DNA from: Brachybacterium sp. FME24
Lineage (GTDB): Bacteria; Actinomycetota; Actinomycetes; Actinomycetales; Dermabacteraceae
DNA: 64,000 nt
Reading direction: 5' to 3'
NCBI RefSeq assembly: GCF_014897705.1
Contig: NZ_JABUXV010000001.1
Coordinates: 372,001 to 436,000, forward strand
The notes beneath the pieces are model-generated. The model searched no databases. It saw only the letters and a list, made by a program, of their open reading frames with translations, and had not been told where the DNA came from. Position 1 is the stretch's first letter; the number at the start of each line of letters is the position of its first letter. Positions 1 through 64,000 of this stretch are shown piece after piece. Both the position numbers and the translations under genes were made by a program.

Positions 1-657
1 ATCGGAGTTGCAGGTCAGGCCTGCACTGATGTCGAGCCCGACGGTGCCGACGAACATCGTGTCCAGCCACAGATCACGCATGGTCGCGGTGGCCAGCGGG
101 CCGGTGAGCTCGAAGGAGTACGGCTCGGCGACACCCCCGAGCACCACCGTGCGCACAGCGGGCCGCAGCACCGCCTCGGTGGCGATGTTCAGGGCCGCGC
201 ACACCACCGTCAGTCCCGGAGAGCCGTCGCGGGAGTCGATATCGGGGCGCGCCACGGCGCGACGCGCCGTGGAGGTGGTGGTGCGCCCTCCGTTGAAGCC
301 GATGATCTGCCCGGCCTCGACCAGGCTGACAGCTCGATCTGCCACCCGGTCACGCTGGGCGGATCCTTCGTCGGTGGCACGAGGCACAGCGGCGAGCGAG
401 TACGCCACATCGACGGCCACGATGCCGCCGTGGGTTCGCCGTGCCAACTGGGCGCGCTCCATCTCCATGAAGTCGCGCCGCACCGTGGACTCGCTGATCC
501 CGAGCTCCTCGGCGACCTCGGACACCGCCAGCCGCTTGGTGGTCGCCAGCAGGGTGAGCACGTGGTCCCAGCGGGCCGAACGGTCCCGAGGGACGCGCAC
601 GACGGACGCCCCGGACGCCCCCGACTTCTCGTCACTTTCAGAAATACGCAGATTCAC
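1..657 (-). CDS. DeoR/GlpR-family transcriptional regulator, C-terminus cut by window edge
   Basis: A reading frame of 219 codons enters the window without a stop, so the C-terminus lies outside. Residues about 30-85 form a DeoR-type winged helix (LAVSEVAEELGISESTVRRD), followed by a region rich in threonine and glycine (IIGFNGGRTTTST) that matches the start of the DeoR sugar-phosphate sensor fold. DeoR proteins usually repress neighbouring sugar or nucleoside catabolic operons and respond to a phosphorylated intermediate. The GTG at 657 is chosen as the longest in-frame start; no strong ribosome site decides it, and a second GTG lies 19 codons downstream. The target operon is presumably beyond the left edge, because the divergent neighbour is a tiny antitoxin-like gene. 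Confidence 0.8.
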   Translation of the reverse strand, partial: MNLRISESDEKSGASGASVVRVPRDRSARWDHVLTLLATTKRLAVSEVAEELGISESTVRRDFMEMERAQLARRTHGGIVAVDVAYSLAAVPRATDEGSAQRDRVADRAVSLVEAGQIIGFNGGRTTTSTARRAVARPDIDSRDGSPGLTVVCAALNIATEAVLRPAVRTVVLGGVAEPYSFELTGPLATATMRDLWLDTMFVGTVGLDISAGLTCNSD

Positions 658-740
658 GCATCCAGTATTGCGCAGCTTGCCCCGAATGCAGCCACAACCG
701 GGCAAATTCGCCCAGAAGGCGGTCGATGTGGGGGTCACAT

Positions 741-770
741 TTGAGTCACAGCTCGCGGGCGTCGTAAGTT
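741..770 (+). promoter_or_regulatory. Candidate sigma-A promoter for the antitoxin-like gene
   Basis: TTGAGT (741-746) and TAAGTT (765-770) are separated by 18 bases and lie about 50 bases before the small gene starting at 821. A short hairpin (CGCCCC/GGGGCG, 779-794) sits between promoter and ribosome site. The promoter is inferred from spacing and similarity only. Confidence 0.35.
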
Positions 771-820
771 GGCGGTGTCGCCCCGCGTGGGGCGGTTCCG
801 CGAACGAAAGGACACCGATC

Positions 821-1030
821 ATGGGCTTCGACGACGCGCTGAACAAGGCCAAGGGGTTCGCTAGCGAGAACTCAGAGCAGGCCGAACAGGGGATCGACGC
901 TGCGACCGAGCAGATCAAGGAGCGCACCCCGGACAACATCGACGAGCACGTCGACTCCGGTGCCGACGCCGCCCGCGACCAGCTCGGTCTCGGTGGCGAC
1001 GAGAACAAGGGCGGCGAACAGGGCAACTGA
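821..1030 (+). CDS. MT0933-like antitoxin family small protein
   Basis: A 69-residue, highly charged protein beginning MGFDDALNKAKGFASENSEQ with a repeated helical pattern of E, Q, D and A and a glycine-rich tail. This matches the actinobacterial MT0933/Rv0909-like antitoxin family, which consists of 50-70 residue amphipathic helical proteins. An AAAGGA ribosome site precedes the ATG by about 8 bases. The Mycobacterium protein is described as an antitoxin next to a polyketide-cyclase-like toxin (Rv0910). No such partner is adjacent here, so an orphan or a stress-related helical protein is equally possible. A strong hairpin terminator follows, so it is probably transcribed alone. Confidence 0.7.
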   Translation: MGFDDALNKAKGFASENSEQAEQGIDAATEQIKERTPDNIDEHVDSGADAARDQLGLGGDENKGGEQGN

Positions 1031-1051
1031 TCGCCCCTCTCCGCTTGTGAA

Positions 1052-1086
1052 GAGAAGCCCCCGACGCTGGGCGTCGGGGGCTTCTC
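1052..1086. terminator. Intrinsic terminator-like hairpin, possibly bidirectional
   Basis: A perfect 16-bp stem (1052-1067 pairing with 1071-1086) with a 3-base loop lies between the stop of the antitoxin-like gene and the convergent CopC gene. There is no long T-run. Its position between convergent genes suggests it serves both strands. Confidence 0.7.
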
Positions 1087-1123
1087 CGTGCCTCAGGCCC
1101 CCAGGCGAGGGCTCAGGGCCTCG

Positions 1124-1762
1124 TCAGGTGCGCTTGCGCAGGGCGAAGAACGCGGCGATCGCGACCCCGACCACGGCAACACCCACGACGCCCAGCAGCA
1201 GCGGCATCGAGGAGCTCTCTCCCTCCGAGGGAGTCTCCTCGTCCGCTTCGGCGGTCGCAGCGGGAGTGGTCTCCTCCGCACCTCCGGAGTCGCTGGCCCC
1301 TGCTCCCCCGGCGTCGCCGGCCGTACCGCCCGCATCGCTCGGTCCAGCTGCCTCGTCGGCGCCCTGCTCCACCGTGATCGTGAAGGTGCCTTCGATCGGA
1401 TGACCATCGCTGGAGACCACGCGCCACTGCACGGTGTGGGTGCCGGCCGGGAGCGGTTCCTCCACGGGCGCGGTCACGGTCGGGCCGTCGATCGTGGGCG
1501 TCACCTCGGTGAGGGTCTCGCCGGACTCGTCGACGATCCGCACCACGGGGCTCACCTCGAGGACGTCCGCGGAGTACGTCAGGGTGATGGCGTCGGGCTG
1601 GACCTCGAGGGTCGCCCCGTCGGCCGGATCCGAGGAGATCAAGGTGTCGTGAGCGTGGGCCGGGGCGGGCAGCAGCGCCGTCGCGGCGAGCATCAGCGCC
1701 GCGCAGAGCGCCAGCAGCGTCGCAGGGCGAACAGGTGCGTGGCGGTGGGTCACAGGAATCAC
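1124..1762 (-). CDS. CopC-domain copper-resistance-like protein with C-terminal membrane anchor
   Basis: 212 residues. Residues 1-38 are a signal peptide with cleavage expected after AHA, leaving a mature N-terminus beginning with His-Asp, typical of CopC, where the N-terminal histidine binds Cu(II). Residues 38-130 match the CopC beta-barrel, including the DGHPIEGTF motif near its end. A low-complexity Ala/Gly/Ser/Glu linker (about 135-180) leads to one transmembrane helix (about 185-205) and the basic tail RKRT. Other CopC-type proteins are fused to or adjacent to CopD, which is missing here. Role: extracytoplasmic copper binding or delivery (family knowledge). The GTG start at 1762 has no clear ribosome site; a GTG three codons inside is an alternative. 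Confidence 0.85.
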   Translation of the reverse strand: MIPVTHRHAPVRPATLLALCAALMLAATALLPAPAHAHDTLISSDPADGATLEVQPDAITLTYSADVLEVSPVVRIVDESGETLTEVTPTIDGPTVTAPVEEPLPAGTHTVQWRVVSSDGHPIEGTFTITVEQGADEAAGPSDAGGTAGDAGGAGASDSGGAEETTPAATAEADEETPSEGESSSMPLLLGVVGVAVVGVAIAAFFALRKRT

Positions 1763-1881
1763 GGCTGCAGGTTACGCCCGCGCGCTGACGCAGAGCTGGA
1801 CGGTGACCGACGTCGCAGCCGCTGGGCGACACCTGGTCACGGCGCCCACGCGCGCCCTGTCTCGTGTCCCGGTTCGGCCGG

Positions 1882-3351
1882 TCAGTTCCCCGGAAGCGGG
1901 ACCCCGTGCTCGAGGACCGGCAGGGCAGCCCGCGCCGCTTCGATCTCTGCGAGATCGAGATCGACCAGCAGCAGTCCCGGTTCCCGGCCCAGCTCCTGAC
2001 CGATCTGCCCGAGGGGACCGACGACGGCGCTCTGCCCGATGCCGCGCGCGGCCCGGCCGGAGTAGTCCGCCGGCGGCGCCTGGTCCGCGGCGAGGATCAG
2101 GGTGGTGGAGTCCAGGGCGCGGGCCTGCAGCAGCAGTCGCAGCTGCTCGCTCTTGCCATCGCCGTCGGCCCAGGCCAGGGGCAGCAGGATGGCGTGCGCA
2201 CCACGGTGGGCGAGGGCGGTGAACTGTTCGGGGAACCGCACGTCATAGCAGGTGGCGATGCCCAGCCGGGTCCCGTCGAGGTCGATCGTGACGAGCTCCT
2301 CGCCGGGGGCGACGGTCTCGGACTCGCGGGAACCGTACGCGTCGAACAGATGGATCTTGCGATAGTCCGCGTAGACGACAGGGGTGGCAGGACCGGTATC
2401 GCTCGTGTCCTCGCGCACGGCCGGACCGCGCACGATCACGGTGTTGTGCACACGGCCGGCGGCGGCCGGGGTGAAGGACCCCGCGACCACGACGAGGCCG
2501 TACTGGTCGGCGAGCTCCTGCACGAGGCGCTCGAAGGCGGTGTGGTGGGCGTCGGCCGCCGCGCGCAGGTCGGTGCCGAAGGGGGTCAGGGTCGCTTCGG
2601 GCAGCAGCACCAGGTGGGCGCCGGCGGCCGCGGCCTCGGCGACGGCTCCGCGCACGGTGTCGGCGGTGACCGCGACATCCTCGGAGACCTCGATCTGGGC
2701 GAGGGCGATGCGGGGGCCGGCGACGCGGCGCACCTCCTCCAGGGCGTCGGGGGTGTCGATATCCGCTCCTTCGCTTCCGATGGGGGCGCGTGTGGCCAAT
2801 TCGTCGTCGCCGAGCTGGGCGTAGAGGCGGCGCAGGCTGAGGTCCGCCCAGCCGCCGTCAGGGTCCTCGACCGCGGCGAGCGCGCTGCGCAGGCGCGCGA
2901 GCGGCCAGGCGGCGCAGAGGAACTGGACGTGGCCGTCGCCGGCTGCGAGCGCTACCACCCGCTGTTCGGCGCTGCTCGCCGCCACCAGGGAGGCCAGGGT
3001 CTCGGCCCGCAGCAGTGGCATGTCGCCACCGAGGACCAGCACGATGGCCTCGGTGGCCTCCGGCGGGATCTCGGCGACTCCGCGGGCGAGGGCCGCGAGC
3101 GGCCCGGAGCGCGGCGGGTCCTCCAGCACGAAGCGAGCGCCATGGCCGTGCGCGAGCGCGGTGCCATCCTGACCGTCGGGGCCGACGACGATGCGCCGAC
3201 CCGACGGGGCGGCACGCAGCACGCGCTGCAGCGTGCTGGTCCCGGCGATCGGCACGCGCGTCTTGTCCGTACCGCCGAGGCGGGAGGAGGCACCGCCGGC
3301 CAGCACGATTGTGGCGGCGGTGGCGAGGGTCTCGTGCGGCTGGCTCGGCAT
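1882..3351 (-). CDS. Fusion of MobA-like nucleotidyltransferase and carbon-nitrogen hydrolase (nitrilase superfamily)
   Basis: 489 residues with two complete domains. Residues 11-205 are a MobA-type NTP transferase, with the signature LAGGASSRLGG (18-27), K30 and the metal-binding GGDMP (D110). This family transfers GMP to molybdopterin or makes related nucleotidyl products. Residues 213-489 are a nitrilase/omega-amidase-like hydrolase with the Glu-Lys-Cys triad visible: E252 in LLPEATL, K332 in YRKIHLFD and C368 in ATCYDVRFPE. The two frames are continuous with a short linker (TPDALEEVRRVAG), so a sequencing frameshift is not needed to explain the join. The two activities have no obvious shared pathway. 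The hydrolase half could repair a damaged amide or act independently. An AGGAT ribosome site supports the ATG. Confidence 0.85.
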   Translation of the reverse strand: MPSQPHETLATAATIVLAGGASSRLGGTDKTRVPIAGTSTLQRVLRAAPSGRRIVVGPDGQDGTALAHGHGARFVLEDPPRSGPLAALARGVAEIPPEATEAIVLVLGGDMPLLRAETLASLVAASSAEQRVVALAAGDGHVQFLCAAWPLARLRSALAAVEDPDGGWADLSLRRLYAQLGDDELATRAPIGSEGADIDTPDALEEVRRVAGPRIALAQIEVSEDVAVTADTVRGAVAEAAAAGAHLVLLPEATLTPFGTDLRAAADAHHTAFERLVQELADQYGLVVVAGSFTPAAAGRVHNTVIVRGPAVREDTSDTGPATPVVYADYRKIHLFDAYGSRESETVAPGEELVTIDLDGTRLGIATCYDVRFPEQFTALAHRGAHAILLPLAWADGDGKSEQLRLLLQARALDSTTLILAADQAPPADYSGRAARGIGQSAVVGPLGQIGQELGREPGLLLVDLDLAEIEAARAALPVLEHGVPLPGN

Positions 3352-3423
3352 GCCCCGATCCTGCCATGGGCGCTAAGATGACCGCGCCCGTGCGTCGCCG
3401 GATGATGACCGCCGGGCAGGATC

Positions 3424-3496
3424 GCCCCCGTAGCTCAGGGGATAGAGCACCGCTCTCCTAAAGCGGGTGTCGGACGTTCGAATCGTCTCGGGGGCA
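3424..3496 (+). tRNA. tRNA-Arg (anticodon CCT)
   Basis: Full cloverleaf: acceptor GCCCCCG/CGGGGGC (3424-3430 with 3489-3495), D stem GCTC/GAGC, anticodon stem CCGCT/AGCGG around the loop CTCCTAA with anticodon CCT at 3457-3459, T stem GGACG/CGTCT around TTCGAAT, and discriminator A at 3496. CCA is not encoded. A candidate -10 (TAAGAT, 3374-3379) lies upstream. The 3' half is duplicated at 5190-5232, marking this tRNA as an integration site. Confidence 0.95.
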
Positions 3497-3497
3497 C
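3455..3497 (+). repeat. Attachment-site-like repeat, copy 1, inside tRNA-Arg
   Basis: Forty-three bases covering the anticodon loop to the 3' end of the tRNA recur at 5190-5232 with a single mismatch (G at 3463 versus C at 5198). The last 34 bases are identical. Duplication of a tRNA 3' half is the classic product of tyrosine-recombinase integration. Confidence 0.85.
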
Positions 3498-3620
3498 TGA
3501 TCTGACCAGCAAGTTTGCACGTCATAACGCACTCTCCAGAGAGCGATCTGCTTCGCGTGACACCCGTGTGACACCCGCTCGTCCGTTCACCAGTGCGAGA
3601 GCCGCCGCGCCTTCGCTTCC

Positions 3621-3676
3621 TGCGACGTGCGTGCTGCGACGTGCGTGCTGCGACGTGCGTGCTGCGACGTGCGTGT
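3621..3676 (+). repeat. Tandem array of a 14-bp unit (four copies)
   Basis: The unit TGCGACGTGCGTGC occurs at 3621, 3635 and 3649 and with one change at 3663, followed by a degenerate fifth copy (GCGCGACGTGCGG). It sits about 125 bases from the attachment-like repeat, a position where recombinase or regulator binding repeats are often found; this function is inferred. Confidence 0.8.
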
Positions 3677-3684
3677 AGCGCGAC

Positions 3685-4005
3685 GTGCGGCAAGTGCTCG
3701 ACATGTATCGCGAGAACTTCGCAGAAACATCGACCATTAACACAGAGCGCGACCTCGAGTCGGGTACCGAGGCCCGGCCGATGGGAAGTGTCTGCCTCAA
3801 GGTGCACAAGTGGCAAATCATATCAGTCTCATGCCTGCTCTTTGCCGGACAGACGGCCGAGGAGATCCCATTCCTTGGAAAGACGTCTTGGACGAACACT
3901 CTCGTAGTGCTGGGGGCGCCTCGGCGCAGCGGCGCAGTAATCAGGAAGTGGGCCAAGACCGCCACGCTTCCCAAGACATTCTGCGTTAGCGACGAGGACA
4001 TCTAA
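3685..4005 (+). CDS. Hypothetical protein in the tRNA-linked element
   Basis: A 106-residue frame starting MRQVLDMYRENFAET. No domain, signal peptide or membrane helix is evident, though residues 43-55 are hydrophobic. It lacks an obvious ribosome site, and its codon choice is not the strongly G/C-ending pattern of the flanking chromosome, which fits either foreign origin or chance. Competing frames on the minus strand (ATG at 4050 or 4001) are no better. It ends just before the 21-bp palindrome, which could terminate it. Treat as weakly supported. Confidence 0.25.
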   Translation: MRQVLDMYRENFAETSTINTERDLESGTEARPMGSVCLKVHKWQIISVSCLLFAGQTAEEIPFLGKTSWTNTLVVLGAPRRSGAVIRKWAKTATLPKTFCVSDEDI

Positions 4006-4050
4006 GACGGCGCACAGAAAGGACGCCCACCGCCGCTGAACACGTGCCAT

Positions 4051-4104
4051 CTACACCATATCCCCGGCCGCGCTACCATCAATGCGGCCGGGGATATGGT
4101 GTAG
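4051..4104. terminator. Perfect 21-bp inverted repeat, probable bidirectional terminator
   Basis: Bases 4051-4071 are the exact reverse complement of 4084-4104, with a 12-base loop. It lies between the ends of the weak plus-strand gene and the minus-strand membrane-protein gene. There is no T-run, so a protein-binding or recombination site cannot be excluded. Confidence 0.6.
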
Positions 4105-4116
4105 GTGAGCCTCTCG

Positions 4117-4332
4117 CTATTCCCCAGTCACCCTCTGCCTTCTCGAAACCACAGCTGAGACGACCGCGATTATGGCTCCGATAGCGATAGTTAAAAGGCC
4201 AGCAAATGCAAGAGCCTGGGAGTCTATGATCCAGAACCCCAGCAAGGCTCCGGCCGCGCCAAGAGCAAGAATATAGAGGCTATTTCTCTTCATCGTGTCT
4301 GCGATTGTGGACGAACCGGAGTGTACGGGCAC
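4117..4332 (-). CDS. Small two-helix membrane protein of the tRNA-linked element
   Basis: 71 residues starting at a GTG that has an excellent AAAGGAGG ribosome site (4339-4346) six bases upstream; this site decides the start over the internal ATG at 4293. The product has a short polar N-terminus, two hydrophobic segments (about residues 18-37 and 41-62) and the basic end SRRQRVTGE, giving a helical hairpin with a cytoplasmic C-terminus by the positive-inside rule. The family is not recognised. Its clear translation signal makes it the most believable gene of the element. Small two-helix proteins of mobile elements include holin-like, toxin-like and exclusion proteins, but nothing here distinguishes among these. 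Confidence 0.6.
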   Translation of the reverse strand: MPVHSGSSTIADTMKRNSLYILALGAAGALLGFWIIDSQALAFAGLLTIAIGAIIAVVSAVVSRRQRVTGE

Positions 4333-5189
4333 TTTGGCCTCCTTTGAAATGTCTTCAAGGTTACGTGGACTGCTTCTCGCAGTCAAGAACGCGGTTCTTC
4401 GTCGATCTGGTGGGGAGTTACGCGCTTGGGGTGATATGCAGAGCGTAGGAGTCAAGGTCCCCGATGATCAGAAGCACCGACCAATGTTCGACTTCGAGGA
4501 CCTCGCCGCCGTCCAACGCTACGGTGGGCCGGTGCGCCCACCACTACCGACCCGTGTGCCCGATGTGACGTGCTGCTTAGACCGCCCAACGTGCAGGTCG
4601 AGGCGGTTCAACGGGACCAGGCCGTGATGACGGTGACGGTCTCCGCGCAGTGGCTGCTAATGGGCTGCCCGCACTGCAGGGTCGTGACCCCCAGCCGGGA
4701 CCGGCGAGGCCGTGTGCTGCAACGACGCGCCGCAGAGTGACAGCCGAGTTCGGCTCGGGTGGCGTCAGCGCGTCTGACGCTGCCCGGACCCGGCATGCGC
4801 GCGTGGGACGTTCAACGAGCAGATGCCGACCCTCCTCGCGGCAAGGGAATCAATGGACGGGAAGTAGATCGCGTACGAGTGGTCTTTCATGCCGCCGGTG
4901 AGAACTTTCCCTACTGACTCAAGGCGGCGGCTCCGCCGCCGCGCGGCCGGCTGGGGCGGGGCCCCGCGCAGCGGCCGCGGGCGGCCTCGCGTGCCCCTCC
5001 CCGCCAACCGCAGCAACAAGCGGGGCGGCACCTGGTCTACACAGGTACCGCGCTCGCCGCTTTCGGAGCTGCTGGGCACGTCGGTGCGTGACCCCCTGGT
5101 GACTCCCGACGACGCAATCGCCGTCGATCCGCTCCCTTTGGACACCCCGTGCACCGCCTGCAACGCCGCGCGCTTCTACGTACCCAGGA
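4333..5189. other. Gene-poor right part of the element
   Basis: No convincing gene. A short frame at 4627-4740 (37 codons, ATG) encodes a peptide with a CPHC motif, and the frame from 4889 contains CTAC near its end; both could be remnants of zinc-ribbon proteins, but neither has a good ribosome site. Bases about 4919-5030 are extremely GC-rich with overlapping small hairpins. No origin-like iteron array was seen. Confidence 0.4.
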
Positions 5190-5232
5190 CTCCTAAACCG
5201 GGTGTCGGACGTTCGAATCGTCTCGGGGGCAC
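5190..5232 (+). repeat. Attachment-site-like repeat, copy 2 (tRNA-Arg 3' half)
   Basis: It matches 3455-3497 at 42 of 43 positions. It lacks the 5' half of the tRNA and so is not a gene. It marks the distal end of the insertion; chromosome-like sequence resumes after it. Confidence 0.85.
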
Positions 5233-5243
5233 GAGTTGCAGTT

Positions 5244-5340
5244 GGTCATGACGTCATTCTCAGCAGGACAGCGCGATGCGATCGCTCTTCGGCTGCGCGG
5301 CCACGCCTGCCGCCGTCCCCGCGTCGACGACGTCATGACC
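5244..5340. repeat. Widely spaced 12-bp inverted repeat next to the distal attachment site
   Basis: GGTCATGACGTC (5244-5255) is the exact reverse complement of GACGTCATGACC (5329-5340), with 73 bases between them. Each arm contains the palindrome GACGTC. The 5233-5467 interval otherwise holds no gene. Confidence 0.6.
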
Positions 5341-5467
5341 CACGACACCAAGGGAGCGCGCCCCCTGCGCCCCGAGAGATCGTGAAGTCGCAGGCGTCCC
5401 AAGACCCTGCGTTGCGGTCCAGCGCAATGACCGTGGCGTGATCGAATCCCACGGACGGCCGAGCGCG

Positions 5468-6622
5468 TCATGACATCTTCGGTGCGGTGATCTCGATGCG
5501 GAGGATGCGATCGTCACCAGGGCGAGCGTCGGTGCCGCCCCAGGTTGCGCGGTCCGTATTGGACGTCACCACCCAGAGTGCCCCGTCGGGGGCGACTTCC
5601 ACCGTGCGGATGCGACCGTAGTCACCGACGAGGTGAGCGATGGGGTCATGGGTGGAGGAGTTCCCGTCGACGGGGATCTGCCAGAGTCGCTGACCGCCGA
5701 GCGCTCCGACCCACAGGGAGCCGTGTGCATAGGCGAGACCGGATGGGCTCGCGTCGTCGGGGTGGATTGTTGCGATCGGTGGCTCACCCGTGTCTCCGCT
5801 GGTGCCTTCTGTCTCGGGCCAGCCGTAGTCGAGTCCTGGTTGGAGGACGTTGATCTCGTCCCAGGTGCGGTGCCCGAGCTCTGAGGCGTAGGCGGTGCCG
5901 TCGGGTCCGAAGGCGATGCCTTGGACGTTGCGGTGCCCACTGGAGTAGATCGGAGTGTCGCCCGGGTTGTCTTCGGGGATCGAGCCGTCGAGCCCGATGC
6001 GGAGGATCTTCCCGTTCAGTGACTCTGCGGTGGCCGCGTTCTCGGGTTCGAAGGCGTCGCCGGTGCCGATCCATAGGTGTCCGTCGGGGCCGATGGTGAG
6101 GCGGCCGCCGTGGTGTCGATCGGCAGTCTGGATGCCGTCGAGGAGCACCTGATCGACTTCGAGAGACGCGTAGTCGTCGGCGATCGTGACTGCCACGATC
6201 CGATTCTCGTCGGCGCCGGATACGGAGGCGAACACGGTGCGGTCGTCGTCGAAGTCCGGTGAGGCGACGATGCCGAGGAGCCCGCCTTCTGAGGACACGT
6301 CGACGTCGGGCACCACGCCGACGGGGACGGGGTCGCCGCCGTCAGCGGCGACCCTCAGAATCTGCCCGGTGATCCTCTCGGAGACCAGAGCGGAGCCGTC
6401 GGGGAGGAATGTGAGCCCCCAAGGGGATACCAGTTCCGTGCTGAGCTCCGTGATCTCGCCGAGCGACGCGAACGACGCGTCGGAGGGGGACGTCTCTGCT
6501 GTTCCGTTCTGCGGTGGTCCGGGGGCTGGGGCGGCTGTGCAGCCGGCCAGCATCGTGGCAGCGAGAAGTATGCCTGCCACAGTATTCGGGATCGGTCGTT
6601 CTCGACGGCTCAGCGTGGTCAT
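5468..6622 (-). CDS. Glucose/sorbosone dehydrogenase-like (PQQ-type beta-propeller) lipoprotein
   Basis: 384 residues. A lipoprotein signal ends in LAGC (C28), then a low-complexity linker (29-50) and a six-bladed propeller of the GSDH family (about 55-380). The RHHGG motif at 169-173 corresponds to the catalytic histidine region of soluble PQQ glucose dehydrogenase, and repeated GPDG-type blade turns are visible ([15 protein letters not shown]). Family members oxidise aldose sugars outside the cell when supplied with PQQ; no PQQ synthesis genes are in the window, so activity is uncertain. The ATG overlaps the stop of the preceding fragment by four bases (ATGA), and GGAG lies 8 bases upstream, so it is cotranscribed with the upstream SDR gene. 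Confidence 0.85.
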
Positions 6623-6840
6623 TGCGTCAGCTCCAAGGTTTCTGCGAATCCCAGGCGTCGTACGGAGGCTTCGCGGGTCAGGTCGTTGAACGTCAACACG
6701 CCGGGGCCGAGGAACGGCGGCGTCGTGACGGGGGTATTGCTGCCGACGCCCACCGGCGTCCCGTCGCAGCGAGCCTGCCGATGCGGGAGTGCCGCGCGGT
6801 CGACGCCCGCGGAGGTTCCCGTGATCAGGACGGTGCTCAT
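6619..6840 (-). pseudogene. Fragment resembling the start of an NAD(P)-binding reductase
   Basis: 73 residues beginning [18 protein letters not shown], which mimics the beta-alpha start of an SDR-type Rossmann fold, but the remainder is only about 55 residues and lacks every later motif. The tail ([20 protein letters not shown]) is unrelated to a complete fold. It is probably an internally deleted remnant that still links SDR and GSDH translation through a GGGGAA site and an ATGA overlap. It could instead be a genuine small protein; the family is not recognised. Confidence 0.4.
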
Positions 6841-6868
6841 GGGAGTTCCCCTGTGCCCGCCGTCTGCC

Positions 6869-7606
6869 TCAGGCTCCGCCGCCGTTGACGTGGAGCGTCT
6901 GGCCGTTGACCCATCGCGCAGGGCCGGCGAGGAAGGAGACGACCTCGGCCATGTCCTCCGGCGTGCCCAGGCGTTCCATCGGAGTCAAGCCGGCGATCCC
7001 GTCGATCTGCTCCTGACTCTTGCCCTCGAAGAACAGGGGCGTCGCGGTCGGGCCGGGAGAGACGGCGTTGACGGTGATGTCGCGCCCGCGCAGCTCGCGA
7101 GCAAGGATGAGGGTGATCGCCTCGACCGCGCCCTTGGACGCCGCGTACGCGCCGTATCCGGGGATCTGTAAGCGAGTCACCGAGGTGGAGAAGTTGATGA
7201 TCGCTCCGCCACCGCGCATCCGCTGCGCCGCGAGCTGATCGACGACGAATGTGCCGCGCACGTTCGTGCGCTGCACCCGGTCGAACACCTCCAGATCCAA
7301 CTGCGCGATCGGCGAGAGCGGCATGATGCCCGCCGTGTGCACGAGCACATCCACGCCGCCGAACTCGCGCTCCGCGGCATCGAACACCGCTGCCATGTCC
7401 TGGTCGTCGGCGATGTCCCCGCCCACGGCGACGGCCCGGCCGCCCGCCGAGACGATTCCTGCGACGATTCCCTCGGCGCGCTCCTTGTTGCCGGCGTAGT
7501 GGACGACGACCGCGAGGCCGTCCTCGGCAAGGCGCTCGGCGCTGACCCGCCCCATCCCGCCGGAGCCGCCCGTGATGATGGCGACGCGATCCACAGTGCT
7601 TGTCAT
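6869..7606 (-). CDS. SDR-family oxidoreductase (3-ketoacyl reductase-like)
   Basis: 245 residues, a typical classical SDR. The cofactor motif TGGSGGMG is at 12-19, the NAG-equivalent TAG at 91-93, the catalytic Ser is near 140-142 and Tyr154/Lys158 lie in YAASK. The C-terminus has the usual PTATPLF and VNGQTLHVNGG elements. The ATG at 7606 is chosen because GGAGGAA lies immediately upstream; a longer frame to 7708 would run through the promoter region and into the divergent gene. It is divergent from a TetR regulator, with clear inverted repeats between them, so repression by that regulator is likely. Substrate unknown. Confidence 0.88.
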   Translation of the reverse strand: MTSTVDRVAIITGGSGGMGRVSAERLAEDGLAVVVHYAGNKERAEGIVAGIVSAGGRAVAVGGDIADDQDMAAVFDAAEREFGGVDVLVHTAGIMPLSPIAQLDLEVFDRVQRTNVRGTFVVDQLAAQRMRGGGAIINFSTSVTRLQIPGYGAYAASKGAVEAITLILARELRGRDITVNAVSPGPTATPLFFEGKSQEQIDGIAGLTPMERLGTPEDMAEVVSFLAGPARWVNGQTLHVNGGGA

Positions 7607-7628
7607 GGTTCCTCCATCAGATAGGATG

Positions 7629-7669
7629 TGAACATGTTGTTCATAACGGAGAGTAGCACCGTAATGAAC
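7629..7669. promoter_or_regulatory. TetR operator candidate between SDR and tetR
   Basis: Three TGAAC/GTTCA half-sites are present. TGAAC-N5-GTTCA spans 7629-7643, and GTTCATAACGG (7639-7649) is an imperfect inverse (10 of 11) of CCGTAATGAAC (7659-7669). The overlap of two dyads in an 89-base divergent region is typical of autoregulated TetR loci. Confidence 0.6.
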
Positions 7670-7695
7670 GAACCGTCCACTAGAAGGAGTGAGCG

Positions 7696-8289
7696 ATGAG
7701 TGACGCACAGGTGACGCGACGGGGACGAGGGCGTCGGCCTGCCGCGGAGGTGCGCGCCGAAGTGCTTGCTGCCGCGAGCCGCCTTCTCCTGACAGAGGGC
7801 ATGCAGGCGGTCACGTTCGAGCGGGTCGCGAAAGAGGGCGGCGCGAGCAAGACCACGCTGTACAAATGGTGGCCATCACCTGGGGCGCTGGCCGCTGAGG
7901 CGTACTTTGCGAAGAGCGAGCTCGCACTGGAATTCCCCGACACGGGAGACCTTCATGCAGACCTCGTCACCCAGCTGACCGCGTTCGTCGCGCTCCTCTC
8001 GGACGATGCTGTCGGAAAACCCCTGTCCGAGCTCATCGGGGCCGCGCAGACAGACCCTGAACTCGCCGAGGCCTGGACTCGGACGTACTCGCACCCCCGT
8101 CGCGAGCTCGCCCGGGAGCGCCTGCGCTCCGCACAGCGAAGCGGTGGCCTCAATGCAGATGCGGACGTCGACATCATGGTCGACCAGCTCTGGGGAGCCT
8201 GCTATCACCGGCTGCTGGTCCTGAAGGTGTCGCTCGACGATCTCAACATCGATCGCCTGGTGACCTACGCCTTGCGTGGGGCGCAGTAG
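7696..8289 (+). CDS. TetR/AcrR-family transcriptional regulator
   Basis: 197 residues. An N-terminal HTH (about 17-65) contains VTFERVAKEGGASKTTLYKWWPSPGALAAEAY, and a C-terminal all-helical ligand domain with the pattern seen in actinobacterial TetR_C proteins follows. AGAAGGAG lies 7 bases before the ATG. It is divergent from the SDR-GSDH operon, and the shared operator suggests it represses both directions. The inducer is unknown; an aldehyde or quinone-like substrate of the SDR is one possibility. Confidence 0.88.
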   Translation: MSDAQVTRRGRGRRPAAEVRAEVLAAASRLLLTEGMQAVTFERVAKEGGASKTTLYKWWPSPGALAAEAYFAKSELALEFPDTGDLHADLVTQLTAFVALLSDDAVGKPLSELIGAAQTDPELAEAWTRTYSHPRRELARERLRSAQRSGGLNADADVDIMVDQLWGACYHRLLVLKVSLDDLNIDRLVTYALRGAQ

Positions 8290-8353
8290 GCCATCTAGTG
8301 TCCCGGTCCGGACTGTCAGGTGCGAGCAGTCCCCGTGCACATAAGCTTCGCCC

Positions 8354-9571
8354 ATGGCTTCGGGACACTCCCACTCACACCGCGGACGTGCCCCGGCTTC
8401 TCCTCGGTCGCGCACGGTGCTCATCTCTCTCACGGTGGCGCTGCTGCTCCTGACCATCTTCGGTCTGATTCGGCTGTGGCCGGATTCGGACTCCCGACCC
8501 GAGAGCGCCGCCCTGCTCGCCCCGGGCGTCGAGATCCTCTCGGTCGAGGTCACTGCGATTCCGGGGGATACTCAGCCGCAGGAGTCGATGCTCGTCGAGG
8601 CGACCGGCCGCTCCGGGGACATCCGGGACGAGAACGTGCAGGTCGAGGTCACTCCCGAGATCGCCGCAGACGGCATCCATACGGGTGATCGGATCCGCGT
8701 CCCCGCGATCGACGAGGCGGGGGACGACGCGCCCTACTTCTACTTCGACCATGAGCGCGGGGTCCCCCTGGGCGCTCTCTTCGTGCTGTACCTGCTGGTG
8801 GTCGCCCTGGTGGCGCGGGGAGCCGGACTGCGCGCGGTCCTCGGACTCGCCGCTGGGGTGGCGATCGTCGTCCTGTTCATGCTGCCGGCGATCCTCGCGG
8901 GCGAGGACGCGGTGCTGGTCGCCCTCGTCGGCGGCTCCGCCATGATCTTCCCCTGCGTCTACTTCGCCCATGGCATCTCCATCCGCACCACCACAGCCGT
9001 GCTCGGCACGTTCGGCGGTATCGCGATCACCGTGGTCGCGGCCCTCGCCGCCGGCCGCCCGGCCGGGATGACCGGAACTGATGGCGAGGCGGCGAAGCTG
9101 CTCGCGGGGAGCAACCCGGAGGTGTCGCTCTCGGCCGTCTTCCTGGCCGGCGTGATCATCTCGGGGCTGGGCGCCCTGAACGACGTGACGATCACGCAGG
9201 CGTCCTCGGTGTGGGAGCTGCGCGCCGCGATGCCGTCGGCGTCCCGCTGGACGGTGTTCTCCTCGGCCATGCGCATCGGGCGCGACCACATCGCCTCGAC
9301 GGTCTATACCCTCGCCTATGCCTACATCGGGTCCGCGCTGCCCACCCTCCTGTTCGCCTCGATGCTGGAGCGCTCGTTCCTGGGCACGCTCGCCGCCGGC
9401 GAGATTGCGGCCGAGGTGTTCCGCACCCTGATCGCCTCGATCGGTCTGGTGCTCGCGATTCCGCTCACCACGGGGATCGCCGCGCTCCTGGCCACCAGCA
9501 CCGGGGCCGCCGAGAAGCCCGTGAGGAAGTCCCGTCGGCAGATGCTCGAGGAGCGCCTGGGCGTGCTGTGA
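8354..9571 (+). CDS. YibE/F-like integral membrane protein
   Basis: 405 residues. One N-terminal helix (about 22-42) is followed by an extracytoplasmic beta-rich domain (about 50-130, with PGDTQ and GDRIRVP) and then seven or so hydrophobic segments to residue 385, ending with the cytoplasmic basic tail RKSRRQMLEERLGVL. The layout and the DVTITQASSVWEL segment match the YibE/F family. Some Gram-positive homologues sit in metal- or zinc-regulated operons, but the molecular function is unknown. A His-rich N-terminus (MASGHSHSH) could bind metal. It appears monocistronic, with 41 bases to the next gene. Confidence 0.8.
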   Translation: MASGHSHSHRGRAPASPRSRTVLISLTVALLLLTIFGLIRLWPDSDSRPESAALLAPGVEILSVEVTAIPGDTQPQESMLVEATGRSGDIRDENVQVEVTPEIAADGIHTGDRIRVPAIDEAGDDAPYFYFDHERGVPLGALFVLYLLVVALVARGAGLRAVLGLAAGVAIVVLFMLPAILAGEDAVLVALVGGSAMIFPCVYFAHGISIRTTTAVLGTFGGIAITVVAALAAGRPAGMTGTDGEAAKLLAGSNPEVSLSAVFLAGVIISGLGALNDVTITQASSVWELRAAMPSASRWTVFSSAMRIGRDHIASTVYTLAYAYIGSALPTLLFASMLERSFLGTLAAGEIAAEVFRTLIASIGLVLAIPLTTGIAALLATSTGAAEKPVRKSRRQMLEERLGVL

Positions 9572-9612
9572 ACCGCGCATCCCGGCAGTGGGTTCCCGGG
9601 TAGCGTGATCGT

Positions 9613-11676
9613 GTGACTGCCACCACCCCGACTCCTGACACCTCCGCTGCCGCATCCCCCAAGGCCGCCAACTCCCCTGCGTCCACTGACTCCTCTGACT
9701 TCTCCGACATCGACGGCCTCCTGCGGGTGCCGCGGCTGGCGTCCGTGGCCGCCGGTCCTGACGGCCGCGTGATCGCGGCCATCCAGGAGGCCGACGAGCA
9801 CGGTGCGAAGCTGATCTCCTCGCTCTGGGAGCTCGATGTCGTCGGCGAGCGCCCGGCTCGACGCCTGACCTTCTCTGCGGAGGGCGAGAGTGCCCCGACG
9901 TTCGCCCCGGACGGAACGGTGCTGTTCAGCTCGGCCCGCCCGGACCCGCAGGGCGAATCGGAGGAGGACTCCTCCGCCATCTGGCGCCTTCCCGTCACCG
10001 GTGAGGCCCAGGTGGTCGCCTCCGCGCCCGGGGGCCTGTCCCTGCTCTCCGTCGCCGAGGACGGCACCATGCTCGGCGCGACCAGTGTGCTGCCCGGCGG
10101 CGCCCTCGAGGACGACGCCGAGCGCCGGAAGGCTCGCAAGGACGCGAAGCAGACCACCATCTGGCATACCGGCATGCCGATCCGGATGTGGGACCACGAG
10201 ATCGGCGACTCGAGCCGGCGCCTGGTCCTGGTCTCCCCCGCGGGCGACCTCACCGATCTCACCCCGGACGTCGGCACCGTCACCCTGTATAACGCCTCGG
10301 CGGATCTCTCCCCCGATGGCAGCACGGTCGCGACGTCGTGGACCCAGCGCGTGCGCGGCGGCGAGACCCGCAGCTCGATCGTCCTGATCGACACCGCGAG
10401 CCTTCGCCGCGTCGCCCTGCTCACCGCTGACGACGCCGCCCAGTACGGAAGCCCGCTGTTCTCCCGGGACGGCATGCACCTGGCCGTGATCCGCTCGACG
10501 ACCTCCAGCCCGACCGACACCAGCTACAGCCGCCTGGAGATCCACCCGATCGGTGGCGGCAAGCCGGTGACCGCCGACCTCGGCGACCTGAGCATCGGTG
10601 ACCTGGAGTGGGCCGCGGACGGCACGCTCCTGGTCGCCGGCGACCTGCACTCCTCCGGCGCTGTCCTCGCCGTGGACCCGGCGACCGGCACCGCGCGCAC
10701 GCTGGCCGCCGACGGCGTCTATTCCGCTCTCGCCTCCGCCGACGACGGGAGCCTGTTCGCGCTGCGCAACGACGTGGCGACCCCGTCGCGCCCGGTGCGA
10801 ATCACGGCTCGCGGCGCCACCACCGAGCTGCCGGCCCCGGGCGCCCTCGGTGCTCTCCCCGGCACCCTGGAATGGGTGCAGACCGACGTCGACGGCGTGA
10901 GCGTCGGCGGCTGGCTGTGCGTGCCGACCTCCGCATCACCCAACTCCCCTGCCCCGGTCATGCTATGGATCCATGGCGGTCCGCACGGCTCCTACAACGC
11001 GTGGAGCTGGCGCTGGTGCCCGTGGCTCGCCGTGCAGCGCGGCTACTCGGTCCTGATGCCGGATCCGGCGATGTCCACCGGATACGGGGATGCCGGGTTG
11101 AACCGCGGCTGGCCGCGCCTGCCTGATGTCGTGTTCCACGAATGCGAGACCCTGCTGGACTCGGTGCTGCCGCGCCCGGAGCTCGACGACACGCGCACCG
11201 CGCTGCTGGGCGCCTCCTTCGGCGGGTTCATGGCGAACTGGATCGCCGGGCACAGCGACCGCTTCGACGCGATCGTCACCCACGCAGGGCTGTGGGCACT
11301 CGAGCAGCAGCACCGCACCACCGACGCGGCGGCCTCGAAGATGCGGGTGCACCGCCACGAGGACGAGGATCCTCAGTGGTACGGCGCGTACTCCCCGCAC
11401 CGCGCCGCCGCATCGATCACCACCCCGATGCTGGTCACGCACGGCAATCGTGACTACCGGGTGCCGATCAGCGAGGCATTGCGCCTGTGGTGGGACCTGG
11501 TCTCCGGATGGGACGGCCCGCCCGAGACCATGCCTCACCGCTTCCTGCAGCTGACCAGCGAGAACCATTGGGTGCTGACCCCGTCGAACGCGCTCGCGTG
11601 GAACCAGGCCGTGCTCGCCTTCTGCGATCAGCACGTGCTGGGCGCCGACCCGATCCCGGAGGTCCTGCCCTGGTGA
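9613..11676 (+). CDS. S9 family serine peptidase (prolyl oligopeptidase/acylaminoacyl peptidase type)
   Basis: 687 residues, no signal peptide, so cytoplasmic. Residues about 30-420 form a WD-like beta-propeller, and residues 430-687 an alpha/beta hydrolase. The catalytic triad is readable: Ser535 in GASFGG, Asp614 in NRDYRVP and His652 in ENHWVL. The substrate-gate motif WIHGGPHGSYN is present. The family trims short peptides from the N-terminal side. The start is a GTG, and the first 25 residues are a Thr/Ser/Ala/Pro-rich extension. No operon partner is obvious. Confidence 0.9.
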   Translation: MTATTPTPDTSAAASPKAANSPASTDSSDFSDIDGLLRVPRLASVAAGPDGRVIAAIQEADEHGAKLISSLWELDVVGERPARRLTFSAEGESAPTFAPDGTVLFSSARPDPQGESEEDSSAIWRLPVTGEAQVVASAPGGLSLLSVAEDGTMLGATSVLPGGALEDDAERRKARKDAKQTTIWHTGMPIRMWDHEIGDSSRRLVLVSPAGDLTDLTPDVGTVTLYNASADLSPDGSTVATSWTQRVRGGETRSSIVLIDTASLRRVALLTADDAAQYGSPLFSRDGMHLAVIRSTTSSPTDTSYSRLEIHPIGGGKPVTADLGDLSIGDLEWAADGTLLVAGDLHSSGAVLAVDPATGTARTLAADGVYSALASADDGSLFALRNDVATPSRPVRITARGATTELPAPGALGALPGTLEWVQTDVDGVSVGGWLCVPTSASPNSPAPVMLWIHGGPHGSYNAWSWRWCPWLAVQRGYSVLMPDPAMSTGYGDAGLNRGWPRLPDVVFHECETLLDSVLPRPELDDTRTALLGASFGGFMANWIAGHSDRFDAIVTHAGLWALEQQHRTTDAAASKMRVHRHEDEDPQWYGAYSPHRAAASITTPMLVTHGNRDYRVPISEALRLWWDLVSGWDGPPETMPHRFLQLTSENHWVLTPSNALAWNQAVLAFCDQHVLGADPIPEVLPW

Positions 11677-11794
11677 GACCGTAGGCAGGCTCCATCAACC
11701 GGCCACCAGGTCTTGCAGAGAGCAGAACCCGGGTGGGGGCCGAGCAGGTCAGCCGCGCCACCACCAGGCGCATCTCCCCCGCGCCTCACGGCGA

Positions 11795-12619
11795 TCAGGG
11801 CTGCGGCGCGGTCGCGATCGCCAGCAGGTGGGGGCTGTACCCGGCGAGGAGATCTTCGCCGATCCCGGTACCGCGCACTCGGGCTTCGGCGGCCTCGACC
11901 AGCTGCACCGCATGGCCGAGGATCTCGTCGTCGGCAGGGATCATCTCGAGCGCGCCGAGGTTCGGGCCCTCCAGTCCGTGCACCTGGACACCGCCGAACC
12001 CCGACTGTTCGATCTCCTCGCGCAGCTCGGCGACGGTATGGAGGTGCCCGCCAGGGAAACCGTCGGACTCGTTGGCCCACCCCCCGGTGCGCAGGATGTC
12101 CAGCAGCTCATGCCGCACGGCGTCCAGCCCCCCGTGGACCACTGTGTCCACCACGTTGGTGAGACGCGTGATGCCCTGGGCGACGAGGAGACCTCCGGGG
12201 CGGAGCACGCGCAACGCCTCGCGGAGCGACAGGTCGCGGTCGGCCCGGGCGGACAGGTGATACAGCGGGCCGAACAGGAGCACGGCATCGACTCTTTGCG
12301 AGGGGATCTCGAGAGATCGCGCGTCACCGACGACCGCCTCGAACGTGTCGACCTCGGCAGCTGCCGCGACCTGGGTGGCGACAGGATCGATCAGCGTCAC
12401 GTCGTGCCCGGCCTCGGCGAGCCAGCTGCTGTGGATTCCGGTCGCGCCGCCCACGTCGAGGATCCGGGAGGTCGGGGCGAGATGCGCGGAGACGAGCCGC
12501 CGCACGCGCTCGAACTCGAGCCGGCCGCCGACGGAGCGGGTCTGCAGGCGGGCGTGCTCCTCACCCAGTCCGTAGTAGTCCTGGATCTTCGCGTCGAGGG
12601 CGTGCTGGGGGCTCTGCAT
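11795..12619 (-). CDS. Class I SAM-dependent methyltransferase
   Basis: 274 residues. Motif I is ILDVGGATGIHSSWLAEAG (about 53-71), followed by an acidic residue after beta-2 (LIDPV) and the post-motif LRVLRPGGLLVAQG. The substrate cannot be inferred; the overall pattern resembles small-molecule (ubiE-like) rather than RNA or DNA methyltransferases. The C-terminal third is longer than the minimal fold and may form a lid. Neighbours are convergent or unrelated, so it is probably a single-gene unit. Confidence 0.82.
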   Translation of the reverse strand: MQSPQHALDAKIQDYYGLGEEHARLQTRSVGGRLEFERVRRLVSAHLAPTSRILDVGGATGIHSSWLAEAGHDVTLIDPVATQVAAAAEVDTFEAVVGDARSLEIPSQRVDAVLLFGPLYHLSARADRDLSLREALRVLRPGGLLVAQGITRLTNVVDTVVHGGLDAVRHELLDILRTGGWANESDGFPGGHLHTVAELREEIEQSGFGGVQVHGLEGPNLGALEMIPADDEILGHAVQLVEAAEARVRGTGIGEDLLAGYSPHLLAIATAPQP

Positions 12620-12777
12620 GGCAGAACCTTAGGTCCACCCCAGCGCTGAACCCATCCCGCTAGCCCGGCAACGGTGAGGTGACACCCGCTGAGAAACGGT
12701 TGCTGGTGCGACCTCACGCTCTCAGGAGGGGGTGACCCCGCGCTGCGAGCCGAAAGTTTCCAGTGTCGGGCCGCCTC

Positions 12778-14241
12778 TCAGTTGAGGGTGCCGGTGAGGC
12801 GGCCGTGGAACTGAGAGGAATGCTCGTCGAGGCCGGTGAATCGCACCTCGATGTCGTGGTCGGCGTACTTGGTCTGCACCGAGTCCAGGACGGCGACCGT
12901 GGAGGCATCCCAGATCTGCGCGGCAGAGAAGTCGACCGAGACGGTCGGCGGGTCCTCGGCGTAGGAGAACTGCTCGACGAGGTCGTTGCTGCTCCCGAAG
13001 AACAGGGGGCCGCGCACGGAGTAGGTGACGCCGTCGGGCTCGGCGATGCGCTGGACCGTGGTCACCCGTGACACCCGCCGGGCGAACAGGACCATCGCCA
13101 GCAGCGCACCGGCAGCCACCCCGATCGCGAGGTTGTGCGTCACCACCACGACGGCCACGGTCACCACCATCACGCTGGTCTCCGACAGCGGCATGCGCTT
13201 CAGGGTCGAGAGGCGGATGCTGTGGAAGTCGACGGTGGAGAGGGCGACCACCATCATCACGGCGGCGAGCGCGGCCATCGGGATCTGCGCCATGAGATCC
13301 GAGAGCACGGTGACCAGCACCAGCAGCAGCACGCCGGCGATGAAGGTGGAGACGCGGGTGCGGGCACGGCCGAGCTTCACGTTCACCACGGTCTGGCCGA
13401 TCATGGCGCAGCCGGCGATCCCGCCCCAGAACCCGGCGAGGATGTTCGCGGCGCCCAGCGCCCAGGACTCGCGCCCCTTGGCGGACTTCGTGTCGGTGAT
13501 GTCGTCCACGAGCTTCGCGGTCAGCAGGGTCTCCATGAGGCCCACGAAAGCGACGCTGAGGGCCGTCGGCCCGATGAGCTTGAGGGTCTCGAGGTCCAGC
13601 GGCACCTGGAGCTGGGTGAGTCCGGGCAGGCCGCCGGCGATCTCGCCCTGGTCACCGACGTTCGGGACCGTGAAGTGGGCGACCATCGCGATACCGGTGA
13701 CCAGCACGATCGCCACCAGCGGCGCGGGCACGGCCTTGGTCAGCCTCGGCAGCACGAGAACGATCACCAGGGTGAGAGCGAACAGCGGGTAGACCATCGT
13801 CGGCACGTCGAGCACATGCTGCAGCTGGGCGGTGAAGATCAGGATGCCCAGGGAGTTGACGAAGCCGATCATCACCGAGCGGGGGATGAATCGCATGATC
13901 CTGGCCAGGCCCGTGACCCCGAAGAGGATCTGGATGATCCCGGCGACGATCACGGTGGGCAGCAGGTATTCGACGCCGTGCTCGTGAACCAGGGGGGCGA
14001 CGACGAGCGCGACGGCGCCGGCGGCCGCGGTGATCATGGCGGGCCGGCCCCCGAGGATCGACATCGACACGGCCAGCACGACCGAGGCGATGAGGCTGAC
14101 CTTCGGGTCCACGCCCGCGATCACCGAGAACGAGATCACCTCGGGGATGAGGGCGAGAGTCGTCACGGCTCCGGCCAGTACCTCGGTCGTCAGGAGACGG
14201 GGGTTGCGCAGCGCCTGGAGAGTCGTCGGGGTAGCAGTCAC
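12778..14241 (-). CDS. SulP family inorganic anion transporter
   Basis: 487 residues. About 11-12 membrane helices (residues 15-390) carry SulP signatures early (EVLAGAVTTLALIPEVISFSVIAG) and in the middle (SVAFVGLMETLLTAKLVDD). A C-terminal STAS domain (about 400-487, FGSSNDLVEQF and DASTVAVLDSVQ) follows. SulP carriers move sulfate, bicarbonate, molybdate or dicarboxylates; the absence of a fused carbonic anhydrase leaves the substrate open. It is not linked to sulfur genes here. Confidence 0.9.
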   Translation of the reverse strand: MTATPTTLQALRNPRLLTTEVLAGAVTTLALIPEVISFSVIAGVDPKVSLIASVVLAVSMSILGGRPAMITAAAGAVALVVAPLVHEHGVEYLLPTVIVAGIIQILFGVTGLARIMRFIPRSVMIGFVNSLGILIFTAQLQHVLDVPTMVYPLFALTLVIVLVLPRLTKAVPAPLVAIVLVTGIAMVAHFTVPNVGDQGEIAGGLPGLTQLQVPLDLETLKLIGPTALSVAFVGLMETLLTAKLVDDITDTKSAKGRESWALGAANILAGFWGGIAGCAMIGQTVVNVKLGRARTRVSTFIAGVLLLVLVTVLSDLMAQIPMAALAAVMMVVALSTVDFHSIRLSTLKRMPLSETSVMVVTVAVVVVTHNLAIGVAAGALLAMVLFARRVSRVTTVQRIAEPDGVTYSVRGPLFFGSSNDLVEQFSYAEDPPTVSVDFSAAQIWDASTVAVLDSVQTKYADHDIEVRFTGLDEHSSQFHGRLTGTLN

Positions 14242-14401
14242 GACCGGACCTTACCGGAGCACGCCGCTCACCCGCGCCTGCCTCCAGCGGATGCCACGGG
14301 CCTGACCGGACCGGCCGGCGTGTGCCGTGATGCCAGGCCGGGCTACGCTTCTGGGACCCCCTGCTGCGCACCGCGCGCGGGCCCGACCGGACAGAGGACG
14401 C

Positions 14402-14668
14402 ATGACGCAGGACTCGCGACGCACCTTCGATGCCACCTGGATGCCCTTCGGCATGCTGATCGGATTCATCCTGGGTGTCGGCGCCTCGCTGGCCGTGTCC
14501 GACAACCTGTTCGTGGGCGCCACCATCGGTTTCGTGGCCGGCACGATCCTCGGGATCGTGCTGGGCTTTCGCACTCCCAAGGGATCCGAGGCGGACGAGG
14601 ATGCCGAGGACGACCGCCGCCGCGCCACCCAGGACGATCCTCCCCCGCAGCATCCCGACGACCACTGA
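14402..14668 (+). CDS. Small two-helix membrane protein
   Basis: 88 residues starting MTQDSRRTFDATWMPFGM, with AGAGGA upstream deciding this ATG over one at 14327. Two hydrophobic segments with glycine-rich packing (about 15-33 and 38-57) are followed by a charged cytoplasmic tail rich in Asp, Glu, Arg and Pro. It resembles the many actinobacterial hypothetical proteins with paired GxxxG helices. No function is assigned. Confidence 0.75.
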   Translation: MTQDSRRTFDATWMPFGMLIGFILGVGASLAVSDNLFVGATIGFVAGTILGIVLGFRTPKGSEADEDAEDDRRRATQDDPPPQHPDDH

Positions 14669-14900
14669 CGCTGAGCCGGACCGCTCGCTCGCTGCACGCG
14701 GCACGCGGCTTTCTGTCGGCCGGCGCGCTCCGCACCGGAAGCCTCTTCGCCCCCACGCGAGAGCTTTCCTCCCCACCTCTCGGTCATCCACAATTCTTCC
14801 AGGTGTCGTACCTGGTAATCCGAGGGTGTGATGCCATGCTGGGCGCACCTGGTCGATGAACGGCCAGTGAACACCGCCTGATGGCGCCAGGAGGATTCCG

Positions 14901-15128
14901 ATGAAGGTCACCGATACGCACGACACCGCTGCCGAACATTTCGACTATCTCGAGGCCGACACCCTGCAGGAGGTGGCGCGCGACGATGCACGCCGCAGCA
15001 CTCAGGATCACGACAGCGAACAGGCCGAGCTGCTCGAGCAGGCTGAACTGGCCGATCTCGCCGATCTGGTCGAGGCCACCGGCCCCGTCCATACCGGCAC
15101 GCCGCATCTCACCGCGCACACCGCCTGA
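14901..15128 (+). CDS. Small acidic hypothetical protein
   Basis: 75 residues, soluble and strongly acidic, with a Glu/Gln/Leu-rich central helix (QAELLEQAELADLADLVEA). A good AGGAGG ribosome site lies 6 bases before the ATG. The family is not recognised. The preceding 232 bases hold no gene. A hairpin follows the stop and separates it from the convergent thiD. Confidence 0.65.
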   Translation: MKVTDTHDTAAEHFDYLEADTLQEVARDDARRSTQDHDSEQAELLEQAELADLADLVEATGPVHTGTPHLTAHTA

Positions 15129-15158
15129 GGCCCGGACGGTTCCTCACGGCATCGCGGC

Positions 15159-15178
15159 GCGCAGGGCTCGAGCCCGAC

Positions 15179-15190
<12 letters not shown>
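15159..15190. terminator. Hairpin at the convergent end of thiD
   Basis: GCGCAGGGCT (15159-15168) pairs with AGCCCTGCGC (15181-15190) around a 12-base loop, overlapping the thiD stop. No T-run. It is a candidate shared terminator. Confidence 0.45.
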
Positions 15191-16158
<968 letters not shown>

Positions 16159-16162
<4 letters not shown>

Positions 16163-16884
16163 CGCTGCCCCCTCCCGTGGTCGAACGCTCCCAGCAGGGA
16201 GGCTGCGGCCGCTTGCGGGTCGGCGGCGGTGGCGATCGCGGAGACCACGCAGATGCCGTCGATCCCGGTCGCTGCGACGTCCGAGACGAGCGTGTCGTCG
16301 AGGCCCCCGATGGCGACGGTGCGCGGCAGACCGGCCGCAGCCGATGGGTGACGCCCCCTCGCGGTCTTCCACGGCGCGAGGCAGGCGGCGAGCCCGTCGA
16401 GCCCGAGCGGGGCGGCGGCGTCGGTCTTGGTGGCAGTGGCGCGGATCGGGCCGATGCCGAGGATGTCGGCCACTCCCTCGGCGAGAGCCTCGCGCACCTG
16501 TTCGGCAGTCCCGGTCGACAGACCGATCATGAGCTCTGCGCCGAGGACCTCCCGCGCCTGCGCGGGCGAGGCGTCGCCCTGACCCACGTGCAGATGGCAA
16601 CGGGTCTGCTCGGCGACGGCGAGCCGGTCGTTGACGACCAGCGGGATCTGCGCTGCCCGCGGTCCGAGTCCCGAGGCCAGGATCCGTCGGCACTGCTCCA
16701 CCAGTTCGGCGAGGTCGGCATCGGAGGCCTGCTTGTCGCGCAGCTGGATCATGCCGGCTCCACCGCGCACGGCCGCGAGGACCACGTCGGGCACGGCGTC
16801 GATCCCGCCGCAGAGCGCGGAATCGGTGACGAAGTACAGGCGCAGGTCCGCGGCATGCGCGACGCGCAGCGAGGAGCGGCTCAT
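16159..16884 (-). CDS. thiE: Thiamine-phosphate synthase
   Basis: 241 residues. A TIM barrel that joins HMP-PP and THZ-P to form thiamine phosphate. Family motifs in order: MIQLRDKQA (strand 2 and phosphate site), [21 protein letters not shown] and [14 protein letters not shown] (phosphate-binding loop). It overlaps thiM by four bases upstream and thiD downstream, so the three are translationally coupled. The run of kinases for both precursors plus this enzyme indicates salvage of HMP and thiazole. Confidence 0.95.
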
Positions 16885-17723
16885 GCCGCGTCCGTCGGGG
16901 CCGAGGTCTCCTCGAGCCGCACCAGGGCGAGGACGGCCTCGGGGACGAGAGTGTCCAGGGCATCCAGCCAGGCGACTGCGAAGGAACCGACTCCCGGCGC
17001 CGTGCGGGCGGCGATGGTCCCGGCGGCGCCGTGCAGCGCGTGGGCGGCGAGCACCGCGTCATGCGGGGTCAGAGTGCTTCCGCGGGTGGCACCGAGCACG
17101 GCGGCGCAGGTCGCCCCGAGGGAGCAGCCGGTGCCGATCACGCGCGTGAGCATGGCGTCACCGCTGGTGAGCACCGTGGTCCGATCCGCAGAGACGATCA
17201 CGTCGCGCTCCCCGGAGACGGCGACCACGGCGCCGCTGCGGCGGGCGAGATCGCGGGCTGCCCCGAGCACGGCGTCGACGGAGTCGAGGGAGTCGACGCC
17301 GCGGCCCCCGACTCCGGCTCCGGCGAGCGCGGCGATCTCGGAGGCGTTGGCGCGGATCGCGGTGGGCTCGAGCGCGAGGAGCTCCTGGGCCAGCGGCGTG
17401 CGCACGGGCAGGGAGCCGACGGCGACGGGGTCCAGCACCCAGGGCCGGCCGGCATCGCGGGCGGCGCGGGCGGCCGCAGGCATCGCCGTGACCTGGCTGG
17501 GCGCGACGGTTCCGGTGTTGATCAGGAGGCCGTCGGCGACCGCGGCGAAGACGGGCGCCTCCTGGGGATGGTCGACCATCGCCGGGGCAGCGCGCACGGC
17601 CAGCAGGACGTCGGCGGTGATCTGCTGGACCACGGTGTTGGTGAGGCAATGGACCAGCGGGTTGCGCTCGCGCAGGGCCTCCAGGGAGTGCTGGAGACGG
17701 ATTCCGGGCGTCCTCGTAGTCAT
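16881..17723 (-). CDS. thiM: Hydroxyethylthiazole kinase
   Basis: 280 residues. It phosphorylates the thiazole alcohol THZ for thiamine salvage. It has the ThiM opening [14 protein letters not shown] and the catalytic Cys in [13 protein letters not shown] (ribokinase fold). The ATG at 17723 is chosen because it follows directly on the TPP riboswitch, whose terminal GAAGGGA segment can act as ribosome site. A longer frame to 17834 would translate the riboswitch itself and is rejected. First gene of thiM-thiE-thiD. Confidence 0.95.
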
Positions 17724-17725
17724 GG

Positions 17726-17809
17726 GTGACGATCCCTTCGCAGGTGTTGACCAGGCAGGTTCGACGGGTCTGCTCTCAGCCGTCGTCCGCCGACGGCACC
17801 CCGTGTCAC
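17726..17809 (-). promoter_or_regulatory. TPP riboswitch (THI element) of the thiMED operon
   Basis: Read on the minus strand, the RNA has the conserved blocks ACACGGGGTGCC, GGCTGAGAGC, ACCCGTCGAACCTG and GCGAAGGGAT in the standard order. A closing stem GTGAC/GTCAC (17805-17809 with 17726-17730) brings the aptamer to within two bases of the thiM ATG. The ribosome-binding segment lies inside the aptamer, so translational control by sequestration is likely. Confidence 0.95.
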
Positions 17810-17995
17810 TGATCGGCGACTCTAGCAGGGGCATCCCTGGCCGTCTCCGGGGTCAGATCCCCCACCACGACCTGCCTCTCCCGCCCGGATCACCTACCGT
17901 AGAGGGACGCCGCGCACGAGCTGACGGCGCCGCGACCGGGACGACCCGGCCGCCAGGACCCCGGCGAGGACGGCCTCGGAACAGGAAGCATCCCC

Positions 17996-19183
17996 ATGCC
18001 GTCCCTCGACCGCTCCGCCGCCCTCACCGGCACCCCTCTCCTGCGCACCGTCCTCTCCCGTACCGCCCTGGTGCGTCTCGCCCTCGGCTGGGTGTCCGTG
18101 GTGGCGCTCGCCCTGCTCGCTCCGTGGCTGGCGCAGCCGTTGCCTGCCGTGGCCCTGCTGCTCGCGCTGGCCGCGATCGTGACGGTGATCGTCATCGCTG
18201 CCGGCGGTGTGGTCCAGCAGGCCGAGGCCCTCGCCCACCGTCTCGGCGATCCGTACGGCACGCTCGTGCTGACCCTCTCGATCGTGGTGATCGAGGTGGT
18301 GCTGATCGCGGCCGTGATGCTGGGCCCGGGCGAGCACGCCACGATCGCCCGCGACTCGGTGATGGCCGTCTCGATGATCATCCTGAACCTGGCGCTCGGG
18401 ATCTCCCTGGTCGCCGCTGGTATCCGCCACGGCGGCCTGGCGCCGAATCGCGTGGGCACTGCGACCTACCTCGTGATGCTGGTGGCCCTGGGGGCCCTGA
18501 CCTTCGCGGTGCCCGGGATGATCGGCGCCGACGGCACGTTCACGTCGGTCCAGGCGCTCGTGGTCATCGCGGTCACCGTCGTGCTGTACGGATTCTTCCT
18601 GTGGCGCCAGGCCGGTGCGCAGGCCGGCGACTTCCGAGAAGTCGACATGCCGGTGCGCGAGACGAGCTGCCCGGGCCGCGAACCCGCGACCTCCTCCCCC
18701 ACACCGATCAGGCAGATCCTCGTCGAGCATCGCGCCGAGCTGCTGACGCGATCCGCCCTGCTGGTGGCCACGGTGCTGCCGATCATCCTGCTCTCGCACG
18801 ACATGGCAGGGCTGCTCGACCAGGGCCTGGCCCGGGTCGGCGCACCGGCCGCGCTCGGCGGCGTGCTCATCGCGATGATCGTGTTCACCCCGGAGTCGAT
18901 CACCGCGGTCCGGGCCGCGCTCGGCGGGGAGATCCAGCGTGTGGTGAACCTGTGCCACGGCGCGCTGGTCTCGACCTTCGGTCTCACGATCCCCACAGTG
19001 CTGGTGATCGCCCTCGCCACCGGTCAGCAGGCCGTCCTCGCCGAGTCACCCGTGAACCTGCTGCTGCTCGGCGTGACCCTCGCGGTCTGCGCGATCTCGG
19101 CCAGCGCACCGCGGATGACCGCTGTGCACGGAGCCGTCCACCTGGTGCTGTTCGTGGTCTACGGGCTCGCGCTGTTCGCCTGA
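17996..19183 (+). CDS. chaA: ChaA-like calcium/proton (cation/proton) antiporter
   Basis: 395 residues with about 11 hydrophobic segments in two inverted halves, as in the CaCA superfamily. The signature GDPYGTLVLTLSIVVIEVVLI (about 82-102) carries the alpha-1 repeat glutamate, and FTPESITAVRAALGGEIQ in the second half carries the alpha-2 glutamate. A cytoplasmic loop (about 210-245) is short and lacks the long acidic linker of E. coli ChaA. Role: export of Ca2+ or Na+/K+ using the proton gradient. It overlaps the convergent GNAT gene by 25 bases. Confidence 0.88.
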   Translation: MPSLDRSAALTGTPLLRTVLSRTALVRLALGWVSVVALALLAPWLAQPLPAVALLLALAAIVTVIVIAAGGVVQQAEALAHRLGDPYGTLVLTLSIVVIEVVLIAAVMLGPGEHATIARDSVMAVSMIILNLALGISLVAAGIRHGGLAPNRVGTATYLVMLVALGALTFAVPGMIGADGTFTSVQALVVIAVTVVLYGFFLWRQAGAQAGDFREVDMPVRETSCPGREPATSSPTPIRQILVEHRAELLTRSALLVATVLPIILLSHDMAGLLDQGLARVGAPAALGGVLIAMIVFTPESITAVRAALGGEIQRVVNLCHGALVSTFGLTIPTVLVIALATGQQAVLAESPVNLLLLGVTLAVCAISASAPRMTAVHGAVHLVLFVVYGLALFA

Positions 19184-19791
19184 GAGCCGATGCGGCCGGG
19201 GTCTTCCAGGTCGAGCTTCATGGAGACCAGCGCGTCGAAGCCTGCGAAGCGAGGGAAGCGGACGGCCTTGCGCCGGTATTCGATGAATCCGAGCTTGCGA
19301 TAGAGCCCGAGCGCGGCCTCGTTGGTGTCCTTGATGTCCTCGAGCACGAAGGAGCGGTGCCCGGGCAGGGCGATCAGGTGCCGCAGCAGCGCGGTCCCCA
19401 CCCCGCGCCCCTGGAACGACGGAGCGGTGGTCACGAAGCCGATCTCGCTCGCTCCTGCGGCGGCTCCCGGAGAGATGCCCATGAACCAGGAGCGAATCAC
19501 CCGATCGCAGATCGTGCCGCGCACGATTCCGAGGTGTCGGCGCATCGTGCGGGGGTCGGGCGCGAAGGTCTGCTGGTCCCCGGTGGTGAGGGTGGCAAGT
19601 GCCGCGAGCTCGCCGTCCACGGAGGCGACATGGAAGCGGTCGAGCTGGAGGAGCGGCGCGAAGGCGTCCGCGAGCACCTCGGGGTCCTTCGAGAAGAAGG
19701 CGAAGTCCTCGGCGAAACCGCGGGTGAAGACGGCGGCGATCTCCCGTCGGTGCTGCGGCGCGAGCTCATCACCTCGGGCGATGGTGATCAT
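19159..19791 (-). CDS. GNAT family N-acetyltransferase
   Basis: 210 residues. Acetyl-CoA-binding motif A is IGFVTTAPSFQGRGVGTALLRHLI with the QGRGVG pyrophosphate loop, and motif B is DTNEAALGLYRKLGFIEYRR. The ATG at 19791 is supported by AGGAGAAGG; the longer frame to 19908 would overlap the divergent hydrolase. Substrate unknown. Promoters of this gene and the hydrolase must share the 107 bases between them. Confidence 0.85.
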   Translation of the reverse strand: MITIARGDELAPQHRREIAAVFTRGFAEDFAFFSKDPEVLADAFAPLLQLDRFHVASVDGELAALATLTTGDQQTFAPDPRTMRRHLGIVRGTICDRVIRSWFMGISPGAAAGASEIGFVTTAPSFQGRGVGTALLRHLIALPGHRSFVLEDIKDTNEAALGLYRKLGFIEYRRKAVRFPRFAGFDALVSMKLDLEDPGRIGSQANSASP

Positions 19792-19898
19792 GGGGCCTTC
19801 TCCTGCTCGGGTCGGACAGTCACCGCTGGCGGCACGGTCGTGCGGTGCCCAGACTAGTCGGCAGGCTCCACCTGGCCCCGGCGCGGTAAGGTCACGGC

Positions 19899-20648
19899 GT
19901 GAGTGCAACGACGCTTCCGATCCCGACCGACGCCGGCGACCTGCCAGGACTGCTCTGGCTCCCCGAGAATCTCGAACGGCCGATCCCCGGCCTCGTGGTG
20001 CTGCAGGAGATCTTCGGTCTGTCCGAGTACATGCAGCAGCGGTGCGCAGATCTCGCCGCGCTGGGCTACGCGGTGCTCGCCCCCCAGCTGTTCGCCCGCC
20101 TGGACCCGCCCCTGGTGGGGCTGGAGGACTGGGATGACGCCGAGTCCTGGCTCGAGGAAGGCATGGCCCTGACTCAGCAGCTCCCGTGGGACCGAGCCGA
20201 GGCCGACGCCCTGGCCGCGGTGAACGCGTTGCGCGCTCACGGCGCCGTCGACGCCGAACGGGTGGGCCTGTTCGGCTTCTGCTACGGCGGCGGTCTGGCC
20301 TTCTCGGCCGCGGCGGCCGCGGCCCAGGAGGAGCGACCGCCGGCGATCCTGGTCAGCTACTACGGCTCCGCGCTGTCGACACTCCTCGCGCTCGCCGAGC
20401 ACGTCACCGTGCCGAGCCTGCACCACTTCGGCACCGCCGACACCTTCATCCCGATCGATCAGGTCGAGCAGATCCGTGACGCGGTCACCGCGGGGGGCAG
20501 CAGGGAGCAGGTACGCCTGGAGCTGCACGAGGGCGGCGGGCATGCCTTCGACAATCCGCACCCGTTCCTGCACCACGCCCCGTCGGCCGAGGCCGCGTGG
20601 CAGCAGACCGTCGGCTTCCTGGCGCAGACCCTCCCCTCGCGGGGCTGA
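19899..20648 (+). CDS. Dienelactone hydrolase family protein
   Basis: 249 residues, alpha/beta hydrolase with the DLH-type cysteine nucleophile: E37 in QEIFG, C128 in GFCYGG, D181 in GTADTFIP and H215 in GGGHAF. Dienelactone hydrolases open the lactone ring in chlorocatechol degradation, but most bacterial homologues outside such clusters have other ester substrates, and no aromatic pathway is nearby. GTG start. Confidence 0.88.
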   Translation: MSATTLPIPTDAGDLPGLLWLPENLERPIPGLVVLQEIFGLSEYMQQRCADLAALGYAVLAPQLFARLDPPLVGLEDWDDAESWLEEGMALTQQLPWDRAEADALAAVNALRAHGAVDAERVGLFGFCYGGGLAFSAAAAAAQEERPPAILVSYYGSALSTLLALAEHVTVPSLHHFGTADTFIPIDQVEQIRDAVTAGGSREQVRLELHEGGGHAFDNPHPFLHHAPSAEAAWQQTVGFLAQTLPSRG

Positions 20649-21072
20649 GCACCGTCGACCGACGCCCGCGGCGCTCGCTCGGGTGCTCTCCCGGAGCGGA
20701 TCGACACTCGCGCAGGGCCGGCTGCGTACCGTCGCGGGCCGTTGCTGCGGTGACCTGCGAGACAGACACGGCCTGCGTGATCGAATAGTTATCTCCGGAT
20801 TGTCCGACAGTCCGCACATCGGATCCGACGCTCACCGTGCACCGTCGTCGCCCCAGGCCACCCCGTGGTTTCCGACAGATGCCCGCAACCGGCGACACCG
20901 GGCGCGGGCCGCCTTCGCGAGCGGTAAAACCCCTGTTCCTGGGCGCGACCGTTTGCCGCCGGCCCAAGGGCTTGTGAGGATGGCATACCGGACCGGAGTC
21001 GTGCATCACAGGGGAAGAGGCAGTCGGAAACCGGTCGATAGTCGTTGAACGTCTGCCCACGAAGGAGCCCAA
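20649..21072 (+). other. Long upstream region of the quaternary-amine transporter operon
   Basis: 424 bases without a gene. No riboswitch class was recognised. Several CCGA/TCGG-rich imperfect dyads occur around 20800-20840, and AAGGAG stands before the GTG at 21073. Osmotic control of such operons usually acts here; no specific operator can be named. Confidence 0.4.
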
Positions 21073-22317
21073 GTGCCGCCAGTGATCACCGCCGAGGGTC
21101 TGTACAAGGTGTTCGGTCGACGACCCGCCCGGGGAGTGGAAGCGCTCCGCCAGGGCAGGAGCCGCGACGAACTGCGAGCAGACGGGCTCACCGCTGCCGT
21201 CATCGATGCGAGTTTCAGCGTCGACCCCGGAGAGATCTTCGTGGTGATGGGACTGTCCGGCTCGGGCAAGTCCACCCTGATCCGGATGGTCAACGGTCTC
21301 CTCCCGGCGACCGATGGTGAACTGCGCATCGGCGACGAGGTGCTGTCCTCGATGTCCCCCGCCAAGATCCGCGAGGTGCGTCGCCGACGCATCTCCATGG
21401 TGTTCCAGCACTTCGCCCTCCTGCCTCACCGCACGGTCGGCGAGAACGCCGCCTACGGGCTCGAGGTCAGCGGGATGAACCGCAGTGACCGCGAGGCGAA
21501 GGCCACCGAGGCCCTGGAGATGGTGGGCCTGGAGGGGTGGGGCGGCTACCGACCCTCTGCCCTCTCCGGCGGCATGCAGCAGCGCGTGGGGCTCGCCCGC
21601 GCGCTGGCCGCCGGCACCGACATCATGCTCATGGACGAAGCGTTCAGCGCCCTGGACCCCCTGATCCGCCGCGATATGCAGGATCAGCTCATCGAGCTCC
21701 AGCAGCGCCTGGAGAAGACGGTCCTGTTCATCACCCACGACCTCAACGAGGCCATGCGCATCGGCGACCGGATCGCCATGATGCGCGACGGCCGAATCGT
21801 GCAGGTCGGCACGTCGGACGAGATCCTCAACGAGCCCGCCAACGACTACGTGGCCCGCTTCATCCAGGACGTCGACCGCAGCCGCGTGCTCTCGGCCTCG
21901 TCGATCATGGAGCAGCCGCAGGAGACTCTCGGTGCCGCGCAGGGCCCGCGCACCGCGCACAAGCTGCTGCGTGAGTCGCAGACTCCCTGGCTGGTCGTGC
22001 TCAAGCGCGACCGCACTCCTGCCGGAGTGCTGTGGGAGGACGACGTCGCCCGTGCCGTCCGCGATGGCGAGGAGGCCCTGCCCTGGTCGACCGAGCACGG
22101 AATGCCCGTGGTCTCGCACGACACCCCGATCGCTGAGCTCTTCACGCTCTCGGCCCAGAACCTCAGCCCCCTCATCGTCACGGACGGGGCCGGGCACTTC
22201 GCCGGAGTGATCCCGCGCGTCACGCTGCTGACCGCAGCCGGCGCCGCCCTCTCGGAGGACGACGATGCCGCGCCCGCCCTGACCACGTCGATCTCCCCGG
22301 AAGGTGATGCCCGATGA
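21073..22317 (+). CDS. proV: Glycine betaine/proline-type ABC transporter ATP-binding subunit with CBS region
   Basis: 414 residues. The ATPase (about 40-270) has Walker [11 protein letters not shown]-loop, signature LSGGMQQR and Walker B DIMLMDEAFSALDP, with the H-loop in FITHDLNEAMR. It carries the ProV/OpuAA insertion before Walker A (GVEALRQGRSRDELR) and a C-terminal regulatory segment (about 280-395) resembling tandem CBS domains, which sense ionic strength in OpuA. The GTG is supported by AAGGAG. It overlaps the permease by ATGA. Energises uptake of compatible solutes such as betaine, choline or proline. Confidence 0.93.
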   Translation: MPPVITAEGLYKVFGRRPARGVEALRQGRSRDELRADGLTAAVIDASFSVDPGEIFVVMGLSGSGKSTLIRMVNGLLPATDGELRIGDEVLSSMSPAKIREVRRRRISMVFQHFALLPHRTVGENAAYGLEVSGMNRSDREAKATEALEMVGLEGWGGYRPSALSGGMQQRVGLARALAAGTDIMLMDEAFSALDPLIRRDMQDQLIELQQRLEKTVLFITHDLNEAMRIGDRIAMMRDGRIVQVGTSDEILNEPANDYVARFIQDVDRSRVLSASSIMEQPQETLGAAQGPRTAHKLLRESQTPWLVVLKRDRTPAGVLWEDDVARAVRDGEEALPWSTEHGMPVVSHDTPIAELFTLSAQNLSPLIVTDGAGHFAGVIPRVTLLTAAGAALSEDDDAAPALTTSISPEGDAR

Positions 22318-23225
22318 ACCCCGATGACGAGTTCTTCCTGCGCATCCCGCTCGGCGACGGCGCCAACTGGCTGATCGAATGGCTCAAGGCCAATGTCTCA
22401 TGGCTGTTCGACGCGTTCAGCTGGCTGATGAGCCTGCTCATCGATGGCCTCACCGACACGCTGCTCTTCCTCCCCGCCCTGCTGATGGTGCTGCTGTTCG
22501 CCGTGCTCGCCCTGGTGTTCCGCTCCTGGCGATTCGGCATCGCGACCGCGGTCTTCTTCCTGTTCGCCCTGGCGATCGACCAGTGGGAACCGATGATGCA
22601 GACCATGGCCCAGGTGCTGGTGGCCACGTTCTTCGCGATCATCATCGCCGTACCCGTGGGCATCCTCGCGGCCACGAACAGCACGGTCAGCGCGTTCGTG
22701 CGGCCCGTCCTGGACTTCATGCAGACGATGCCCGCCTTCGTCTACCTGATCCCGGCAGTCACGTTCTTCTCGATCGGCGTGGTCCCCGGCATCTTCTCGA
22801 CCATCATCTTCGCGCTGCCCCCGGGCGTGCGCATGACCGAGCTGGGCATCCGTCAGGTCGATTCCGAGACCGTGGAGGCCGGCGAATCGTTCGGCGCCAC
22901 CCCGGGTCAGATCCTCCGAGGCATCCAATTGCCGCTGGCGGTGCCCACGATCATGGCGGGCGTCAACCAGGTCATCATGCTCTCCCTGTCGATGGCCGTC
23001 ATCGCCGGCATGGTCGGCGCCGACGGCTCCGGCAAGGAAGTCGTGCAGGCCATCAACACGCTGAACCTGCCCCAGGGCGTCGAGGCCGGTGTGGGTGTCG
23101 TCCTGCTCGCTGTCTACCTCGACCGCCTGACCGCCGCACTCGGCAACCCGGCCAGCTACAAGGGCTCCCTGATCGCCATCGCGCAGAAGTCGATGGCCCA
23201 GCGGGCCACGGCCGGCCACACCTGA
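22314..23225 (+). CDS. proW: Glycine betaine/proline-type ABC transporter permease
   Basis: 303 residues, seven or eight membrane helices. The EAA cytoplasmic loop (VEAGESFGATPGQILRGIQLPLAVPTIMAGVNQ) is the ProW/OpuAB version, and the pore-helix segment TMPAFVYLIPAVTFFSIGVVPG is typical. The N-terminal 60 residues include an extra hydrophobic helix as in ProW. Translationally coupled to proV; the binding protein follows after 94 bases. Confidence 0.93.
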   Translation: MNPDDEFFLRIPLGDGANWLIEWLKANVSWLFDAFSWLMSLLIDGLTDTLLFLPALLMVLLFAVLALVFRSWRFGIATAVFFLFALAIDQWEPMMQTMAQVLVATFFAIIIAVPVGILAATNSTVSAFVRPVLDFMQTMPAFVYLIPAVTFFSIGVVPGIFSTIIFALPPGVRMTELGIRQVDSETVEAGESFGATPGQILRGIQLPLAVPTIMAGVNQVIMLSLSMAVIAGMVGADGSGKEVVQAINTLNLPQGVEAGVGVVLLAVYLDRLTAALGNPASYKGSLIAIAQKSMAQRATAGHT

Positions 23226-23319
23226 CCCCACTCTCCGATCGTCACGTCGTGCTCACCTCGACGACGCGGCGAATTCCGGACCACCGACCGATGATCGTCT
23301 CTCGAAAGGAATCCCGATC

Positions 23320-24276
23320 ATGCAGAACCGACGCTCCACCTTCACCCGCCACGCTCTGACCCGGCGCTCCGCACTGCTGGGCGGCGCGGCCCTCGCGGGC
23401 CTGGGCCTGGCAGCCTGCGGAGGCTCCTCCGACGACAACGCCGGCGACGGGGGCGGCTCCGACGGCGGCGGCGGCTCCGCCGGCGGCACCATCATCCTGG
23501 GCTACATCGCCTCCTGGACCGACGGTCTGAGCACCGCGTACCTGCTGGAGAACCGTCTCACCGAGATGGGCTACACCGTCGAGCACGAGCAGATCTCCGA
23601 CGCCGCACTGCTGTACACCGCGCTGGCCAACGGTGACATCGATATCTACCCCTCGGCCTGGCCCGAGGTCACCCACGCCGACTACATGACGGAGTACGGA
23701 GACTCCATCGAGGATCTCGCCGCGTACTACGACAACGCGAAGCTCACCATCGCGGTGCCGGACTACGTGGACATCTCCTCGATCGAGGAGCTCAAGGGCC
23801 AGGGCGACCGCTTCGGCGGCCGCATCGTCGGCATCGAGCCCGGCGCCGGCCTCACCGCGGCCACGCAGGACGAGGTCATGCCCCAGTACGAGCTGGAGGA
23901 CGAGTACGAGCTGGTCACCTCCTCGACCTCGGCGATGCTCACCGAGCTGGGCAACGCCGTCGATGCCGAGGAGGACATCGTCGTCACCCTGTGGCGGCCC
24001 TTCTGGGCGAACTCGTCCTTCCCGGTCAAGGACCTCGAGGACCCGAAGGGGGCGCTCGGCGAGACCGAGGCGCTGCACTTCCTGGCCCGCGAGGGCTTCG
24101 CCGAGGAGTTCCCCGACGCCGCCGAGTTCATCGGGGGCATCAAGCTCGATGACGACCAGTACGGCAGCCTCGAGGACACCGTCGTCAACGAATACGGCGA
24201 GGGCAAGTACCCCGAGGCCATCGTGGCCTGGATCGAGGAGAACCCCGACCTCCTGCCGGCCGTCGAGGAGGGCTGA
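23320..24276 (+). CDS. proX: Glycine betaine/quaternary-amine ABC transporter substrate-binding lipoprotein
   Basis: 318 residues. A signal with twin arginine-like residues ends in the lipobox LAAC, then a Gly/Ser/Asp linker and the QAT-family binding protein (about 50-318). Motifs such as WPEVTHADYMTEYG and GIEPGAGLTAATQDEVM and the aromatic RPFWANSSF segment match OpuAC/ProX proteins, where aromatic residues cage the trimethylammonium group. AAAGGAA precedes the ATG. The operon ends at the long hairpin 24294-24349. Confidence 0.92.
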   Translation: MQNRRSTFTRHALTRRSALLGGAALAGLGLAACGGSSDDNAGDGGGSDGGGGSAGGTIILGYIASWTDGLSTAYLLENRLTEMGYTVEHEQISDAALLYTALANGDIDIYPSAWPEVTHADYMTEYGDSIEDLAAYYDNAKLTIAVPDYVDISSIEELKGQGDRFGGRIVGIEPGAGLTAATQDEVMPQYELEDEYELVTSSTSAMLTELGNAVDAEEDIVVTLWRPFWANSSFPVKDLEDPKGALGETEALHFLAREGFAEEFPDAAEFIGGIKLDDDQYGSLEDTVVNEYGEGKYPEAIVAWIEENPDLLPAVEEG

Positions 24277-24293
24277 GACCCCGCTCCCGCTCC

Positions 24294-24349
24294 CCCCAGA
24301 CGGCACGGGCCGACCGCGAGAGTTCGCGGTCGGCCCGTGCCGTCTGGGG
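24294..24349. terminator. Long hairpin terminator between convergent operons
   Basis: A perfect 26-bp stem (24294-24319 with 24324-24349) around a 4-base loop lies between the proX stop and the end of the convergent oxidoreductase gene. It suits both strands. Confidence 0.85.
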
Positions 24350-24363
24350 TGGAGGCGACGTCG

Positions 24364-25476
24364 TCAGCCCTCGAGAACGACCTCGGCACCGGCCTTCGCC
24401 GAGGCGTAGCAGGCGTCGATCACGGTCGCGCGGCGCAGGGCGAGCGCTCCGTTGTGCCCGGTCCAGTCCTCGGAGCGGACCTTCTGCAGGAAGTTCGCGA
24501 CGGCGGCGGCGTGGCGACCGTCCGCGCCGACGACCGGCTGCAGCTCGGCAGGCATCCCGGCGACCTCGGTCCACACGGTGATCTGTGCTCCGGCGTCGCC
24601 GCCCCACTCGATGGTGGCGCCGCCGTCGGCCCCGTAGAGCGTCACGTAGCACAGGTCGTGCGGGATCCACTGGGCCCAGCTGGACTCCAGCAGCAGGGTC
24701 CCGCCGCCGTCCAGGCGCAGGAAAGCGGTCGCGAGGTCCTCGACCTCGAAGGGGACGCCGTCCTCGACCTGGGAGATGCCGAAGCCGGAACCGCCCCGGC
24801 CCAGCGGCCCGAACTCGGCGTGCGTGGAGGCCGAGGCTGCGGTGACCGTCGGCTCGCCCATCAGGTGCAGCGCCATATCGAGCATGTGGATGCCGATGTC
24901 CATCAGGGCGCCGCCGCCGGAGCTCTCGGACTTCGTGAACCAGGTGCCCAGCCCCGGGATGCCCTGGCGTCGGATCCAGCCGGTCTTCGCGTAGTAGAGC
25001 TTCCCGAGCACCCCGGATTCGACGACCGCCCGCAGCGCGGTGACGTCACCGCGCTGACGGTGGTTGAACGACACATCCAGCACGCGTCCGGCGCGATCGG
25101 CGGCCTCCACCATGCGAGCGGCGGACTCGGCGTTCTCGGCCATCGGCTTCTCGCTGATCACGTGCAGCCCGGCGTCGAGGGCGGCGATCGCCATCGGGGC
25201 GTGCAGGAACGTCGGGGTGGCGATGGAGACCGCGTCGAGCTCGGCCTCGGCGATCATCTGCTGCCAGTCCTGGTAGCGGCCGGGCACGTCGTGCTCATCC
25301 CCGAATCGGGCCAGGAGATGCTCCTCCATCGCGGAGATCGCGACCAGGTCCACGGTCGGATCGGCGGCGTAGGCGGCGACGTGCTGCTGGCCGGCCCATC
25401 CCAGGCCGATCACGCCGACGCGCACTCTGCGGTCGGTCCCCTGGGGTGCGGTTTCTGCCTGTCGTGCATCGGTCAT
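24364..25476 (-). CDS. Gfo/Idh/MocA-family oxidoreductase
   Basis: 370 residues. The N-terminal Rossmann domain has VGVIGLGWAGQQHVAAY and the conserved ISEKPMAEN (catalytic Lys of the EKP motif). The C-terminal substrate domain carries GGGALMDIGIHMLDMALHLMG, the GxxxDxxxH helix of the family. Members oxidise or reduce sugars and inositols with NAD(P). The ATG at 25476 is supported by GAGAGGA; frames beginning further upstream lack this. It lies 87 bases downstream of the ROK repressor on the same strand and opposite the sugar ABC genes, so it probably processes the imported carbohydrate. Confidence 0.9.
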   Translation of the reverse strand: MTDARQAETAPQGTDRRVRVGVIGLGWAGQQHVAAYAADPTVDLVAISAMEEHLLARFGDEHDVPGRYQDWQQMIAEAELDAVSIATPTFLHAPMAIAALDAGLHVISEKPMAENAESAARMVEAADRAGRVLDVSFNHRQRGDVTALRAVVESGVLGKLYYAKTGWIRRQGIPGLGTWFTKSESSGGGALMDIGIHMLDMALHLMGEPTVTAASASTHAEFGPLGRGGSGFGISQVEDGVPFEVEDLATAFLRLDGGGTLLLESSWAQWIPHDLCYVTLYGADGGATIEWGGDAGAQITVWTEVAGMPAELQPVVGADGRHAAAVANFLQKVRSEDWTGHNGALALRRATVIDACYASAKAGAEVVLEG

Positions 25477-25563
25477 CGTGCGGGGTCCTCTCATCGGTGG
25501 TCTTCGGTGGGTCTGCACGTCGGCCGGTCGTTCCGGGCCGCGCACGGTGGTCCCTCGTTCCCC

Positions 25564-26745
25564 TCAGGTCGGGGGGTCGAGGAGTGCAAGGGGGTCCTCC
25601 CGCAGGCGGGAGACGGCGTGCTCGATCGCTCCGCGCACGACCACGTCGCGTCCGAGCCCGCTCGCGACCAGCTCGGGGAACGGCGCATAGGCGATGTCCG
25701 GGAGCACCTCGCGGGTCCGCTGGAGAACGGGCTCCAGGGAGGAGGCGACGGCGCCGGCCATCACGATCCGTTCGACGCCGAGCAGGCTGACGAGGATGGC
25801 GGCGATCCGGGCGATGCGCTCGCCGATCCGGTCCAGGACGTCTCGCGCGAGCTCATCGCCGGCCTGCCCGGCGGCGAACACGTCGACCGCGCTGAGGGCG
25901 TCGGCGGGGATCGCGGCGAGCGCGGGTGAGCTGCGCCCGGTCGCGAGGCCCTCGAGCGTCCATCGGCGCGCGAGCGATGCCACGCCCTCTGCGCCGATAT
26001 CGTCCTGGAGCGCCGCCTCGAGGAAGCGCATCTCGCCGGCGCCGCCCAGGGCGCCGTGCAGCAGGTGCCCGTCGACCATGAGGCCGGCTCCGATGCGCTC
26101 CCCCACGAGCAGCGTGGCCATATTGACCTCGGGGTGCTGCGCGTGCTCCGCCAGGGCACTGAGGTTCGCGTCGTTCTCCACGACGACGGGCCCGTCGAGG
26201 TGCGCGGGGAATCCCGAGTTCATCAGGCGCCAGAAGGTACCCACCTCGATCGGGGAGGCCCCGTGGGAGTCGACCGGCGCGGGGATCCCGATCACGGTGA
26301 CCAGCAGGGGCGCGGTGGAGGCCGAGGCCTCTCGCACCTCGCGCACCAGTTCCTGGACGGTGCTGATCCGCAGCTCACGGTCCACCGTGGCCGGATCGAG
26401 CTCTCGCCGGGCGGTGGCGAGGGCAGCGCCGCGCAGGTCCGCGGCCATCGCGCGGTAGCCGCTGCGCCCGGCGTCGACGCCGATCACGAGCCCTGCCCCG
26501 GCCCGCAGGCGATGGCGACGCGCCGGTCGACCACGGCGCGAGAGACCCGCGGCGCGACTGTCCTCGGCCTCCTCGATCCAGCCCGCCACCGTGAGCTCGT
26601 CGCACAGTCCCAGCACCGTCGCCCGGGTGAGGCTGGTGGCCTCCATCGCTTCGGCGGCGGTGAAGGTGCCGGAGGTGAACGCATGGCGCAGCAGCGCCTC
26701 GATGTTCAGGCGGCGCAGCACGCTCATCGACACGTTCAAGCCCAT
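25564..26745 (-). CDS. ROK family transcriptional repressor
   Basis: 393 residues. An N-terminal winged helix (about 10-70, TAAEAMEATSLTRATVLGLCDEL) is followed by a ROK sugar-sensing domain (LVIGVDAGRSGYRAMAADLRG, then VVVENDANLSALAEHA). The zinc motif of classical ROK proteins is degenerate: the expected C-x-C-x4-C cluster is absent after GALGGAGEMRF. This argues for a regulator rather than a kinase. GGAGG sites lie immediately before the ATG. It is divergent from the ABC operon across a promoter with a TTAAAT/ATTTAA dyad, which it most likely binds, releasing on sugar binding. Confidence 0.88.
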   Translation of the reverse strand: MGLNVSMSVLRRLNIEALLRHAFTSGTFTAAEAMEATSLTRATVLGLCDELTVAGWIEEAEDSRAAGLSRRGRPARRHRLRAGAGLVIGVDAGRSGYRAMAADLRGAALATARRELDPATVDRELRISTVQELVREVREASASTAPLLVTVIGIPAPVDSHGASPIEVGTFWRLMNSGFPAHLDGPVVVENDANLSALAEHAQHPEVNMATLLVGERIGAGLMVDGHLLHGALGGAGEMRFLEAALQDDIGAEGVASLARRWTLEGLATGRSSPALAAIPADALSAVDVFAAGQAGDELARDVLDRIGERIARIAAILVSLLGVERIVMAGAVASSLEPVLQRTREVLPDIAYAPFPELVASGLGRDVVVRGAIEHAVSRLREDPLALLDPPT

Positions 26746-26759
26746 CTGCCTCCACCTCC

Positions 26760-26788
26760 TTGACGTCGACTATGACGCCCACCATACT
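26760..26788 (+). promoter_or_regulatory. Promoter of the carbohydrate ABC operon
   Basis: TTGACG (26760-26765), 17 bases, CATACT (26783-26788). The predicted start of transcription near 26795 lies just before the palindrome 26800-26822. Confidence 0.6.
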
Positions 26789-26799
26789 TTCTCCAAGCA

Positions 26800-26822
26800 T
26801 TAAATCTAGCAACTGAATTTAA
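26800..26822. promoter_or_regulatory. ROK operator candidate
   Basis: TTAAAT-N11-ATTTAA is a strikingly AT-rich dyad in a very GC-rich genome. It sits immediately downstream of the predicted transcription start and between the divergent repressor and transporter genes. ROK repressors such as NagC and XylR bind AT-rich dyads of similar form. Confidence 0.65.
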
Positions 26823-26850
26823 CGGTTGCGATGCCGCCGAGGAGACACTG

Positions 26851-28131
26851 TTGTCACCCAGACCTTTCAGCACCGGTCGTCCGACCCGCCGTTCCCTGCT
26901 CACCGCAGGAGCCGGAGCCGCCGGAGTTCTCGCCGCCGGCGGGCTCGCCGGATGCGGCTCGTCGAGCCGCCCGAGCGTGACCTTCTACCAATCCAAGCGC
27001 GAGGTGATCTCCCACTTCCGTGAGCTGGTCAGCGAGTTCAACACCGAGCAGTCGAGTTACTCCTACATCCACGACGTGGCGACGAACCTGCAGGCCGGGT
27101 TCGTGCGCGCCAACCCGCCGGATCTCGCCCTGCAGAACTACAACCTGGACATGGCGCGGTTCATGGAGCGCGGGGCCCTGTCGGATCTCGCCGACCTCCC
27201 CGAGGCCGGCAAGGTCCGCGACGAGGTGCTGGACCTGGTGGCGTGGTACCCCGGTTACGAGGGGCGCACCAGCGTCATCCCCTACTCCGTCGCCGCCTCC
27301 TCCGTCATCTACAACAAGCAGATCTTCGCGGACAACGGCCTCGAGGTCCCCACCACCTGGGATGAGCTGCTTGCCGTCTGCGAGGACCTGCTCGCCGCCG
27401 ACATCACCCCGATCTACGGCACCTTCCCGGAGCTGTGGACGATCACGCAGGGCCTGTTCGACTACGTCATCGGCGGCCGGGTCGACGTGCGGGACTTCTT
27501 CACCCAGCTGAACGAGATCGGCGAGGACGTCGGCCCGGATTCCGAGGTGTCCTTCCAGAAGACCCTGTTCGAGCCGGTCCAGCAGATGCTCGAGCTGCTG
27601 CCGTACTTCAACGAGGACGCCCCCAGTCGCAGTTACGGCGACGGCAACACCGCGATGGCACAGGGCAAGGCCGCCATGTACCTCCAGGGCCCGTGGGCCC
27701 TCGTGGAGATCGAGAAGGCCGGCACCGACGTCGAGCTGGGATCGTTTCCGCTCCCGGTGACCGACGATCCGGAGGATCTGAAGATCCGCGTGAACATCGA
27801 CCTGTCGCTGTGGATCCCGGAGCAGGCCGATGAGAAGGAGGGTGCCCGGGAGTTCCTCCAGCACCTGATGCTCCCGGAGATCCAGTTCCCCTACAACGAG
27901 CTGGCCCTCGCGTTCTCCACCACGGATGACGCCCCCGACGTGAGCGACCCGCGGATCTCCGAGATGCAGCCCTATTACGACGACGGGCGCTTCTACATGG
28001 GCGCTTCGCAGTTCATCCCGCCCACGATCCCCTTCCCGAACTATCTCCAGTCGATCGTGCTCGGAGCAGACCCGGAGCCGATCCTCGCCCAGCTCGATTC
28101 CGATTTCGCCCGGCTCGCCTACCGCGCCTGA
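26851..28131 (+). CDS. Carbohydrate ABC transporter substrate-binding lipoprotein
   Basis: 426 residues. A twin-arginine-like start (RPTRRSLLTAG) leads to the lipobox LAGC, followed by a type I sugar-binding protein (SBP_bac_1, cluster of maltose/multiple sugar proteins). Recognisable segments are PYSVAASSVIYNKQIF, ITQGLFDYVIGG and MAQGKAAMYLQGPWAL. TTG start with GAGGAGA upstream. Captures an unidentified oligosaccharide outside the cell. First gene of a three-gene operon without an ATPase, so a shared MsiK-type ATPase elsewhere is expected. Confidence 0.9.
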   Translation: MSPRPFSTGRPTRRSLLTAGAGAAGVLAAGGLAGCGSSSRPSVTFYQSKREVISHFRELVSEFNTEQSSYSYIHDVATNLQAGFVRANPPDLALQNYNLDMARFMERGALSDLADLPEAGKVRDEVLDLVAWYPGYEGRTSVIPYSVAASSVIYNKQIFADNGLEVPTTWDELLAVCEDLLAADITPIYGTFPELWTITQGLFDYVIGGRVDVRDFFTQLNEIGEDVGPDSEVSFQKTLFEPVQQMLELLPYFNEDAPSRSYGDGNTAMAQGKAAMYLQGPWALVEIEKAGTDVELGSFPLPVTDDPEDLKIRVNIDLSLWIPEQADEKEGAREFLQHLMLPEIQFPYNELALAFSTTDDAPDVSDPRISEMQPYYDDGRFYMGASQFIPPTIPFPNYLQSIVLGADPEPILAQLDSDFARLAYRA

Positions 28132-28167
28132 GCGGCCCATCCGCCGTCGACCCCAAGGACGCCCACC

Positions 28168-29124
28168 ATGTCAGCGCAGACATCTTCCGCCCCGAGGACC
28201 CGTGAGAGCGGGTCCACCGCCCGCTCCGTGGCCTCTCCCACCCCGGTGCCTCGCCGGCTCCGTCGTCGGGTAGATCCGATCTACTACGTGTTCCTCTTCC
28301 CCGCCCTGGCGATCTTCACCCTGGTGATCACGCTGCCGGCCGTCGTCGGCTTCTTCTACAGCTTCACGAACTCCGTGGGCTTCGGGGACTACGACTTCAT
28401 CGGCCTGCGCAACTACATCGCGCTGTTCCAGGATCCGAACATCCTCAGCGCCTACGTGTTCACGCTGGGCTTCGCCCTGATCACGGTGATCGTGGTCAAC
28501 ATTCTCGCCTTCGCCCTCGCGGTCATGCTGACCTCGAAGATCCGCTTCCAGACCGCGCTGCGCACCATCTTCGTGATCCCCATGGTCATCTCCGGGATCA
28601 TCATCGCGTTCGTGTTCAAGTTCCTCCTGTCCAACTCGCTGCCCGCCCTGGGCCAGGCGCTCGGCATCGGGGTGCTCTCCGAGTCGATCCTGGCCAACGA
28701 GAACCTGGCCTGGCTCGGCATCGTGGTGGTGACGGCCTGGTCCGCGATCCCCGGCGCGATGCTCATCTACATCGCCGGACTGGTCACGATCCCGGCCGAG
28801 CTGTACGAGGCGGCCGCGATCGACGGGGCCTCGGGGTGGCAGCGCCTGTCGCGCATCACTTTGCCGATGGTCTCCGGCTTCATCCTCATCAACACGATCC
28901 TGGGCTTCAAGGGCTTCCTCAACGCCTACGACGTCATCGTGGGCCTCACCGACGGCGGCCCGGGCACCGCCACCACGTCCATCGCCATGTCGATCTTCAA
29001 GGGATTCGGTGGCGGCGACTACGGCTACCAGATGGCGAACGCCGCGGTGTTCTTCCTGATCACCATCATCCTCGCCGGCCTCCAGCTGCGGCTCACCGCC
29101 GGGAAAGCGAGCTTCGGAGCATGA
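28168..29124 (+). CDS. Carbohydrate ABC transporter permease (MalF type)
   Basis: 318 residues. Six main membrane helices and the MalF-type EAA loop ELYEAAAIDGASGWQRLSRITLP, which docks on the ATPase. The end (DGGPGTATTSIAMSIFKGF) is characteristic of the first permease of sugar importers. A polar N-terminal tail of about 35 residues contains many Arg and Ser. It overlaps the next permease by ATGA. Confidence 0.92.
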   Translation: MSAQTSSAPRTRESGSTARSVASPTPVPRRLRRRVDPIYYVFLFPALAIFTLVITLPAVVGFFYSFTNSVGFGDYDFIGLRNYIALFQDPNILSAYVFTLGFALITVIVVNILAFALAVMLTSKIRFQTALRTIFVIPMVISGIIIAFVFKFLLSNSLPALGQALGIGVLSESILANENLAWLGIVVVTAWSAIPGAMLIYIAGLVTIPAELYEAAAIDGASGWQRLSRITLPMVSGFILINTILGFKGFLNAYDVIVGLTDGGPGTATTSIAMSIFKGFGGGDYGYQMANAAVFFLITIILAGLQLRLTAGKASFGA

Positions 29125-30050
29125 GCACCACCCAGTCCTCCCCACCTCCCACCGGTCAGTCCACTGCCTCCCGCGCCTCGGGCCGGAAGCCGTCGACGCG
29201 GCGCTCGGGCCGACGCAGCGGGATCGGCAGCGACCGCTTCAACGTGCCGCTCACCGTGATCCTCATCGTGTGCTCGCTCGCGGTGCTGGTCCCGCTGCTG
29301 GTCACCGTGAACATGTCTCTGAAGACGACCACGCAGGCCGTCGACGGTTCCGCCTTCTCCCTGCCTGCGCCGTTCTCCCTCGAAGGGTTCCGCGAGGCGT
29401 GGCAGCTGACCAACTTCCCGCGCGGCCTGGCCATCTCCGCTTTCATCACGGCGATCTCCGTGGCCGGCGAGATCCTCATCTCCTCGCTCGCGGCGTTCGC
29501 GATCGTGCGCAACTGGGATCGCCGGCTGTTCCGCTGGTCGTTCTTCTACCTGCTCGCAGCGATGTTCATCCCGTTCCCGGTGGTGGCGCTGCCGCAGGTG
29601 AAGCTCACCGGCATCGTGGGGCTGGACAACCCGCTCGGCGTGGCGATACTGCACATCGTGTTCGCCCTCGCGTTCAACACGTTGCTGTTCACGGCGTTCT
29701 TGCGCTCCATCCCGCTCTCGCTCGAGGAGTCGATGCGGGTGGACGGCGCCACCACCTGGCAGGTGTTCGCGCGGCTGATCTTCCCGCTGCTCGCGCCGAT
29801 GTCCGCCACGGTGGGGATCTTCGCGTTCCTGGGGTCGTGGAACGACTTCATGATGCCGAGTCTGATCACCACGAACCCCGAGCTGCAGACGCTCCCGGTG
29901 CTGCAGCAGATGTTCCAGACCCAGTTCAGCAACAACTACAACATCGCCTTCGCCTCGTACCTGATGGCGATGGCGCCGGCTGTCGTGGTCTACATCCTCA
30001 CCCAGAAGTGGGTGATCTCCGGTCTCACCCAGGGCGCGGTGAAGTCCTGA
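29121..30050 (+). CDS. Carbohydrate ABC transporter permease (MalG type)
   Basis: 309 residues. An Arg/Ser-rich N-terminal tail (about 1-35) precedes six membrane helices and the EAA loop LEESMRVDGATTWQVFARLIFPLL, with the MalG-type GSWNDFMMPSLIT segment near the end. Together with the previous gene it forms the membrane channel. The ATG is fixed by its overlap with the upstream stop. Three imperfect 21-bp repeats begin at its stop codon. Confidence 0.92.
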   Translation: MSTTQSSPPPTGQSTASRASGRKPSTRRSGRRSGIGSDRFNVPLTVILIVCSLAVLVPLLVTVNMSLKTTTQAVDGSAFSLPAPFSLEGFREAWQLTNFPRGLAISAFITAISVAGEILISSLAAFAIVRNWDRRLFRWSFFYLLAAMFIPFPVVALPQVKLTGIVGLDNPLGVAILHIVFALAFNTLLFTAFLRSIPLSLEESMRVDGATTWQVFARLIFPLLAPMSATVGIFAFLGSWNDFMMPSLITTNPELQTLPVLQQMFQTQFSNNYNIAFASYLMAMAPAVVVYILTQKWVISGLTQGAVKS

Positions 30051-30108
30051 CCGGAGGCGGGGAAGCCCTGACCGGATCCGGTGACGGCCTGACAGGATCC
30101 GGCCAGGA
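30046..30108 (+). repeat. Three imperfect tandem copies of a 21-bp unit
   Basis: CCTGACCGGA begins at 30046 and 30067, and CCTGACAGGA at 30088, an exact 21-base period covering the permease stop codon and the short spacer to the convergent Dabb gene. Probably replication slippage; no function is evident. Confidence 0.6.
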
Positions 30109-30110
30109 CG

Positions 30111-30407
30111 TCACGGGTAGGCGACGAAGTCGAGCTCTTCGAATTCGGTGACTTCGCTCTGCCAGCGGGTGGCGACGAACTCCTGGTGGGCGTCGCTCTG
30201 GTCGTAGGCGGTGTAGCTCGCGTCGTCCTCGAAGCTCATCGCGAACTGGAAGCGGTAGCTGCTCTTCGGGCTGACCTGTCGGGAGACGGCGAAGTCGCGA
30301 ACTCCGTCGATCGCGCGCAGCAGGGCCGGAGCGCTGGTGAGGAACTCCTGCTCCTCTGCGGAATCCGGAGCGTGGACGAGGGAGAAGGAGACGGTGTGGC
30401 GGATCAT
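30111..30407 (-). CDS. Dabb (stress-responsive alpha/beta-barrel) domain protein
   Basis: 98 residues, a single ferredoxin-like Dabb domain beginning MIRHTVSFSL, with the usual pattern of a first beta strand containing the conserved His, a central helix and a final strand ending DFVAYP. Such small dimeric proteins occur beside carbohydrate or polyketide genes and are rarely characterised. It faces the sugar importer tail to tail and need not be functionally linked. Confidence 0.8.
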   Translation of the reverse strand: MIRHTVSFSLVHAPDSAEEQEFLTSAPALLRAIDGVRDFAVSRQVSPKSSYRFQFAMSFEDDASYTAYDQSDAHQEFVATRWQSEVTEFEELDFVAYP

Positions 30408-30461
30408 CGCCTCAGCCTACTGATCCCTTGTGGGACGAGCCCCTCTGCGAAAGCGGCGGGG

Positions 30462-32018
30462 TCAGGGCCCTGTCGGCGGTGGCGCAGAATCATCCGGGAG
30501 GGTCGAGCTGCCCTCCCCTTCGCCGCCAGGGGGCGGATCGTCCGCGCAGTCCTCGTCCGAGGTGTTCGCCGGTTCTCTCAACGGTAGTGGGGCGGAGACC
30601 CGGGTCGTGCCGCCGTACCCGGTCCAGGCGACGCGGTGGCCCGGCCGCTCCGGATCCTCGACGCGCTCGACGCAGAGCGCATCGTCCTCCTTCTGGTTGC
30701 AGTGCGCACAGACATCCTGGCCGTTGTCCGCGCTCGTCGGCCCGCCCCGCGAGTGCGGAGTGATGTGGTCATGATGTCGACTCGAGGCGTTGCAGAACGG
30801 CCCGCGGCAGGAGGAGTCCCGCCAGCTCAGGAACCGGCCCAGTGCGGGCGGGAAGGCCCTCGCCCGGGAGTCCATGCTGACCAGTTCACCCGAGGTGGGG
30901 TGTGTGTACAGCCGGCGGATCACGGCTCGTACCGCCGGCCCGTCGGTGCCGAACGTGTCCTGCTCAGGAGCTATTGGATCCACGGTCACGGCGCGCAGCT
31001 GTTCGCGAACGGCTTCAGCCGGGACGGGGCCGTAGCCCTCGATCTGTGCAACGTCCCCGCTGCCGGGATGGAACAGGGCGCGGTCGGTGATGATCACGCC
31101 GACGTCCAGCGCGACCTGGCCCATCGCGTCCTCACGACCCAGCACCGTGTCGGTCAGCGCATCGACCATGAGCGCTCCGTGGCCACCTTTCGCGCCCTCG
31201 ACCAGGCGGCGCTCGGCCTCCAGGGAGAGACGCTTGCGCACAAGGCGGGCCTCGATCGCCGGCATCTGGACCGAGATGGTGGCCATCCCGTGCTCCCCCG
31301 GGGTGAACGTGACGTGCCGTCCTCTTCGCGCCCGACGATGCCGGAGTACGGATCCCTCGGGGTCGAGCTCACCGATCGCTGCGGCGACCGCCTGCTTCCA
31401 TTTTCTGGTCCCGGCCGCTGAGAGATCAGGAAGGCGCGCATGCAGCATCGCGTCGACCTCTTCGCACTGGTGCTGGTCCAGCACGCTGGCCGCACCGGCG
31501 GCTGCATACACGGCTGCGGCTGTGGCCTTGCCCGTTCCCATCGCGGCGAGGAGGTGAGGCATCGACGTCACCAGGCGCCGCGCAGAGGCCACCGTGTGCC
31601 CCGCCGCCGAGGGCGAGCGCATGGTCATGAGCGACAGGTCCCGGCGGGTGATCCCATCGGCTCGGGCATTCACCCGGTCGAGCGACTGCTCGGCCCCCTG
31701 CTCATGGCCCGCCTCGTCCCGGGCCGCTTCACGCTGGTCCCTGCGCGTTGCCTCGGCGAGCGCGACGACCGTGTGCGCCTCCAGGGCGTCGAACACAGCA
31801 CGGGCCTCCTGGAGCTTCGCCAGGAGGTTCACGTAGTCCCGACGTTCGCGACCCTCCACCTCGAACATTCCCTCCGGTGCCGCCAGGATCGAGCCGAGAA
31901 GGAAGCCGTCGTCACCGATCAGCTCCGCCATCGCCTCGGGGCCTCTCTCGCGAAGGGCAGCCAGCAGCGCCGACGGACCGGTGGGCCCGTCGTCGGGATC
32001 TGGCTGTGGTGGCGACAT
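30462..32018 (-). CDS. HNH endonuclease with DUF222 domain
   Basis: 518 residues. A long N-terminal DUF222 region (about 30-330) is followed by a C-terminal HNH nuclease: CNASSRHHDHITPHSRGG carries the first His pair, N is in SADNGQDVC and the CAHCNQ cysteine pair likely binds zinc. This architecture is multicopy in many actinomycete genomes and is suspected of being a selfish or recombination-related nuclease; its role is not established. ATG 32018 is preferred over 32024 because GGAAGA would be too close to the latter. Upstream lies the DnaA-box-like cluster. Confidence 0.85.
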   Translation of the reverse strand: MSPPQPDPDDGPTGPSALLAALRERGPEAMAELIGDDGFLLGSILAAPEGMFEVEGRERRDYVNLLAKLQEARAVFDALEAHTVVALAEATRRDQREAARDEAGHEQGAEQSLDRVNARADGITRRDLSLMTMRSPSAAGHTVASARRLVTSMPHLLAAMGTGKATAAAVYAAAGAASVLDQHQCEEVDAMLHARLPDLSAAGTRKWKQAVAAAIGELDPEGSVLRHRRARRGRHVTFTPGEHGMATISVQMPAIEARLVRKRLSLEAERRLVEGAKGGHGALMVDALTDTVLGREDAMGQVALDVGVIITDRALFHPGSGDVAQIEGYGPVPAEAVREQLRAVTVDPIAPEQDTFGTDGPAVRAVIRRLYTHPTSGELVSMDSRARAFPPALGRFLSWRDSSCRGPFCNASSRHHDHITPHSRGGPTSADNGQDVCAHCNQKEDDALCVERVEDPERPGHRVAWTGYGGTTRVSAPLPLREPANTSDEDCADDPPPGGEGEGSSTLPDDSAPPPTGP

Positions 32019-32074
32019 CAACATTCTTCCATGATGCGCCTTGCGCCTTCCCGGAGAAACCCCCTTTCACCACC

Positions 32075-32216
32075 TGTGGATAACTTCGGACGCGACCAAC
32101 TCCAGTTATCCACAACGACCTTTAGCGCACGTCAAAGCAGTATCGCCCGTGATCAGCGCAACGTGGATAAACTCATTCTTCCTCCCCACAGTTGAACGTT
32201 CGAACAATGTGGATAA
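32075..32216. promoter_or_regulatory. Cluster of four DnaA-box-like 9-mers
   Basis: TTATCCACA matches: 32075-32083 (minus orientation, perfect), 32106-32114 (plus, perfect), 32162-32170 (minus, one mismatch, CGTGGATAA) and 32208-32216 (minus, perfect). The 252-base region 32019-32270 between the HNH gene and a small membrane protein is less GC-rich than its surroundings. There is no dnaA or dnaN, so it is not a canonical oriC. Confidence 0.7.
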
Positions 32217-32270
32217 CCACCCTCGGTGGAGGAACGAACAGTCCGCGCACGGCCGACGTACCGTAGCGGC

Positions 32271-32720
32271 ATGAACACACCCCCTCCTGGCCCTGCAGCC
32301 CCGCCGAAGGCCGGCACCCACCGGACCCGTGCCCTCGTCGTCATATCGCTCGCGGCCGCCCTGGTGGCCGGCCTGGTCGGCGTCGCCATCGGCGGACTGG
32401 GCGGATTCGCGCTCTCCTCCAGCGGCATCGGCGAAGCGGGGTCCTCCCGAGCCGAGCAGAGCGCCGCCGAAGGGTGCGCAACCCTCGCGAGGGTCGACGA
32501 CGAGCTTCCGCTGACCGACGAGTCCCTCGACCTCTCTGAACCGCTCGTCTTCGAGCTGATGGGCGCCGGCGGCCTGTTCATGGCCACCGGTCGCGCCGAC
32601 GACAGCTTCGTGGAGTTCGCCGACGCCGGCCAGGACCTGATCTCCGGGACCAACACGCTGGACATGGAGACCGCGAACGAGAGCATCGAGATCCTCACCC
32701 AGGAGTGCGCAACGCTCTGA
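32271..32720 (+). CDS. Hypothetical membrane-anchored or secreted protein
   Basis: 149 residues from MNTPPPGPAAPPKAG. One hydrophobic segment (about 20-48, Ala/Val/Gly-rich), then an extracytoplasmic domain of about 100 residues containing two cysteines (EGCATL and QECATL) that could form a disulfide. The repeated CATL at both ends is curious. The family is not recognised. The start is chosen at the first ATG; a GTG at 32226 would add 15 residues. Its promoter must lie in or near the DnaA-box cluster. Confidence 0.65.
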   Translation: MNTPPPGPAAPPKAGTHRTRALVVISLAAALVAGLVGVAIGGLGGFALSSSGIGEAGSSRAEQSAAEGCATLARVDDELPLTDESLDLSEPLVFELMGAGGLFMATGRADDSFVEFADAGQDLISGTNTLDMETANESIEILTQECATL

Positions 32721-33043
32721 GGTGCCGCTCCCGCGACGGCGCGGGCACCGAGTGAGGCACTTCCGGGGGCCGCTTCCCGGCGATCCCACCACGAAGCGGT
32801 GACCTCGGCGAGCGCGTGCTCGCACAGGCCGAGGGAATAGTCGATCACGTCGGGCCGATCTGTTGGGCCGGCCCGGAGCCCGGATGCGCCTTCAGCCACC
32901 GCGATCCGCTGCGCGTCGAACCTAGCGGCCATCGCGTCACGAAGTGTTCACCCGGACGTGGCCTATCCGTCCACACAGCACCCTTACTGTGGCCGCATCG
33001 TCCACAGGGCCCGCGCCGCCAGGCCCCCACCGGAAGGCTCGCT
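32721..33043. other. Region without a supported gene before the HAD-phn cluster
   Basis: 323 bases. Open frames cross it on both strands, but none has a ribosome site or recognisable product. It must contain the promoter for the HAD-phn genes; no clear -35/-10 pair or dyad was identified. Confidence 0.4.
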
Positions 33044-33730
33044 GTGACCGCACGCCCCACCGTCGTCTTCGACTTCGACGGGACCCTCGCCCTCGGGCGC
33101 GGCCCGTTGCAGGCGTACATCACCGCTCTGGGCTCACAGCCCGGCGGCGACCGCGCCGTGGAGGCCTCCTTCGCCGCCCTCGCGGAGTTCGAGACAGGCA
33201 CCAGTGCGCACCGCGACGCCTACGATGCCGTGCGCACCGCCGCCCTGGCGCAGGGAATGCGCGACGCGGACCTCGGCCGCGCCTACCTCGCGAGCCGCGA
33301 CCTGCTCGGCACGGACGCCGCCCCGGTGGTCGCCCCGAAGGGCCTCGGCGATTTCCTTCGCGAACTGTCCGCGGAGGCCACCTGCGTGCTCGCCACCAAT
33401 GCGCCGCCCGTCGGCGTCGAACGGGCCCTGATCTCCCTCGGGATCGAGGACTCGATCAGCGACCGGCATCACGACGTCGGCAAGCCCGCCGGCCTCGCAC
33501 CGATCATCACGGCCCATCTCCGGAACGGCCCGGTGCTCGCCGTGGGAGACATCTGGGAGTTCGACCTCGCCCCTGCCGCCCTCCTCGGCGCGGACACCGC
33601 CCTGGTGGGCGTGCGCGAGACCGCCGACGCCCGCCCCACCCTGCGCGGCGCCGCCCTGAGCGACCTCTACGACCCGATCCGGGATTGGGCAGCCACTCCC
33701 CGCACCCCTCACGCCCCCCTCACCGCCTGA
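33044..33730 (+). CDS. HAD-family phosphatase (class I, phosphoglycolate phosphatase-like)
   Basis: 228 residues. Motif I is VFDFDGTLALG with the nucleophile Asp, a helical cap lies at about 20-90, motif II is in LATNAPP, the motif III lysine is in DVGKPAG and motif IV is GDIWEFDLAPA. The GTG start is supported by GGAAGG; longer frames add unconvincing sequence. It stands 46 bases before the phnD-like gene and is probably the first gene of that operon, suggesting it dephosphorylates or hydrolyses the imported compound. It lacks features that would identify it as phosphonoacetaldehyde hydrolase. Confidence 0.85.
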   Translation: MTARPTVVFDFDGTLALGRGPLQAYITALGSQPGGDRAVEASFAALAEFETGTSAHRDAYDAVRTAALAQGMRDADLGRAYLASRDLLGTDAAPVVAPKGLGDFLRELSAEATCVLATNAPPVGVERALISLGIEDSISDRHHDVGKPAGLAPIITAHLRNGPVLAVGDIWEFDLAPAALLGADTALVGVRETADARPTLRGAALSDLYDPIRDWAATPRTPHAPLTA

Positions 33731-33776
33731 CCAGCCCGTCTCGCCAGCTCGTCCCTCTCTCGAAAGGACTTCCGCC

Positions 33777-34781
33777 ATGCGCAAGAACCTCCTGACCACC
33801 TCCGCCGCGGCGTTCGCACTGCTCAGCATCGCCGGCTGCTCCTCAGCCGGCGGGGACACTGCATCCGGCGGCAGCGAGGAATGGCCCGAGGAGATCACGC
33901 TCTCCCTGGTCCCCTCCGTCGAGGGCGAGGACCTCGCCGAGGCCCTCGACCCGCTGAACGAGTACCTCTCCGAGGGCCTGGGCATCGAGGTCAACGGCGT
34001 GGTCGCGACCGACTACGCGGCGACCGTCGAAGCCCTCGGTGCCGATCAGGCACAGGTCGTCATCTCCGATGCCGGCTCGCTCTACCAGGCCGGTGAGCAG
34101 TACGGAGCCGAACTGATCCTGCGCGATGTGCGCTTCGGCGCCACCTCGTACGCGGCGATCGCGATGACGAACAACCCGGACAAGTACTGCGTGGACGACG
34201 TGGTCACCGCCGCCTACGGCGCCACCGGTGACGAGCTCTCCTACTGCAACGGCACCGAGACCGCCGCCGAGGCCGCCGGTCAGGGGCCTGCCGGTGTCGA
34301 GGCCCTGGCGAAGATCGACTCCTCCACCCCGGTGGCCCTGCAGGCCGCGACGTCTCCGGCCGGCTACCAGTACCCGCTGGTCGCCATGACGGAGCAGGGC
34401 GTGGACACCGACGCCCTGGATCAGGTCCCTGTCGAGGGCAACAACAATGCCGTCCTCGCCGTGCAGAACGGCGACGCCGAGGTCGGCTTCGCCTACTGGG
34501 ATGCCCGCAGCACCGTCATCGAGGAAGCACCGACCGTCGGTGAGGACACCGTGGTGTTCGCATACACCGAGATGATCCCCAACGGCGGCGTCGCCGTCTC
34601 GGACGCGCTGCCCGAGGACCTCGTCGCCGAGCTGACCACCTTGATGGACGAGTACGCGGAGTCCTCCGACGAGGCAGCCGACGTCATGTTCGACCTGGTG
34701 GGCCTGTCCGACTGGACCACCGACACCCAGCCGGAGCAGATCGCCCGCTACGGCGAGATCCTGGAGCAGTTCGCCCGGTGA
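33777..34781 (+). CDS. phnD: PhnD-type ABC transporter substrate-binding lipoprotein
   Basis: 334 residues. A lipoprotein signal ends in IAGC, then a phosphonate-type periplasmic binding protein (about 38-334): [21 protein letters not shown], the [16 protein letters not shown] strand and the [11 protein letters not shown] region, with [11 protein letters not shown] near the end. PhnD relatives bind phosphonates, phosphite, hypophosphite or phosphate esters. GAAAGGAC precedes the ATG. It overlaps phnC by four bases. Confidence 0.85.
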
Positions 34782-35608
34782 CCGCCTCCGATCCGATCAC
34801 CGCGGCGGCCGGGGACCTCGCCCCGGCCGCCTCCGGAGCGATCACCCTGCGCGATGTCACCGTCACGTATCCGGGTGGTACTCGTGCCCTGCGCGGTGTC
34901 TCCCTGTCCATCGCCCCCGGCGAGATGGTCTCCGTGGTGGGGCTGTCCGGCTCGGGCAAATCCACGCTGATCCGCACCATCAACGCGCTGGTGCCGATCA
35001 CGAGCGGGCGCCTCCTCGTCGGCGAGCAGGATGTCTCCCGCCTGTCCGGCCGGAGCCTGCGCGAGCTGCGGGGGCGCATCGGCATGATCTTCCAGGGCTT
35101 CAACCTGGCCGAGCGCACCAGCGTGCTGAGCAACGTGCTGGTGGGTCGATTCGCCCACTCCCCCGCCTGGCGCAGCCTGCTGGGACTCCCCAGCGCTCAG
35201 GACAAGCAGATCGCGATCGAGGCCCTGGACTCGGTGGGGATCCTGGATCGCGCCTGGTCCCGGGCCGGAGCCCTGTCCGGCGGGCAGAAACAGCGGGTGG
35301 CGATCGCTCGCGCCCTGTCCCAGCAGCCCTCGGTGATGCTGGCGGACGAACCCGTGGCGAGCCTGGACCCGCCCACGGCCCACTCCGTGATGCAGGATCT
35401 GCTGCGGATCAACGAGGAGCGCGGGTTGACAGTGCTGGTCAACCTGCACCTGATGGACCTCGCCCGCCAGTACACGACCCGGATGATCGGGCTGCGCGAC
35501 GGAGAAATGGTCTTCGACGGGCCAGCGGCCGACGCCACGGACCAGGACTTCGAGGCCATCTACGGCCGGCCGATCCAGGGCCGAGACGTGCTGGGAAGCG
35601 CGCCGTGA
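34778..35608 (+). CDS. phnC: PhnC-type ABC transporter ATP-binding subunit
   Basis: 276 residues. Walker A is [12 protein letters not shown], the Q-loop is in GMIFQGFNL, the signature is [15 protein letters not shown], Walker B is [13 protein letters not shown] and the H-loop is in NLHLMDLA. The PhnC hallmark insertion between Q-loop and signature ([19 protein letters not shown]) is present. GTG start overlapping phnD. Drives import through the two PhnE proteins. Confidence 0.93.
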
Positions 35609-36417
35609 GCACCCACGCGCAAGCCTCTGCGACCCTGCCGCGGCGGCCGACGCATCGTGTGCGGACCGCGCTGATCCTCGCAGCCCTCATCGCCTTCTCG
35701 GTCGCGACCTGCCTCCCGGCCATCGGCGGGGTGGAGATCGACCTGGAGTCGATCACCCGGAACTGGCGCAACGGTGCGAGCAAGCTCCAGCAGCTGGCGC
35801 AGCCGAACCTCGCATTCCTCCCGCGCACCCTGGGACCGATGCTGGAGACCCTGGCGATGGCCGTGGTCGGCGCCGTCACGGCCGCGCTGGTGTCGATCCC
35901 GGTGACGCTGTGGGCCGCGCGCCCGTCGAATCCGCACACGGTCACTCGGCAGCTGGTGCGGTTCGTGGTGAACATCGTGCGCTCCGTGCCGGATCTGGTC
36001 TACGCGACGATCCTGGTGGCGATGATCGGCGTGGGCACCCTGCCGGGAGTGGTCACGCTGATCCTGTTCGACATCGGCGTGGTCATCAAGCTGGTCTCCG
36101 AGGCGATCGACTCGACCGACCATCCCTACCTCGAGGCGGGCAGGGCCGCCGGGGGGACGCAACTGCAGATCAATCGGCGCACCGTGCTGCCGCAATCCTG
36201 GCCGCTGCTGACGAACCAGTGGCTCTACTCCCTCGAGCTGAACGTGCGCATCTCGGCGATCCTCGGCATCGTCGGCGCGGGCGGCATCGGGAGGCTGCTC
36301 GACGAGCGGCGTGCCTTCTATGCCTATGAGGACGTCTCGCTGATCATCCTGGAGATCCTGATCGTGGTGGTGCTGATCGAGCTGCTCTCGACCACGCTGC
36401 GCAAGAGGCTGCGATGA
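35605..36417 (+). CDS. phnE: PhnE-type ABC transporter permease, first copy
   Basis: 270 residues, six membrane helices. The permease loop ([24 protein letters not shown]) carries the E-A-G-x9-G core, and [23 protein letters not shown] is typical of PhnE. GTG start overlapping phnC by four bases and its stop overlapping the second permease by four. The end segment [23 protein letters not shown] matches the family. Confidence 0.9.
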
Positions 36418-37283
36418 GCGCCGCTGCCCGCCCCCAGCTCCGGCCCCCCTCGCCGGCGGCAGACCGCGGCGCGCCCTCACTGCCGCCGCGCCCCTCTCGC
36501 ACGGGTCCCACCGTGGCGGCGGTGATCGCGGGCGTGATAGTGGTGCTGGCGACGATCGAGCTGGACATCTCCTGGACGTCGCTCGGCGAGATCCCCGGTC
36601 GCGTCGCGAATTATCTCGTCCTGCTGTTCGCCGAGCCGAACTGGGAGAAGCTGCCGCGCGCGCTGTTCGAGACCTGGCGGTCGGTGTCGATGGCCTGGCT
36701 GGGAGCTATCGGCTGCGTGGCCCTGTCGATCCCGCTGGGCATCCTGGCGGCGCGGGGCGTCGGGCCGGCCTGGGTGCGCCTGCCGCTGCGCTGGCTGTTC
36801 GCCATCATCCGCGCCGTGCCGGAGGTCGTGATCGCCCTGGTGCTGCTCACCGTCACCGGGCTCACGCCGTTCACCGGCGCTCTCGCGCTCGGCATCGCCG
36901 GGATCGGCACCCAGGGCAAATGGGTCTACGAGACCGTCGAATCGGTCCAGGAGGGCGCCTCCGAGGCGGTCCGTGCCGCCGGCGGCTCCACGGCCGAGGT
37001 GGCGCGGTGGGCGCTGTGGCCGGCGGCTGCGCCGTCGTTGATGTCCTTCGCGCTCTACCGCTTCGAGATCAACATCCGCACCTCGGCGGTTCTGGGGCTG
37101 ATCGGTGCAGGTGGCATCGGCACTATGCTCTCGAACTACACCAACTACCGGGAGTGGGACACGGTGGGCATGCTGCTGATCGTGGTCGTCGTGATCACGA
37201 TGCTGATCGATCTGATCTCCGGCAGCATCCGGCGCCGGATCATGGAAGGAGCGCGCCCTCGTGTCGTGGACCGGACCCGCTGA
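36414..37283 (+). CDS. phnE: PhnE-type ABC transporter permease, second copy
   Basis: 289 residues. A Pro/Arg-rich N-terminal tail (about 1-35) and six helices. RAVPEVVIALVLLTVTGLTPFTG and the loop SVQEGASEAVRAAGGSTAEVARWALWP parallel the first copy but diverge strongly in sequence, so a heterodimeric channel is likely, as in other two-PhnE systems. It overlaps the downstream regulator by 23 bases. Confidence 0.9.
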   Translation: MSAAARPQLRPPSPAADRGAPSLPPRPSRTGPTVAAVIAGVIVVLATIELDISWTSLGEIPGRVANYLVLLFAEPNWEKLPRALFETWRSVSMAWLGAIGCVALSIPLGILAARGVGPAWVRLPLRWLFAIIRAVPEVVIALVLLTVTGLTPFTGALALGIAGIGTQGKWVYETVESVQEGASEAVRAAGGSTAEVARWALWPAAAPSLMSFALYRFEINIRTSAVLGLIGAGGIGTMLSNYTNYREWDTVGMLLIVVVVITMLIDLISGSIRRRIMEGARPRVVDRTR

Positions 37284-38118
37284 CGCCCCGTTGACCGCTC
37301 GGGTCGCGGCGCTGGGCCCGTCGTTCCATCCCAGCGAACGGCTGGTGGTCGACCGGATCACCGCGGATCTCGCCGGGGCCGTGGACTGCACGGCCCAGCA
37401 GCTCGCCGAGCAGGTCGGGGTGGGTCGGGCCTCGGTGGTCCGCACCGCCCGGGCACTCGGGTACGACGGCTACCCCCAGATGCGGGTGGCGCTGGCGCGC
37501 GAGCTGTCCTTCGATGAGGCCGACGAGCAGGACGCAGAGGGGGACGTCGGCTCTGTGCGCAGCTCGATCCTGCGCTTCGCCCGGACGCTGCCGCGGGTGA
37601 CGGCGGCGCTGTCCGAGGACGCCGTGGACGAGGTCGTCGCGGCGCTCGATGAGGCGGATCGGGTGGTGATCGCGGCGTCCGGGCTGTCGGTGCCGCTGGG
37701 TCTGAGTGCGGCGATGCGGCTGAGCGCCGCTGACCGGCCGGTGGAGTTCCTGCCTGATGCCCTGTCGCAGCTGATCGCGGCGCGGCGGCTCCGTGAGGGG
37801 TCGGTGTGTCTGGTGATCTCGGGTTCCGGCGCGAATCCGGCCTCGCTCGACGTCGCTGCCGAGGCCCGCAGGGCCGGTGCCCGGGTGCTCGCACTGACCT
37901 CCTTCGCCTCCGCGCCGCTGGTGGAGCTGGCGGATACGGCCCTGGTGGTGCCGACCGTGCACGAGTCGTTCTCCGACGAACTGAGGCAGACCTCCCGCGT
38001 CGCGCTCACCCTGGTGCTCGAGTCGGTGGTCGAGCTGCTGGTCGCGCGCCGCGGTGAGCAGGGCCGGGAGGCGCGGGCCTCCTTGATGGCCCTGCTCGGC
38101 GAGCGGATCAGCGAGTAG
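37261..38118 (+). CDS. RpiR/MurR-family transcriptional regulator
   Basis: 285 residues. An N-terminal HTH_6 domain (about 15-75, TAQQLAEQVGVGRASVVRTARALGYDGYPQMR) precedes a SIS phosphosugar-binding domain (about 110-250, VVIAASGLSVPLGLSAAMRL and LVISGSGANPAS). RpiR proteins sense phosphorylated sugars. Its placement at the end of the phn-like operon, with a GTG inside the previous gene, indicates co-expression and suggests that the imported compound or its product is a sugar- or polyol-phosphate. It converges with the FGGY kinase with an 11-base overlap. Confidence 0.9.
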   Translation: MSWTGPADAPLTARVAALGPSFHPSERLVVDRITADLAGAVDCTAQQLAEQVGVGRASVVRTARALGYDGYPQMRVALARELSFDEADEQDAEGDVGSVRSSILRFARTLPRVTAALSEDAVDEVVAALDEADRVVIAASGLSVPLGLSAAMRLSAADRPVEFLPDALSQLIAARRLREGSVCLVISGSGANPASLDVAAEARRAGARVLALTSFASAPLVELADTALVVPTVHESFSDELRQTSRVALTLVLESVVELLVARRGEQGREARASLMALLGERISE

Positions 38119-39685
38119 CCGAGGGCTTGCTCGACAGGGCACGAACCTGGGCGACCGCGCTGTAGAGCGCACGATGGGCCGAGCGCTGGGCGGCATGGCC
38201 GACCACGGCCGGCGCCTCCGGATCCACGATGCGACCCTCCTCCTGCACGGCGAGCGGGCGGATACGGTGCTGGAGCCCGAGAGCGTCCGCCCCCGCGAGG
38301 GCACAGCCCAGCAGCGCCGCATCTGCCCCGTGGACCGTGCGCACGGGGCGGCCCGTGACGTCGGCGAGGATTCGCAGCCACGGTGCGGAGGTGGCGCCGC
38401 CGCCCACGACCGTCAGCGGGCGGGACCCCTCGCCCGCACCGCCCGGGGCACACTGCTCCGATGCGTGCGACAGGGCGTGGGCGACGCCTTCGAGCACCGC
38501 GGCGTACAGGTCGATGCCACGGGTGTGGGGACCCATCCCGATGAGGGCGGCTCGCAGGTCGGCGTCGCGCACCGGGTAGCGCTCCCCGTGGATCGAGGGG
38601 AGGGCGAGCAGCCCCGTCGGCCCCCGGCCATCACGCCGTTCGCGGTCCTCCAGCAGGGCATCGGCCTGAGCGGGGGTGGCCCCCTTAAGCAGCGCCTCAC
38701 GAGCCCACGCCGCTGCGGCTCCGGCGGCCAGCACGGCGGAGATCCGCAGGACCGTTCGGGCGCTCCCGTCGCTCGATCCGAGTGCGAGATGGTGCGAGCT
38801 GCCCGCACCGGCCCCCTCGGAGGCCGGCAGCACCGAGGCGAGCCACCCGCTGGTGCCCAGGTAGGCGTAGTCCTCGCCCACGTCGAGGCCGACGAGTCCG
38901 AGCGTCGTCGCTGCGGCGTCCCCCGGGGCGAGCACCACGGGCAGTCCTGCCGGCAGCCCGAGCAGGTCCGGGGCGGAGGCGTCGGTGCGTCCGACGATCT
39001 GCCCCACGCCCGTCGTGAGAGCGGGGAGCAGCTGCTCCTCCAGGCCGGCGGCTCGCGCCACCGGTGCTGACCAGCTGCGATCGCGGGCATCGAGCAGACC
39101 GGTGGCGGCGGCGGTGGTGAGGTCGCACCAGAGCCCGCAGCCGAGCAGATGAGCGAGGTGGGCGGCGGGGCCGAACACCACGCCGCGGGCCCGCTGCACG
39201 GCCCCGGGGTCGGTGCGCGCGAGGCGTCGGAACATCGCGGCGCAGCTGGTGGCGTCCTGCAGATTGCCGGTCAGGTCGTTCCAGCTCGTGCCCGTGTCTC
39301 GCAGCTGCGCGTGCAGCTGGTCGGCGTCCTCTGCGGCGCGGGTGTCGCTGTACAGGATGGCGTGGACTGCCGCGCCCTCGGCGGTCTGGAGCACGAGGTC
39401 CTGCATCTGTCCGGTCATGCTCAGGGCCACGAGGTCACGGACATCGGGGAGATCGCCCAGGAGCTGCGTGATGACCGTGCGGGCGGCGCGCACCCAGTCG
39501 CCCGGGTTCTGCTCCGCTCCCCCGTCGTGCGTGGTGAGGGTGGCGTACGAGCCGGTCGCCTGAGCCGTGCTGGCGCCGTCGAGATCTATCAGGGCCGCTT
39601 TCACGGCGGAGGTCCCGAGGTCCAGGCACAGCAGAAGGGGCATAGGACAAGAGTAGAGGCGCGGATCGAGGAACCTGCCGGTCAC
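38108..39685 (-). CDS. FGGY-family carbohydrate kinase
   Basis: 525 residues from the GTG at 39685, which has GGAGG six bases upstream; the conventional start would be the ATG at 39643 (MPLLLCLDLGTSAVKAAL), which has no ribosome site. FGGY N-domain phosphate-binding loop DLGTSAVKA, substrate region SMTGQMQDLVL, and the catalytic Asp in LAPGDAAATTLG. The C-domain has GVAHALSHASEQC and VVGGGATSAPWLRILADVTG. It most resembles xylulokinase/gluconokinase-type enzymes; the sugar is not determined. Facing the RpiR gene, it probably belongs to the same catabolic module. Confidence 0.88.
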   Translation of the reverse strand: MTGRFLDPRLYSCPMPLLLCLDLGTSAVKAALIDLDGASTAQATGSYATLTTHDGGAEQNPGDWVRAARTVITQLLGDLPDVRDLVALSMTGQMQDLVLQTAEGAAVHAILYSDTRAAEDADQLHAQLRDTGTSWNDLTGNLQDATSCAAMFRRLARTDPGAVQRARGVVFGPAAHLAHLLGCGLWCDLTTAAATGLLDARDRSWSAPVARAAGLEEQLLPALTTGVGQIVGRTDASAPDLLGLPAGLPVVLAPGDAAATTLGLVGLDVGEDYAYLGTSGWLASVLPASEGAGAGSSHHLALGSSDGSARTVLRISAVLAAGAAAAWAREALLKGATPAQADALLEDRERRDGRGPTGLLALPSIHGERYPVRDADLRAALIGMGPHTRGIDLYAAVLEGVAHALSHASEQCAPGGAGEGSRPLTVVGGGATSAPWLRILADVTGRPVRTVHGADAALLGCALAGADALGLQHRIRPLAVQEEGRIVDPEAPAVVGHAAQRSAHRALYSAVAQVRALSSKPSATR

Positions 39686-39838
39686 GGCCTCCCTCCGGAG
39701 TGGGTCGGATTGCGCGTGAAGGGCTGCCCGGGTGGTCTGCGGTCAGTTCCTGTCCGCTCTGGTGGGCAGACTGCCTCCACGCGAGCGTCCTCCGACTCCG
39801 AGCTCCGGCGCTCGCCGCCCTGTCACCGGAGGAATCCC

Positions 39839-40300
39839 ATGAGCAGCACCATCCAGGTCACGTTCGATGCCCTCGATCCACGGTCCCTGTCGAGCTTCTG
39901 GAGGGAAGTGCTCGGGTACGTGCACCCCAATCCTCCGGGCGTGGACCTGCCTCCCGGCGCGGATCCCCTCGCAGCCTGGGACGAGTTCCTCGCCCGCAGC
40001 GGCGTCCCCGAGGAGCAGCGCAACAGCGCCTCCGCTCTCGAGGACCCGGAGGGCGTGGGCACGCGGATCTTCTTCCAGCAGGTGCCCGAGGGCAAGGCCG
40101 CCAAGAACCGGGTCCATCTCGATGTGCGCACGGCCTCCGAGCTGCGTGGCGAGGAACGCATGGAGGCGCTCGAGACTGAGTGCGCACGCCTGCTCGCCCT
40201 GGGCGCATCCCGGATCGCTCGCTACGAACCCGAGGCGCCGATGAGCATCGGATTCGTCGTGATGGCGGACCCCGAGGGCAATGAGTTCTGCCTGGATTGA
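39839..40300 (+). CDS. VOC-superfamily (glyoxalase-like) protein
   Basis: 153 residues, paired beta-alpha-beta-beta-beta modules: IQVTFDALDPRSLSSFWREVLGY at the start and MADPEGNEFCLD at the end. This is the glyoxalase_6-like actinobacterial subgroup. In such proteins metal ligands come from the first strand and the terminal Glu/Asp; here the first-strand His is replaced by a Thr-Phe pair, so metal binding is uncertain. CCGGAGGAA precedes the ATG. Stand-alone gene, function unknown. Confidence 0.82.
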   Translation: MSSTIQVTFDALDPRSLSSFWREVLGYVHPNPPGVDLPPGADPLAAWDEFLARSGVPEEQRNSASALEDPEGVGTRIFFQQVPEGKAAKNRVHLDVRTASELRGEERMEALETECARLLALGASRIARYEPEAPMSIGFVVMADPEGNEFCLD

Positions 40301-40313
40301 GCTCGCGTCACCG

Positions 40314-41273
40314 TCAGATCGCGTCCGCCCATCCGGCCGGGTCGTCGCCGTCCGGAACTGCGGCCAGGCTCATCCACAGCACCAGGATCTCCAGCCACTC
40401 TGCTTCGTCCGCAGTGAGGGGGCGGATCGATTCGTAGCCGTCCCGCAGGGCGCGCCGTGCGGTCGGGGTCGTCGGCCCCCAATCGGTGAACAGCGTGGCG
40501 AGGTAGACGCTGGCTTGCGCAAGGTCCGCCACCGGATGGTCGAGGCGTACCTCGTCGAAGTCGAGCACGGCGACCACCGTCTGGTCCCGGGTGAGGATAT
40601 TCGCGGCCCGGAAGTCCCCGTGCACGAGCTGGCGCCCGGTCTCGAGCACGGGAGCCTCCGCCCAGAGCGCGGCGAGACGGGCGGACGCCGCCGGCGCGGT
40701 CCCGGTGTCCCGCTCCTGGAGCCACTGCCCGACGCACTCCGGAAGGGCGGGACCCTTCGAGGTCAACGAGCGCACATCCTCCGGGAGCGCTGCGAGGGTG
40801 GGCCCGGAAAGGGTGCCCAGCGCCTGATGGATCCGCGCGAGGCTCGCCCCGGCCGCGTGGACCGCGGCCTTGTCGGTGACATCCAGCCAGTCCCCTGCCA
40901 GCTCGGGAAGCACCGCGAGGGACAGGGTCGTCGTGGGCCCCTCCAGCTCCACACGGACCGCACCGTCGGCCGAAGGGATCGGCGTCGCCACCGGCAGGCC
41001 CTGTGCGCCGAGCTCGGCGAGCAGCCGCGTCGACGCCTCCAGGGCGGAGAAGAGCCGGCCCTGCCGGGACCACTTCACCACCAGGGGCCCACGGTCGGAC
41101 TGCGCCCAGAGAATCGCGTTGTGCCCGCTGATCACCACCCGGGAGGACTCCTGCACGGCGATGCCCCAGGTGTCCTGGAGGGCGGCGGTCATCCAGGTGG
41201 TGGCGGCGGTGAGGTCGGGGAAGCCGAAGCGCTCACGCAGCGCGGTCTCCGGCTCGACGGTCTCCCACAGCAT
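40314..41273 (-). CDS. Aminoglycoside phosphotransferase-like (APH/choline kinase fold) kinase
   Basis: 319 residues. The conserved catalytic loop is HGDFRAANIL and the metal-binding Asp lies in VAVLDFDEVRLDHPVADLA. The nucleotide-binding Lys is in LVVKWSR. Such kinases phosphorylate antibiotics, choline, thiamine or sugars. The ATG at 41273 has GAGGA upstream; the ATG at 41294 lacks one. First of two adjacent APH-like genes on this strand. Confidence 0.85.
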   Translation of the reverse strand: MLWETVEPETALRERFGFPDLTAATTWMTAALQDTWGIAVQESSRVVISGHNAILWAQSDRGPLVVKWSRQGRLFSALEASTRLLAELGAQGLPVATPIPSADGAVRVELEGPTTTLSLAVLPELAGDWLDVTDKAAVHAAGASLARIHQALGTLSGPTLAALPEDVRSLTSKGPALPECVGQWLQERDTGTAPAASARLAALWAEAPVLETGRQLVHGDFRAANILTRDQTVVAVLDFDEVRLDHPVADLAQASVYLATLFTDWGPTTPTARRALRDGYESIRPLTADEAEWLEILVLWMSLAAVPDGDDPAGWADAI

Positions 41274-41440
41274 CGACAGTCCTCGCGGCAGCATGAGACC
41301 ACTGTAGGGACGCGGGACGGCGCGTCGTCGCGTCTCCACGACATCCACACAAGCGTGCCCGCAGATGGCGAGGGCGGGGGTGGCGCGGGAAGGGGCGGTA
41401 CCCGGTGGCAGGCCCCAACTCCCTGCGGGGCCCGATCGAC

Positions 41441-42358
41441 TCAAGTGGTGACCTCCACCGCACGTCGGAGCCGTTCGACGTCAGCGGGATCCCCCTCGTG
41501 CTGCGACTCCCAATAGAACGAGGCGACGAACCGCGCGAAGGACAGCTCCTCGGCGCGAGCGGCATCCGCCTGCGCGGCCTCGCAGAACTGCGCGATCACA
41601 TCGCGCAGCGCTGCGCGTGGATCTGCGGATGCCATCAGCGCCGCCAGCAGACCGCGCAGGATGGTGTGCGCCTCGTACTCGACCGGCGCACAGAGATAAC
41701 CGGGGTCGATCGCGATCCACACGCCATCATCTCGACGCAGGATGTTCTCCAGGCTCAAGTCGCCGTGGGTCAGCGTGGTCGATGCCTCGGCGGTGAGCCC
41801 CTCGACGATCCGTGCGGCTCGATGGAACGTCGCCTCCGGGAGAGCATTGCCGGCCGACCGCGCCTGCGCATGCTGCTCCTGGAGCATGGGAAGCCATCTC
41901 CGGGAGGTGTCGCAGAGTCGCGGTGCGTCCGGCGGCGCGGGCACGGAGGCGATCGTCCGTGCCACTGCCCCGGCGATGCGCGCGACCTCGAACCGATCGT
42001 TGTGCTCGGAGAGGGCCGGGCCGTCGAGTCGCTCGAGCAGCAGCGCGCGGGACTCCTCGTGGAACCGGAAGAGCCGGACCACGCCGTGCCCCGCGAGAGC
42101 GGCGAGCGCCAGGTTCTCCGTCGCGGGATCGGCGAGGGGAGAGACGATCTTCAGCGCGGCCTCACCCTCAGGTGCACCGTGGACCGGGATCACGATACTG
42201 GTGCCTCCGTAGCGGGGCGCGTCGCTCTGCCACAGATTCCATCGGGCGCAGACGTCGACGAAGTGCCCGGGCAGGGCCTCCAACCATGGCGCGGATGCCG
42301 GGTCGTGTCGGAGCAGTCGATTCCGGAAGGTCGGCTCGATTGCTAGCAGTGGCTGCAT
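41441..42358 (-). CDS. APH(6)/streptomycin-6-kinase-like phosphotransferase
   Basis: 305 residues. The catalytic loop is HGDLSLENILRRDDGVWIAIDPGYL, in which the IDP replacing the usual IDW/IDF, followed by the CAPVEYEAHTILRG region, is typical of the APH(6)/Strep-6-P family. An N-terminal lobe with ALKIVSP contains the ATP-binding Lys. True streptomycin kinases are found in producers and on resistance elements; chromosomal homologues often have no known substrate. Spaced 167 bases upstream of the other APH-like gene. Confidence 0.83.
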   Translation of the reverse strand: MQPLLAIEPTFRNRLLRHDPASAPWLEALPGHFVDVCARWNLWQSDAPRYGGTSIVIPVHGAPEGEAALKIVSPLADPATENLALAALAGHGVVRLFRFHEESRALLLERLDGPALSEHNDRFEVARIAGAVARTIASVPAPPDAPRLCDTSRRWLPMLQEQHAQARSAGNALPEATFHRAARIVEGLTAEASTTLTHGDLSLENILRRDDGVWIAIDPGYLCAPVEYEAHTILRGLLAALMASADPRAALRDVIAQFCEAAQADAARAEELSFARFVASFYWESQHEGDPADVERLRRAVEVTT

Positions 42359-42404
42359 CACCCCATCCTCGCAGGGGGCGTGGGCGAGCGAATGGCCGCG
42401 AGTT

Positions 42405-42884
42405 TCAATGGTCCGTCAGCTCGTCCAGAGCTGTGGCCAGAGCAACCATCCACGCGTCATGGGCCGAGGTGAGCTGCGAGGACGAGTCCGTCCATTGTTC
42501 GCTCGGGTGCCTCCACACGGGCCTCGTGACGATCTCCTCGGGTTCCCAGTCGTAGCGGGGCCAGACGTGAGCGTGGAGGAAGGCGTCGGCATTCCCGAGG
42601 ATCTCGAGGTTGACGCGTCGAAACCGAGGATCCCGGGCCGCGCAGACCCGCTCGACCGCTTCTCCCAGCAGGTCCATGCTTGACAGGAATCTGGCGCGCT
42701 CCGGGCGGGGAAGGTCGGTGAGCCGGTCGACGCCGGGCGCATCAGTGATCAGCACGCTGTAGCCGGGGAGGAACTGCACGTCGCCGATCACCGCGAAGCC
42801 CCCCGGCATCCGTCTCATCACCGTGGGGTTCTCGCCTCGTAAAGCGCTGCCGACTCTGTCCGATCGCCACTGATCCATAGGCAT
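42405..42884 (-). CDS. HIT-like domain protein
   Basis: 159 residues. The C-terminal half has NLEILGNADAFLHAHVWPRY, resembling the HIT-like H-x-H active site with the aromatic-Pro-Arg continuation seen in Ap4A-hydrolase-like proteins. The strand FLPGYSVLITDAPGVDRLTDLP also matches the HIT fold. The complete His triad is reduced to HAH, so catalytic ability is uncertain. ATG 42884 is chosen, with ATG 42878 as alternative. Encoded directly upstream of the APH(6)-like gene. Confidence 0.65.
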   Translation of the reverse strand: MPMDQWRSDRVGSALRGENPTVMRRMPGGFAVIGDVQFLPGYSVLITDAPGVDRLTDLPRPERARFLSSMDLLGEAVERVCAARDPRFRRVNLEILGNADAFLHAHVWPRYDWEPEEIVTRPVWRHPSEQWTDSSSQLTSAHDAWMVALATALDELTDH

Positions 42885-42954
42885 GACGCTATCGGCTTCC
42901 CTCGTGCGCTCGCGGCGCTGATGGAGTCTGCAGTGCACGCCCTACTCTGGGGCC

Positions 42955-43623
42955 ATGGATTGCTGGCAGCTCAGGACCCTCGATCAACTGCGTCGGGCCC
43001 TCCCCTCCAGCACCATCGAGCTGTACGGATCGGCGACAACCCCCGAGCTGCTCGACGGCTGGAGTGACCTCGACGTCGTCGTGCACGCGGCAGCGCCCTT
43101 CGATGTCGCTCGAGTCCTCGGAGGAACCGTCTGGTCATTCCAGGACTCATCGGACGAGGACGGCGTCCAGACAGTTCGCGTGGTCATGACCGATGGCCGC
43201 CGCGTCGACCTCAGCGTCCCCGGCGGCGGCGCATGCCTCCCTGCGCCGACGACGGACAACTCTCCACGTTTCGATTCGGCGCTGGCCGCCTCCAGATTCG
43301 GTCGAGGTGCCGACCTGATCGGGCTGCATCTCGTGCTGGGTGTGCTCCGTGATGCGCTGGTGCAATCGATGCTTCGAGCCGACCACCTGACGGGAACGAG
43401 TCCTCACCGCTCCTCCACCGCACTCGACACATGCGCAGGTTCGTCTCTCGAGCTGCTCCGGGCGCCACTTGGGCCGGGCACAGCGCTCGCGGTATACCGG
43501 CACTACAGCGACGTGCGCGCCGAGGTCGACCCGACGTTCGTCGCCGACCTCTCCGGGCTCTCACAGGTCCTGGCCCACGGATCCGACGATTCCTCCGGCG
43601 AGGCTCCCACTCATTCGGCGTGA
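42955..43623 (+). CDS. Nucleotidyltransferase-fold protein
   Basis: 222 residues. ELYGSATTPELLDGWSDLDVVVH contains the GSx...DxD signature of the Pol-beta/ANT nucleotidyltransferase superfamily, with a third acidic residue plausible in GRRVDLSV. The C-terminal half is helical, as in streptomycin adenylyltransferase or lincosamide nucleotidyltransferase-like proteins. Substrate unknown. It is divergent from the HIT-like gene and overlaps the convergent acyltransferase gene by 13 bases. Confidence 0.75.
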   Translation: MDCWQLRTLDQLRRALPSSTIELYGSATTPELLDGWSDLDVVVHAAAPFDVARVLGGTVWSFQDSSDEDGVQTVRVVMTDGRRVDLSVPGGGACLPAPTTDNSPRFDSALAASRFGRGADLIGLHLVLGVLRDALVQSMLRADHLTGTSPHRSSTALDTCAGSSLELLRAPLGPGTALAVYRHYSDVRAEVDPTFVADLSGLSQVLAHGSDDSSGEAPTHSA

Positions 43624-44996
43624 CCAGTCGGAGTTCTCACCGTGTCCATCTGCGCCACCGGGACCGGTGACGTGGGGGTCGGCCTGCGCGGTGCCCGGAT
43701 CCGCGCCAGCGCCGCCAGGATCGCCGCGAGGGCGATCACGACATGGAGCACGGTGGTGCCGGCCAGGAGCAGCACCAGAACACCGGTCAGGCCCAGCAGC
43801 ACCGCCTGCGCCGCGCGCCGGGCGGATGTCGTCGGCCGCGGGAGCCGGAGTCGCTCACTGCCGCCGAGAGCCCAGCCGACGGCGGCCGTCAGCAGGAAGG
43901 CGAGCGCGAGCCAGACCGGTCGCGTGAGCCACCATCCGAGGCTCGACGGCTCGGGAAGCACCAGGGCACCGTTCATCGCGAGGAACGCGGAGATGGCCGC
44001 CAACGTGAGCAGCGCCGTCAGGTTCCACAGGTAGATCGTCATGGTCCGCGCGGTGACGAACGCGGTGAACGCTGCGACGCGGGGCCTGATGCTGAGCTGC
44101 GTGATCCGGTCGCGCAGCAGGGAGAGGACCGCGGTCTGTGCCGCGCCCACGAGCAGCAGCGCTGTGGTGGGCGGGTTGAGGTTCGCGATCAGATCCGGCG
44201 AGAACACCCCGGCCGTGACCGTGCCGGCGAGCAGCATGCCCGCTGCGAGACCGCCCAGTGCGCGGGTGCGCCGGGAGAGGGCGTCGATGCGGCCCTCGGC
44301 GAGGAAGAAGCCCGCCTGCTGCAGCGCGAGCCAGACGAAGGCGATGTTCAGGTAGCCGATGGCGTCGATGCCGGTGACGGCTCGGAGCGCATCGACGAGC
44401 ACCGCCGAGGTGACCAGGCCGATCAGGGTGGCCCGCGGTGCCTTCTCATGCGCGACCAGGAGTGCGGGCAGCAGGGCCTGGCTGGCGAGGAAGACGCCGA
44501 GGAACCAGAGCGGCTCGCCGTAGCGGATACCGGTCTGCTGCACCAGATCGGGCGGGACGCCGATGCTCAGGAGGAACGCGAGCGCGATGCCCGCCGTGGC
44601 GATCGTCAGCACAGCGGGTACGAGGAGCCGGTGCACCCTGCCGACCACGAAGTCGACGGCGGTGCCGCCCTTCTCGCGCGTCCGGCGGTAGGCGAGCATC
44701 CCGGCGAACCCCCCGATCACGAAGAAGATCGGCATGACCTGCAGGAGCCACGTGAGCGGCGGGTACCAGGCGGCGCCGACGGTGGCGTACTCGAGGACGG
44801 GTCCCGACCTGTCGACGGTGACGCCGACCTGGAGGCCGTGCAGAGCGATGACGGCGACGACGCACAGCGCCCGCACCAGATCGATGCCCGTGTCCCGGGC
44901 AACGGGACGAGCCGGAACGGGGCGCTCCGCGGCGGCATGGACCGTCGCGGGGCGGGCAAACGGGGTAGGGCGCGTCGGCGCCTGGGCGATGGCCAT
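43611..44996 (-). CDS. Acyltransferase 3 (OafA/WecH-like) membrane protein
   Basis: 461 residues with about ten membrane helices. The family start DTGIDLVRALCVVAVIALHGLQ carries the conserved Arg and catalytic His, PIFFVIGGFAGMLAYRR is the second motif and the TAR-TMTIYLWNL segment follows. Such enzymes transfer acetyl or succinyl groups to cell-surface glycans or lipids. The ATG has AGGAGGAGA. It lies 98 bases downstream of the response regulator on the same strand and may be its target or part of its operon. Confidence 0.87.
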   Translation of the reverse strand: MAIAQAPTRPTPFARPATVHAAAERPVPARPVARDTGIDLVRALCVVAVIALHGLQVGVTVDRSGPVLEYATVGAAWYPPLTWLLQVMPIFFVIGGFAGMLAYRRTREKGGTAVDFVVGRVHRLLVPAVLTIATAGIALAFLLSIGVPPDLVQQTGIRYGEPLWFLGVFLASQALLPALLVAHEKAPRATLIGLVTSAVLVDALRAVTGIDAIGYLNIAFVWLALQQAGFFLAEGRIDALSRRTRALGGLAAGMLLAGTVTAGVFSPDLIANLNPPTTALLLVGAAQTAVLSLLRDRITQLSIRPRVAAFTAFVTARTMTIYLWNLTALLTLAAISAFLAMNGALVLPEPSSLGWWLTRPVWLALAFLLTAAVGWALGGSERLRLPRPTTSARRAAQAVLLGLTGVLVLLLAGTTVLHVVIALAAILAALARIRAPRRPTPTSPVPVAQMDTVRTPTGHAE

Positions 44997-45094
44997 GGGT
45001 CTCCTCCTGGGGTGATGACCCAGAGGTTATGGACGCGGCCGGACCCAGAACATCGCGCTGAGGTGCCGTCGTCGGCCCCTACCGCGGAGTGAGA

Positions 45095-45775
45095 TCAGGA
45101 GGCGGGCTCGACCAGACCGGCGTCGTACGCGAAGATCACGGCCTGCACGCGGTCCCGGGCTCCGCTCTTCGTCAGGACCCTGCCGATGTGCGTCTTGACC
45201 GTGTGCTCGGAGAGGAAGAGCGATGCGGCGATCTCGCTGTTCGAGAGCCCCTGCCCCAGCAGCAGGAGCACCTCGCGCTCCCGCGCGGTCAGTGCGGCCA
45301 GGACGGCGGCGGCGCGGGGCGGTCGCGGCCGGTTCGCCGCGAACTGCGCGATCATCCTGCGGGTGATGCCCGGAGACAGGAGCGCGTCGCCGGCTGCCAC
45401 CACCCGCACCGCATGGACGAGCTCCTCGGGAGAGGCGTCTTTGAGCAGGAAGCCGCTGGCTCCCGCCTGCAGCGCGTCGTAGACGTAGTCATCGATGTCG
45501 AAGGTGGTCAGCATGAGGACCTTCGGCAGCTCGCCGACGGGATTGTCCGGCCCCAGAAGTCGCCTCGTCGCCTCGATCCCGTCCATCTCCGGCATCCGCA
45601 CATCCATGAGGATCACGTCCGGTACCAGGCGGGACGCGAGGGCGAGGGTCTCCCTGCCGCCGGCGGCCTCCCCCACCACACGAATGCCCTCATGCGCGTC
45701 CAGCAGTGCGGCGAAGCCGGCGCGGACCATCGCCGCGTCATCAGCGATCAGCACCGAGATGGTCACTGCTGCCAT
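45095..45775 (-). CDS. NarL/LuxR-type two-component response regulator
   Basis: 226 residues. The receiver domain has the acidic pair ADD (11-13), the phospho-acceptor D58 in VILMDVRMPEMDG and the conserved Lys in FLLKDASPEE. A C-terminal LuxR HTH (about 165-222, LTAREREVLLLLGQGLSNSEIA) binds DNA. It overlaps the histidine kinase stop; the ATG at 45775 has GGTGGAG upstream, while a GTG at 45766 in a GTGA overlap is the alternative. Partner of the upstream kinase. Confidence 0.92.
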   Translation of the reverse strand: MAAVTISVLIADDAAMVRAGFAALLDAHEGIRVVGEAAGGRETLALASRLVPDVILMDVRMPEMDGIEATRRLLGPDNPVGELPKVLMLTTFDIDDYVYDALQAGASGFLLKDASPEELVHAVRVVAAGDALLSPGITRRMIAQFAANRPRPPRAAAVLAALTAREREVLLLLGQGLSNSEIAASLFLSEHTVKTHIGRVLTKSGARDRVQAVIFAYDAGLVEPAS

Positions 45776-47061
45776 CCCGCGGCTCCACCCCACGGCAGCA
45801 CCGCGGTGACGGTCCACCCGCCTGCGGGATCCGGGCCGACGACCAGGCTGCCTCCCTGCAGAGCGACACGCTCCTGCATGCCCTGGAGCCCGTGCCCGCC
45901 TCCTGAGGATGCGGGCGCGGGCGCCTCGCCAGGAACATCGTTGTGCACCTGGATCGTCACGGACCTGTCCGCGATGCCCACGATCAGCATGATCTCGGTA
46001 CCGGGGGCATGGCGCACGGCGTTGCTGAGGGCCTCCTGCGTGAGTCGGAACGCTGCGATCTCCAGGCTGGGCGGCAGGTCGACGGGCGGCTGCGTGAAGG
46101 AGAACTCCACCTCGACGCCGGCCCGACGGATGCCCTCGACCAGGTCCGGGATCTCGGCAATGCCCTGCTGCGGTGCGAGCTGGGGAGAGTGGTCGTCGGT
46201 GCGCAGCACACCGAGCAGGCGGCGCATCTCGGTCAGCGACCCCCGTGCCGTCGCCGCGATGTCGTCGAATTCGGCCAGCGCGACCGGAGGCAGCTCAGGG
46301 ATCCGGAACCGCGCTGTGGAGGCCTGCACCTGGATCAGGGACGTGCTGTGCGCGACGACGTCGTGGAGCTCCCGGGCGATGCGGGTGCGCTCCTCGACCA
46401 GGACGCGGCGCGCCTGCTCCGAAGCGGTGAGCTCGCGCTCCCGGGTGAGCTCCTCCCCCACGCGGATCCGCCCGGCGAGCAGCATGGCGACGAGCAGAGC
46501 GGCACCGGTGATCGACGCCGTCACGATGAGATCCGGCCCTGCCGCCCCTGCAGGCACGACGCGGATGAGCATCGGGGTCACCAGCGAGCCGAGCATGCTC
46601 ACCGCCCAGCCCACCAGCCCCAGCCGCCAGCCGTGCACCGTGGTGATCACCAGCACGAACACCGTGAACGCGATCATCGCGGGCACCGACCATGGCCACG
46701 GCCACGGCCCGGCGGAGACTGAATCCGTCGTCGCCAGCAGCGGGAGCGCGAAGGCTGCGAGGCAGAAGACGACGATCGCGACGCGCGGTCGCGTGAGCGC
46801 CACCAGCGGCGCGACGCAGAGGCCGGCCCCCACGGGGATGGCGACCGGGACCGGTGCGCCGTACAGGGAGGCGTGGATCGGCACCAGCACGGAGAAGAGC
46901 GCGATGGTCACGATCACCAGGGCGATGAGTGACGCCGTGCGGGGATCCGAGGCGCGCTGGACTCGCATGCCGGCCGTCGTGCGAGCCGGGCTCCCTGAGT
47001 GGGGTCTGGCTCCTCGCAGGTCCTCGCCGCGCTCAAGGGTGTCGTCGTTGTTGTGGGCCAC
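45763..47061 (-). CDS. DesK/NarL-type sensor histidine kinase
   Basis: 432 residues. Five to six N-terminal membrane helices (about 43-195) with little extracellular loop, a HisKA_3 dimerisation helix containing H233 in RELHDVVAHSTS, and an HATPase domain (about 310-430) with QEALSNAVRHAPG and GHGLQGMQERV. This architecture senses membrane or cell-envelope state. The GTG start has no ribosome site, so a leaderless transcript or an internal start is possible. It forms a pair with the response regulator. Confidence 0.9.
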   Translation of the reverse strand: MAHNNDDTLERGEDLRGARPHSGSPARTTAGMRVQRASDPRTASLIALVIVTIALFSVLVPIHASLYGAPVPVAIPVGAGLCVAPLVALTRPRVAIVVFCLAAFALPLLATTDSVSAGPWPWPWSVPAMIAFTVFVLVITTVHGWRLGLVGWAVSMLGSLVTPMLIRVVPAGAAGPDLIVTASITGAALLVAMLLAGRIRVGEELTRERELTASEQARRVLVEERTRIARELHDVVAHSTSLIQVQASTARFRIPELPPVALAEFDDIAATARGSLTEMRRLLGVLRTDDHSPQLAPQQGIAEIPDLVEGIRRAGVEVEFSFTQPPVDLPPSLEIAAFRLTQEALSNAVRHAPGTEIMLIVGIADRSVTIQVHNDVPGEAPAPASSGGGHGLQGMQERVALQGGSLVVGPDPAGGWTVTAVLPWGGAAGWQQ

Positions 47062-47320
47062 GCGTCGACGCTAGACATCGGACAGTCATCTCCACATCGC
47101 CCTTAGGTATTGACTGCTCCCCCTACCAGGGAGTGCCTCTGCCGGGAACGATCTTGCCCGGGAACGGCACCGATCCCGCTGTTCTCGTGAGTTCGCATCG
47201 CGCGCTTCGGCCCCACGCCCACCGCGACGGGCAACGAGACCTGCCTGTACCCCTTGCTTCGCCACCTGGTTTCCACGTTGAATCGGTGGTGCACCATCCA
47301 CACGACTGAATGGAGGCAAC
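47062..47320. other. Divergent intergenic region between the kinase and the hexapeptide-repeat gene
   Basis: 259 bases. Nothing coding is supported. TTGACT near 47113 could be a -35, but no matching -10 is evident. A GGAGG ribosome site for the repeat gene is at its end. Confidence 0.4.
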
Positions 47321-47554
47321 ATGACTGACTTCGACGCGGACCCGGGGTACGAGCCTGACGGTGGGTACGACCCGGACAGCGGATACGACCCCGACAGCGG
47401 ATACGACCCCGACGGTGGGTACGACCCCGACAGCGGATACGACCCCGACAGCGGATACGACCCGGACGGCGGGTACGACCCCGACGGCGGCTCCGGTCCC
47501 GACGGTGGGTACGACCCCGACGGCGGGTACAACCCGGACTCGGGCCTCGTCTGA
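47321..47554 (+). CDS. Asp-rich protein built of eleven GYDPDS-type hexapeptides
   Basis: 77 residues: an 8-residue start (MTDFDADP), eleven tandem hexapeptides of form G-Y-[DEN]-P-D-[SG] (residues 9-74, one degenerated to GSGPDG) and a GLV tail. It is extremely acidic, with no Lys, Arg or Cys, no signal peptide and no predicted fold; probably disordered or a turn-rich Ca2+-binding polymer (inference). The start has a canonical GGAGG site 6 bases upstream, which argues that the frame is really translated. Other frames through the repeat are open only because of the repeat. Family not recognised. Confidence 0.6.
   Translation: MTDFDADPGYEPDGGYDPDSGYDPDSGYDPDGGYDPDSGYDPDSGYDPDGGYDPDGGSGPDGGYDPDGGYNPDSGLV
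47345..47542 (+). repeat. Eleven tandem 18-bp units encoding the hexapeptides
   Basis: The unit GGATACGACCCCGACAGC varies mainly at the first and third codon positions and in the last codon (AGC or GGT/GGC). Several neighbouring units are identical, showing recent slippage or expansion. Confidence 0.9.
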
Positions 47555-47607
47555 GTTCCTCCTCGGTAGCGCGGCGTCTGCGGGGTGCAGGCGCCGCGCA
47601 CCGGAGG

Positions 47608-48783
47608 TCAGGCTGAGGCCATCGTCTCCCGGATGACGGCGCGGTCATCGTGGGGCACACGACGGGTCCCCATCAGCTGCTCCGTCTCATCGCCTTTTCC
47701 CGCCACGAGAACGATGTCTCCCGGCCGGGCCATGGCGAGGGCGGCGATGATGGCGTCCTTGCGTCGCGGGATCTCGAGGCAGTCCGGGCATCCGGCGCGC
47801 ACCTCGTCCCGGATGCGCTGCGGAGGTTCCCGGCGAGGATTGTCATCGGTCAGGACGACGACGTCCGCGAGACTCGCAGCGACGGCGCCCATCTCCTTCC
47901 GCTTCGGGCGGTCCCTCTCTCCCCCTGCCCCGAACACCACCAGCAGTTTGCCCCTCGTACGCGAGCGGAGGGCGCGAAGTGCGGTCTGGAGCGCTCCGGG
48001 GTTGTGCGCCGTGTCCACCATGGCCGTGATGCCGTCACGTTCGGCGATGACCTCGAGGCGGCCCGGGGGCGGGGTGACCTGGGAGAGGGCCCGAGCGACA
48101 GAGGCCGGGGCTCCGCCTGCGCCGATGACGGCGGCCGCGGCGAGCAGCAGGTTCGTCACCGCGATGGAGTGCACGGTCGGCAGCGTGACGTCGAACGAGT
48201 CGGATCCGATCACGAGCTGCCCCGAGAGCTGTCCATCGGATTCCTGCGGATCGTCGAGGGAGAGGTCCCCGCCGTCGCCGACAGTGACGAGTCGTGCTCC
48301 CCGCCGGGCGACGGCGGCCTCCACGAGGTCGCCCCGGGCGCAGTCCGTGGCCAGTACGGCCACGCCGTCGGGTCGCAGATGCTGCTCGAACAGGGACAGT
48401 TTGGCTCCCCAGTAGGCTTCGATGCTGCCGTGGACGTCCAGGTGGTCACGCCCGAGGCCCGTGCACACCGCGGTGTCGACCTGTACGTGCTCGAACAGGC
48501 CATCGGCCAGGATGCCGACGAAGGCTTCCAGGGATATGGCCTGCGCTCCGGCCAGAGCCTGGTACCCGATCATGTCGGGCAGATAGTCCGGCGACCGTCG
48601 CGGGCGGGCCGTGTGCAGGACGCCATCGACGTCCGTGATGCCGGTCGAGTCATAGCCCGCGGCGGTCCAGCCGATCGCTTTCATGAGCTGCACCGTGGCC
48701 GTCGCGACGCTGGTCTTGCCGTTCGTCCCCGTCACGGCCGAGACGAGCGGACGGCCGACGGGCGGGCTGACGGGCTGGATCAT
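47608..48783 (-). CDS. MurE-like Mur ligase lacking the N-terminal Mur domain
   Basis: 391 residues. The central ATPase domain has P-loop TGTNGKTS (18-25), the GLGRDHLDVHGSIEAYWGAK metal and lysine region and VDTAHNPGAL. The C-terminal ligase domain has VVFGAGGERDRPKRKEMG and LTDDNPRREPP, where MurE has DNPR for diaminopimelate recognition, and IVLVAGKGDE. The N-terminal UDP-MurNAc-binding domain (about 100 residues in true MurE) is missing. ATG 48783 follows GGGGAG; upstream in-frame sequence is unlike the Mur N-domain. It probably joins an amino acid to a non-peptidoglycan acceptor. Closest to stand-alone Mur-like/cyanophycin-synthetase-type ligases. Confidence 0.8.
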   Translation of the reverse strand: MIQPVSPPVGRPLVSAVTGTNGKTSVATATVQLMKAIGWTAAGYDSTGITDVDGVLHTARPRRSPDYLPDMIGYQALAGAQAISLEAFVGILADGLFEHVQVDTAVCTGLGRDHLDVHGSIEAYWGAKLSLFEQHLRPDGVAVLATDCARGDLVEAAVARRGARLVTVGDGGDLSLDDPQESDGQLSGQLVIGSDSFDVTLPTVHSIAVTNLLLAAAAVIGAGGAPASVARALSQVTPPPGRLEVIAERDGITAMVDTAHNPGALQTALRALRSRTRGKLLVVFGAGGERDRPKRKEMGAVAASLADVVVLTDDNPRREPPQRIRDEVRAGCPDCLEIPRRKDAIIAALAMARPGDIVLVAGKGDETEQLMGTRRVPHDDRAVIRETMASA

Positions 48784-48902
48784 TCGACTCCCCACGGTGG
48801 GCGGCCATCCACTGGCTGCACGTCTGCCCATCTCATCACATGCACCGCTTCCGGAAACGGACGATCTCGGCGTCGCTGCGTCGGAGCTCGCCGGGGTCCC
48901 GG

Positions 48903-49280
48903 TCAGTCCTGCGGGGGATGCTCCGCGAGGCAGAAGAGATTGCCTCCCGGGTCGGCGAGCGTCGTCCACTGGACGTGCGGGTACTCGTCCAGGACGTGCC
49001 ACTGGATGACCGCACCCAGCGAGACCGCCCGAGCGACGTCCGATTCCCGCTGGCCCCACGGGACCGTCAGATCCAGATGGCTCGACTGCCGATCCGGCCG
49101 CGGCCCGTTGAAGGGCTGGATGAACAGGGCGAAGCCCCGCTCTCCCGAGGGAGCGATGTACACGCTCTCGCCCCCGGGATGAGGGGTCCCGCCCGTCAGC
49201 TCGGACCAGAACTTCGCGAGCGACTGCGGGTTCTCGGCCTCGACGTTGTATGCCCCGAGAGTCATGCTGGAAGGTGTCAT
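48903..49280 (-). CDS. VOC-superfamily (glyoxalase/bleomycin-resistance fold) protein
   Basis: 125 residues. The first module begins LGAYNVEAENPQSLAKFWSEL, and the second ends WTTLADPGGNLFCLAEHPP with the conserved DPxGNxF. SSHLDLTV supplies a probable metal-ligand His. The ATG at 49280 follows GCAGGA closely; ATG 49265 is an alternative. Role unknown; such proteins range from isomerases to drug-binding proteins. Downstream of glsA on the same strand. Confidence 0.8.
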   Translation of the reverse strand: MTPSSMTLGAYNVEAENPQSLAKFWSELTGGTPHPGGESVYIAPSGERGFALFIQPFNGPRPDRQSSHLDLTVPWGQRESDVARAVSLGAVIQWHVLDEYPHVQWTTLADPGGNLFCLAEHPPQD

Positions 49281-49329
49281 TCCTGCACAGTAGACCTCGC
49301 CCGGGTGAGTCCGTGGTCGTCGATCGCGA

Positions 49330-50565
49330 TCATGGGGCGCCATCCGGGTACGTGCCGTCTCCCAGATCCGGGTCCGGCAGCACGCCGAAGGGGTCCCGCA
49401 GAGCGACGGCGCGCCCGTCCAGCCGTAGACGGCGCAGCCCTTCGAGAGTCATGCGGCGGCCGAGATCCGAGAAGGAATGCACCCGGGTGACGTCGAGGAC
49501 CACGTCAGCTGCGCTGTCCGAGTCCGCCATCAGGTCCAGGAGCTCGGATGCTGCGGTGAGCTGGACGTTCCCCTGCAGTGCGAAGGTGATCGTGCCCTCC
49601 GCCTCGCTCGCCGCGACCGCATCGAGCCGGCCCTGATCGGAGGAGAACAGATGCATCCCCATGTCCCGCGAGAGCCGCTCGAACGCGAGACGACCTCGAT
49701 GACTGTTGCCATGGGAATCCAGACGCGGGGAGAACGTCCCGATGCCCACCCGATCAGGCAGCACCCCGACCATGCCCCCGGCGACGCCGCTCTTGGCCGG
49801 GATACCCACCCGGACCAACCAATCCCCCGCCGCGTCGTACATCCCCGCTGCAGCCATCACCGCCATGACCTGCTGAGCGACCGACGGTTCCATCACCCGT
49901 TCACCGGTGATCGGCTGGATGCCCCCGGTCGCGAGCGTCGCCGCCATCACCGACAGGTCCCGGACGGTGACCAGGATCGAGCACTGCCGGGTGTAGCCCT
50001 CGACCACGGAGGGCACGTCCCCCTCGAGGATGCCGTAGGTGCGCAGCATGTAGGCGATCGCCAGGTTGCGATGTGCGGACCCCAGCTCCGAGGCACACAC
50101 CCGCTCATCGACCCTCAGGTCCCGGCCTGCGAGGCGGGAGAAGAAGCTGAGGACCCGATCGACACGATCGTCCTGACCGGCCTCCGGGCCGACCAGCAGC
50201 GAGTGCGAGGTGATGGCCCCCGCGTTGATCATCGGGTTCTTGGGCCGGCAGGATCCCTCCTCCAGGGAGAGCTCGTTGAAGGCCTCACCGGAAGGCTCCA
50301 CCCCGACTGCCCCCAGTACGGTGTCGAGGCCGCGATCGATGATCGCCGCCGCATACGCGAACGGCTTCGAGATCGACTGGATGGAGAACTCCGCCTCCGC
50401 GTCACCGGCCACGTACGTGCGCCCCAGCGTCGTGGTCAGAGCTATCCCCAGGCGCTCCGGATCCGCGTCGGCGAGCTCGGGGATGTAATCGGCGTTGGCA
50501 CCGCTGGTGTCCGCGCGCAGGCTGTCGAGCACTTCGTCCAGATAATCCGGGATGGGAGATCTCAT
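49330..50565 (-). CDS. glsA: Glutaminase A with C-terminal STAS domain
   Basis: 411 residues. The serine-dependent beta-lactamase-like glutaminase (about 15-300) has the S64-x-x-K67 motif in QSISKPF, the NPMINAGAI and YTRQCSI regions and the VGIPAKSGVAGGM segment. It hydrolyses glutamine to glutamate and ammonia. Residues about 310-395 form a STAS domain (TFALQGNVQLTAASELLDLM and VVLDVTRVHSFSDLG), present in a subset of bacterial GlsA proteins and possibly regulatory. AAAGGACC precedes the ATG. It lies 48 bases downstream of the GNAT gene. Confidence 0.93.
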   Translation of the reverse strand: MRSPIPDYLDEVLDSLRADTSGANADYIPELADADPERLGIALTTTLGRTYVAGDAEAEFSIQSISKPFAYAAAIIDRGLDTVLGAVGVEPSGEAFNELSLEEGSCRPKNPMINAGAITSHSLLVGPEAGQDDRVDRVLSFFSRLAGRDLRVDERVCASELGSAHRNLAIAYMLRTYGILEGDVPSVVEGYTRQCSILVTVRDLSVMAATLATGGIQPITGERVMEPSVAQQVMAVMAAAGMYDAAGDWLVRVGIPAKSGVAGGMVGVLPDRVGIGTFSPRLDSHGNSHRGRLAFERLSRDMGMHLFSSDQGRLDAVAASEAEGTITFALQGNVQLTAASELLDLMADSDSAADVVLDVTRVHSFSDLGRRMTLEGLRRLRLDGRAVALRDPFGVLPDPDLGDGTYPDGAP

Positions 50566-50613
50566 GGGCCGGTCCTTTCCGTGCAGGGTGGGATGTCGAG
50601 GTGTGCGGGCTCG

Positions 50614-50976
50614 TCAGGGCCGAGCCTGGGAGGCCTGGCGCACGGCCTGAATGTGCACGGGGCGCACGGGGTCCAGTGCGTCGTCGAAGTCGTGGTGGGT
50701 GGAGAGCCACTTCTTCACGTAAGGGCACATGGCCACGATCCGGAATCCGGACCGCACTGACTCCTCCAGGGCGGAGCTCGTGAGCGTGGCGGCGAGTCCG
50801 CGGCCCCCGAACTCCTCGCGGACCTCGGTGTGGAAGAAGACCCGCTGACGCGTGGGGCCCTCGCTGATCTCGGCGTACAGGGAGGATCCGGCGTGCTCCT
50901 CCTCGACGAAGACGTCGAAACTGCCCTCTTCGGGAGCGTTGCGGACGGAGACGTTCTGGGGGCGCTGATCGGTCAT
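50614..50976 (-). CDS. YjdJ-type GNAT N-acetyltransferase
   Basis: 120 residues. The small COG2388 type: FHTEVREEFGGRGLAATLTSSALEE is the acetyl-CoA loop and IVAMCPYVKKWLSTHHDFDD the characteristic C-terminal CPY-x-K motif. Its ATG overlaps the pirin stop (ATGA), so it is cotranslated with pirin. Substrate unknown. Confidence 0.88.
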   Translation of the reverse strand: MTDQRPQNVSVRNAPEEGSFDVFVEEEHAGSSLYAEISEGPTRQRVFFHTEVREEFGGRGLAATLTSSALEESVRSGFRIVAMCPYVKKWLSTHHDFDDALDPVRPVHIQAVRQASQARP

Positions 50977-52013
50977 CGGAGCGGTCCTCTCGGTTGTGTG
51001 CGGGGGTGGATCTCGGTGAGGGGAAGCGTGGGTGCGGGAAGGGCGGCGCCTGAGCCCGCGGGATACGGACCGAAGCGCGGCGGCGCGGGCTCCGGAGCGG
51101 GCTCGACGCCGATCTCGCGCTGCCACTCGCTGCGGTACTGGACGATCTCGGCATGGTTGCGGCCGACGAAGTTCCACCACATGACGATCTCCTCCTCGAA
51201 GGGCGGACCGCCGATGACGATGACCCGGGCCGGACTCCCGTGCCCGGCCTGCAGCCGCACGCTCCTGCATCCTGGCGGCAGGTGGAGCAGCGCCCCCGGC
51301 GGCAGCTCCGCGTCGAGGTCGCCGTCGGCGCCGGAGGACCCGCGCACCGAGACCCCGACGCGGCCGGAGTCCAGAAGGATCCCGTGCTCGTACTGCGGGT
51401 CCAGTTCGAGATCGACGAAGGCAGCTGCCTCCACCAGCACCTCGGCGGCGCAGGCCGGCGTCCTGGTGTCCACCGGGGAGGAGGCGCCCGCCATGTCGCC
51501 GAGGTAGGTCAGGACGCTGCCCCCGGGCACCTCCACCGGCTGGGCCGCGTGATGCTGCGCCTGTGCAGGACCGTCGCGCAGCGCATCCGGCAGGGCGTAC
51601 CAGAGCTGGACGCCGTGCAGGGTCGTCGTCTCCGCCGTGGAGAACTCCGAGTGCGAGACCCCGTGCCCGGCGATCATCAGATTCACCTCGCCGGGCTTGA
51701 TGGTGTTCCCGAACCCGGTCGAGTCGAGGTGCTCGACGTTCCCGGAGAAGAGCAGGGTCACGGTCGCCAGGCCGGTGTGGGGGTGGCGCGGCATCACCAT
51801 GCCGCCGGTGGCGGCGACGTCGTCGGGGCCGAAGTGGTCGAGGAAGCACCAGGGCCCGATGAGCGATCGTCGGCGCTGGGGCAGGGTCCTGCGCACGGTC
51901 ATGTCCCGAACACCGCCCAGCGGGACGTCCCGGGGCGTCAGTATCTCGAGCCCGTTGTCGGAGGGCTCGGCGTCGCCGCCTCGATCAGATGATTCTGTGT
52001 CTGTGGTCGGCAT
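50973..52013 (-). CDS. Pirin family protein
   Basis: 346 residues, two cupin domains. The N-terminal one has the iron ligands of pirin: the HPHTGLATVTLLFSG histidines, then GEVNLMIAGHGVSHSE with the further His and Glu. Pirins act as quercetinase-like dioxygenases or redox sensors. A C-terminal extension of about 40 Pro/Ala-rich residues follows the second cupin. GGAG lies before the ATG. Third in the MarR-AhpD-pirin-GNAT-glsA run, consistent with an oxidative or electrophile response. Confidence 0.92.
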   Translation of the reverse strand: MPTTDTESSDRGGDAEPSDNGLEILTPRDVPLGGVRDMTVRRTLPQRRRSLIGPWCFLDHFGPDDVAATGGMVMPRHPHTGLATVTLLFSGNVEHLDSTGFGNTIKPGEVNLMIAGHGVSHSEFSTAETTTLHGVQLWYALPDALRDGPAQAQHHAAQPVEVPGGSVLTYLGDMAGASSPVDTRTPACAAEVLVEAAAFVDLELDPQYEHGILLDSGRVGVSVRGSSGADGDLDAELPPGALLHLPPGCRSVRLQAGHGSPARVIVIGGPPFEEEIVMWWNFVGRNHAEIVQYRSEWQREIGVEPAPEPAPPRFGPYPAGSGAALPAPTLPLTEIHPRTQPRGPLR

Positions 52014-52040
52014 TGCTGCTCCGTTCGGTCGAAGCCGCCC

Positions 52041-52547
52041 TCAGGAGGGGGCGGGCACCGGGTGGTGGGAGACGATGGAGATCCGGTTGAAGGCGTTCAT
52101 GAGGATCGCCGCCCATTCCAGGGCGGCGAAGGCGTCGTCGCCGAGCACGTCGCGCGAGAGCAGGAGATCCCGGTCGCGGACGGCCGGATCCGGGAGCTCG
52201 GTGATGGTCTCCCCGATGGTGAGGGCGGCGCGCTCGACGGCATCGAACGCCGTCGAATCCCTCCAGGCCGGGAGCTGGGCGAGCTTCCCCTCGGAGTTGC
52301 CCGCTCTGACCGCTCGACGATGGTGGACGTGCAGGCAGTAGGCGCACCCGTTGAGCTGGGAGATCCTGAGATGCATCACCTCCACCACGGATCGGGGGAT
52401 CCCCAGATCGCTGGTCGCGTCGGCCACGGCCTCGGCGGCGGAACCGAGTCCGCGCATCGCCTCCGGTGACGTCTTGTCGAGGAATGGCAGGGAGCTCCCC
52501 GTGTCGGCGGCCCGGGGCCTGGGGGCGATGCTCTTCGACTCGGTCAT
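52041..52547 (-). CDS. Carboxymuconolactone decarboxylase / AhpD-like protein
   Basis: 168 residues. The AhpD core CAYCLHVHHRRA gives C68-x-x-C71 and H75, the peroxidase-linked thiol pair, rather than true decarboxylase residues. The all-helical fold is supported by repeated Ala/Leu amphipathic segments. It probably acts in alkylhydroperoxide or thiol-redox chemistry (family knowledge). GAGAGGAGA is the ribosome site. It directly follows the marR gene. Confidence 0.9.
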   Translation of the reverse strand: MTESKSIAPRPRAADTGSSLPFLDKTSPEAMRGLGSAAEAVADATSDLGIPRSVVEVMHLRISQLNGCAYCLHVHHRRAVRAGNSEGKLAQLPAWRDSTAFDAVERAALTIGETITELPDPAVRDRDLLLSRDVLGDDAFAALEWAAILMNAFNRISIVSHHPVPAPS

Positions 52548-52631
52548 GCGATGTCTCCTCTCGAGCGGGGCGAACGCTGGGCGGACGGGATCGAGGCCGG
52601 TGGGGCGGAGGATCGGACGGGGAACGAGTGG

Positions 52632-53108
52632 TCAGCTGCGGTGTTCGAGTCCCAGATGGCTTCGCGTCGCCGTGGCGGCCTCGCCCAGCGAGGCGAGCTG
52701 TTCGGGGGTCAGGGCGTCCACGAAGACGTCCTTGATGGCCCGCAGGTGCGGGAGGGTGCTGGCGCGGAAGGCACGCGCTCCCGGGTCGGTGAGGACGACG
52801 TTCTGGCCGCGGGCATCCTCCGGGCAGGGCTCGCGTCGCACCAGACCGCGCTTCTCCATCCGACCGAGCTGGCCGGAGACACGACTGCGCTCCCATTCGA
52901 GGTGCGTGGCGAGCTCCGAGGACCTCAAGGTCCTGCCCTCCGCCTCGCTCAGCGCCAGGAGGATCCGGTAGTCCCCGCTCGAGAGCTGCGAGTCCTGCTG
53001 CAGCCGGGCCTCGATCCGGGAACGCACGATCTCGAAGGTCTCGATGTGCGCGCGCCAGATCGCGAGCTCCTCCTGCGTCGGGACCTGTCGATTCGCACCG
53101 CTCGGCAA
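52632..53108 (-). CDS. MarR-family transcriptional regulator
   Basis: 158 residues from a TTG start supported by AAGGAGGAGAG; a longer ATG frame from 53171 would read through the promoter and operator and is rejected. The winged helix spans about 45-125, with LRSSELATHLEWERSRVSGQLGRMEKRGLVRRE as recognition helix and wing. It heads an operon with AhpD, pirin, GNAT and glutaminase genes and probably represses it through the palindrome at 53121-53140. No cysteine cluster for thiol sensing is obvious. Confidence 0.88.
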   Translation of the reverse strand: MPSGANRQVPTQEELAIWRAHIETFEIVRSRIEARLQQDSQLSSGDYRILLALSEAEGRTLRSSELATHLEWERSRVSGQLGRMEKRGLVRREPCPEDARGQNVVLTDPGARAFRASTLPHLRAIKDVFVDALTPEQLASLGEAATATRSHLGLEHRS

Positions 53109-53120
53109 CTCTCCTCCTTG

Positions 53121-53140
53121 ATGGTTGATGCATGAACCAT
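53121..53140. promoter_or_regulatory. MarR operator: ATGGTT-N8-AACCAT palindrome
   Basis: The 20-base sequence is its own reverse complement at 18 positions, with an ATGCAT centre. It overlaps the -10 of the marR promoter and lies 12 bases before the TTG start codon, an autorepression arrangement typical of MarR genes. Confidence 0.8.
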
Positions 53141-53165
53141 ATGGGGGCGATGATTCATACGTCAA
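53136..53165 (-). promoter_or_regulatory. Promoter of the marR operon
   Basis: On the minus strand TTGACG (53165-53160), 18 bases, TATGGT (53141-53136). The -10 overlaps the operator. Confidence 0.65.
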
Positions 53166-53207
53166 CCACACGGCCGGGCTGATGCTCCACGAGACCGCGA
53201 CCGGGCC

Positions 53208-54863
53208 TCAGGTGACGTGCGGCAGCACGATCGCCGAAGGGTGGTCACGGTCATGCAGGATCTCCTGATCTGCCTTTCGCGTGACGGTCGCGGTGCCATT
53301 CGGCTCCCCGGTACCGAGGTTCCTGGTGAATCGCGGGTGTGCACCGCTGGATACCTGCAGCCTGACCCGGTGGCCGCGGGCGAAGCGGTAAGCAGTGCCC
53401 GCCAGGCTGATCCGGAGCCGACGAACCCCGTCGGTGCCGGGTTCAGGAGCACCGGGGTACAGGCGCAGGAGCCCATCACAGATGTTGGTGGAGCGACCGT
53501 GGGGAGCGACGTCGCACAGCCGTGCGAAGAAGTCGGTGTGCTCCAGGCTGGAACGGATGAAGAGATCCGCTTCGACCCAGCCCATGATGGTCAGGTCGCG
53601 GCCCAGCGTCTCGGTGGTGAAGGTGAGGACGTCGGAGCGGCCCTCGAGCGCACGGTTGTCCTTTCGTCCGGACCGCCAGGGAAGATCCGGGAAGGCGCCG
53701 CCCACGCTGGGGGTCGGATCCGTCGGGTCGTAGAGGTAGCGGGAGCGCCCGGGGACCGCAGAGTCGTCGCGGGCGGTGGTGAGGTGACCGCCGGGACGAA
53801 GGTGCCAGCGGGTGGGCAGGGCCTCCGGTGGTGGCCAGTCAGCCAGGTCGACCCAGTGGCCGGCGCCCAGGACGTACGCCCTCACCGGCGATTCGGGGAG
53901 TGCGGCGCGGGACCCTCGGCCATGGACCGCCAACCAGTGGAACTGCTCCCGGGACGCCGGTTTGTTGTGCCCCGAGGAGTGGCCGCCCGGGCCGATCAGC
54001 AGGCGGACCGGCCTGCCGGCCCGCCGGAGTGCCCCATAGTCGGACAGGGTGGTGCTGATGAAGAAGTCGTACCAGCCCGTGGAGAGATGCGTGGCGGGGA
54101 GGTTCTGCGCGCCGCCCCCGAAGTCGACCTCCTCGGCGTAGTCGTCCTGCCCGTCGCTGGCCACCCACCGCTGGTAGTAGTCCACCTGTGCACCCAGGGC
54201 GATCCGGTCGGACTCGGCCATCGGCAGGTGGGCCTCGGCCCTCCTCAGAGGTCCCGGGCGAAGCAGAGCACGCAGCGTTTCCGCGGCCGACGCGCGCTCC
54301 TTCGTCGTCGGAACGATCGCATAGATCCAGTACAGGGCGTTGCCGAGGGAGAAGACCCCGTGGGGGTGGGTCCAGCCGGCCGCCCAGTCCGAGGGAGCGA
54401 CGCCGATGACGGCCGCTCTCCACTCCGGGATGCGGGAGCGGGCCAGCGCCCATTGCACATACCCCACGTAGCTCTGACCGTAGGTGGCGAAGGCGCCGGG
54501 GAACCAGGACTGGCGCCGCAGCCATTCGACGGTGGCCAGTCCGTCGTCCGCCTCGCTGACACCTGGCTCGAGGTCTCCCCCCGAGTCGAACGTTCCGCGA
54601 GTGCTCTGCACCAGCACCTGGTATCCCCGCTCGGCGATCGCCCGGGCGATCGTGCCCCATCCCTGGACGGCCCGACCTCGCCCGTACGGGGTTCGGATGA
54701 GGACGAGCAGCGCCGCGGGGTCCCCTCGCGGCCAGTAGCGGTCGGCAATCAGGTCCACCCCGTCATGCATCGGAACGCGCAGGCCCTGGTCGACGGCGAC
54801 GTCCGGGGTCGTGATCGGCGGGAGTCCCATGATCACTGCCAGCTGCCGAGTTGCTCGGCTCAT
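53208..54863 (-). CDS. CocE/NonD family hydrolase (X-prolyl peptidase-like)
   Basis: 551 residues. The alpha/beta hydrolase has the nucleophile S131 in TYGQSYVGYVQW, the acid in the region AAVIGVAPSDW and a catalytic His in LIGPGGHSSGH. The C-terminal jelly-roll domain (about 340-551) contains LTIMGWVEADLFIRSSLEHTDFFARLCDV and VRLQVSSGAHPRFTRN. Substrates range from cocaine-type esters to dipeptides and beta-lactams. The start ATG at 54863 overlaps the regulator stop (TGATG), so a longer upstream frame is rejected. Second gene of a regulator-hydrolase operon. Confidence 0.9.
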   Translation of the reverse strand: MSRATRQLAVIMGLPPITTPDVAVDQGLRVPMHDGVDLIADRYWPRGDPAALLVLIRTPYGRGRAVQGWGTIARAIAERGYQVLVQSTRGTFDSGGDLEPGVSEADDGLATVEWLRRQSWFPGAFATYGQSYVGYVQWALARSRIPEWRAAVIGVAPSDWAAGWTHPHGVFSLGNALYWIYAIVPTTKERASAAETLRALLRPGPLRRAEAHLPMAESDRIALGAQVDYYQRWVASDGQDDYAEEVDFGGGAQNLPATHLSTGWYDFFISTTLSDYGALRRAGRPVRLLIGPGGHSSGHNKPASREQFHWLAVHGRGSRAALPESPVRAYVLGAGHWVDLADWPPPEALPTRWHLRPGGHLTTARDDSAVPGRSRYLYDPTDPTPSVGGAFPDLPWRSGRKDNRALEGRSDVLTFTTETLGRDLTIMGWVEADLFIRSSLEHTDFFARLCDVAPHGRSTNICDGLLRLYPGAPEPGTDGVRRLRISLAGTAYRFARGHRVRLQVSSGAHPRFTRNLGTGEPNGTATVTRKADQEILHDRDHPSAIVLPHVT

Positions 54864-55366
54864 CAGGCAGGCTTCCCAGAACCATCCGCTGTGGTGTCGA
54901 CGGCCCTGGCGGCGTCGGGAGACCTCTGCTGCTCCCACTCGTCGAGAAGCTTGGGGAACTCTCGCGCCATGAAGGCGTACATGTCCCGCATCAGCTCCAG
55001 ACGTGCCCGCGCCACGGGATCCTGGCCCACCACGCTGAGGCCCTGCTCCGCCAGTTCGGTGAAGGCATCGAACTCGGTCATCTTCGCGCGGAAGGCGCGC
55101 CCGAAGACGTCATCGGCCAGCCGATAGTGGTCCCGTCGGCCACGCGTGGGCCGGTAGCGCTCCACGAGCCCGCTCTGCTCGAGCTGCCGCAGGGCCACGC
55201 TCAGGCTGCTCTTGGCCACCCCCAGCCGCTCGCGAAGACCCGGGGCGTCAGCGGCTTGGTCCGTGTCCGCCAGCAAGCATCCGATGATCCTGCCGGCGGT
55301 GCGGCTCAGACCCAGTCGCTCGTAGTACAGCCCTGCGTTCTCGATGAACTCGTCGATGGTCGCCAT
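54863..55366 (-). CDS. GbsR/MarR-family transcriptional regulator
   Basis: 167 residues. The winged helix spans about 20-85, with LRERLGVAKSSLSVALRQLEQSGLVERYRPTRGRRDHYRLADDVF; the end is helical. It resembles GbsR-like repressors. Its promoter (TTGTTC, 17 bases, TAGGGT on the minus strand) overlaps the perfect palindrome 55376-55405, and the -10 ends only six bases before the ATG, so the transcript is probably leaderless. It controls the CocE-like gene and, through the shared operator, the divergent SDR. Confidence 0.85.
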   Translation of the reverse strand: MATIDEFIENAGLYYERLGLSRTAGRIIGCLLADTDQAADAPGLRERLGVAKSSLSVALRQLEQSGLVERYRPTRGRRDHYRLADDVFGRAFRAKMTEFDAFTELAEQGLSVVGQDPVARARLELMRDMYAFMAREFPKLLDEWEQQRSPDAARAVDTTADGSGKPA

Positions 55367-55375
55367 GCGGTCACC

Positions 55376-55405
55376 CTAGTTGTTCGGATCGTTCCGAACA
55401 ACTAG
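55376..55405. promoter_or_regulatory. Perfect 13-bp palindrome operator with mirror-image divergent promoters
   Basis: CTAGTTGTTCGGA (55376-55388) and TCCGAACAACTAG (55393-55405) are exact inverses around TCGT. Plus promoter: TTGTTC (55380-55385), 17 bases, TAGAAT (55403-55408), with the predicted +1 at or next to the SDR ATG at 55415. Minus promoter: TTGTTC (55402-55397), 17 bases, TAGGGT (55378-55373). One bound dimer would block both. Confidence 0.88.
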
Positions 55406-55414
55406 AATCTTGAC

Positions 55415-56332
55415 ATGACGCGTTCTCGCCCCCTGACCATCGCCATCACCGGCGCCAACTCCGGGATCGGCCTGCGAGCAGCCGAGCAGCTCGCATCCGC
55501 CGGCCACAGAGTTCTCGCGCTGTGCAGGAATCCAGCCCGGGGCCGTGCTGCCCTGGAGACGATCAATGCGCACGCCCGGCATCCCGCCACCCTGGTCGTC
55601 GCCGACCTGTCGGACCCGGGGTCGATCGACGCGGCAGCCGGTCGCATCTCCCAGGAGTTCGGGCACCTCGACGTGCTGATCAACAACGCCGCCATCTTCG
55701 AGCAGACCCTGCGCCGCCCCACCTGCACCGCGGCCGGCCACGAGCTGTTCTGGGCGACCAATCACCTGGGCCCCTTCCACCTCACTGCCCGGCTCAGCCC
55801 GCTGCTCTGCGCCGCGGCCCGGCCCCGGCTGATCAATGTCGCGAGCAAGGGCCTCCTCACGATGCCCCGCATCAGGATCCGTTTCGACCAGCTCGACGAT
55901 CCCGCGTGGTACAGCCCGACCAGGGCGTACTACCACGCGAAGCTGGCCCAGATCATGGTCTCCCACTCACTCGCCCTGCGCACCGCGGGCGCGCTGGATG
56001 TGGCCTGCATCCGCGTGCCCGCCGTGCAGCTCGATGCCGATCGGGTCGCGGCAATGCCCGGGTGGCTGCGTGCCCCGTACCGGGTCAAAAGACGGCTCTC
56101 CGCATCCACAGATCGCCTGGGTGACACCTACGCGCGCCTGGCCCTTCGCCCCGAGACCTGGCAGGCGCACGCCGATCCCTCCGCGCGAGGCAGAGCCGCC
56201 CTGCGCGGGATCTACGTGGAGGAGAATCTGCGTCCGGTCACGGCGCCGGCGTTCGCCTACGACGCCGACGCACTCGACCGGCTGTGGGCCGTGTCGCAGG
56301 ACGCCTCCGGAGATCTGCCCTGGGCCTGGTGA
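55415..56332 (+). CDS. SDR-family oxidoreductase (extended retinol-dehydrogenase-like)
   Basis: 305 residues. Cofactor motif TGANSGIG (12-19), NNAA at 90-93, Ser144 in NVAS and Tyr172/Lys176 in YYHAK. The length and the atypical YYHAKLAQ environment resemble the RDH/WWOX-like SDRs. The -10 element is only 6 bases from the ATG and no ribosome site exists, so translation is probably leaderless. Regulated together with GbsR-CocE. Substrate unknown. Confidence 0.88.
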   Translation: MTRSRPLTIAITGANSGIGLRAAEQLASAGHRVLALCRNPARGRAALETINAHARHPATLVVADLSDPGSIDAAAGRISQEFGHLDVLINNAAIFEQTLRRPTCTAAGHELFWATNHLGPFHLTARLSPLLCAAARPRLINVASKGLLTMPRIRIRFDQLDDPAWYSPTRAYYHAKLAQIMVSHSLALRTAGALDVACIRVPAVQLDADRVAAMPGWLRAPYRVKRRLSASTDRLGDTYARLALRPETWQAHADPSARGRAALRGIYVEENLRPVTAPAFAYDADALDRLWAVSQDASGDLPWAW

Positions 56333-56637
56333 CCCCACCCTGTCGACCCGTCATTCTGTCCGGAAGCCGGTTGCGACGGGTCGCCACGGTGCCGGCGCCG
56401 ACGTCCTCACCGGCCTGGACGAGCTCCCTGCGTCGGTTCCGACATCGATCGAAGTGGTCGCCGCGTGCCTCGAGGACCCGGACCACGCCCGCGCCGATCA
56501 CGCAGACCGCGGGGCTGAGGCAACGGCGCGCGGGTCAGGGCTGTGACGCGATCATCCGGTCACGACGCATTCTCGGCCGTTGAACTCATGGCTCTGGGCG
56601 ACTCGGTCGTTCGCCGAGTGGACGCCCACCTGGCGGG
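56333..56637. other. Region without a supported gene
   Basis: 305 bases between the ends of the SDR gene and the convergent XRE gene. Open frames exist but lack ribosome sites and recognisable products. No strong terminator hairpin was found. Confidence 0.4.
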
Positions 56638-57465
56638 TCACCGCTGTGCGGCCATCGACGTGAGCAGGGTGAGCCGGTCCGTGCTCTCCGGATGCGCATC
56701 CGCGGGATGGAAGACGACGAGCAGTTGGTCGCCGGCCTCGTCGACGCCGAGCTTGGAGAGGTTCAATTCCATCGGACCGACCTGTGGGTGATCCACACGA
56801 ACAGTCCCGCCCCGGGCCGGTTGCACATCGTGCCGGGCCCAGGCCCGGCGGAACTCATCGCTTGCCACCGACAGCTCTCCGACCAGTTCCACGACCCGCG
56901 GATCCCCGAGATCGAATCCGACGCGTTTGCGGAACATCGCGACCATGTCAGGCCGTTCGAAGCGTATTCGCCCGTCGGCTTCGAGGAACACGGCGCGCAG
57001 CAGGTTCTCGCCGAGGCTGAACTGCGGAGACAGGGCCACTGCCAGCGGATTGCTCGCCAGCACGTCCATGTATCGACCGGTGACGAACGCCGGCTGGTTG
57101 ATCGAGCGGACGAGGTCCAAGATCCGGGGGGCGACTCTCTCGCGGCGCCGAGGTGTGCGGCGCGCACGCGGCTTCACGGCGCCCAGCTCGAGGACGTACT
57201 CGATGGCAGACCGGTCGAGCTGCAGCACCCGAGCAAGGGCTTCGAGCACCTGAGCCGAAGGATTCCGGTTTCGCCCCTGCTCCAGGCGCAGGTAGTAGTC
57301 GGAACTGATACCGGCGAGCATGGCCACCTCTTCGCGTCGCAGCCCTTGCACCCGACGGCGTCTGGCTTCGGGCAAACCGACAGTCGTCGGGGATACCAGC
57401 TCGCGCCGAGCGCGTAGGTAATCGCCGAGCCTGTTCTCGCGGCTCCCGTCGGTCTCGTTCGCCAT
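56638..57465 (-). CDS. XRE-family regulator with MmyB-like ligand domain
   Basis: 275 residues. An N-terminal HTH_31 domain (about 8-80) contains RRVQGLRREEVAMLAGISSDYYLRLEQGRN, the actinobacterial motif of this family. The C-terminal MmyB-like domain (about 105-265, with FVTGRYMDVLASNPLAVAL, YMDVLASNPLA being the core, and FRRAWARHDV) is thought to bind a small ligand. It is typically encoded divergently from an SDR or related oxidoreductase that it regulates, exactly as here. The ATG lies beside a weak ribosome site. Confidence 0.88.
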   Translation of the reverse strand: MANETDGSRENRLGDYLRARRELVSPTTVGLPEARRRRVQGLRREEVAMLAGISSDYYLRLEQGRNRNPSAQVLEALARVLQLDRSAIEYVLELGAVKPRARRTPRRRERVAPRILDLVRSINQPAFVTGRYMDVLASNPLAVALSPQFSLGENLLRAVFLEADGRIRFERPDMVAMFRKRVGFDLGDPRVVELVGELSVASDEFRRAWARHDVQPARGGTVRVDHPQVGPMELNLSKLGVDEAGDQLLVVFHPADAHPESTDRLTLLTSMAAQR

Positions 57466-57635
57466 TGCCGTCCAGAGTAGTTCCTGTGACGTGGCGTTGG
57501 CTGGTCCTGCCACTCCCAGGGTCGAGGTGGCCTTCCCCGCCGGCGGGAGGTCCCCGCACAGTTGCCGGAGAGCGCGTCACCGTCTCGCATGAGCGCTCGT
57601 CCACCTCGCACCACAACAGGCAAGGGAGGGGCACC

Positions 57636-58391
57636 GTGCCCACGAATCGCATCGCTCTCATCACCGGAGCCAACCAAGGCATGGGCAAGCAGGTCGCGAA
57701 GGAACTGGTCGCCGACGGCGTGACCGTGTTCGTCGGGTCCCGCGACCTCGCTCGCGGCGAGAAGGCGGCCACAGAGATCGGCGAGGGCGCCATCGCGCTC
57801 CAGCTCGACGTGACCACGACCGCGTCGATCGCCTCGGCCACCGAACGGATCCGCGACGAGGCCGGCCGACTCGACCTGCTCGTCAACAACGCCGCCATCT
57901 CCTCCACTCGTACTGACATCCATGACCTGGCCGAACTCCTCGCGATGTCGAAAGCGAGCACCGCTCCCCTCGACGAGGTGCGGGCTGTGTGGGAGGTGAA
58001 CGTCTTCGGCGCGCTGGCGATGTACCAGGCCACGCTTCCGCTGCTTCGCAGATCAGCGGACGCGCGCATCGTCAATGTGACCAGCGCACTCGGCTCGCTG
58101 ACGACCATCGCAGACCCGGATTTCGCGAATCACTCCGCGTTCGAACCTGTCTACGCCGCATCGAAGACGGCGCTCAACGCCGTCACACTGGGGATGATGA
58201 TCGAGCTGGAGCACAGCAGCATCAAGGTCAACCTCGTCTCGCCAGGATTCGCGAACACTGCCCTCGTCAACTTCGAGGGAACAGAATCGGTCGAGGACGC
58301 GTCTCGCGAGGTGGTGCGCGTCGCCCGCCTCGGGCCCGACGCACCTTCCGGGACCTTCACCCTCTGGGAAGGCATGGATCTTCCCTGGTGA
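57636..58391 (+). CDS. SDR-family oxidoreductase regulated with the XRE/MmyB protein
   Basis: 251 residues from a GTG with GGGAGGGG upstream. TGANQGMG cofactor loop (10-17), NNAA (84-87), Ser150 in VTS and Tyr173/Lys177 in YAASK. The SDR pattern is close to the carbonyl-reductase-like group that faces MmyB-type regulators in actinomycetes. The 170-base divergent region contains the self-complementary CCCGCCGGCGGG (57536-57547), a possible operator. Substrate unknown. Confidence 0.88.
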   Translation: MPTNRIALITGANQGMGKQVAKELVADGVTVFVGSRDLARGEKAATEIGEGAIALQLDVTTTASIASATERIRDEAGRLDLLVNNAAISSTRTDIHDLAELLAMSKASTAPLDEVRAVWEVNVFGALAMYQATLPLLRRSADARIVNVTSALGSLTTIADPDFANHSAFEPVYAASKTALNAVTLGMMIELEHSSIKVNLVSPGFANTALVNFEGTESVEDASREVVRVARLGPDAPSGTFTLWEGMDLPW

Positions 58392-58588
58392 TGAGGCCGC
58401 CGAGAGCGCGAGGGAGTGCAGGTCACGACCTCGTGCATCGAGAAACCCATGGACGACGCCTGGAAGTCGCCGGGGAGGATGCGCCGAGCGATCTCGCGCC
58501 CTGGCATGCCTGCGCATACAGGATCTTTCGCGTTGCTGCCAGCACTTCTCTCCACCCGGATGCAGGCCCCCTCGTGAAGGGCTCGCCG

Positions 58589-59380
58589 TCAGACCTCCAA
58601 CAGGTGCACGATCTCGGCACGGTGCCGGACGATCCAGGCGGCGCTGCGCGAGCGCCAGGCAAGCCGCCACTCGGCCGACTCATCGGCCGTCACCTGGCTC
58701 GCCGTGATGTCGAGGCGCGTGGCCTCGTACGCCGTGTCGCGGATCGCGTAGTCGCTCATGGCGTGCACGACGGCCGGCCACAGATCGCGAGGCAACCCGT
58801 AACCGCTGAGGAGAGCTTCCAACAGCGCGACCTTCTCTCGGAGGCCCGTGAGCGGAGCGACCGCATCGACGTCGGGATCGTGGAAACGGATGTTCAACCA
58901 GCAGCTGGCCGCGATCTCGTCGAGCCGCACGATCGGCCCCGCGAATTCCCAGTCGATCAGGGACACGGATCGTTCCGAGGTGGTGAGGACGTTCCATGGT
59001 CCTGTGTCGCCGTGGCCGACCACGATCTCCGAGAGGAAGCCTCCCCCACCGAACGTGCCTGTGGAGGTGGTGGCCCGGAACTCGAACGGTTGCCATGCAT
59101 CGGCGCCCAGCGCGTCGAAGCTCGCGCTGGCGTCGTGGAGGGAGCGCAGCAGGCGGCCGAGCGACTCGACCTGGTCGTGGTTCAGGACCACATCGACCGC
59201 TGTGGTCCCCTCCACGAAGCTGACCTCGTCCACGTCGGGTGATCGGGCGTGCACTGGAACCGGTAGGTCCTCGAGCCCTGAGTCCGCGAGATGAGCGAGC
59301 AGTCGATGGATCGTCGGCGACCATTCTCGCCGCTCACGCGACACGCTCTTCGACGTCACGGAGACGTATTCGTCTGCCAC
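58589..59380 (-). CDS. Phosphotransferase enzyme family (APH-like) kinase
   Basis: 263 residues from a GTG. The catalytic loop is VVGHGDTGPWNVL and the metal Asp is in VSLIDWEFAGPIVRLDEIAA. The short N-lobe (SVTSKSVSRERREWSPTIHRLL) shows no clear glycine loop. This is the common actinobacterial phosphotransferase group whose natural substrates are unknown. Upstream frames extending to 59752 have no support. A perfect AACGTACGTT palindrome (59430-59439) lies 50 bases before the start. Confidence 0.82.
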   Translation of the reverse strand: MADEYVSVTSKSVSRERREWSPTIHRLLAHLADSGLEDLPVPVHARSPDVDEVSFVEGTTAVDVVLNHDQVESLGRLLRSLHDASASFDALGADAWQPFEFRATTSTGTFGGGGFLSEIVVGHGDTGPWNVLTTSERSVSLIDWEFAGPIVRLDEIAASCWLNIRFHDPDVDAVAPLTGLREKVALLEALLSGYGLPRDLWPAVVHAMSDYAIRDTAYEATRLDITASQVTADESAEWRLAWRSRSAAWIVRHRAEIVHLLEV

Positions 59381-59612
59381 AGAAGTTCCATTCGGCTGGG
59401 GTGGGGGCGTCTCTCGACGGTTCGGCGACAACGTACGTTCAGTGATGGCTGAGCAGCAAGACGTTTTTGCGCGATGCGCGGTCATCCAGGTGCGCGTCCT
59501 CCGCAAGAATGCGCGCGTCCAGTGGACGACACCGGCGACCTGAAGGGCGCCCTTCTCTGCCTCGCGATGCAATGCCTGACTCCTGACTGTCCTGGCATCG
59601 ATACGGCTGCGC

Positions 59613-60281
59613 TCACGGTCTGTACCCGCGAACGAACAGAGCCACACCGTCGGCGACCCAGCCTGCGCGCTCCTGGGGGGTGATCGTGGAGGCTGGTGCG
59701 CCTGGTGTGGCTGAGACGAGCCGTGAGAAATGGACGACTGCACGGTCGGCATCGGCGATGTTCAGGAATCCGCGCTCGGCCCAGCCCGCGAAGATGCCGG
59801 CCAGCTCGTCGAGGACGAGACCGGGACCGGCTTGCCACCACGTGGCGATGACGTCGGACCCGAGGTGCGCCGCCTCGGCCTGAACCTGAGCGACCAGTGC
59901 CCGGTGCACTGCCGAGTTCGGCATGCCGACCAGTCTTTCGCCGGCATCGTTGAGCCAATCGGTCGCGAATGCCCGCAACGCCGGCTCGATCCCTTCCGCC
60001 GTCATCACGGCCGACAGATGCCGTTCGACCAGGGCGGTCTCGGCCTCGGCGACCTGTGCCGCGGAGTTGACGATGACAGCGGCGAACAGCGCCGACTTGT
60101 CGGCGAAGTGTTTGTAGATCGTCCGCGTCGAGACTCCTGAGGCGGTGGCGATGGCGTCGATGCTCGCCCGTGCGTAACCGTCGCGGGCGAAGACCTCGCG
60201 CCCACCGGCCATGATCGCCGCCTGCTTCTCCGGCCGCAGGCGGCTCGGGGACTGCTCGGGGGCGGCTGCTTCGTGACTCAC
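59613..60281 (-). CDS. TetR/AcrR-family transcriptional regulator
   Basis: 222 residues from the GTG at 60281, chosen because GGAG lies six bases upstream; an ATG at 60326 would add 15 residues. HTH (about 20-65): AGGREVFARDGYARASIDAIATASGVSTRTIYKHFADKSALF. The TetR_C domain of the AefR-like type follows. It is divergent from the FMN reductase and DHA2 exporter genes, with a strong dyad overlapping the promoter, so it most likely represses them and itself. Confidence 0.88.
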   Translation of the reverse strand: MSHEAAAPEQSPSRLRPEKQAAIMAGGREVFARDGYARASIDAIATASGVSTRTIYKHFADKSALFAAVIVNSAAQVAEAETALVERHLSAVMTAEGIEPALRAFATDWLNDAGERLVGMPNSAVHRALVAQVQAEAAHLGSDVIATWWQAGPGLVLDELAGIFAGWAERGFLNIADADRAVVHFSRLVSATPGAPASTITPQERAGWVADGVALFVRGYRP

Positions 60282-60305
60282 GACGACTCCATCTCTCAAC
60301 CGGGC

Positions 60306-60333
60306 TTGTGCCGACGACTCTACCATGTAAAGT
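60306..60333 (+). promoter_or_regulatory. Promoter of the FMN reductase - exporter operon
   Basis: TTGTGC (60306-60311), 16 bases, TAAAGT (60328-60333). The -10 is inside the operator palindrome. Confidence 0.5.
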
Positions 60334-60349
60334 GCACGTTGTACTTTAC
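60327..60349. promoter_or_regulatory. TetR operator GTAAAGT-N9-ACTTTAC
   Basis: Perfect 7-bp arms with additional inner CA/TG symmetry, lying between the divergent genes and overlapping the -10 of the plus-strand promoter. The AT-rich arms stand out in this genome. Confidence 0.8.
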
Positions 60350-60368
60350 GTCTACATCGGAGGGCAAC

Positions 60369-60977
60369 ATGACTCGCATCGCCATCATCACTGGCAGCAC
60401 CCGCACGTACCGACGCGGCAAAGCCGTGGCCGACTGGGCGCTGGAGACCGCCCGGCAGATCGCCCCCGAGGGCGTGGAGGTCGAGCTGGTCGACCTGGCC
60501 GACTTCGATCTGCCCGTGCTCGACGAACCTGCGTCGGGCGCCTGGGGCATCTACGCCCACGAGCACACCAAGCGCTGGTCAGAGGCGATCGCCTCCTACG
60601 ACGGCTACGTGTTCGTCACCCCCGAGTACAACCACGGGGTGCCAGGTCCGCTGAAGAACGCCATCGACTTCCTGTACAGCGAGTGGAACCACAAGGCGGC
60701 CGGATTCGTCAGTTACGGCGTCAACGGCGGCGTGCGCGCCGTTGAGCAGCTCCGCCAGATCGCAGCCGAACTCAAGCTCGCCGATGTCTCCGCTCAGGTT
60801 GCACTCAACACCTTCACCGACTTCGACTACCACGGCATCGACATCACCGAACCGACCGTGACCGGCCGCTTCGCCCCGGCCGAACGCCACGCCGGGGACC
60901 TGGCGAATCTGCTGGAAGAAGTTGCCCTCTGGAGCCGTGCACTTGCGCCAGTGCGTGCCCAGACGGCCGATACCTGA
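60369..60977 (+). CDS. NADPH-dependent FMN reductase
   Basis: 202 residues, flavodoxin-like fold. IITGSTRTYRRGKAVADW is the phosphate-binding loop for FMN, and TPEYNHGVPGPLKNAIDFLY is the hallmark of the NADPH_dep_FMN_red family (azoreductase/quinone or chromate reductase relatives). TCGGAGGG precedes the ATG. First gene of a TetR-controlled operon; the exporter gene follows after 27 bases, suggesting detoxification of a redox-active compound by reduction plus efflux. Confidence 0.92.
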   Translation: MTRIAIITGSTRTYRRGKAVADWALETARQIAPEGVEVELVDLADFDLPVLDEPASGAWGIYAHEHTKRWSEAIASYDGYVFVTPEYNHGVPGPLKNAIDFLYSEWNHKAAGFVSYGVNGGVRAVEQLRQIAAELKLADVSAQVALNTFTDFDYHGIDITEPTVTGRFAPAERHAGDLANLLEEVALWSRALAPVRAQTADT

Positions 60978-61004
60978 AGCCACCGCAGGCGGACGGCTGC
61001 CCCC

Positions 61005-62510
61005 ATGCACCCGACAACAGACGATCCTCACCTCGGCGACGTCGGAACGTCGAGCGAACCGATGCCACCTGCCCTCGGCACCCTGCTGGTCATCCTGGCC
61101 GGGTTCCTGGCGTTGCCGATGTCCATGTCCGGTGCCAGCGTGGCAATCCCGCGTATCGGCGCGGACCTGGACACCGGAGGCGCCGCCGCCCAGTGGGTTG
61201 TGACCGGCTACTTCCTGACCGCTTCGGCACTCATGCTCGTCGCCGGTTCGCTGGCCGACGCCCTCGGACGTCGCCGCATCTACCGCCTCGGCGCGCTCGT
61301 CTACGCCATCGGGAGCCTCGCCGCCGCCGTCGCACCGAGCATCGGCCTGCTCCTGGCCGCCCGGGTGCTCACCGGTCTGGGCGCAGCCGGCGTGATGGCC
61401 TCCGGCGGGGCGATCCTGGCCGCGACCTTCACCGGGGTCGCGCGGACCCGCGCGTTCGCGGCCATGGGCGCCACCGCAGGTTTCGGTCTGGCACTAGGCC
61501 CATCGGCGTCAGGGTGGGTCGTGGACTCCCTGGGGTGGCGGATGGGGTTCGGCGTCTTCGCGCTCGCCGGGCTCGTGCTGATGGTCGGCACGTTGATCCT
61601 CCGCGAGACCCGGGCTGCGGCCCGTTCGCGCATCGACGTCACCGGTGCCGCCGTGCTGGCCGTAGGCCTGGCCGGCCTCATGCTCGCCGTCTCCCAAGCA
61701 CCGGCACGCGGGTGGGCGGACCCGCTCGTGATCGTTGCGCTTGCCGTCGGGATCGTCGGACTCATCGTGCTGATTCCGATCGAACGACACGCTCCGAACC
61801 CGGTGCTGGACCTAGCGCTCCTGCGGAATCGCAGGTTCATGGGTTGGATGCTGGCCGCGACCACCATGGCCTTCGGCTACGGCGGCGTGCTGGCATTCCT
61901 GCCCAGCTACCTGCAGTCCCCCGTAGGCAACCGCCCGAGCACCACCGGGCTGATCATGCTGCTGCCGACCGTGCCCATGGCGCTCCTGCCACCCCTCGCC
62001 GCGAGACTCGTCAACCGCGGCGCCAGCCCCGCCGCCCTCATCACCGGCGCGCTGCTGTTGCTCTCCGGGGGCAACGTGTGGCTCAGCGTGCTCCACCCCG
62101 ACGTCGATATCGCAACGCTGGCCGGGCCGCTGCTGACCGTCGGCGCAGGCGTGGGCCTCGCCGCGGGCATCATCGACGCCGAGGCCATGAATCAGATCGA
62201 CACCGACCACGCGGGTATGGCCGCCGGGATGCTCAACACCGTCCGCGGAGGTGCCAACGCCCTCGTCCTCGCCCTCTTCGGTGCCGCCCTCATCGCGCTG
62301 CTCACCACGACGCTCGGCTCCCCGGAACTGGCCGGACGCGTGGCTACCGGCAACATCCCCACGACCGACGCCGAGATCCTCGCCCGACACCTCACCGGCG
62401 CCTGGCGCACCACGCTGATCGGGCTCGCGGGTTTGTGCGCGGTCGCAGGCGTCGTCGCCGGATCACTGGTGCGAACCGTCGACCACCATGAACACACCGC
62501 CTCCACGTAG
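61005..62510 (+). CDS. MFS drug exporter, DHA2 (14-helix) family
   Basis: 501 residues with about 14 hydrophobic segments. Motif A is GSLADALGRRRIYRLG, motif C of antiporters lies in GATAGFGLALGPSASG, and the motif D1-like WVVTGYFLTASALML is present. Long length and the IPRIGADLDTGGAAAQWVVTGY start are typical of DHA2 proton/drug antiporters. Downstream of the FMN reductase under TetR control. Confidence 0.92.
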   Translation: MHPTTDDPHLGDVGTSSEPMPPALGTLLVILAGFLALPMSMSGASVAIPRIGADLDTGGAAAQWVVTGYFLTASALMLVAGSLADALGRRRIYRLGALVYAIGSLAAAVAPSIGLLLAARVLTGLGAAGVMASGGAILAATFTGVARTRAFAAMGATAGFGLALGPSASGWVVDSLGWRMGFGVFALAGLVLMVGTLILRETRAAARSRIDVTGAAVLAVGLAGLMLAVSQAPARGWADPLVIVALAVGIVGLIVLIPIERHAPNPVLDLALLRNRRFMGWMLAATTMAFGYGGVLAFLPSYLQSPVGNRPSTTGLIMLLPTVPMALLPPLAARLVNRGASPAALITGALLLLSGGNVWLSVLHPDVDIATLAGPLLTVGAGVGLAAGIIDAEAMNQIDTDHAGMAAGMLNTVRGGANALVLALFGAALIALLTTTLGSPELAGRVATGNIPTTDAEILARHLTGAWRTTLIGLAGLCAVAGVVAGSLVRTVDHHEHTAST

Positions 62511-62687
62511 CGAGGGACATCATGAGCTCATGCGTCGCGACCTCTTGAGGCGCCGTGGCGGCAGCGCGAGGAGCACAAGAGCGAGTACAGCCCGGCTCTC
62601 TTGGGCTTGCCCGTGCCGCTACCGTGATGCCACGCACGCAAGAGCGCCTGCGATGGGCGGTCGGGCCAGTAGTGGCCCAGACGACTA

Positions 62688-63887
62688 CTACGGCAGCACC
62701 TTGCGCACGAGAGTCTTGCTCCGCAATGCGACCCAGATGGTGGCCAATCCGAGAGCGAACGGCGGGATCACGAGCGCTCCTCTCACGCCGGTGTAGGCGA
62801 CCAACTGTCCGGCCAGGCCGTTGCCAGCTGCCCCCGATACGAGCCCGACAGCCACGAGGAATGAGTAGCTGCGCGCAATGGTGGCTAGGTCGGCGACGTC
62901 GTCGAGCAGCGTGGACTTCAGGATCGACCCTGGAGCTCCGGTCAATCCCGCGCCGAACATGACATGCACGAGCAGCCACGGCTGCTCTGACGCTAAGTAG
63001 ACGAGTACAGCGGCTACCGTGACCGCTGCCTGGACCACGGGCAACTGCTCACCGCGGCGCCCGGGCCAGGGGCGCGAACCGAACACCAGGGCACCGAGCA
63101 CCTCACCCAGCGCCAGAGCAGCAAAGGCGAAACCGGCGAGAACCGCGACACCCGCGCCAGTCATGACGCCAGGGATGGCAACCGCGGTGATCCCCACAGC
63201 AAGACCATCCAGCCCGGCGGCGACGAAGATCGTCGTCAGCCCCGGTGAGGAGGCCAAACGTGTGCCGTAGCGGCTCTCTGGCCGAAGGACGTTCTGCGAT
63301 TCCCGGCCGTCGCTGACGAGTGCGAAGACGATCGTCGCAGAGAGGATCATCAGAGCCGCGATGCCCACGGCGACCACGGGTCCGTGGACGATCAGCGAGA
63401 ACGAGACCAGGACGGGGCCGATCGTGACGGCGCCCTGGAACAATGCCGACAGGAGTGCGTAGGACGTGCCTCTGAGGGCTTCGTCGCTCAGGGCGAAGCT
63501 GAGCCACGCTCGTACTGCTGTCGTGATGGCCGGTACCGAGACGCCGGCTGTCCCCGCCATGACGGCCACGATCCACACTGGGCCGTCGAGGGCGCCGGTC
63601 ACTCCGAATCCGAGCAATGACGCCGTGCAGATTCCGCCCGCCGCGACCACGATGGGTCGGGAGCCGAAACGGTCCATCAGGGGACCTTGAACGCTCAGTC
63701 CGATCGCGTTTCCCAGGCCGAACAAGGCGCTGATCGACCCCGCTGCGCTCAGCGCGCCTGTCCATTGCTGGACGCAGAGCACGATCGTGAGGGACAGCAT
63801 GCCCAGCGGTACTGCGCTGAGGAAGACGGCGACCAGCCGAGGTCGAGCTCGACGGGTCAGCAGGACAGGTGAATAGGCTCCGAGCAC
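62688..63887 (-). CDS. MFS transporter (12-helix)
   Basis: 399 residues from the GTG at 63887, which has GGAGG six bases upstream; a longer ATG frame is not favoured. About twelve hydrophobic segments. The region after helix 2 (GPLMDRFGSRPIVVAAGG) is motif A, and the LVYLASEQPWLLVHVMFGAGLTG segment carries the second half. Substrate unknown. It is convergent with the DHA2 exporter and is not obviously part of its operon. The remaining 113 bases to the window edge contain no supported gene. Confidence 0.86.
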   Translation of the reverse strand: MLGAYSPVLLTRRARPRLVAVFLSAVPLGMLSLTIVLCVQQWTGALSAAGSISALFGLGNAIGLSVQGPLMDRFGSRPIVVAAGGICTASLLGFGVTGALDGPVWIVAVMAGTAGVSVPAITTAVRAWLSFALSDEALRGTSYALLSALFQGAVTIGPVLVSFSLIVHGPVVAVGIAALMILSATIVFALVSDGRESQNVLRPESRYGTRLASSPGLTTIFVAAGLDGLAVGITAVAIPGVMTGAGVAVLAGFAFAALALGEVLGALVFGSRPWPGRRGEQLPVVQAAVTVAAVLVYLASEQPWLLVHVMFGAGLTGAPGSILKSTLLDDVADLATIARSYSFLVAVGLVSGAAGNGLAGQLVAYTGVRGALVIPPFALGLATIWVALRSKTLVRKVLP

Positions 63888-64000
63888 GGCATGCCTCCAG
63901 AGAGGATGCCCACCCACCCGGGAGCCGTACTCCCTTGACTGACGAGGCGCCGGCCGGCGCTCGCGATCGACTCCAGCGTATGCCGGAGCCTCGCCGTTGT

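Follow-up and report, generated by a model that had tools for sequence, protein, structure and literature searches.

A conserved actinobacterial HAD-PhnDCEE-RpiR operon is a probable import-and-dephosphorylation cassette for a phosphorylated organic compound

The operon at 32956-38118 of the window, a 64,000-nt stretch of Brachybacterium sp. FME24 (NZ_JABUXV010000001.1, positions 372,001-436,000), is probably a self-contained, RpiR-controlled cassette that imports a phosphorylated organic compound and dephosphorylates it. According to the ORF list, its genes form a single tight operon on the + strand. A HAD-family hydrolase of the DxDGT phosphatase type (33044..33730; PF12710, PF00702) is followed by a PhnD-like substrate-binding protein, a putative lipoprotein (33777..34781; TIGR01098, PF12974), a PhnC-type ABC ATPase (34778..35608; TIGR02315, 311 bits, cut-off 266), two PhnE-type permeases (35605..36417 and 36414..37283; TIGR01097, 252 and 250 bits, cut-off 217) and an RpiR-family regulator (37261..38118). 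From the binding protein on, neighboring genes overlap by 4, 4, 4 and 23 bp. The regulator carries both an HTH_6 (PF01418) and a SIS domain (PF01380), the combination that marks the RpiR/MurR family. An XylB-like (below cut-off) FGGY carbohydrate kinase on the - strand (38108..39643; PF00370, PF02782) converges with the RpiR gene and shares 11 bp with it (38108-38118); the kinase ORF extends to 39685, with the ATG at 39643 as the likelier start. All Pfam and TIGR calls given with these coordinates exceed curated cut-offs, and with all transporter parts above the family-model cut-offs the importer is of the PhnT type (3.A.1.9) in the wide sense. Positions, gene order and the 11-bp overlap agree with an earlier note on this DNA.

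The complete six-gene set was found in 74 of 80 public loci, these being the best 80 of 95 relatives, and the gene order was identical in 72. Four of the six incomplete loci have their gap at a contig end. In the two loci with a deviating order the best HAD match is an extra copy after RpiR, and another HAD copy occupies the usual place. RpiR is present in 76/80 loci, the four misses being contig ends, and HAD in 78/80. The HAD gene is missing from L025 and L079 and likewise from the L143 and L144 operons, and is therefore not strictly required. Since the 80 loci are relatives, these counts do not represent independent events. Judged from gene content and order, the block, which occurs in many actinobacteria, is a real conserved unit and more than a chance arrangement. 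Together with the shared operator, this bears out the coupling of importer, HAD enzyme and RpiR that the earlier note had claimed. A search for plasmid copies of the binding protein gave none at E 1e-20.

Ahead of the HAD gene, the palindrome TGGACG-N3-CGTCCA occurs twice, 31 bp apart. The main copy, CTGTGGCCGCATCGTCCACAG (32987..33007, matrix score 22.6), lies 36 bp before the HAD start, and the distal copy, ACGTGGCCTATCCGTCCACAC (32956..32976, matrix score 10.7), is located exactly -31 bp from it. Of 80 regions tested, 78 have a main-type site ahead of HAD; the remaining two have it ahead of the other HAD copy instead of the best match. At the -31 bp offset a second site scores >5 in 65/82 loci. 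A scan of 297 genomes of the order for the tandem pattern gave matches at 0-1 mismatch in 21 genomes. In 20 of these the match adjoins a binding-protein place, and in the remaining, more distant one (G159) it precedes an operon that combines HAD with a CUT1 importer. The scan loses specificity as more mismatches are allowed: at ≤3, 50/297 genomes matched, and 23/297 with the reversed control. In the module's own genome, TGGMCGNNNYGTCCA matched at 10 places, six times forward and six times in reverse (reversed control 2 and 5), and only the module site scored >20. From position and co-conservation, the tandem palindrome is presumably the RpiR site. A regulon elsewhere in the genome was considered and rejected, the next two matches (L110, 17.9; L103, 15.2) being located within ORFs. 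The L110 match, which falls within the coding part of a GDPD gene (PF03009), is suggestive but probably due to chance. The window has other places with high scores, two ahead of a TetR-like gene as judged by sight (7626 and 7662) and one within coding sequence (21629).

The catalytic residues D10, D12, T118, K147, D169 and D174 of the HAD protein are invariant in all 59 aligned rows. Motif I reads DFDGT, with D10, D12, G13 and T14 in 59/59 rows. With the DxD, Thr, Lys and Asp motifs all intact, the enzyme appears to be of the phosphatase type; the window protein had no NCBIfam match at E≤0.01. In the phosphonatase PhnX, motif I lacks the second Asp and reads DxAGT. A phosphonatase reading of the HAD enzyme was ruled out by its motif I and by a separate PhnX-like protein. 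The latter (DMAGT; 217.5 bits, cut-off 218.9) is encoded as a pair with a PhnE (367.6 bits, cut-off 216.7) at another place in the genome (G000:C21). A genome search with TIGR01422 alone shows nothing, since no control genome exceeded the cut-off. PhnJ (PF06007) had no match in the own genome, and the E. coli control genome was positive. The absence of PhnJ, the DFDGT motif and the separate PhnE and PhnX-like pair bear out the earlier note in that the module does not resemble an operon for phosphonate degradation.

For PhnD-type binding proteins the phosphoryl clamp is described as an STS-H motif, whose His is in contact with the third oxygen of the phosphoryl group in PtxB (PMC5700983). In the window family Ser193 is kept, and Pro194, Ala195 and Asn222 replace Thr, Ser and His in 69/69 rows (66 distinct sequences). 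Tyr80 is kept as well, and Trp241, Asp242 and Arg244 are invariant in the alignment. An HtxB-like loss of exactly the third-oxygen site was dropped as an explanation, since Ser193 and Tyr80 are kept (PMC5700983). The protein reaches 83.3 bits with the PhnD equivalog TIGR03431 (cut-off 261.1). Its predicted fold is closest to PtxB and PhnD, and GpxB also matches. All three distant relatives looked at retain S-A-S and His, so that the ancestral protein likely bound a phosphoryl ligand. The imported compound is likely phosphorylated, though this is short of proven because the usual phosphoryl clamp is absent; judged from these residues, the broken clamp could also accommodate a ligand without phosphorus.

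GpxB, a PhnT-family protein of marine bacteria, binds glycerol-1- and glycerol-3-phosphate and has an Arg223/Thr247 pair for the glycerol hydroxyls (PMC12718374). It shares with the window protein the fold (VIA Z 18.5, rmsd 6.0, 254 aligned) and membership in a PhnT-family importer whose cargo is, in the window presumably, an organophosphate and not a phosphonate. However, the phosphate site of GpxB consists of Ser-Asn-Ser and His (PMC12718374), whereas the window family has Ser-Pro-Ala and Asn. In a word search of the main text of that paper, 'phosphatase' was absent and a regulator was not named. The transporter parts of the module all belong to the same protein families as PhnCDE, including E. 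coli PhnD, and PtxB/HtxB. In contrast to these systems, the module lacks the clamp motif, stands in a genome without PhnJ and comprises a phosphatase-type HAD protein and an RpiR regulator with a tandem operator. Operons for amino sugars controlled by RpiR/MurR proteins likewise combine an HTH_6 and SIS regulator with a transporter, of the PTS or CUT type. Unlike these, the window operon has a PhnT importer and no sugar kinase, etherase or deaminase. The phnFDCE locus of Mycobacterium smegmatis is also an actinobacterial PhnDCE transporter with its own regulator, but PhnF is of the GntR type and the substrate is phosphate (PMC7866108).

In our literature search no paper was found that describes HAD-PhnDCEE-RpiR as a system. 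A table in PMC8477406 lists Bifidobacterium longum ACJ51153-ACJ51159 as a putative phosphonate porter, and the consecutive accessions comprise a metallophosphoesterase, two permeases, an ATPase, a binding protein, an RpiR protein and a HAD protein. From these names and accession numbers, the cluster is probably the same kind of module. There the annotation stands in the table, and the passage seen assigns no function, operator or HAD role (PMC8477406). New here are the tandem operator, the clamp loss (SPA/Asn), the DxDGT HAD protein beside a separate PhnX-like pair, the companion protein and the operator with a CUT1 importer.

The companion protein is encoded directly upstream of HAD in 54 of the best 80 of 95 relatives, and in many relatives the operator region is located between the two genes or ahead of both. 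Neither Pfam nor NCBIfam gave a match at E≤1 for the four members tested; against PDB sequences a single match was obtained (E 0.81, not credible), and Foldseek gave none at E≤0.001. VIA placed one chain from a CDI toxin-immunity complex first (Z 4.9, rmsd 4.2, 108 aligned), which may mean nothing, and further matches include RelE-, HigB- and BrnT-like chains (Z 2.2-2.5), too weak to call. At L145 a CUT1 importer replaces the PhnT type. Its nearest curated models are UgpB and UgpE, with UgpA second nearest for one permease, all below cut-off. This combination of CUT1 importer and operator comes from one genome with 4% contamination, and HAD occurs in 1/13 of that family. L158 shares with L145 the HAD gene, an MBL protein, nearest to RNase J models in both, and the end of a CUT1 permease, and has no operator match. 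A calcineurin-like phosphoesterase adjoins the Bifidobacterium module L079. For 11 loci without a companion, 45 flanking proteins (44 of 140 listed and the L079 phosphoesterase, with the Demequina loci excluded) had no enzyme in common among the 25 of 73 families listed.

We propose that RpiR would bind both palindromes cooperatively and repress the operon, and that an imported or phosphorylated intermediate would occupy its SIS domain and cause release. The binding protein would pass a phosphorus-containing organic compound to PhnC-E-E, and the HAD enzyme would take off the phosphate in the cytosol. In our analysis, six-gene conservation, the tandem operator, the 59/59 HAD residues, the clamp loss, the absence of PhnJ and the GpxB precedent argue for this function, as do the clamp kept in more distant relatives, the separate PhnE and PhnX-like pair, the CUT1 replacement at L145 and the phosphoesterase beside the Bifidobacterium module. 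The ligand is most likely a polyol or sugar phosphate ester or a phosphodiester, rather than a phosphonate.

A narrower form of this explanation, which we regard as possible and hold tentatively, is that a phosphodiester, such as a glycerophosphodiester or wall-polymer fragment, enters intact, is cleaved by a phosphodiesterase specific to the lineage and is then dephosphorylated by HAD. It is consistent with phosphoesterase-type neighbors of different families (calcineurin-like at L079, MBL at L145 and L158), with the weak RelE-, HigB- and BrnT-like structural matches of the companion, with Asn at the third-oxygen His of PtxB (PMC5700983), with the Ugp-like replacement transporter and with the GDPD gene holding the second-best operator-like site, though within coding sequence. 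However, no phosphodiesterase was recognized among the scanned window neighbors or recurred beside the companion-less loci within the scope given above, and the companion's best Z may be meaningless. The binding protein also differs from the two-oxygen HtxB in that Ser193 and Tyr80 are kept while other residues stand in for the Thr and the second Ser. More doubtful still is the broader idea that a phosphodiester importer evolved within the phosphonate-importer family and gave up the clamp, the RpiR-operator-HAD core being paired by lineage with unrelated phosphodiester-cutting proteins (the Pfam-less family, MBL, calcineurin-like) and even with CUT1.

It is unlikely that the importer was recruited to a phosphorus-free compound, with HAD acting on a metabolite made after uptake. 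The replacement of three of four clamp residues beside the invariant Trp241, Asp242 and Arg244, a fold search that also returned a sterol-transport protein and arsenite/arsenate binders, and operons without HAD would fit, but HAD accompanies the importer in nearly all loci, distant relatives retain the clamp Ser and His, and some lineages have phosphoesterase-type neighbors. A conventional importer of phosphonates, phosphite or phosphate, to which the model names point, is improbable: TIGR01098, TIGR02315 and TIGR01097 are above cut-off, the fold is nearest to PtxB and PhnD and the M. smegmatis PhnDCE system imports phosphate (PMC7866108), but the low PhnD equivalog score, the replaced STS-H residues, the phosphatase-type HAD enzyme, the missing PhnJ and the separate PhnE and PhnX-like pair argue against it.

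The neighborhood search for HAD, PhnCDE, RpiR and FGGY suggested by the earlier note recovered the six-gene operon in most loci, as described, but the FGGY kinase in 0/80 (best 80 of 95 relatives). Of 47 family genomes, 28 have a kinase homologue (E≤1e-40), and 24 of these lack a module-type binding protein. Of the four other module-bearing genomes, three of the genus have the homologue elsewhere, far away (G003, G022) or on another contig (G030), and G031 has none. The surroundings of three kinase homologues, read at the level of ORF starts, yielded no pathway. By its distribution the kinase appears to be a local neighbor outside the module, and it was ruled out as a pathway member. Despite the convergent, overlapping gene, a full cycle in which an imported sugar phosphate is dephosphorylated by HAD and rephosphorylated by the kinase is thus very improbable; the note that proposed this step had itself named non-conservation of the kinase as a finding that would refute it.

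By curated models the importer genes of the window count as phosphonate transporters, and their relatives in the 80 loci would receive the same name, while the cargo of this module is probably different. With two palindromes 31 bp apart, a broken clamp and, in many lineages, an attached protein outside Pfam and NCBIfam as handles, one can look for the substrate directly and correct the annotation. If phosphate esters or diesters are imported, the operon would represent an unrecognized actinobacterial route for recycling membrane or wall phosphates.

The six genes lie in one operon on the forward strand, and the open reading frames of HAD (33044-33730), the binding protein (33777-34781), PhnC (34778-35608), the first PhnE (35605-36417), the second PhnE (36414-37283) and RpiR (37261-38118) were assigned to intact families by curated models, in agreement with the gene names of the earlier note. 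The last five genes, from binding protein to RpiR, overlap by 4, 4, 4 and 23 bases. A search with the binding protein, restricted to one genome per species, yielded 95 relatives, and the best 80 were retained; by record title these are mostly Microbacterium, Demequina, Cryobacterium, Cellulomonas, Brachybacterium and similar genera. Among these best 80 of 95 loci the complete set was found at 74, with identical order at 72. The remaining two complete loci (L026 and L029, Demequina) carry an extra HAD gene behind RpiR besides the one in front. HAD is absent at L025 and L079, while the other four incomplete loci are truncated by contig ends. Median identity to the window proteins ranges from 44% (HAD) to 69% (PhnC). 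The proposed HAD-PhnDCEE-RpiR grouping is a real, widespread unit. Within the window's own family, 5 of 47 genomes encode a binding protein of the module type (E≤1e-150). In Demequina (L026-L035) the set is located inside a housekeeping block, flanked by genes which we take to be recO and uppS. In the window, genes for a Gfo/Idh oxidoreductase, a ROK protein and a CUT1-type binding protein and permease are found a few kb 5' of the module (24364-29124).

A palindrome, TGGACG-N3-CGTCCA, is located upstream of HAD, in the window as a pair at 32956-32976 and 32987-33007. A symmetric matrix trained with one site per region was used to score 78 public loci, locus L082 and the window, with the 99% quantile of 1600 shuffled regions as threshold. 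A site above threshold lies 6-87 bp ahead of HAD in 78 of the 80 regions, a partly circular count, as these regions also served to train the matrix. For the two misses, L026 and L029, the downstream HAD had been taken; the first HAD is preceded by a palindrome pair in both. A second palindrome, which played no part in the training, lies 31 bp further upstream: at exactly this offset from the main site the mean score is +7.7, against -40.7 for the median across all offsets from 12 to 70 bp, and 65 of 82 loci score >5. In 297 genomes of the order the tandem pattern with ≤3 mismatches matched in 50, its reversed control in 23 (counted from a table that gives no mismatch numbers for the control). 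At 0-1 mismatch, 21 of the 297 genomes have a match; in 20 it adjoins a binding protein (places compared by eye) and in the last one, G159, it precedes a HAD gene. Pairs with equal spacing also occur before the binding protein at L025, L143, L144 and L079, and at the first three of these the operator directly precedes that gene, without HAD. The operator-bearing loci are related, and their counts do not represent independent events. RpiR would be the obvious protein to bind these palindromes. Elsewhere in the genome, an operator-like palindrome (score 17.9; G000:C48:159787-159801, L110) lies inside a GDPD-family (glycerophosphodiesterase) coding sequence, probably by chance. Two TGAAC-type palindromes at 7626-7682 of the window, between a TetR-like gene (7696, forward strand) and a divergent SDR-like gene (both named by sight), are probably the operator of the TetR-like regulator.

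The open reading frames of RpiR and the FGGY kinase are convergent and overlap by 11 bases, and the earlier note suggested that the imported compound is dephosphorylated by HAD and its sugar rephosphorylated by this kinase. The kinase step fails. The kinase, whose nearest curated model is XylB (212 bits, cut-off 380), was found at none of the 80 module loci (best 80 of 95), 66 of which offer at least 2 kb past RpiR. In the window's family, 28 of 47 genomes carry a homologue, and 24 of these 28 lack the module; in the four other module-bearing genomes the homologue is distant (G003, G022), on a different contig (G030) or absent (G031). We regard the kinase as most likely a neighbour by chance; of the earlier proposal, the observation and the six-gene unit stand.

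The predicted fold of the binding protein (mean pLDDT 86) best matches PtxB (5o2k_E; VIA Z 24.6, rmsd 2.5, 252 aligned), followed by PhnD (Z 22.2, rmsd 3.2, 259 aligned), HtxB (Z 21.7, rmsd 3.0, 256 aligned) and GpxB (Z 18.5, rmsd 6.0, 254 aligned). A conserved STS-H motif grips the phosphoryl oxygens, according to PMC5700983, and the corresponding site of GpxB is Ser-Asn-Ser with His, as shown in PMC12718374. In contrast, the binding proteins of the module have Ser-Pro-Ala and Asn: Ser193, Pro194, Ala195 and Asn222, assigned via a profile alignment, do not vary across 69 rows with 66 distinct sequences, and neither do Trp241, Asp242 and Arg244. Position 270, which in our own alignment matches E. 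coli Asp205, is occupied by Gly in 37 rows and by Asp in 32. Three proteins of greater distance, at L101, L149 and L159, carry Ser-Ala-Ser plus His; thus the clamp was probably present in the ancestor and altered in the module branch. A HAD homologue adjoins the diverged binding protein at L149 and L159, and none was seen beside it at L101. Genomes G157 and G231 encode both types, the module type and a diverged PhnD-like protein with Ser-Ala-Ser/His. The module ligand is unlikely to be bound in the manner of a phosphonate; candidates are a phosphodiester, some other ester and a phosphorus-free compound.

An alignment of HAD in 59 rows, drawn from 57 loci (the window counted as one) with a few duplicate contigs among them, shows no variation in the catalytic residues D10, D12, T118, K147, D169 and D174, nor in Y81, S84 and R85. 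Phosphonatases are without the second Asp of motif I, which the window HAD has, as phosphatases do (DFDGT). The genome's contig C21 (G000:C21, L163:85-2202) encodes a PhnE of 434 aa that scores 367.6 bits with TIGR01097 (cut-off 216.7). Next come a HAD with the motif DMAGT, nearest to the PhnX-like model TIGR03351 but, at 217.5 bits, just under its cut-off of 218.9, and a zinc alcohol dehydrogenase-like gene (by sight). No PhnJ was detected in this genome. This separate PhnE and PhnX-like HAD, the lack of PhnJ and the DFDGT motif indicate that the module is probably not the phosphonate system of its genome.

Among 394 genomes of the class, seven matched a profile of the window HAD (E≤1e-20); six have a module binding protein and the seventh is G342. 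There, at L158, a CUT1 permease end, HAD and an MBL-fold gene lie together with a more distant RpiR (29%), no operator match and, presumably, nagB- and nagA-like genes (L158:3878-5971). At L145 of G159 (L145:2350-8251) a CUT1-type transporter, of another ABC class, replaces PhnDCEE, in the order tandem operator, HAD, permease, binding protein, second permease, MBL-fold protein, RpiR. All of these score below the cut-off of the curated models closest to them, UgpB and UgpE for the transporter, with UgpA in second place for one permease, and RNase J for the MBL protein. HAD occurs in 1 of 13 genomes of the family of G159, and L145 may stem from contamination.

At 55 of the 80 loci (best 80 of 95) there is a gene for a companion protein of some 200-290 residues, with uncertain ORF starts (for example L019:8482-9084), directly upstream of HAD at 54 (43 divergent, 11 in the same direction) and 4 kb away at L013. 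It is marked by W..STV.DEN and NAGLLHVYGYL..TPYG.KRDRW. Four members scanned had no Pfam or NCBIfam match, and the predicted model (pLDDT 96) had no strong resemblance among the PDB chains compared. Its profile matched 6 of 297 genomes in the order scan, four beside the module, and thus works as a search tool. The companion was found in none of the 47 genomes of the window's family and is absent from 37 of 41 binding-protein-bearing genomes of the order; it is therefore an accessory of some lineages, tied to the module there.

Phosphoesterase-type neighbours of different families occur in some lineages, which makes a phosphodiester attractive as the hypothetical imported ligand, although the neighbours scanned in the window included no recognisable phosphodiesterase. 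In Bifidobacterium (L079) the operator is immediately preceded by a calcineurin-like phosphoesterase; the models closest to it are those for 3',5'-cAMP and 2',3'-cyclic nucleotide phosphodiesterases, whose cut-offs it does not reach. For B. longum, PMC8477406 tabulates a cluster with genes for a metallophosphoesterase, two permeases, an ATPase, a binding protein, RpiR and HAD. In the proposed mechanism, RpiR would repress via two cooperative sites until its SIS domain binds a phosphorylated metabolite that acts as inducer; the importer would then take up a phosphorus-containing organic compound, from which HAD would release phosphate.
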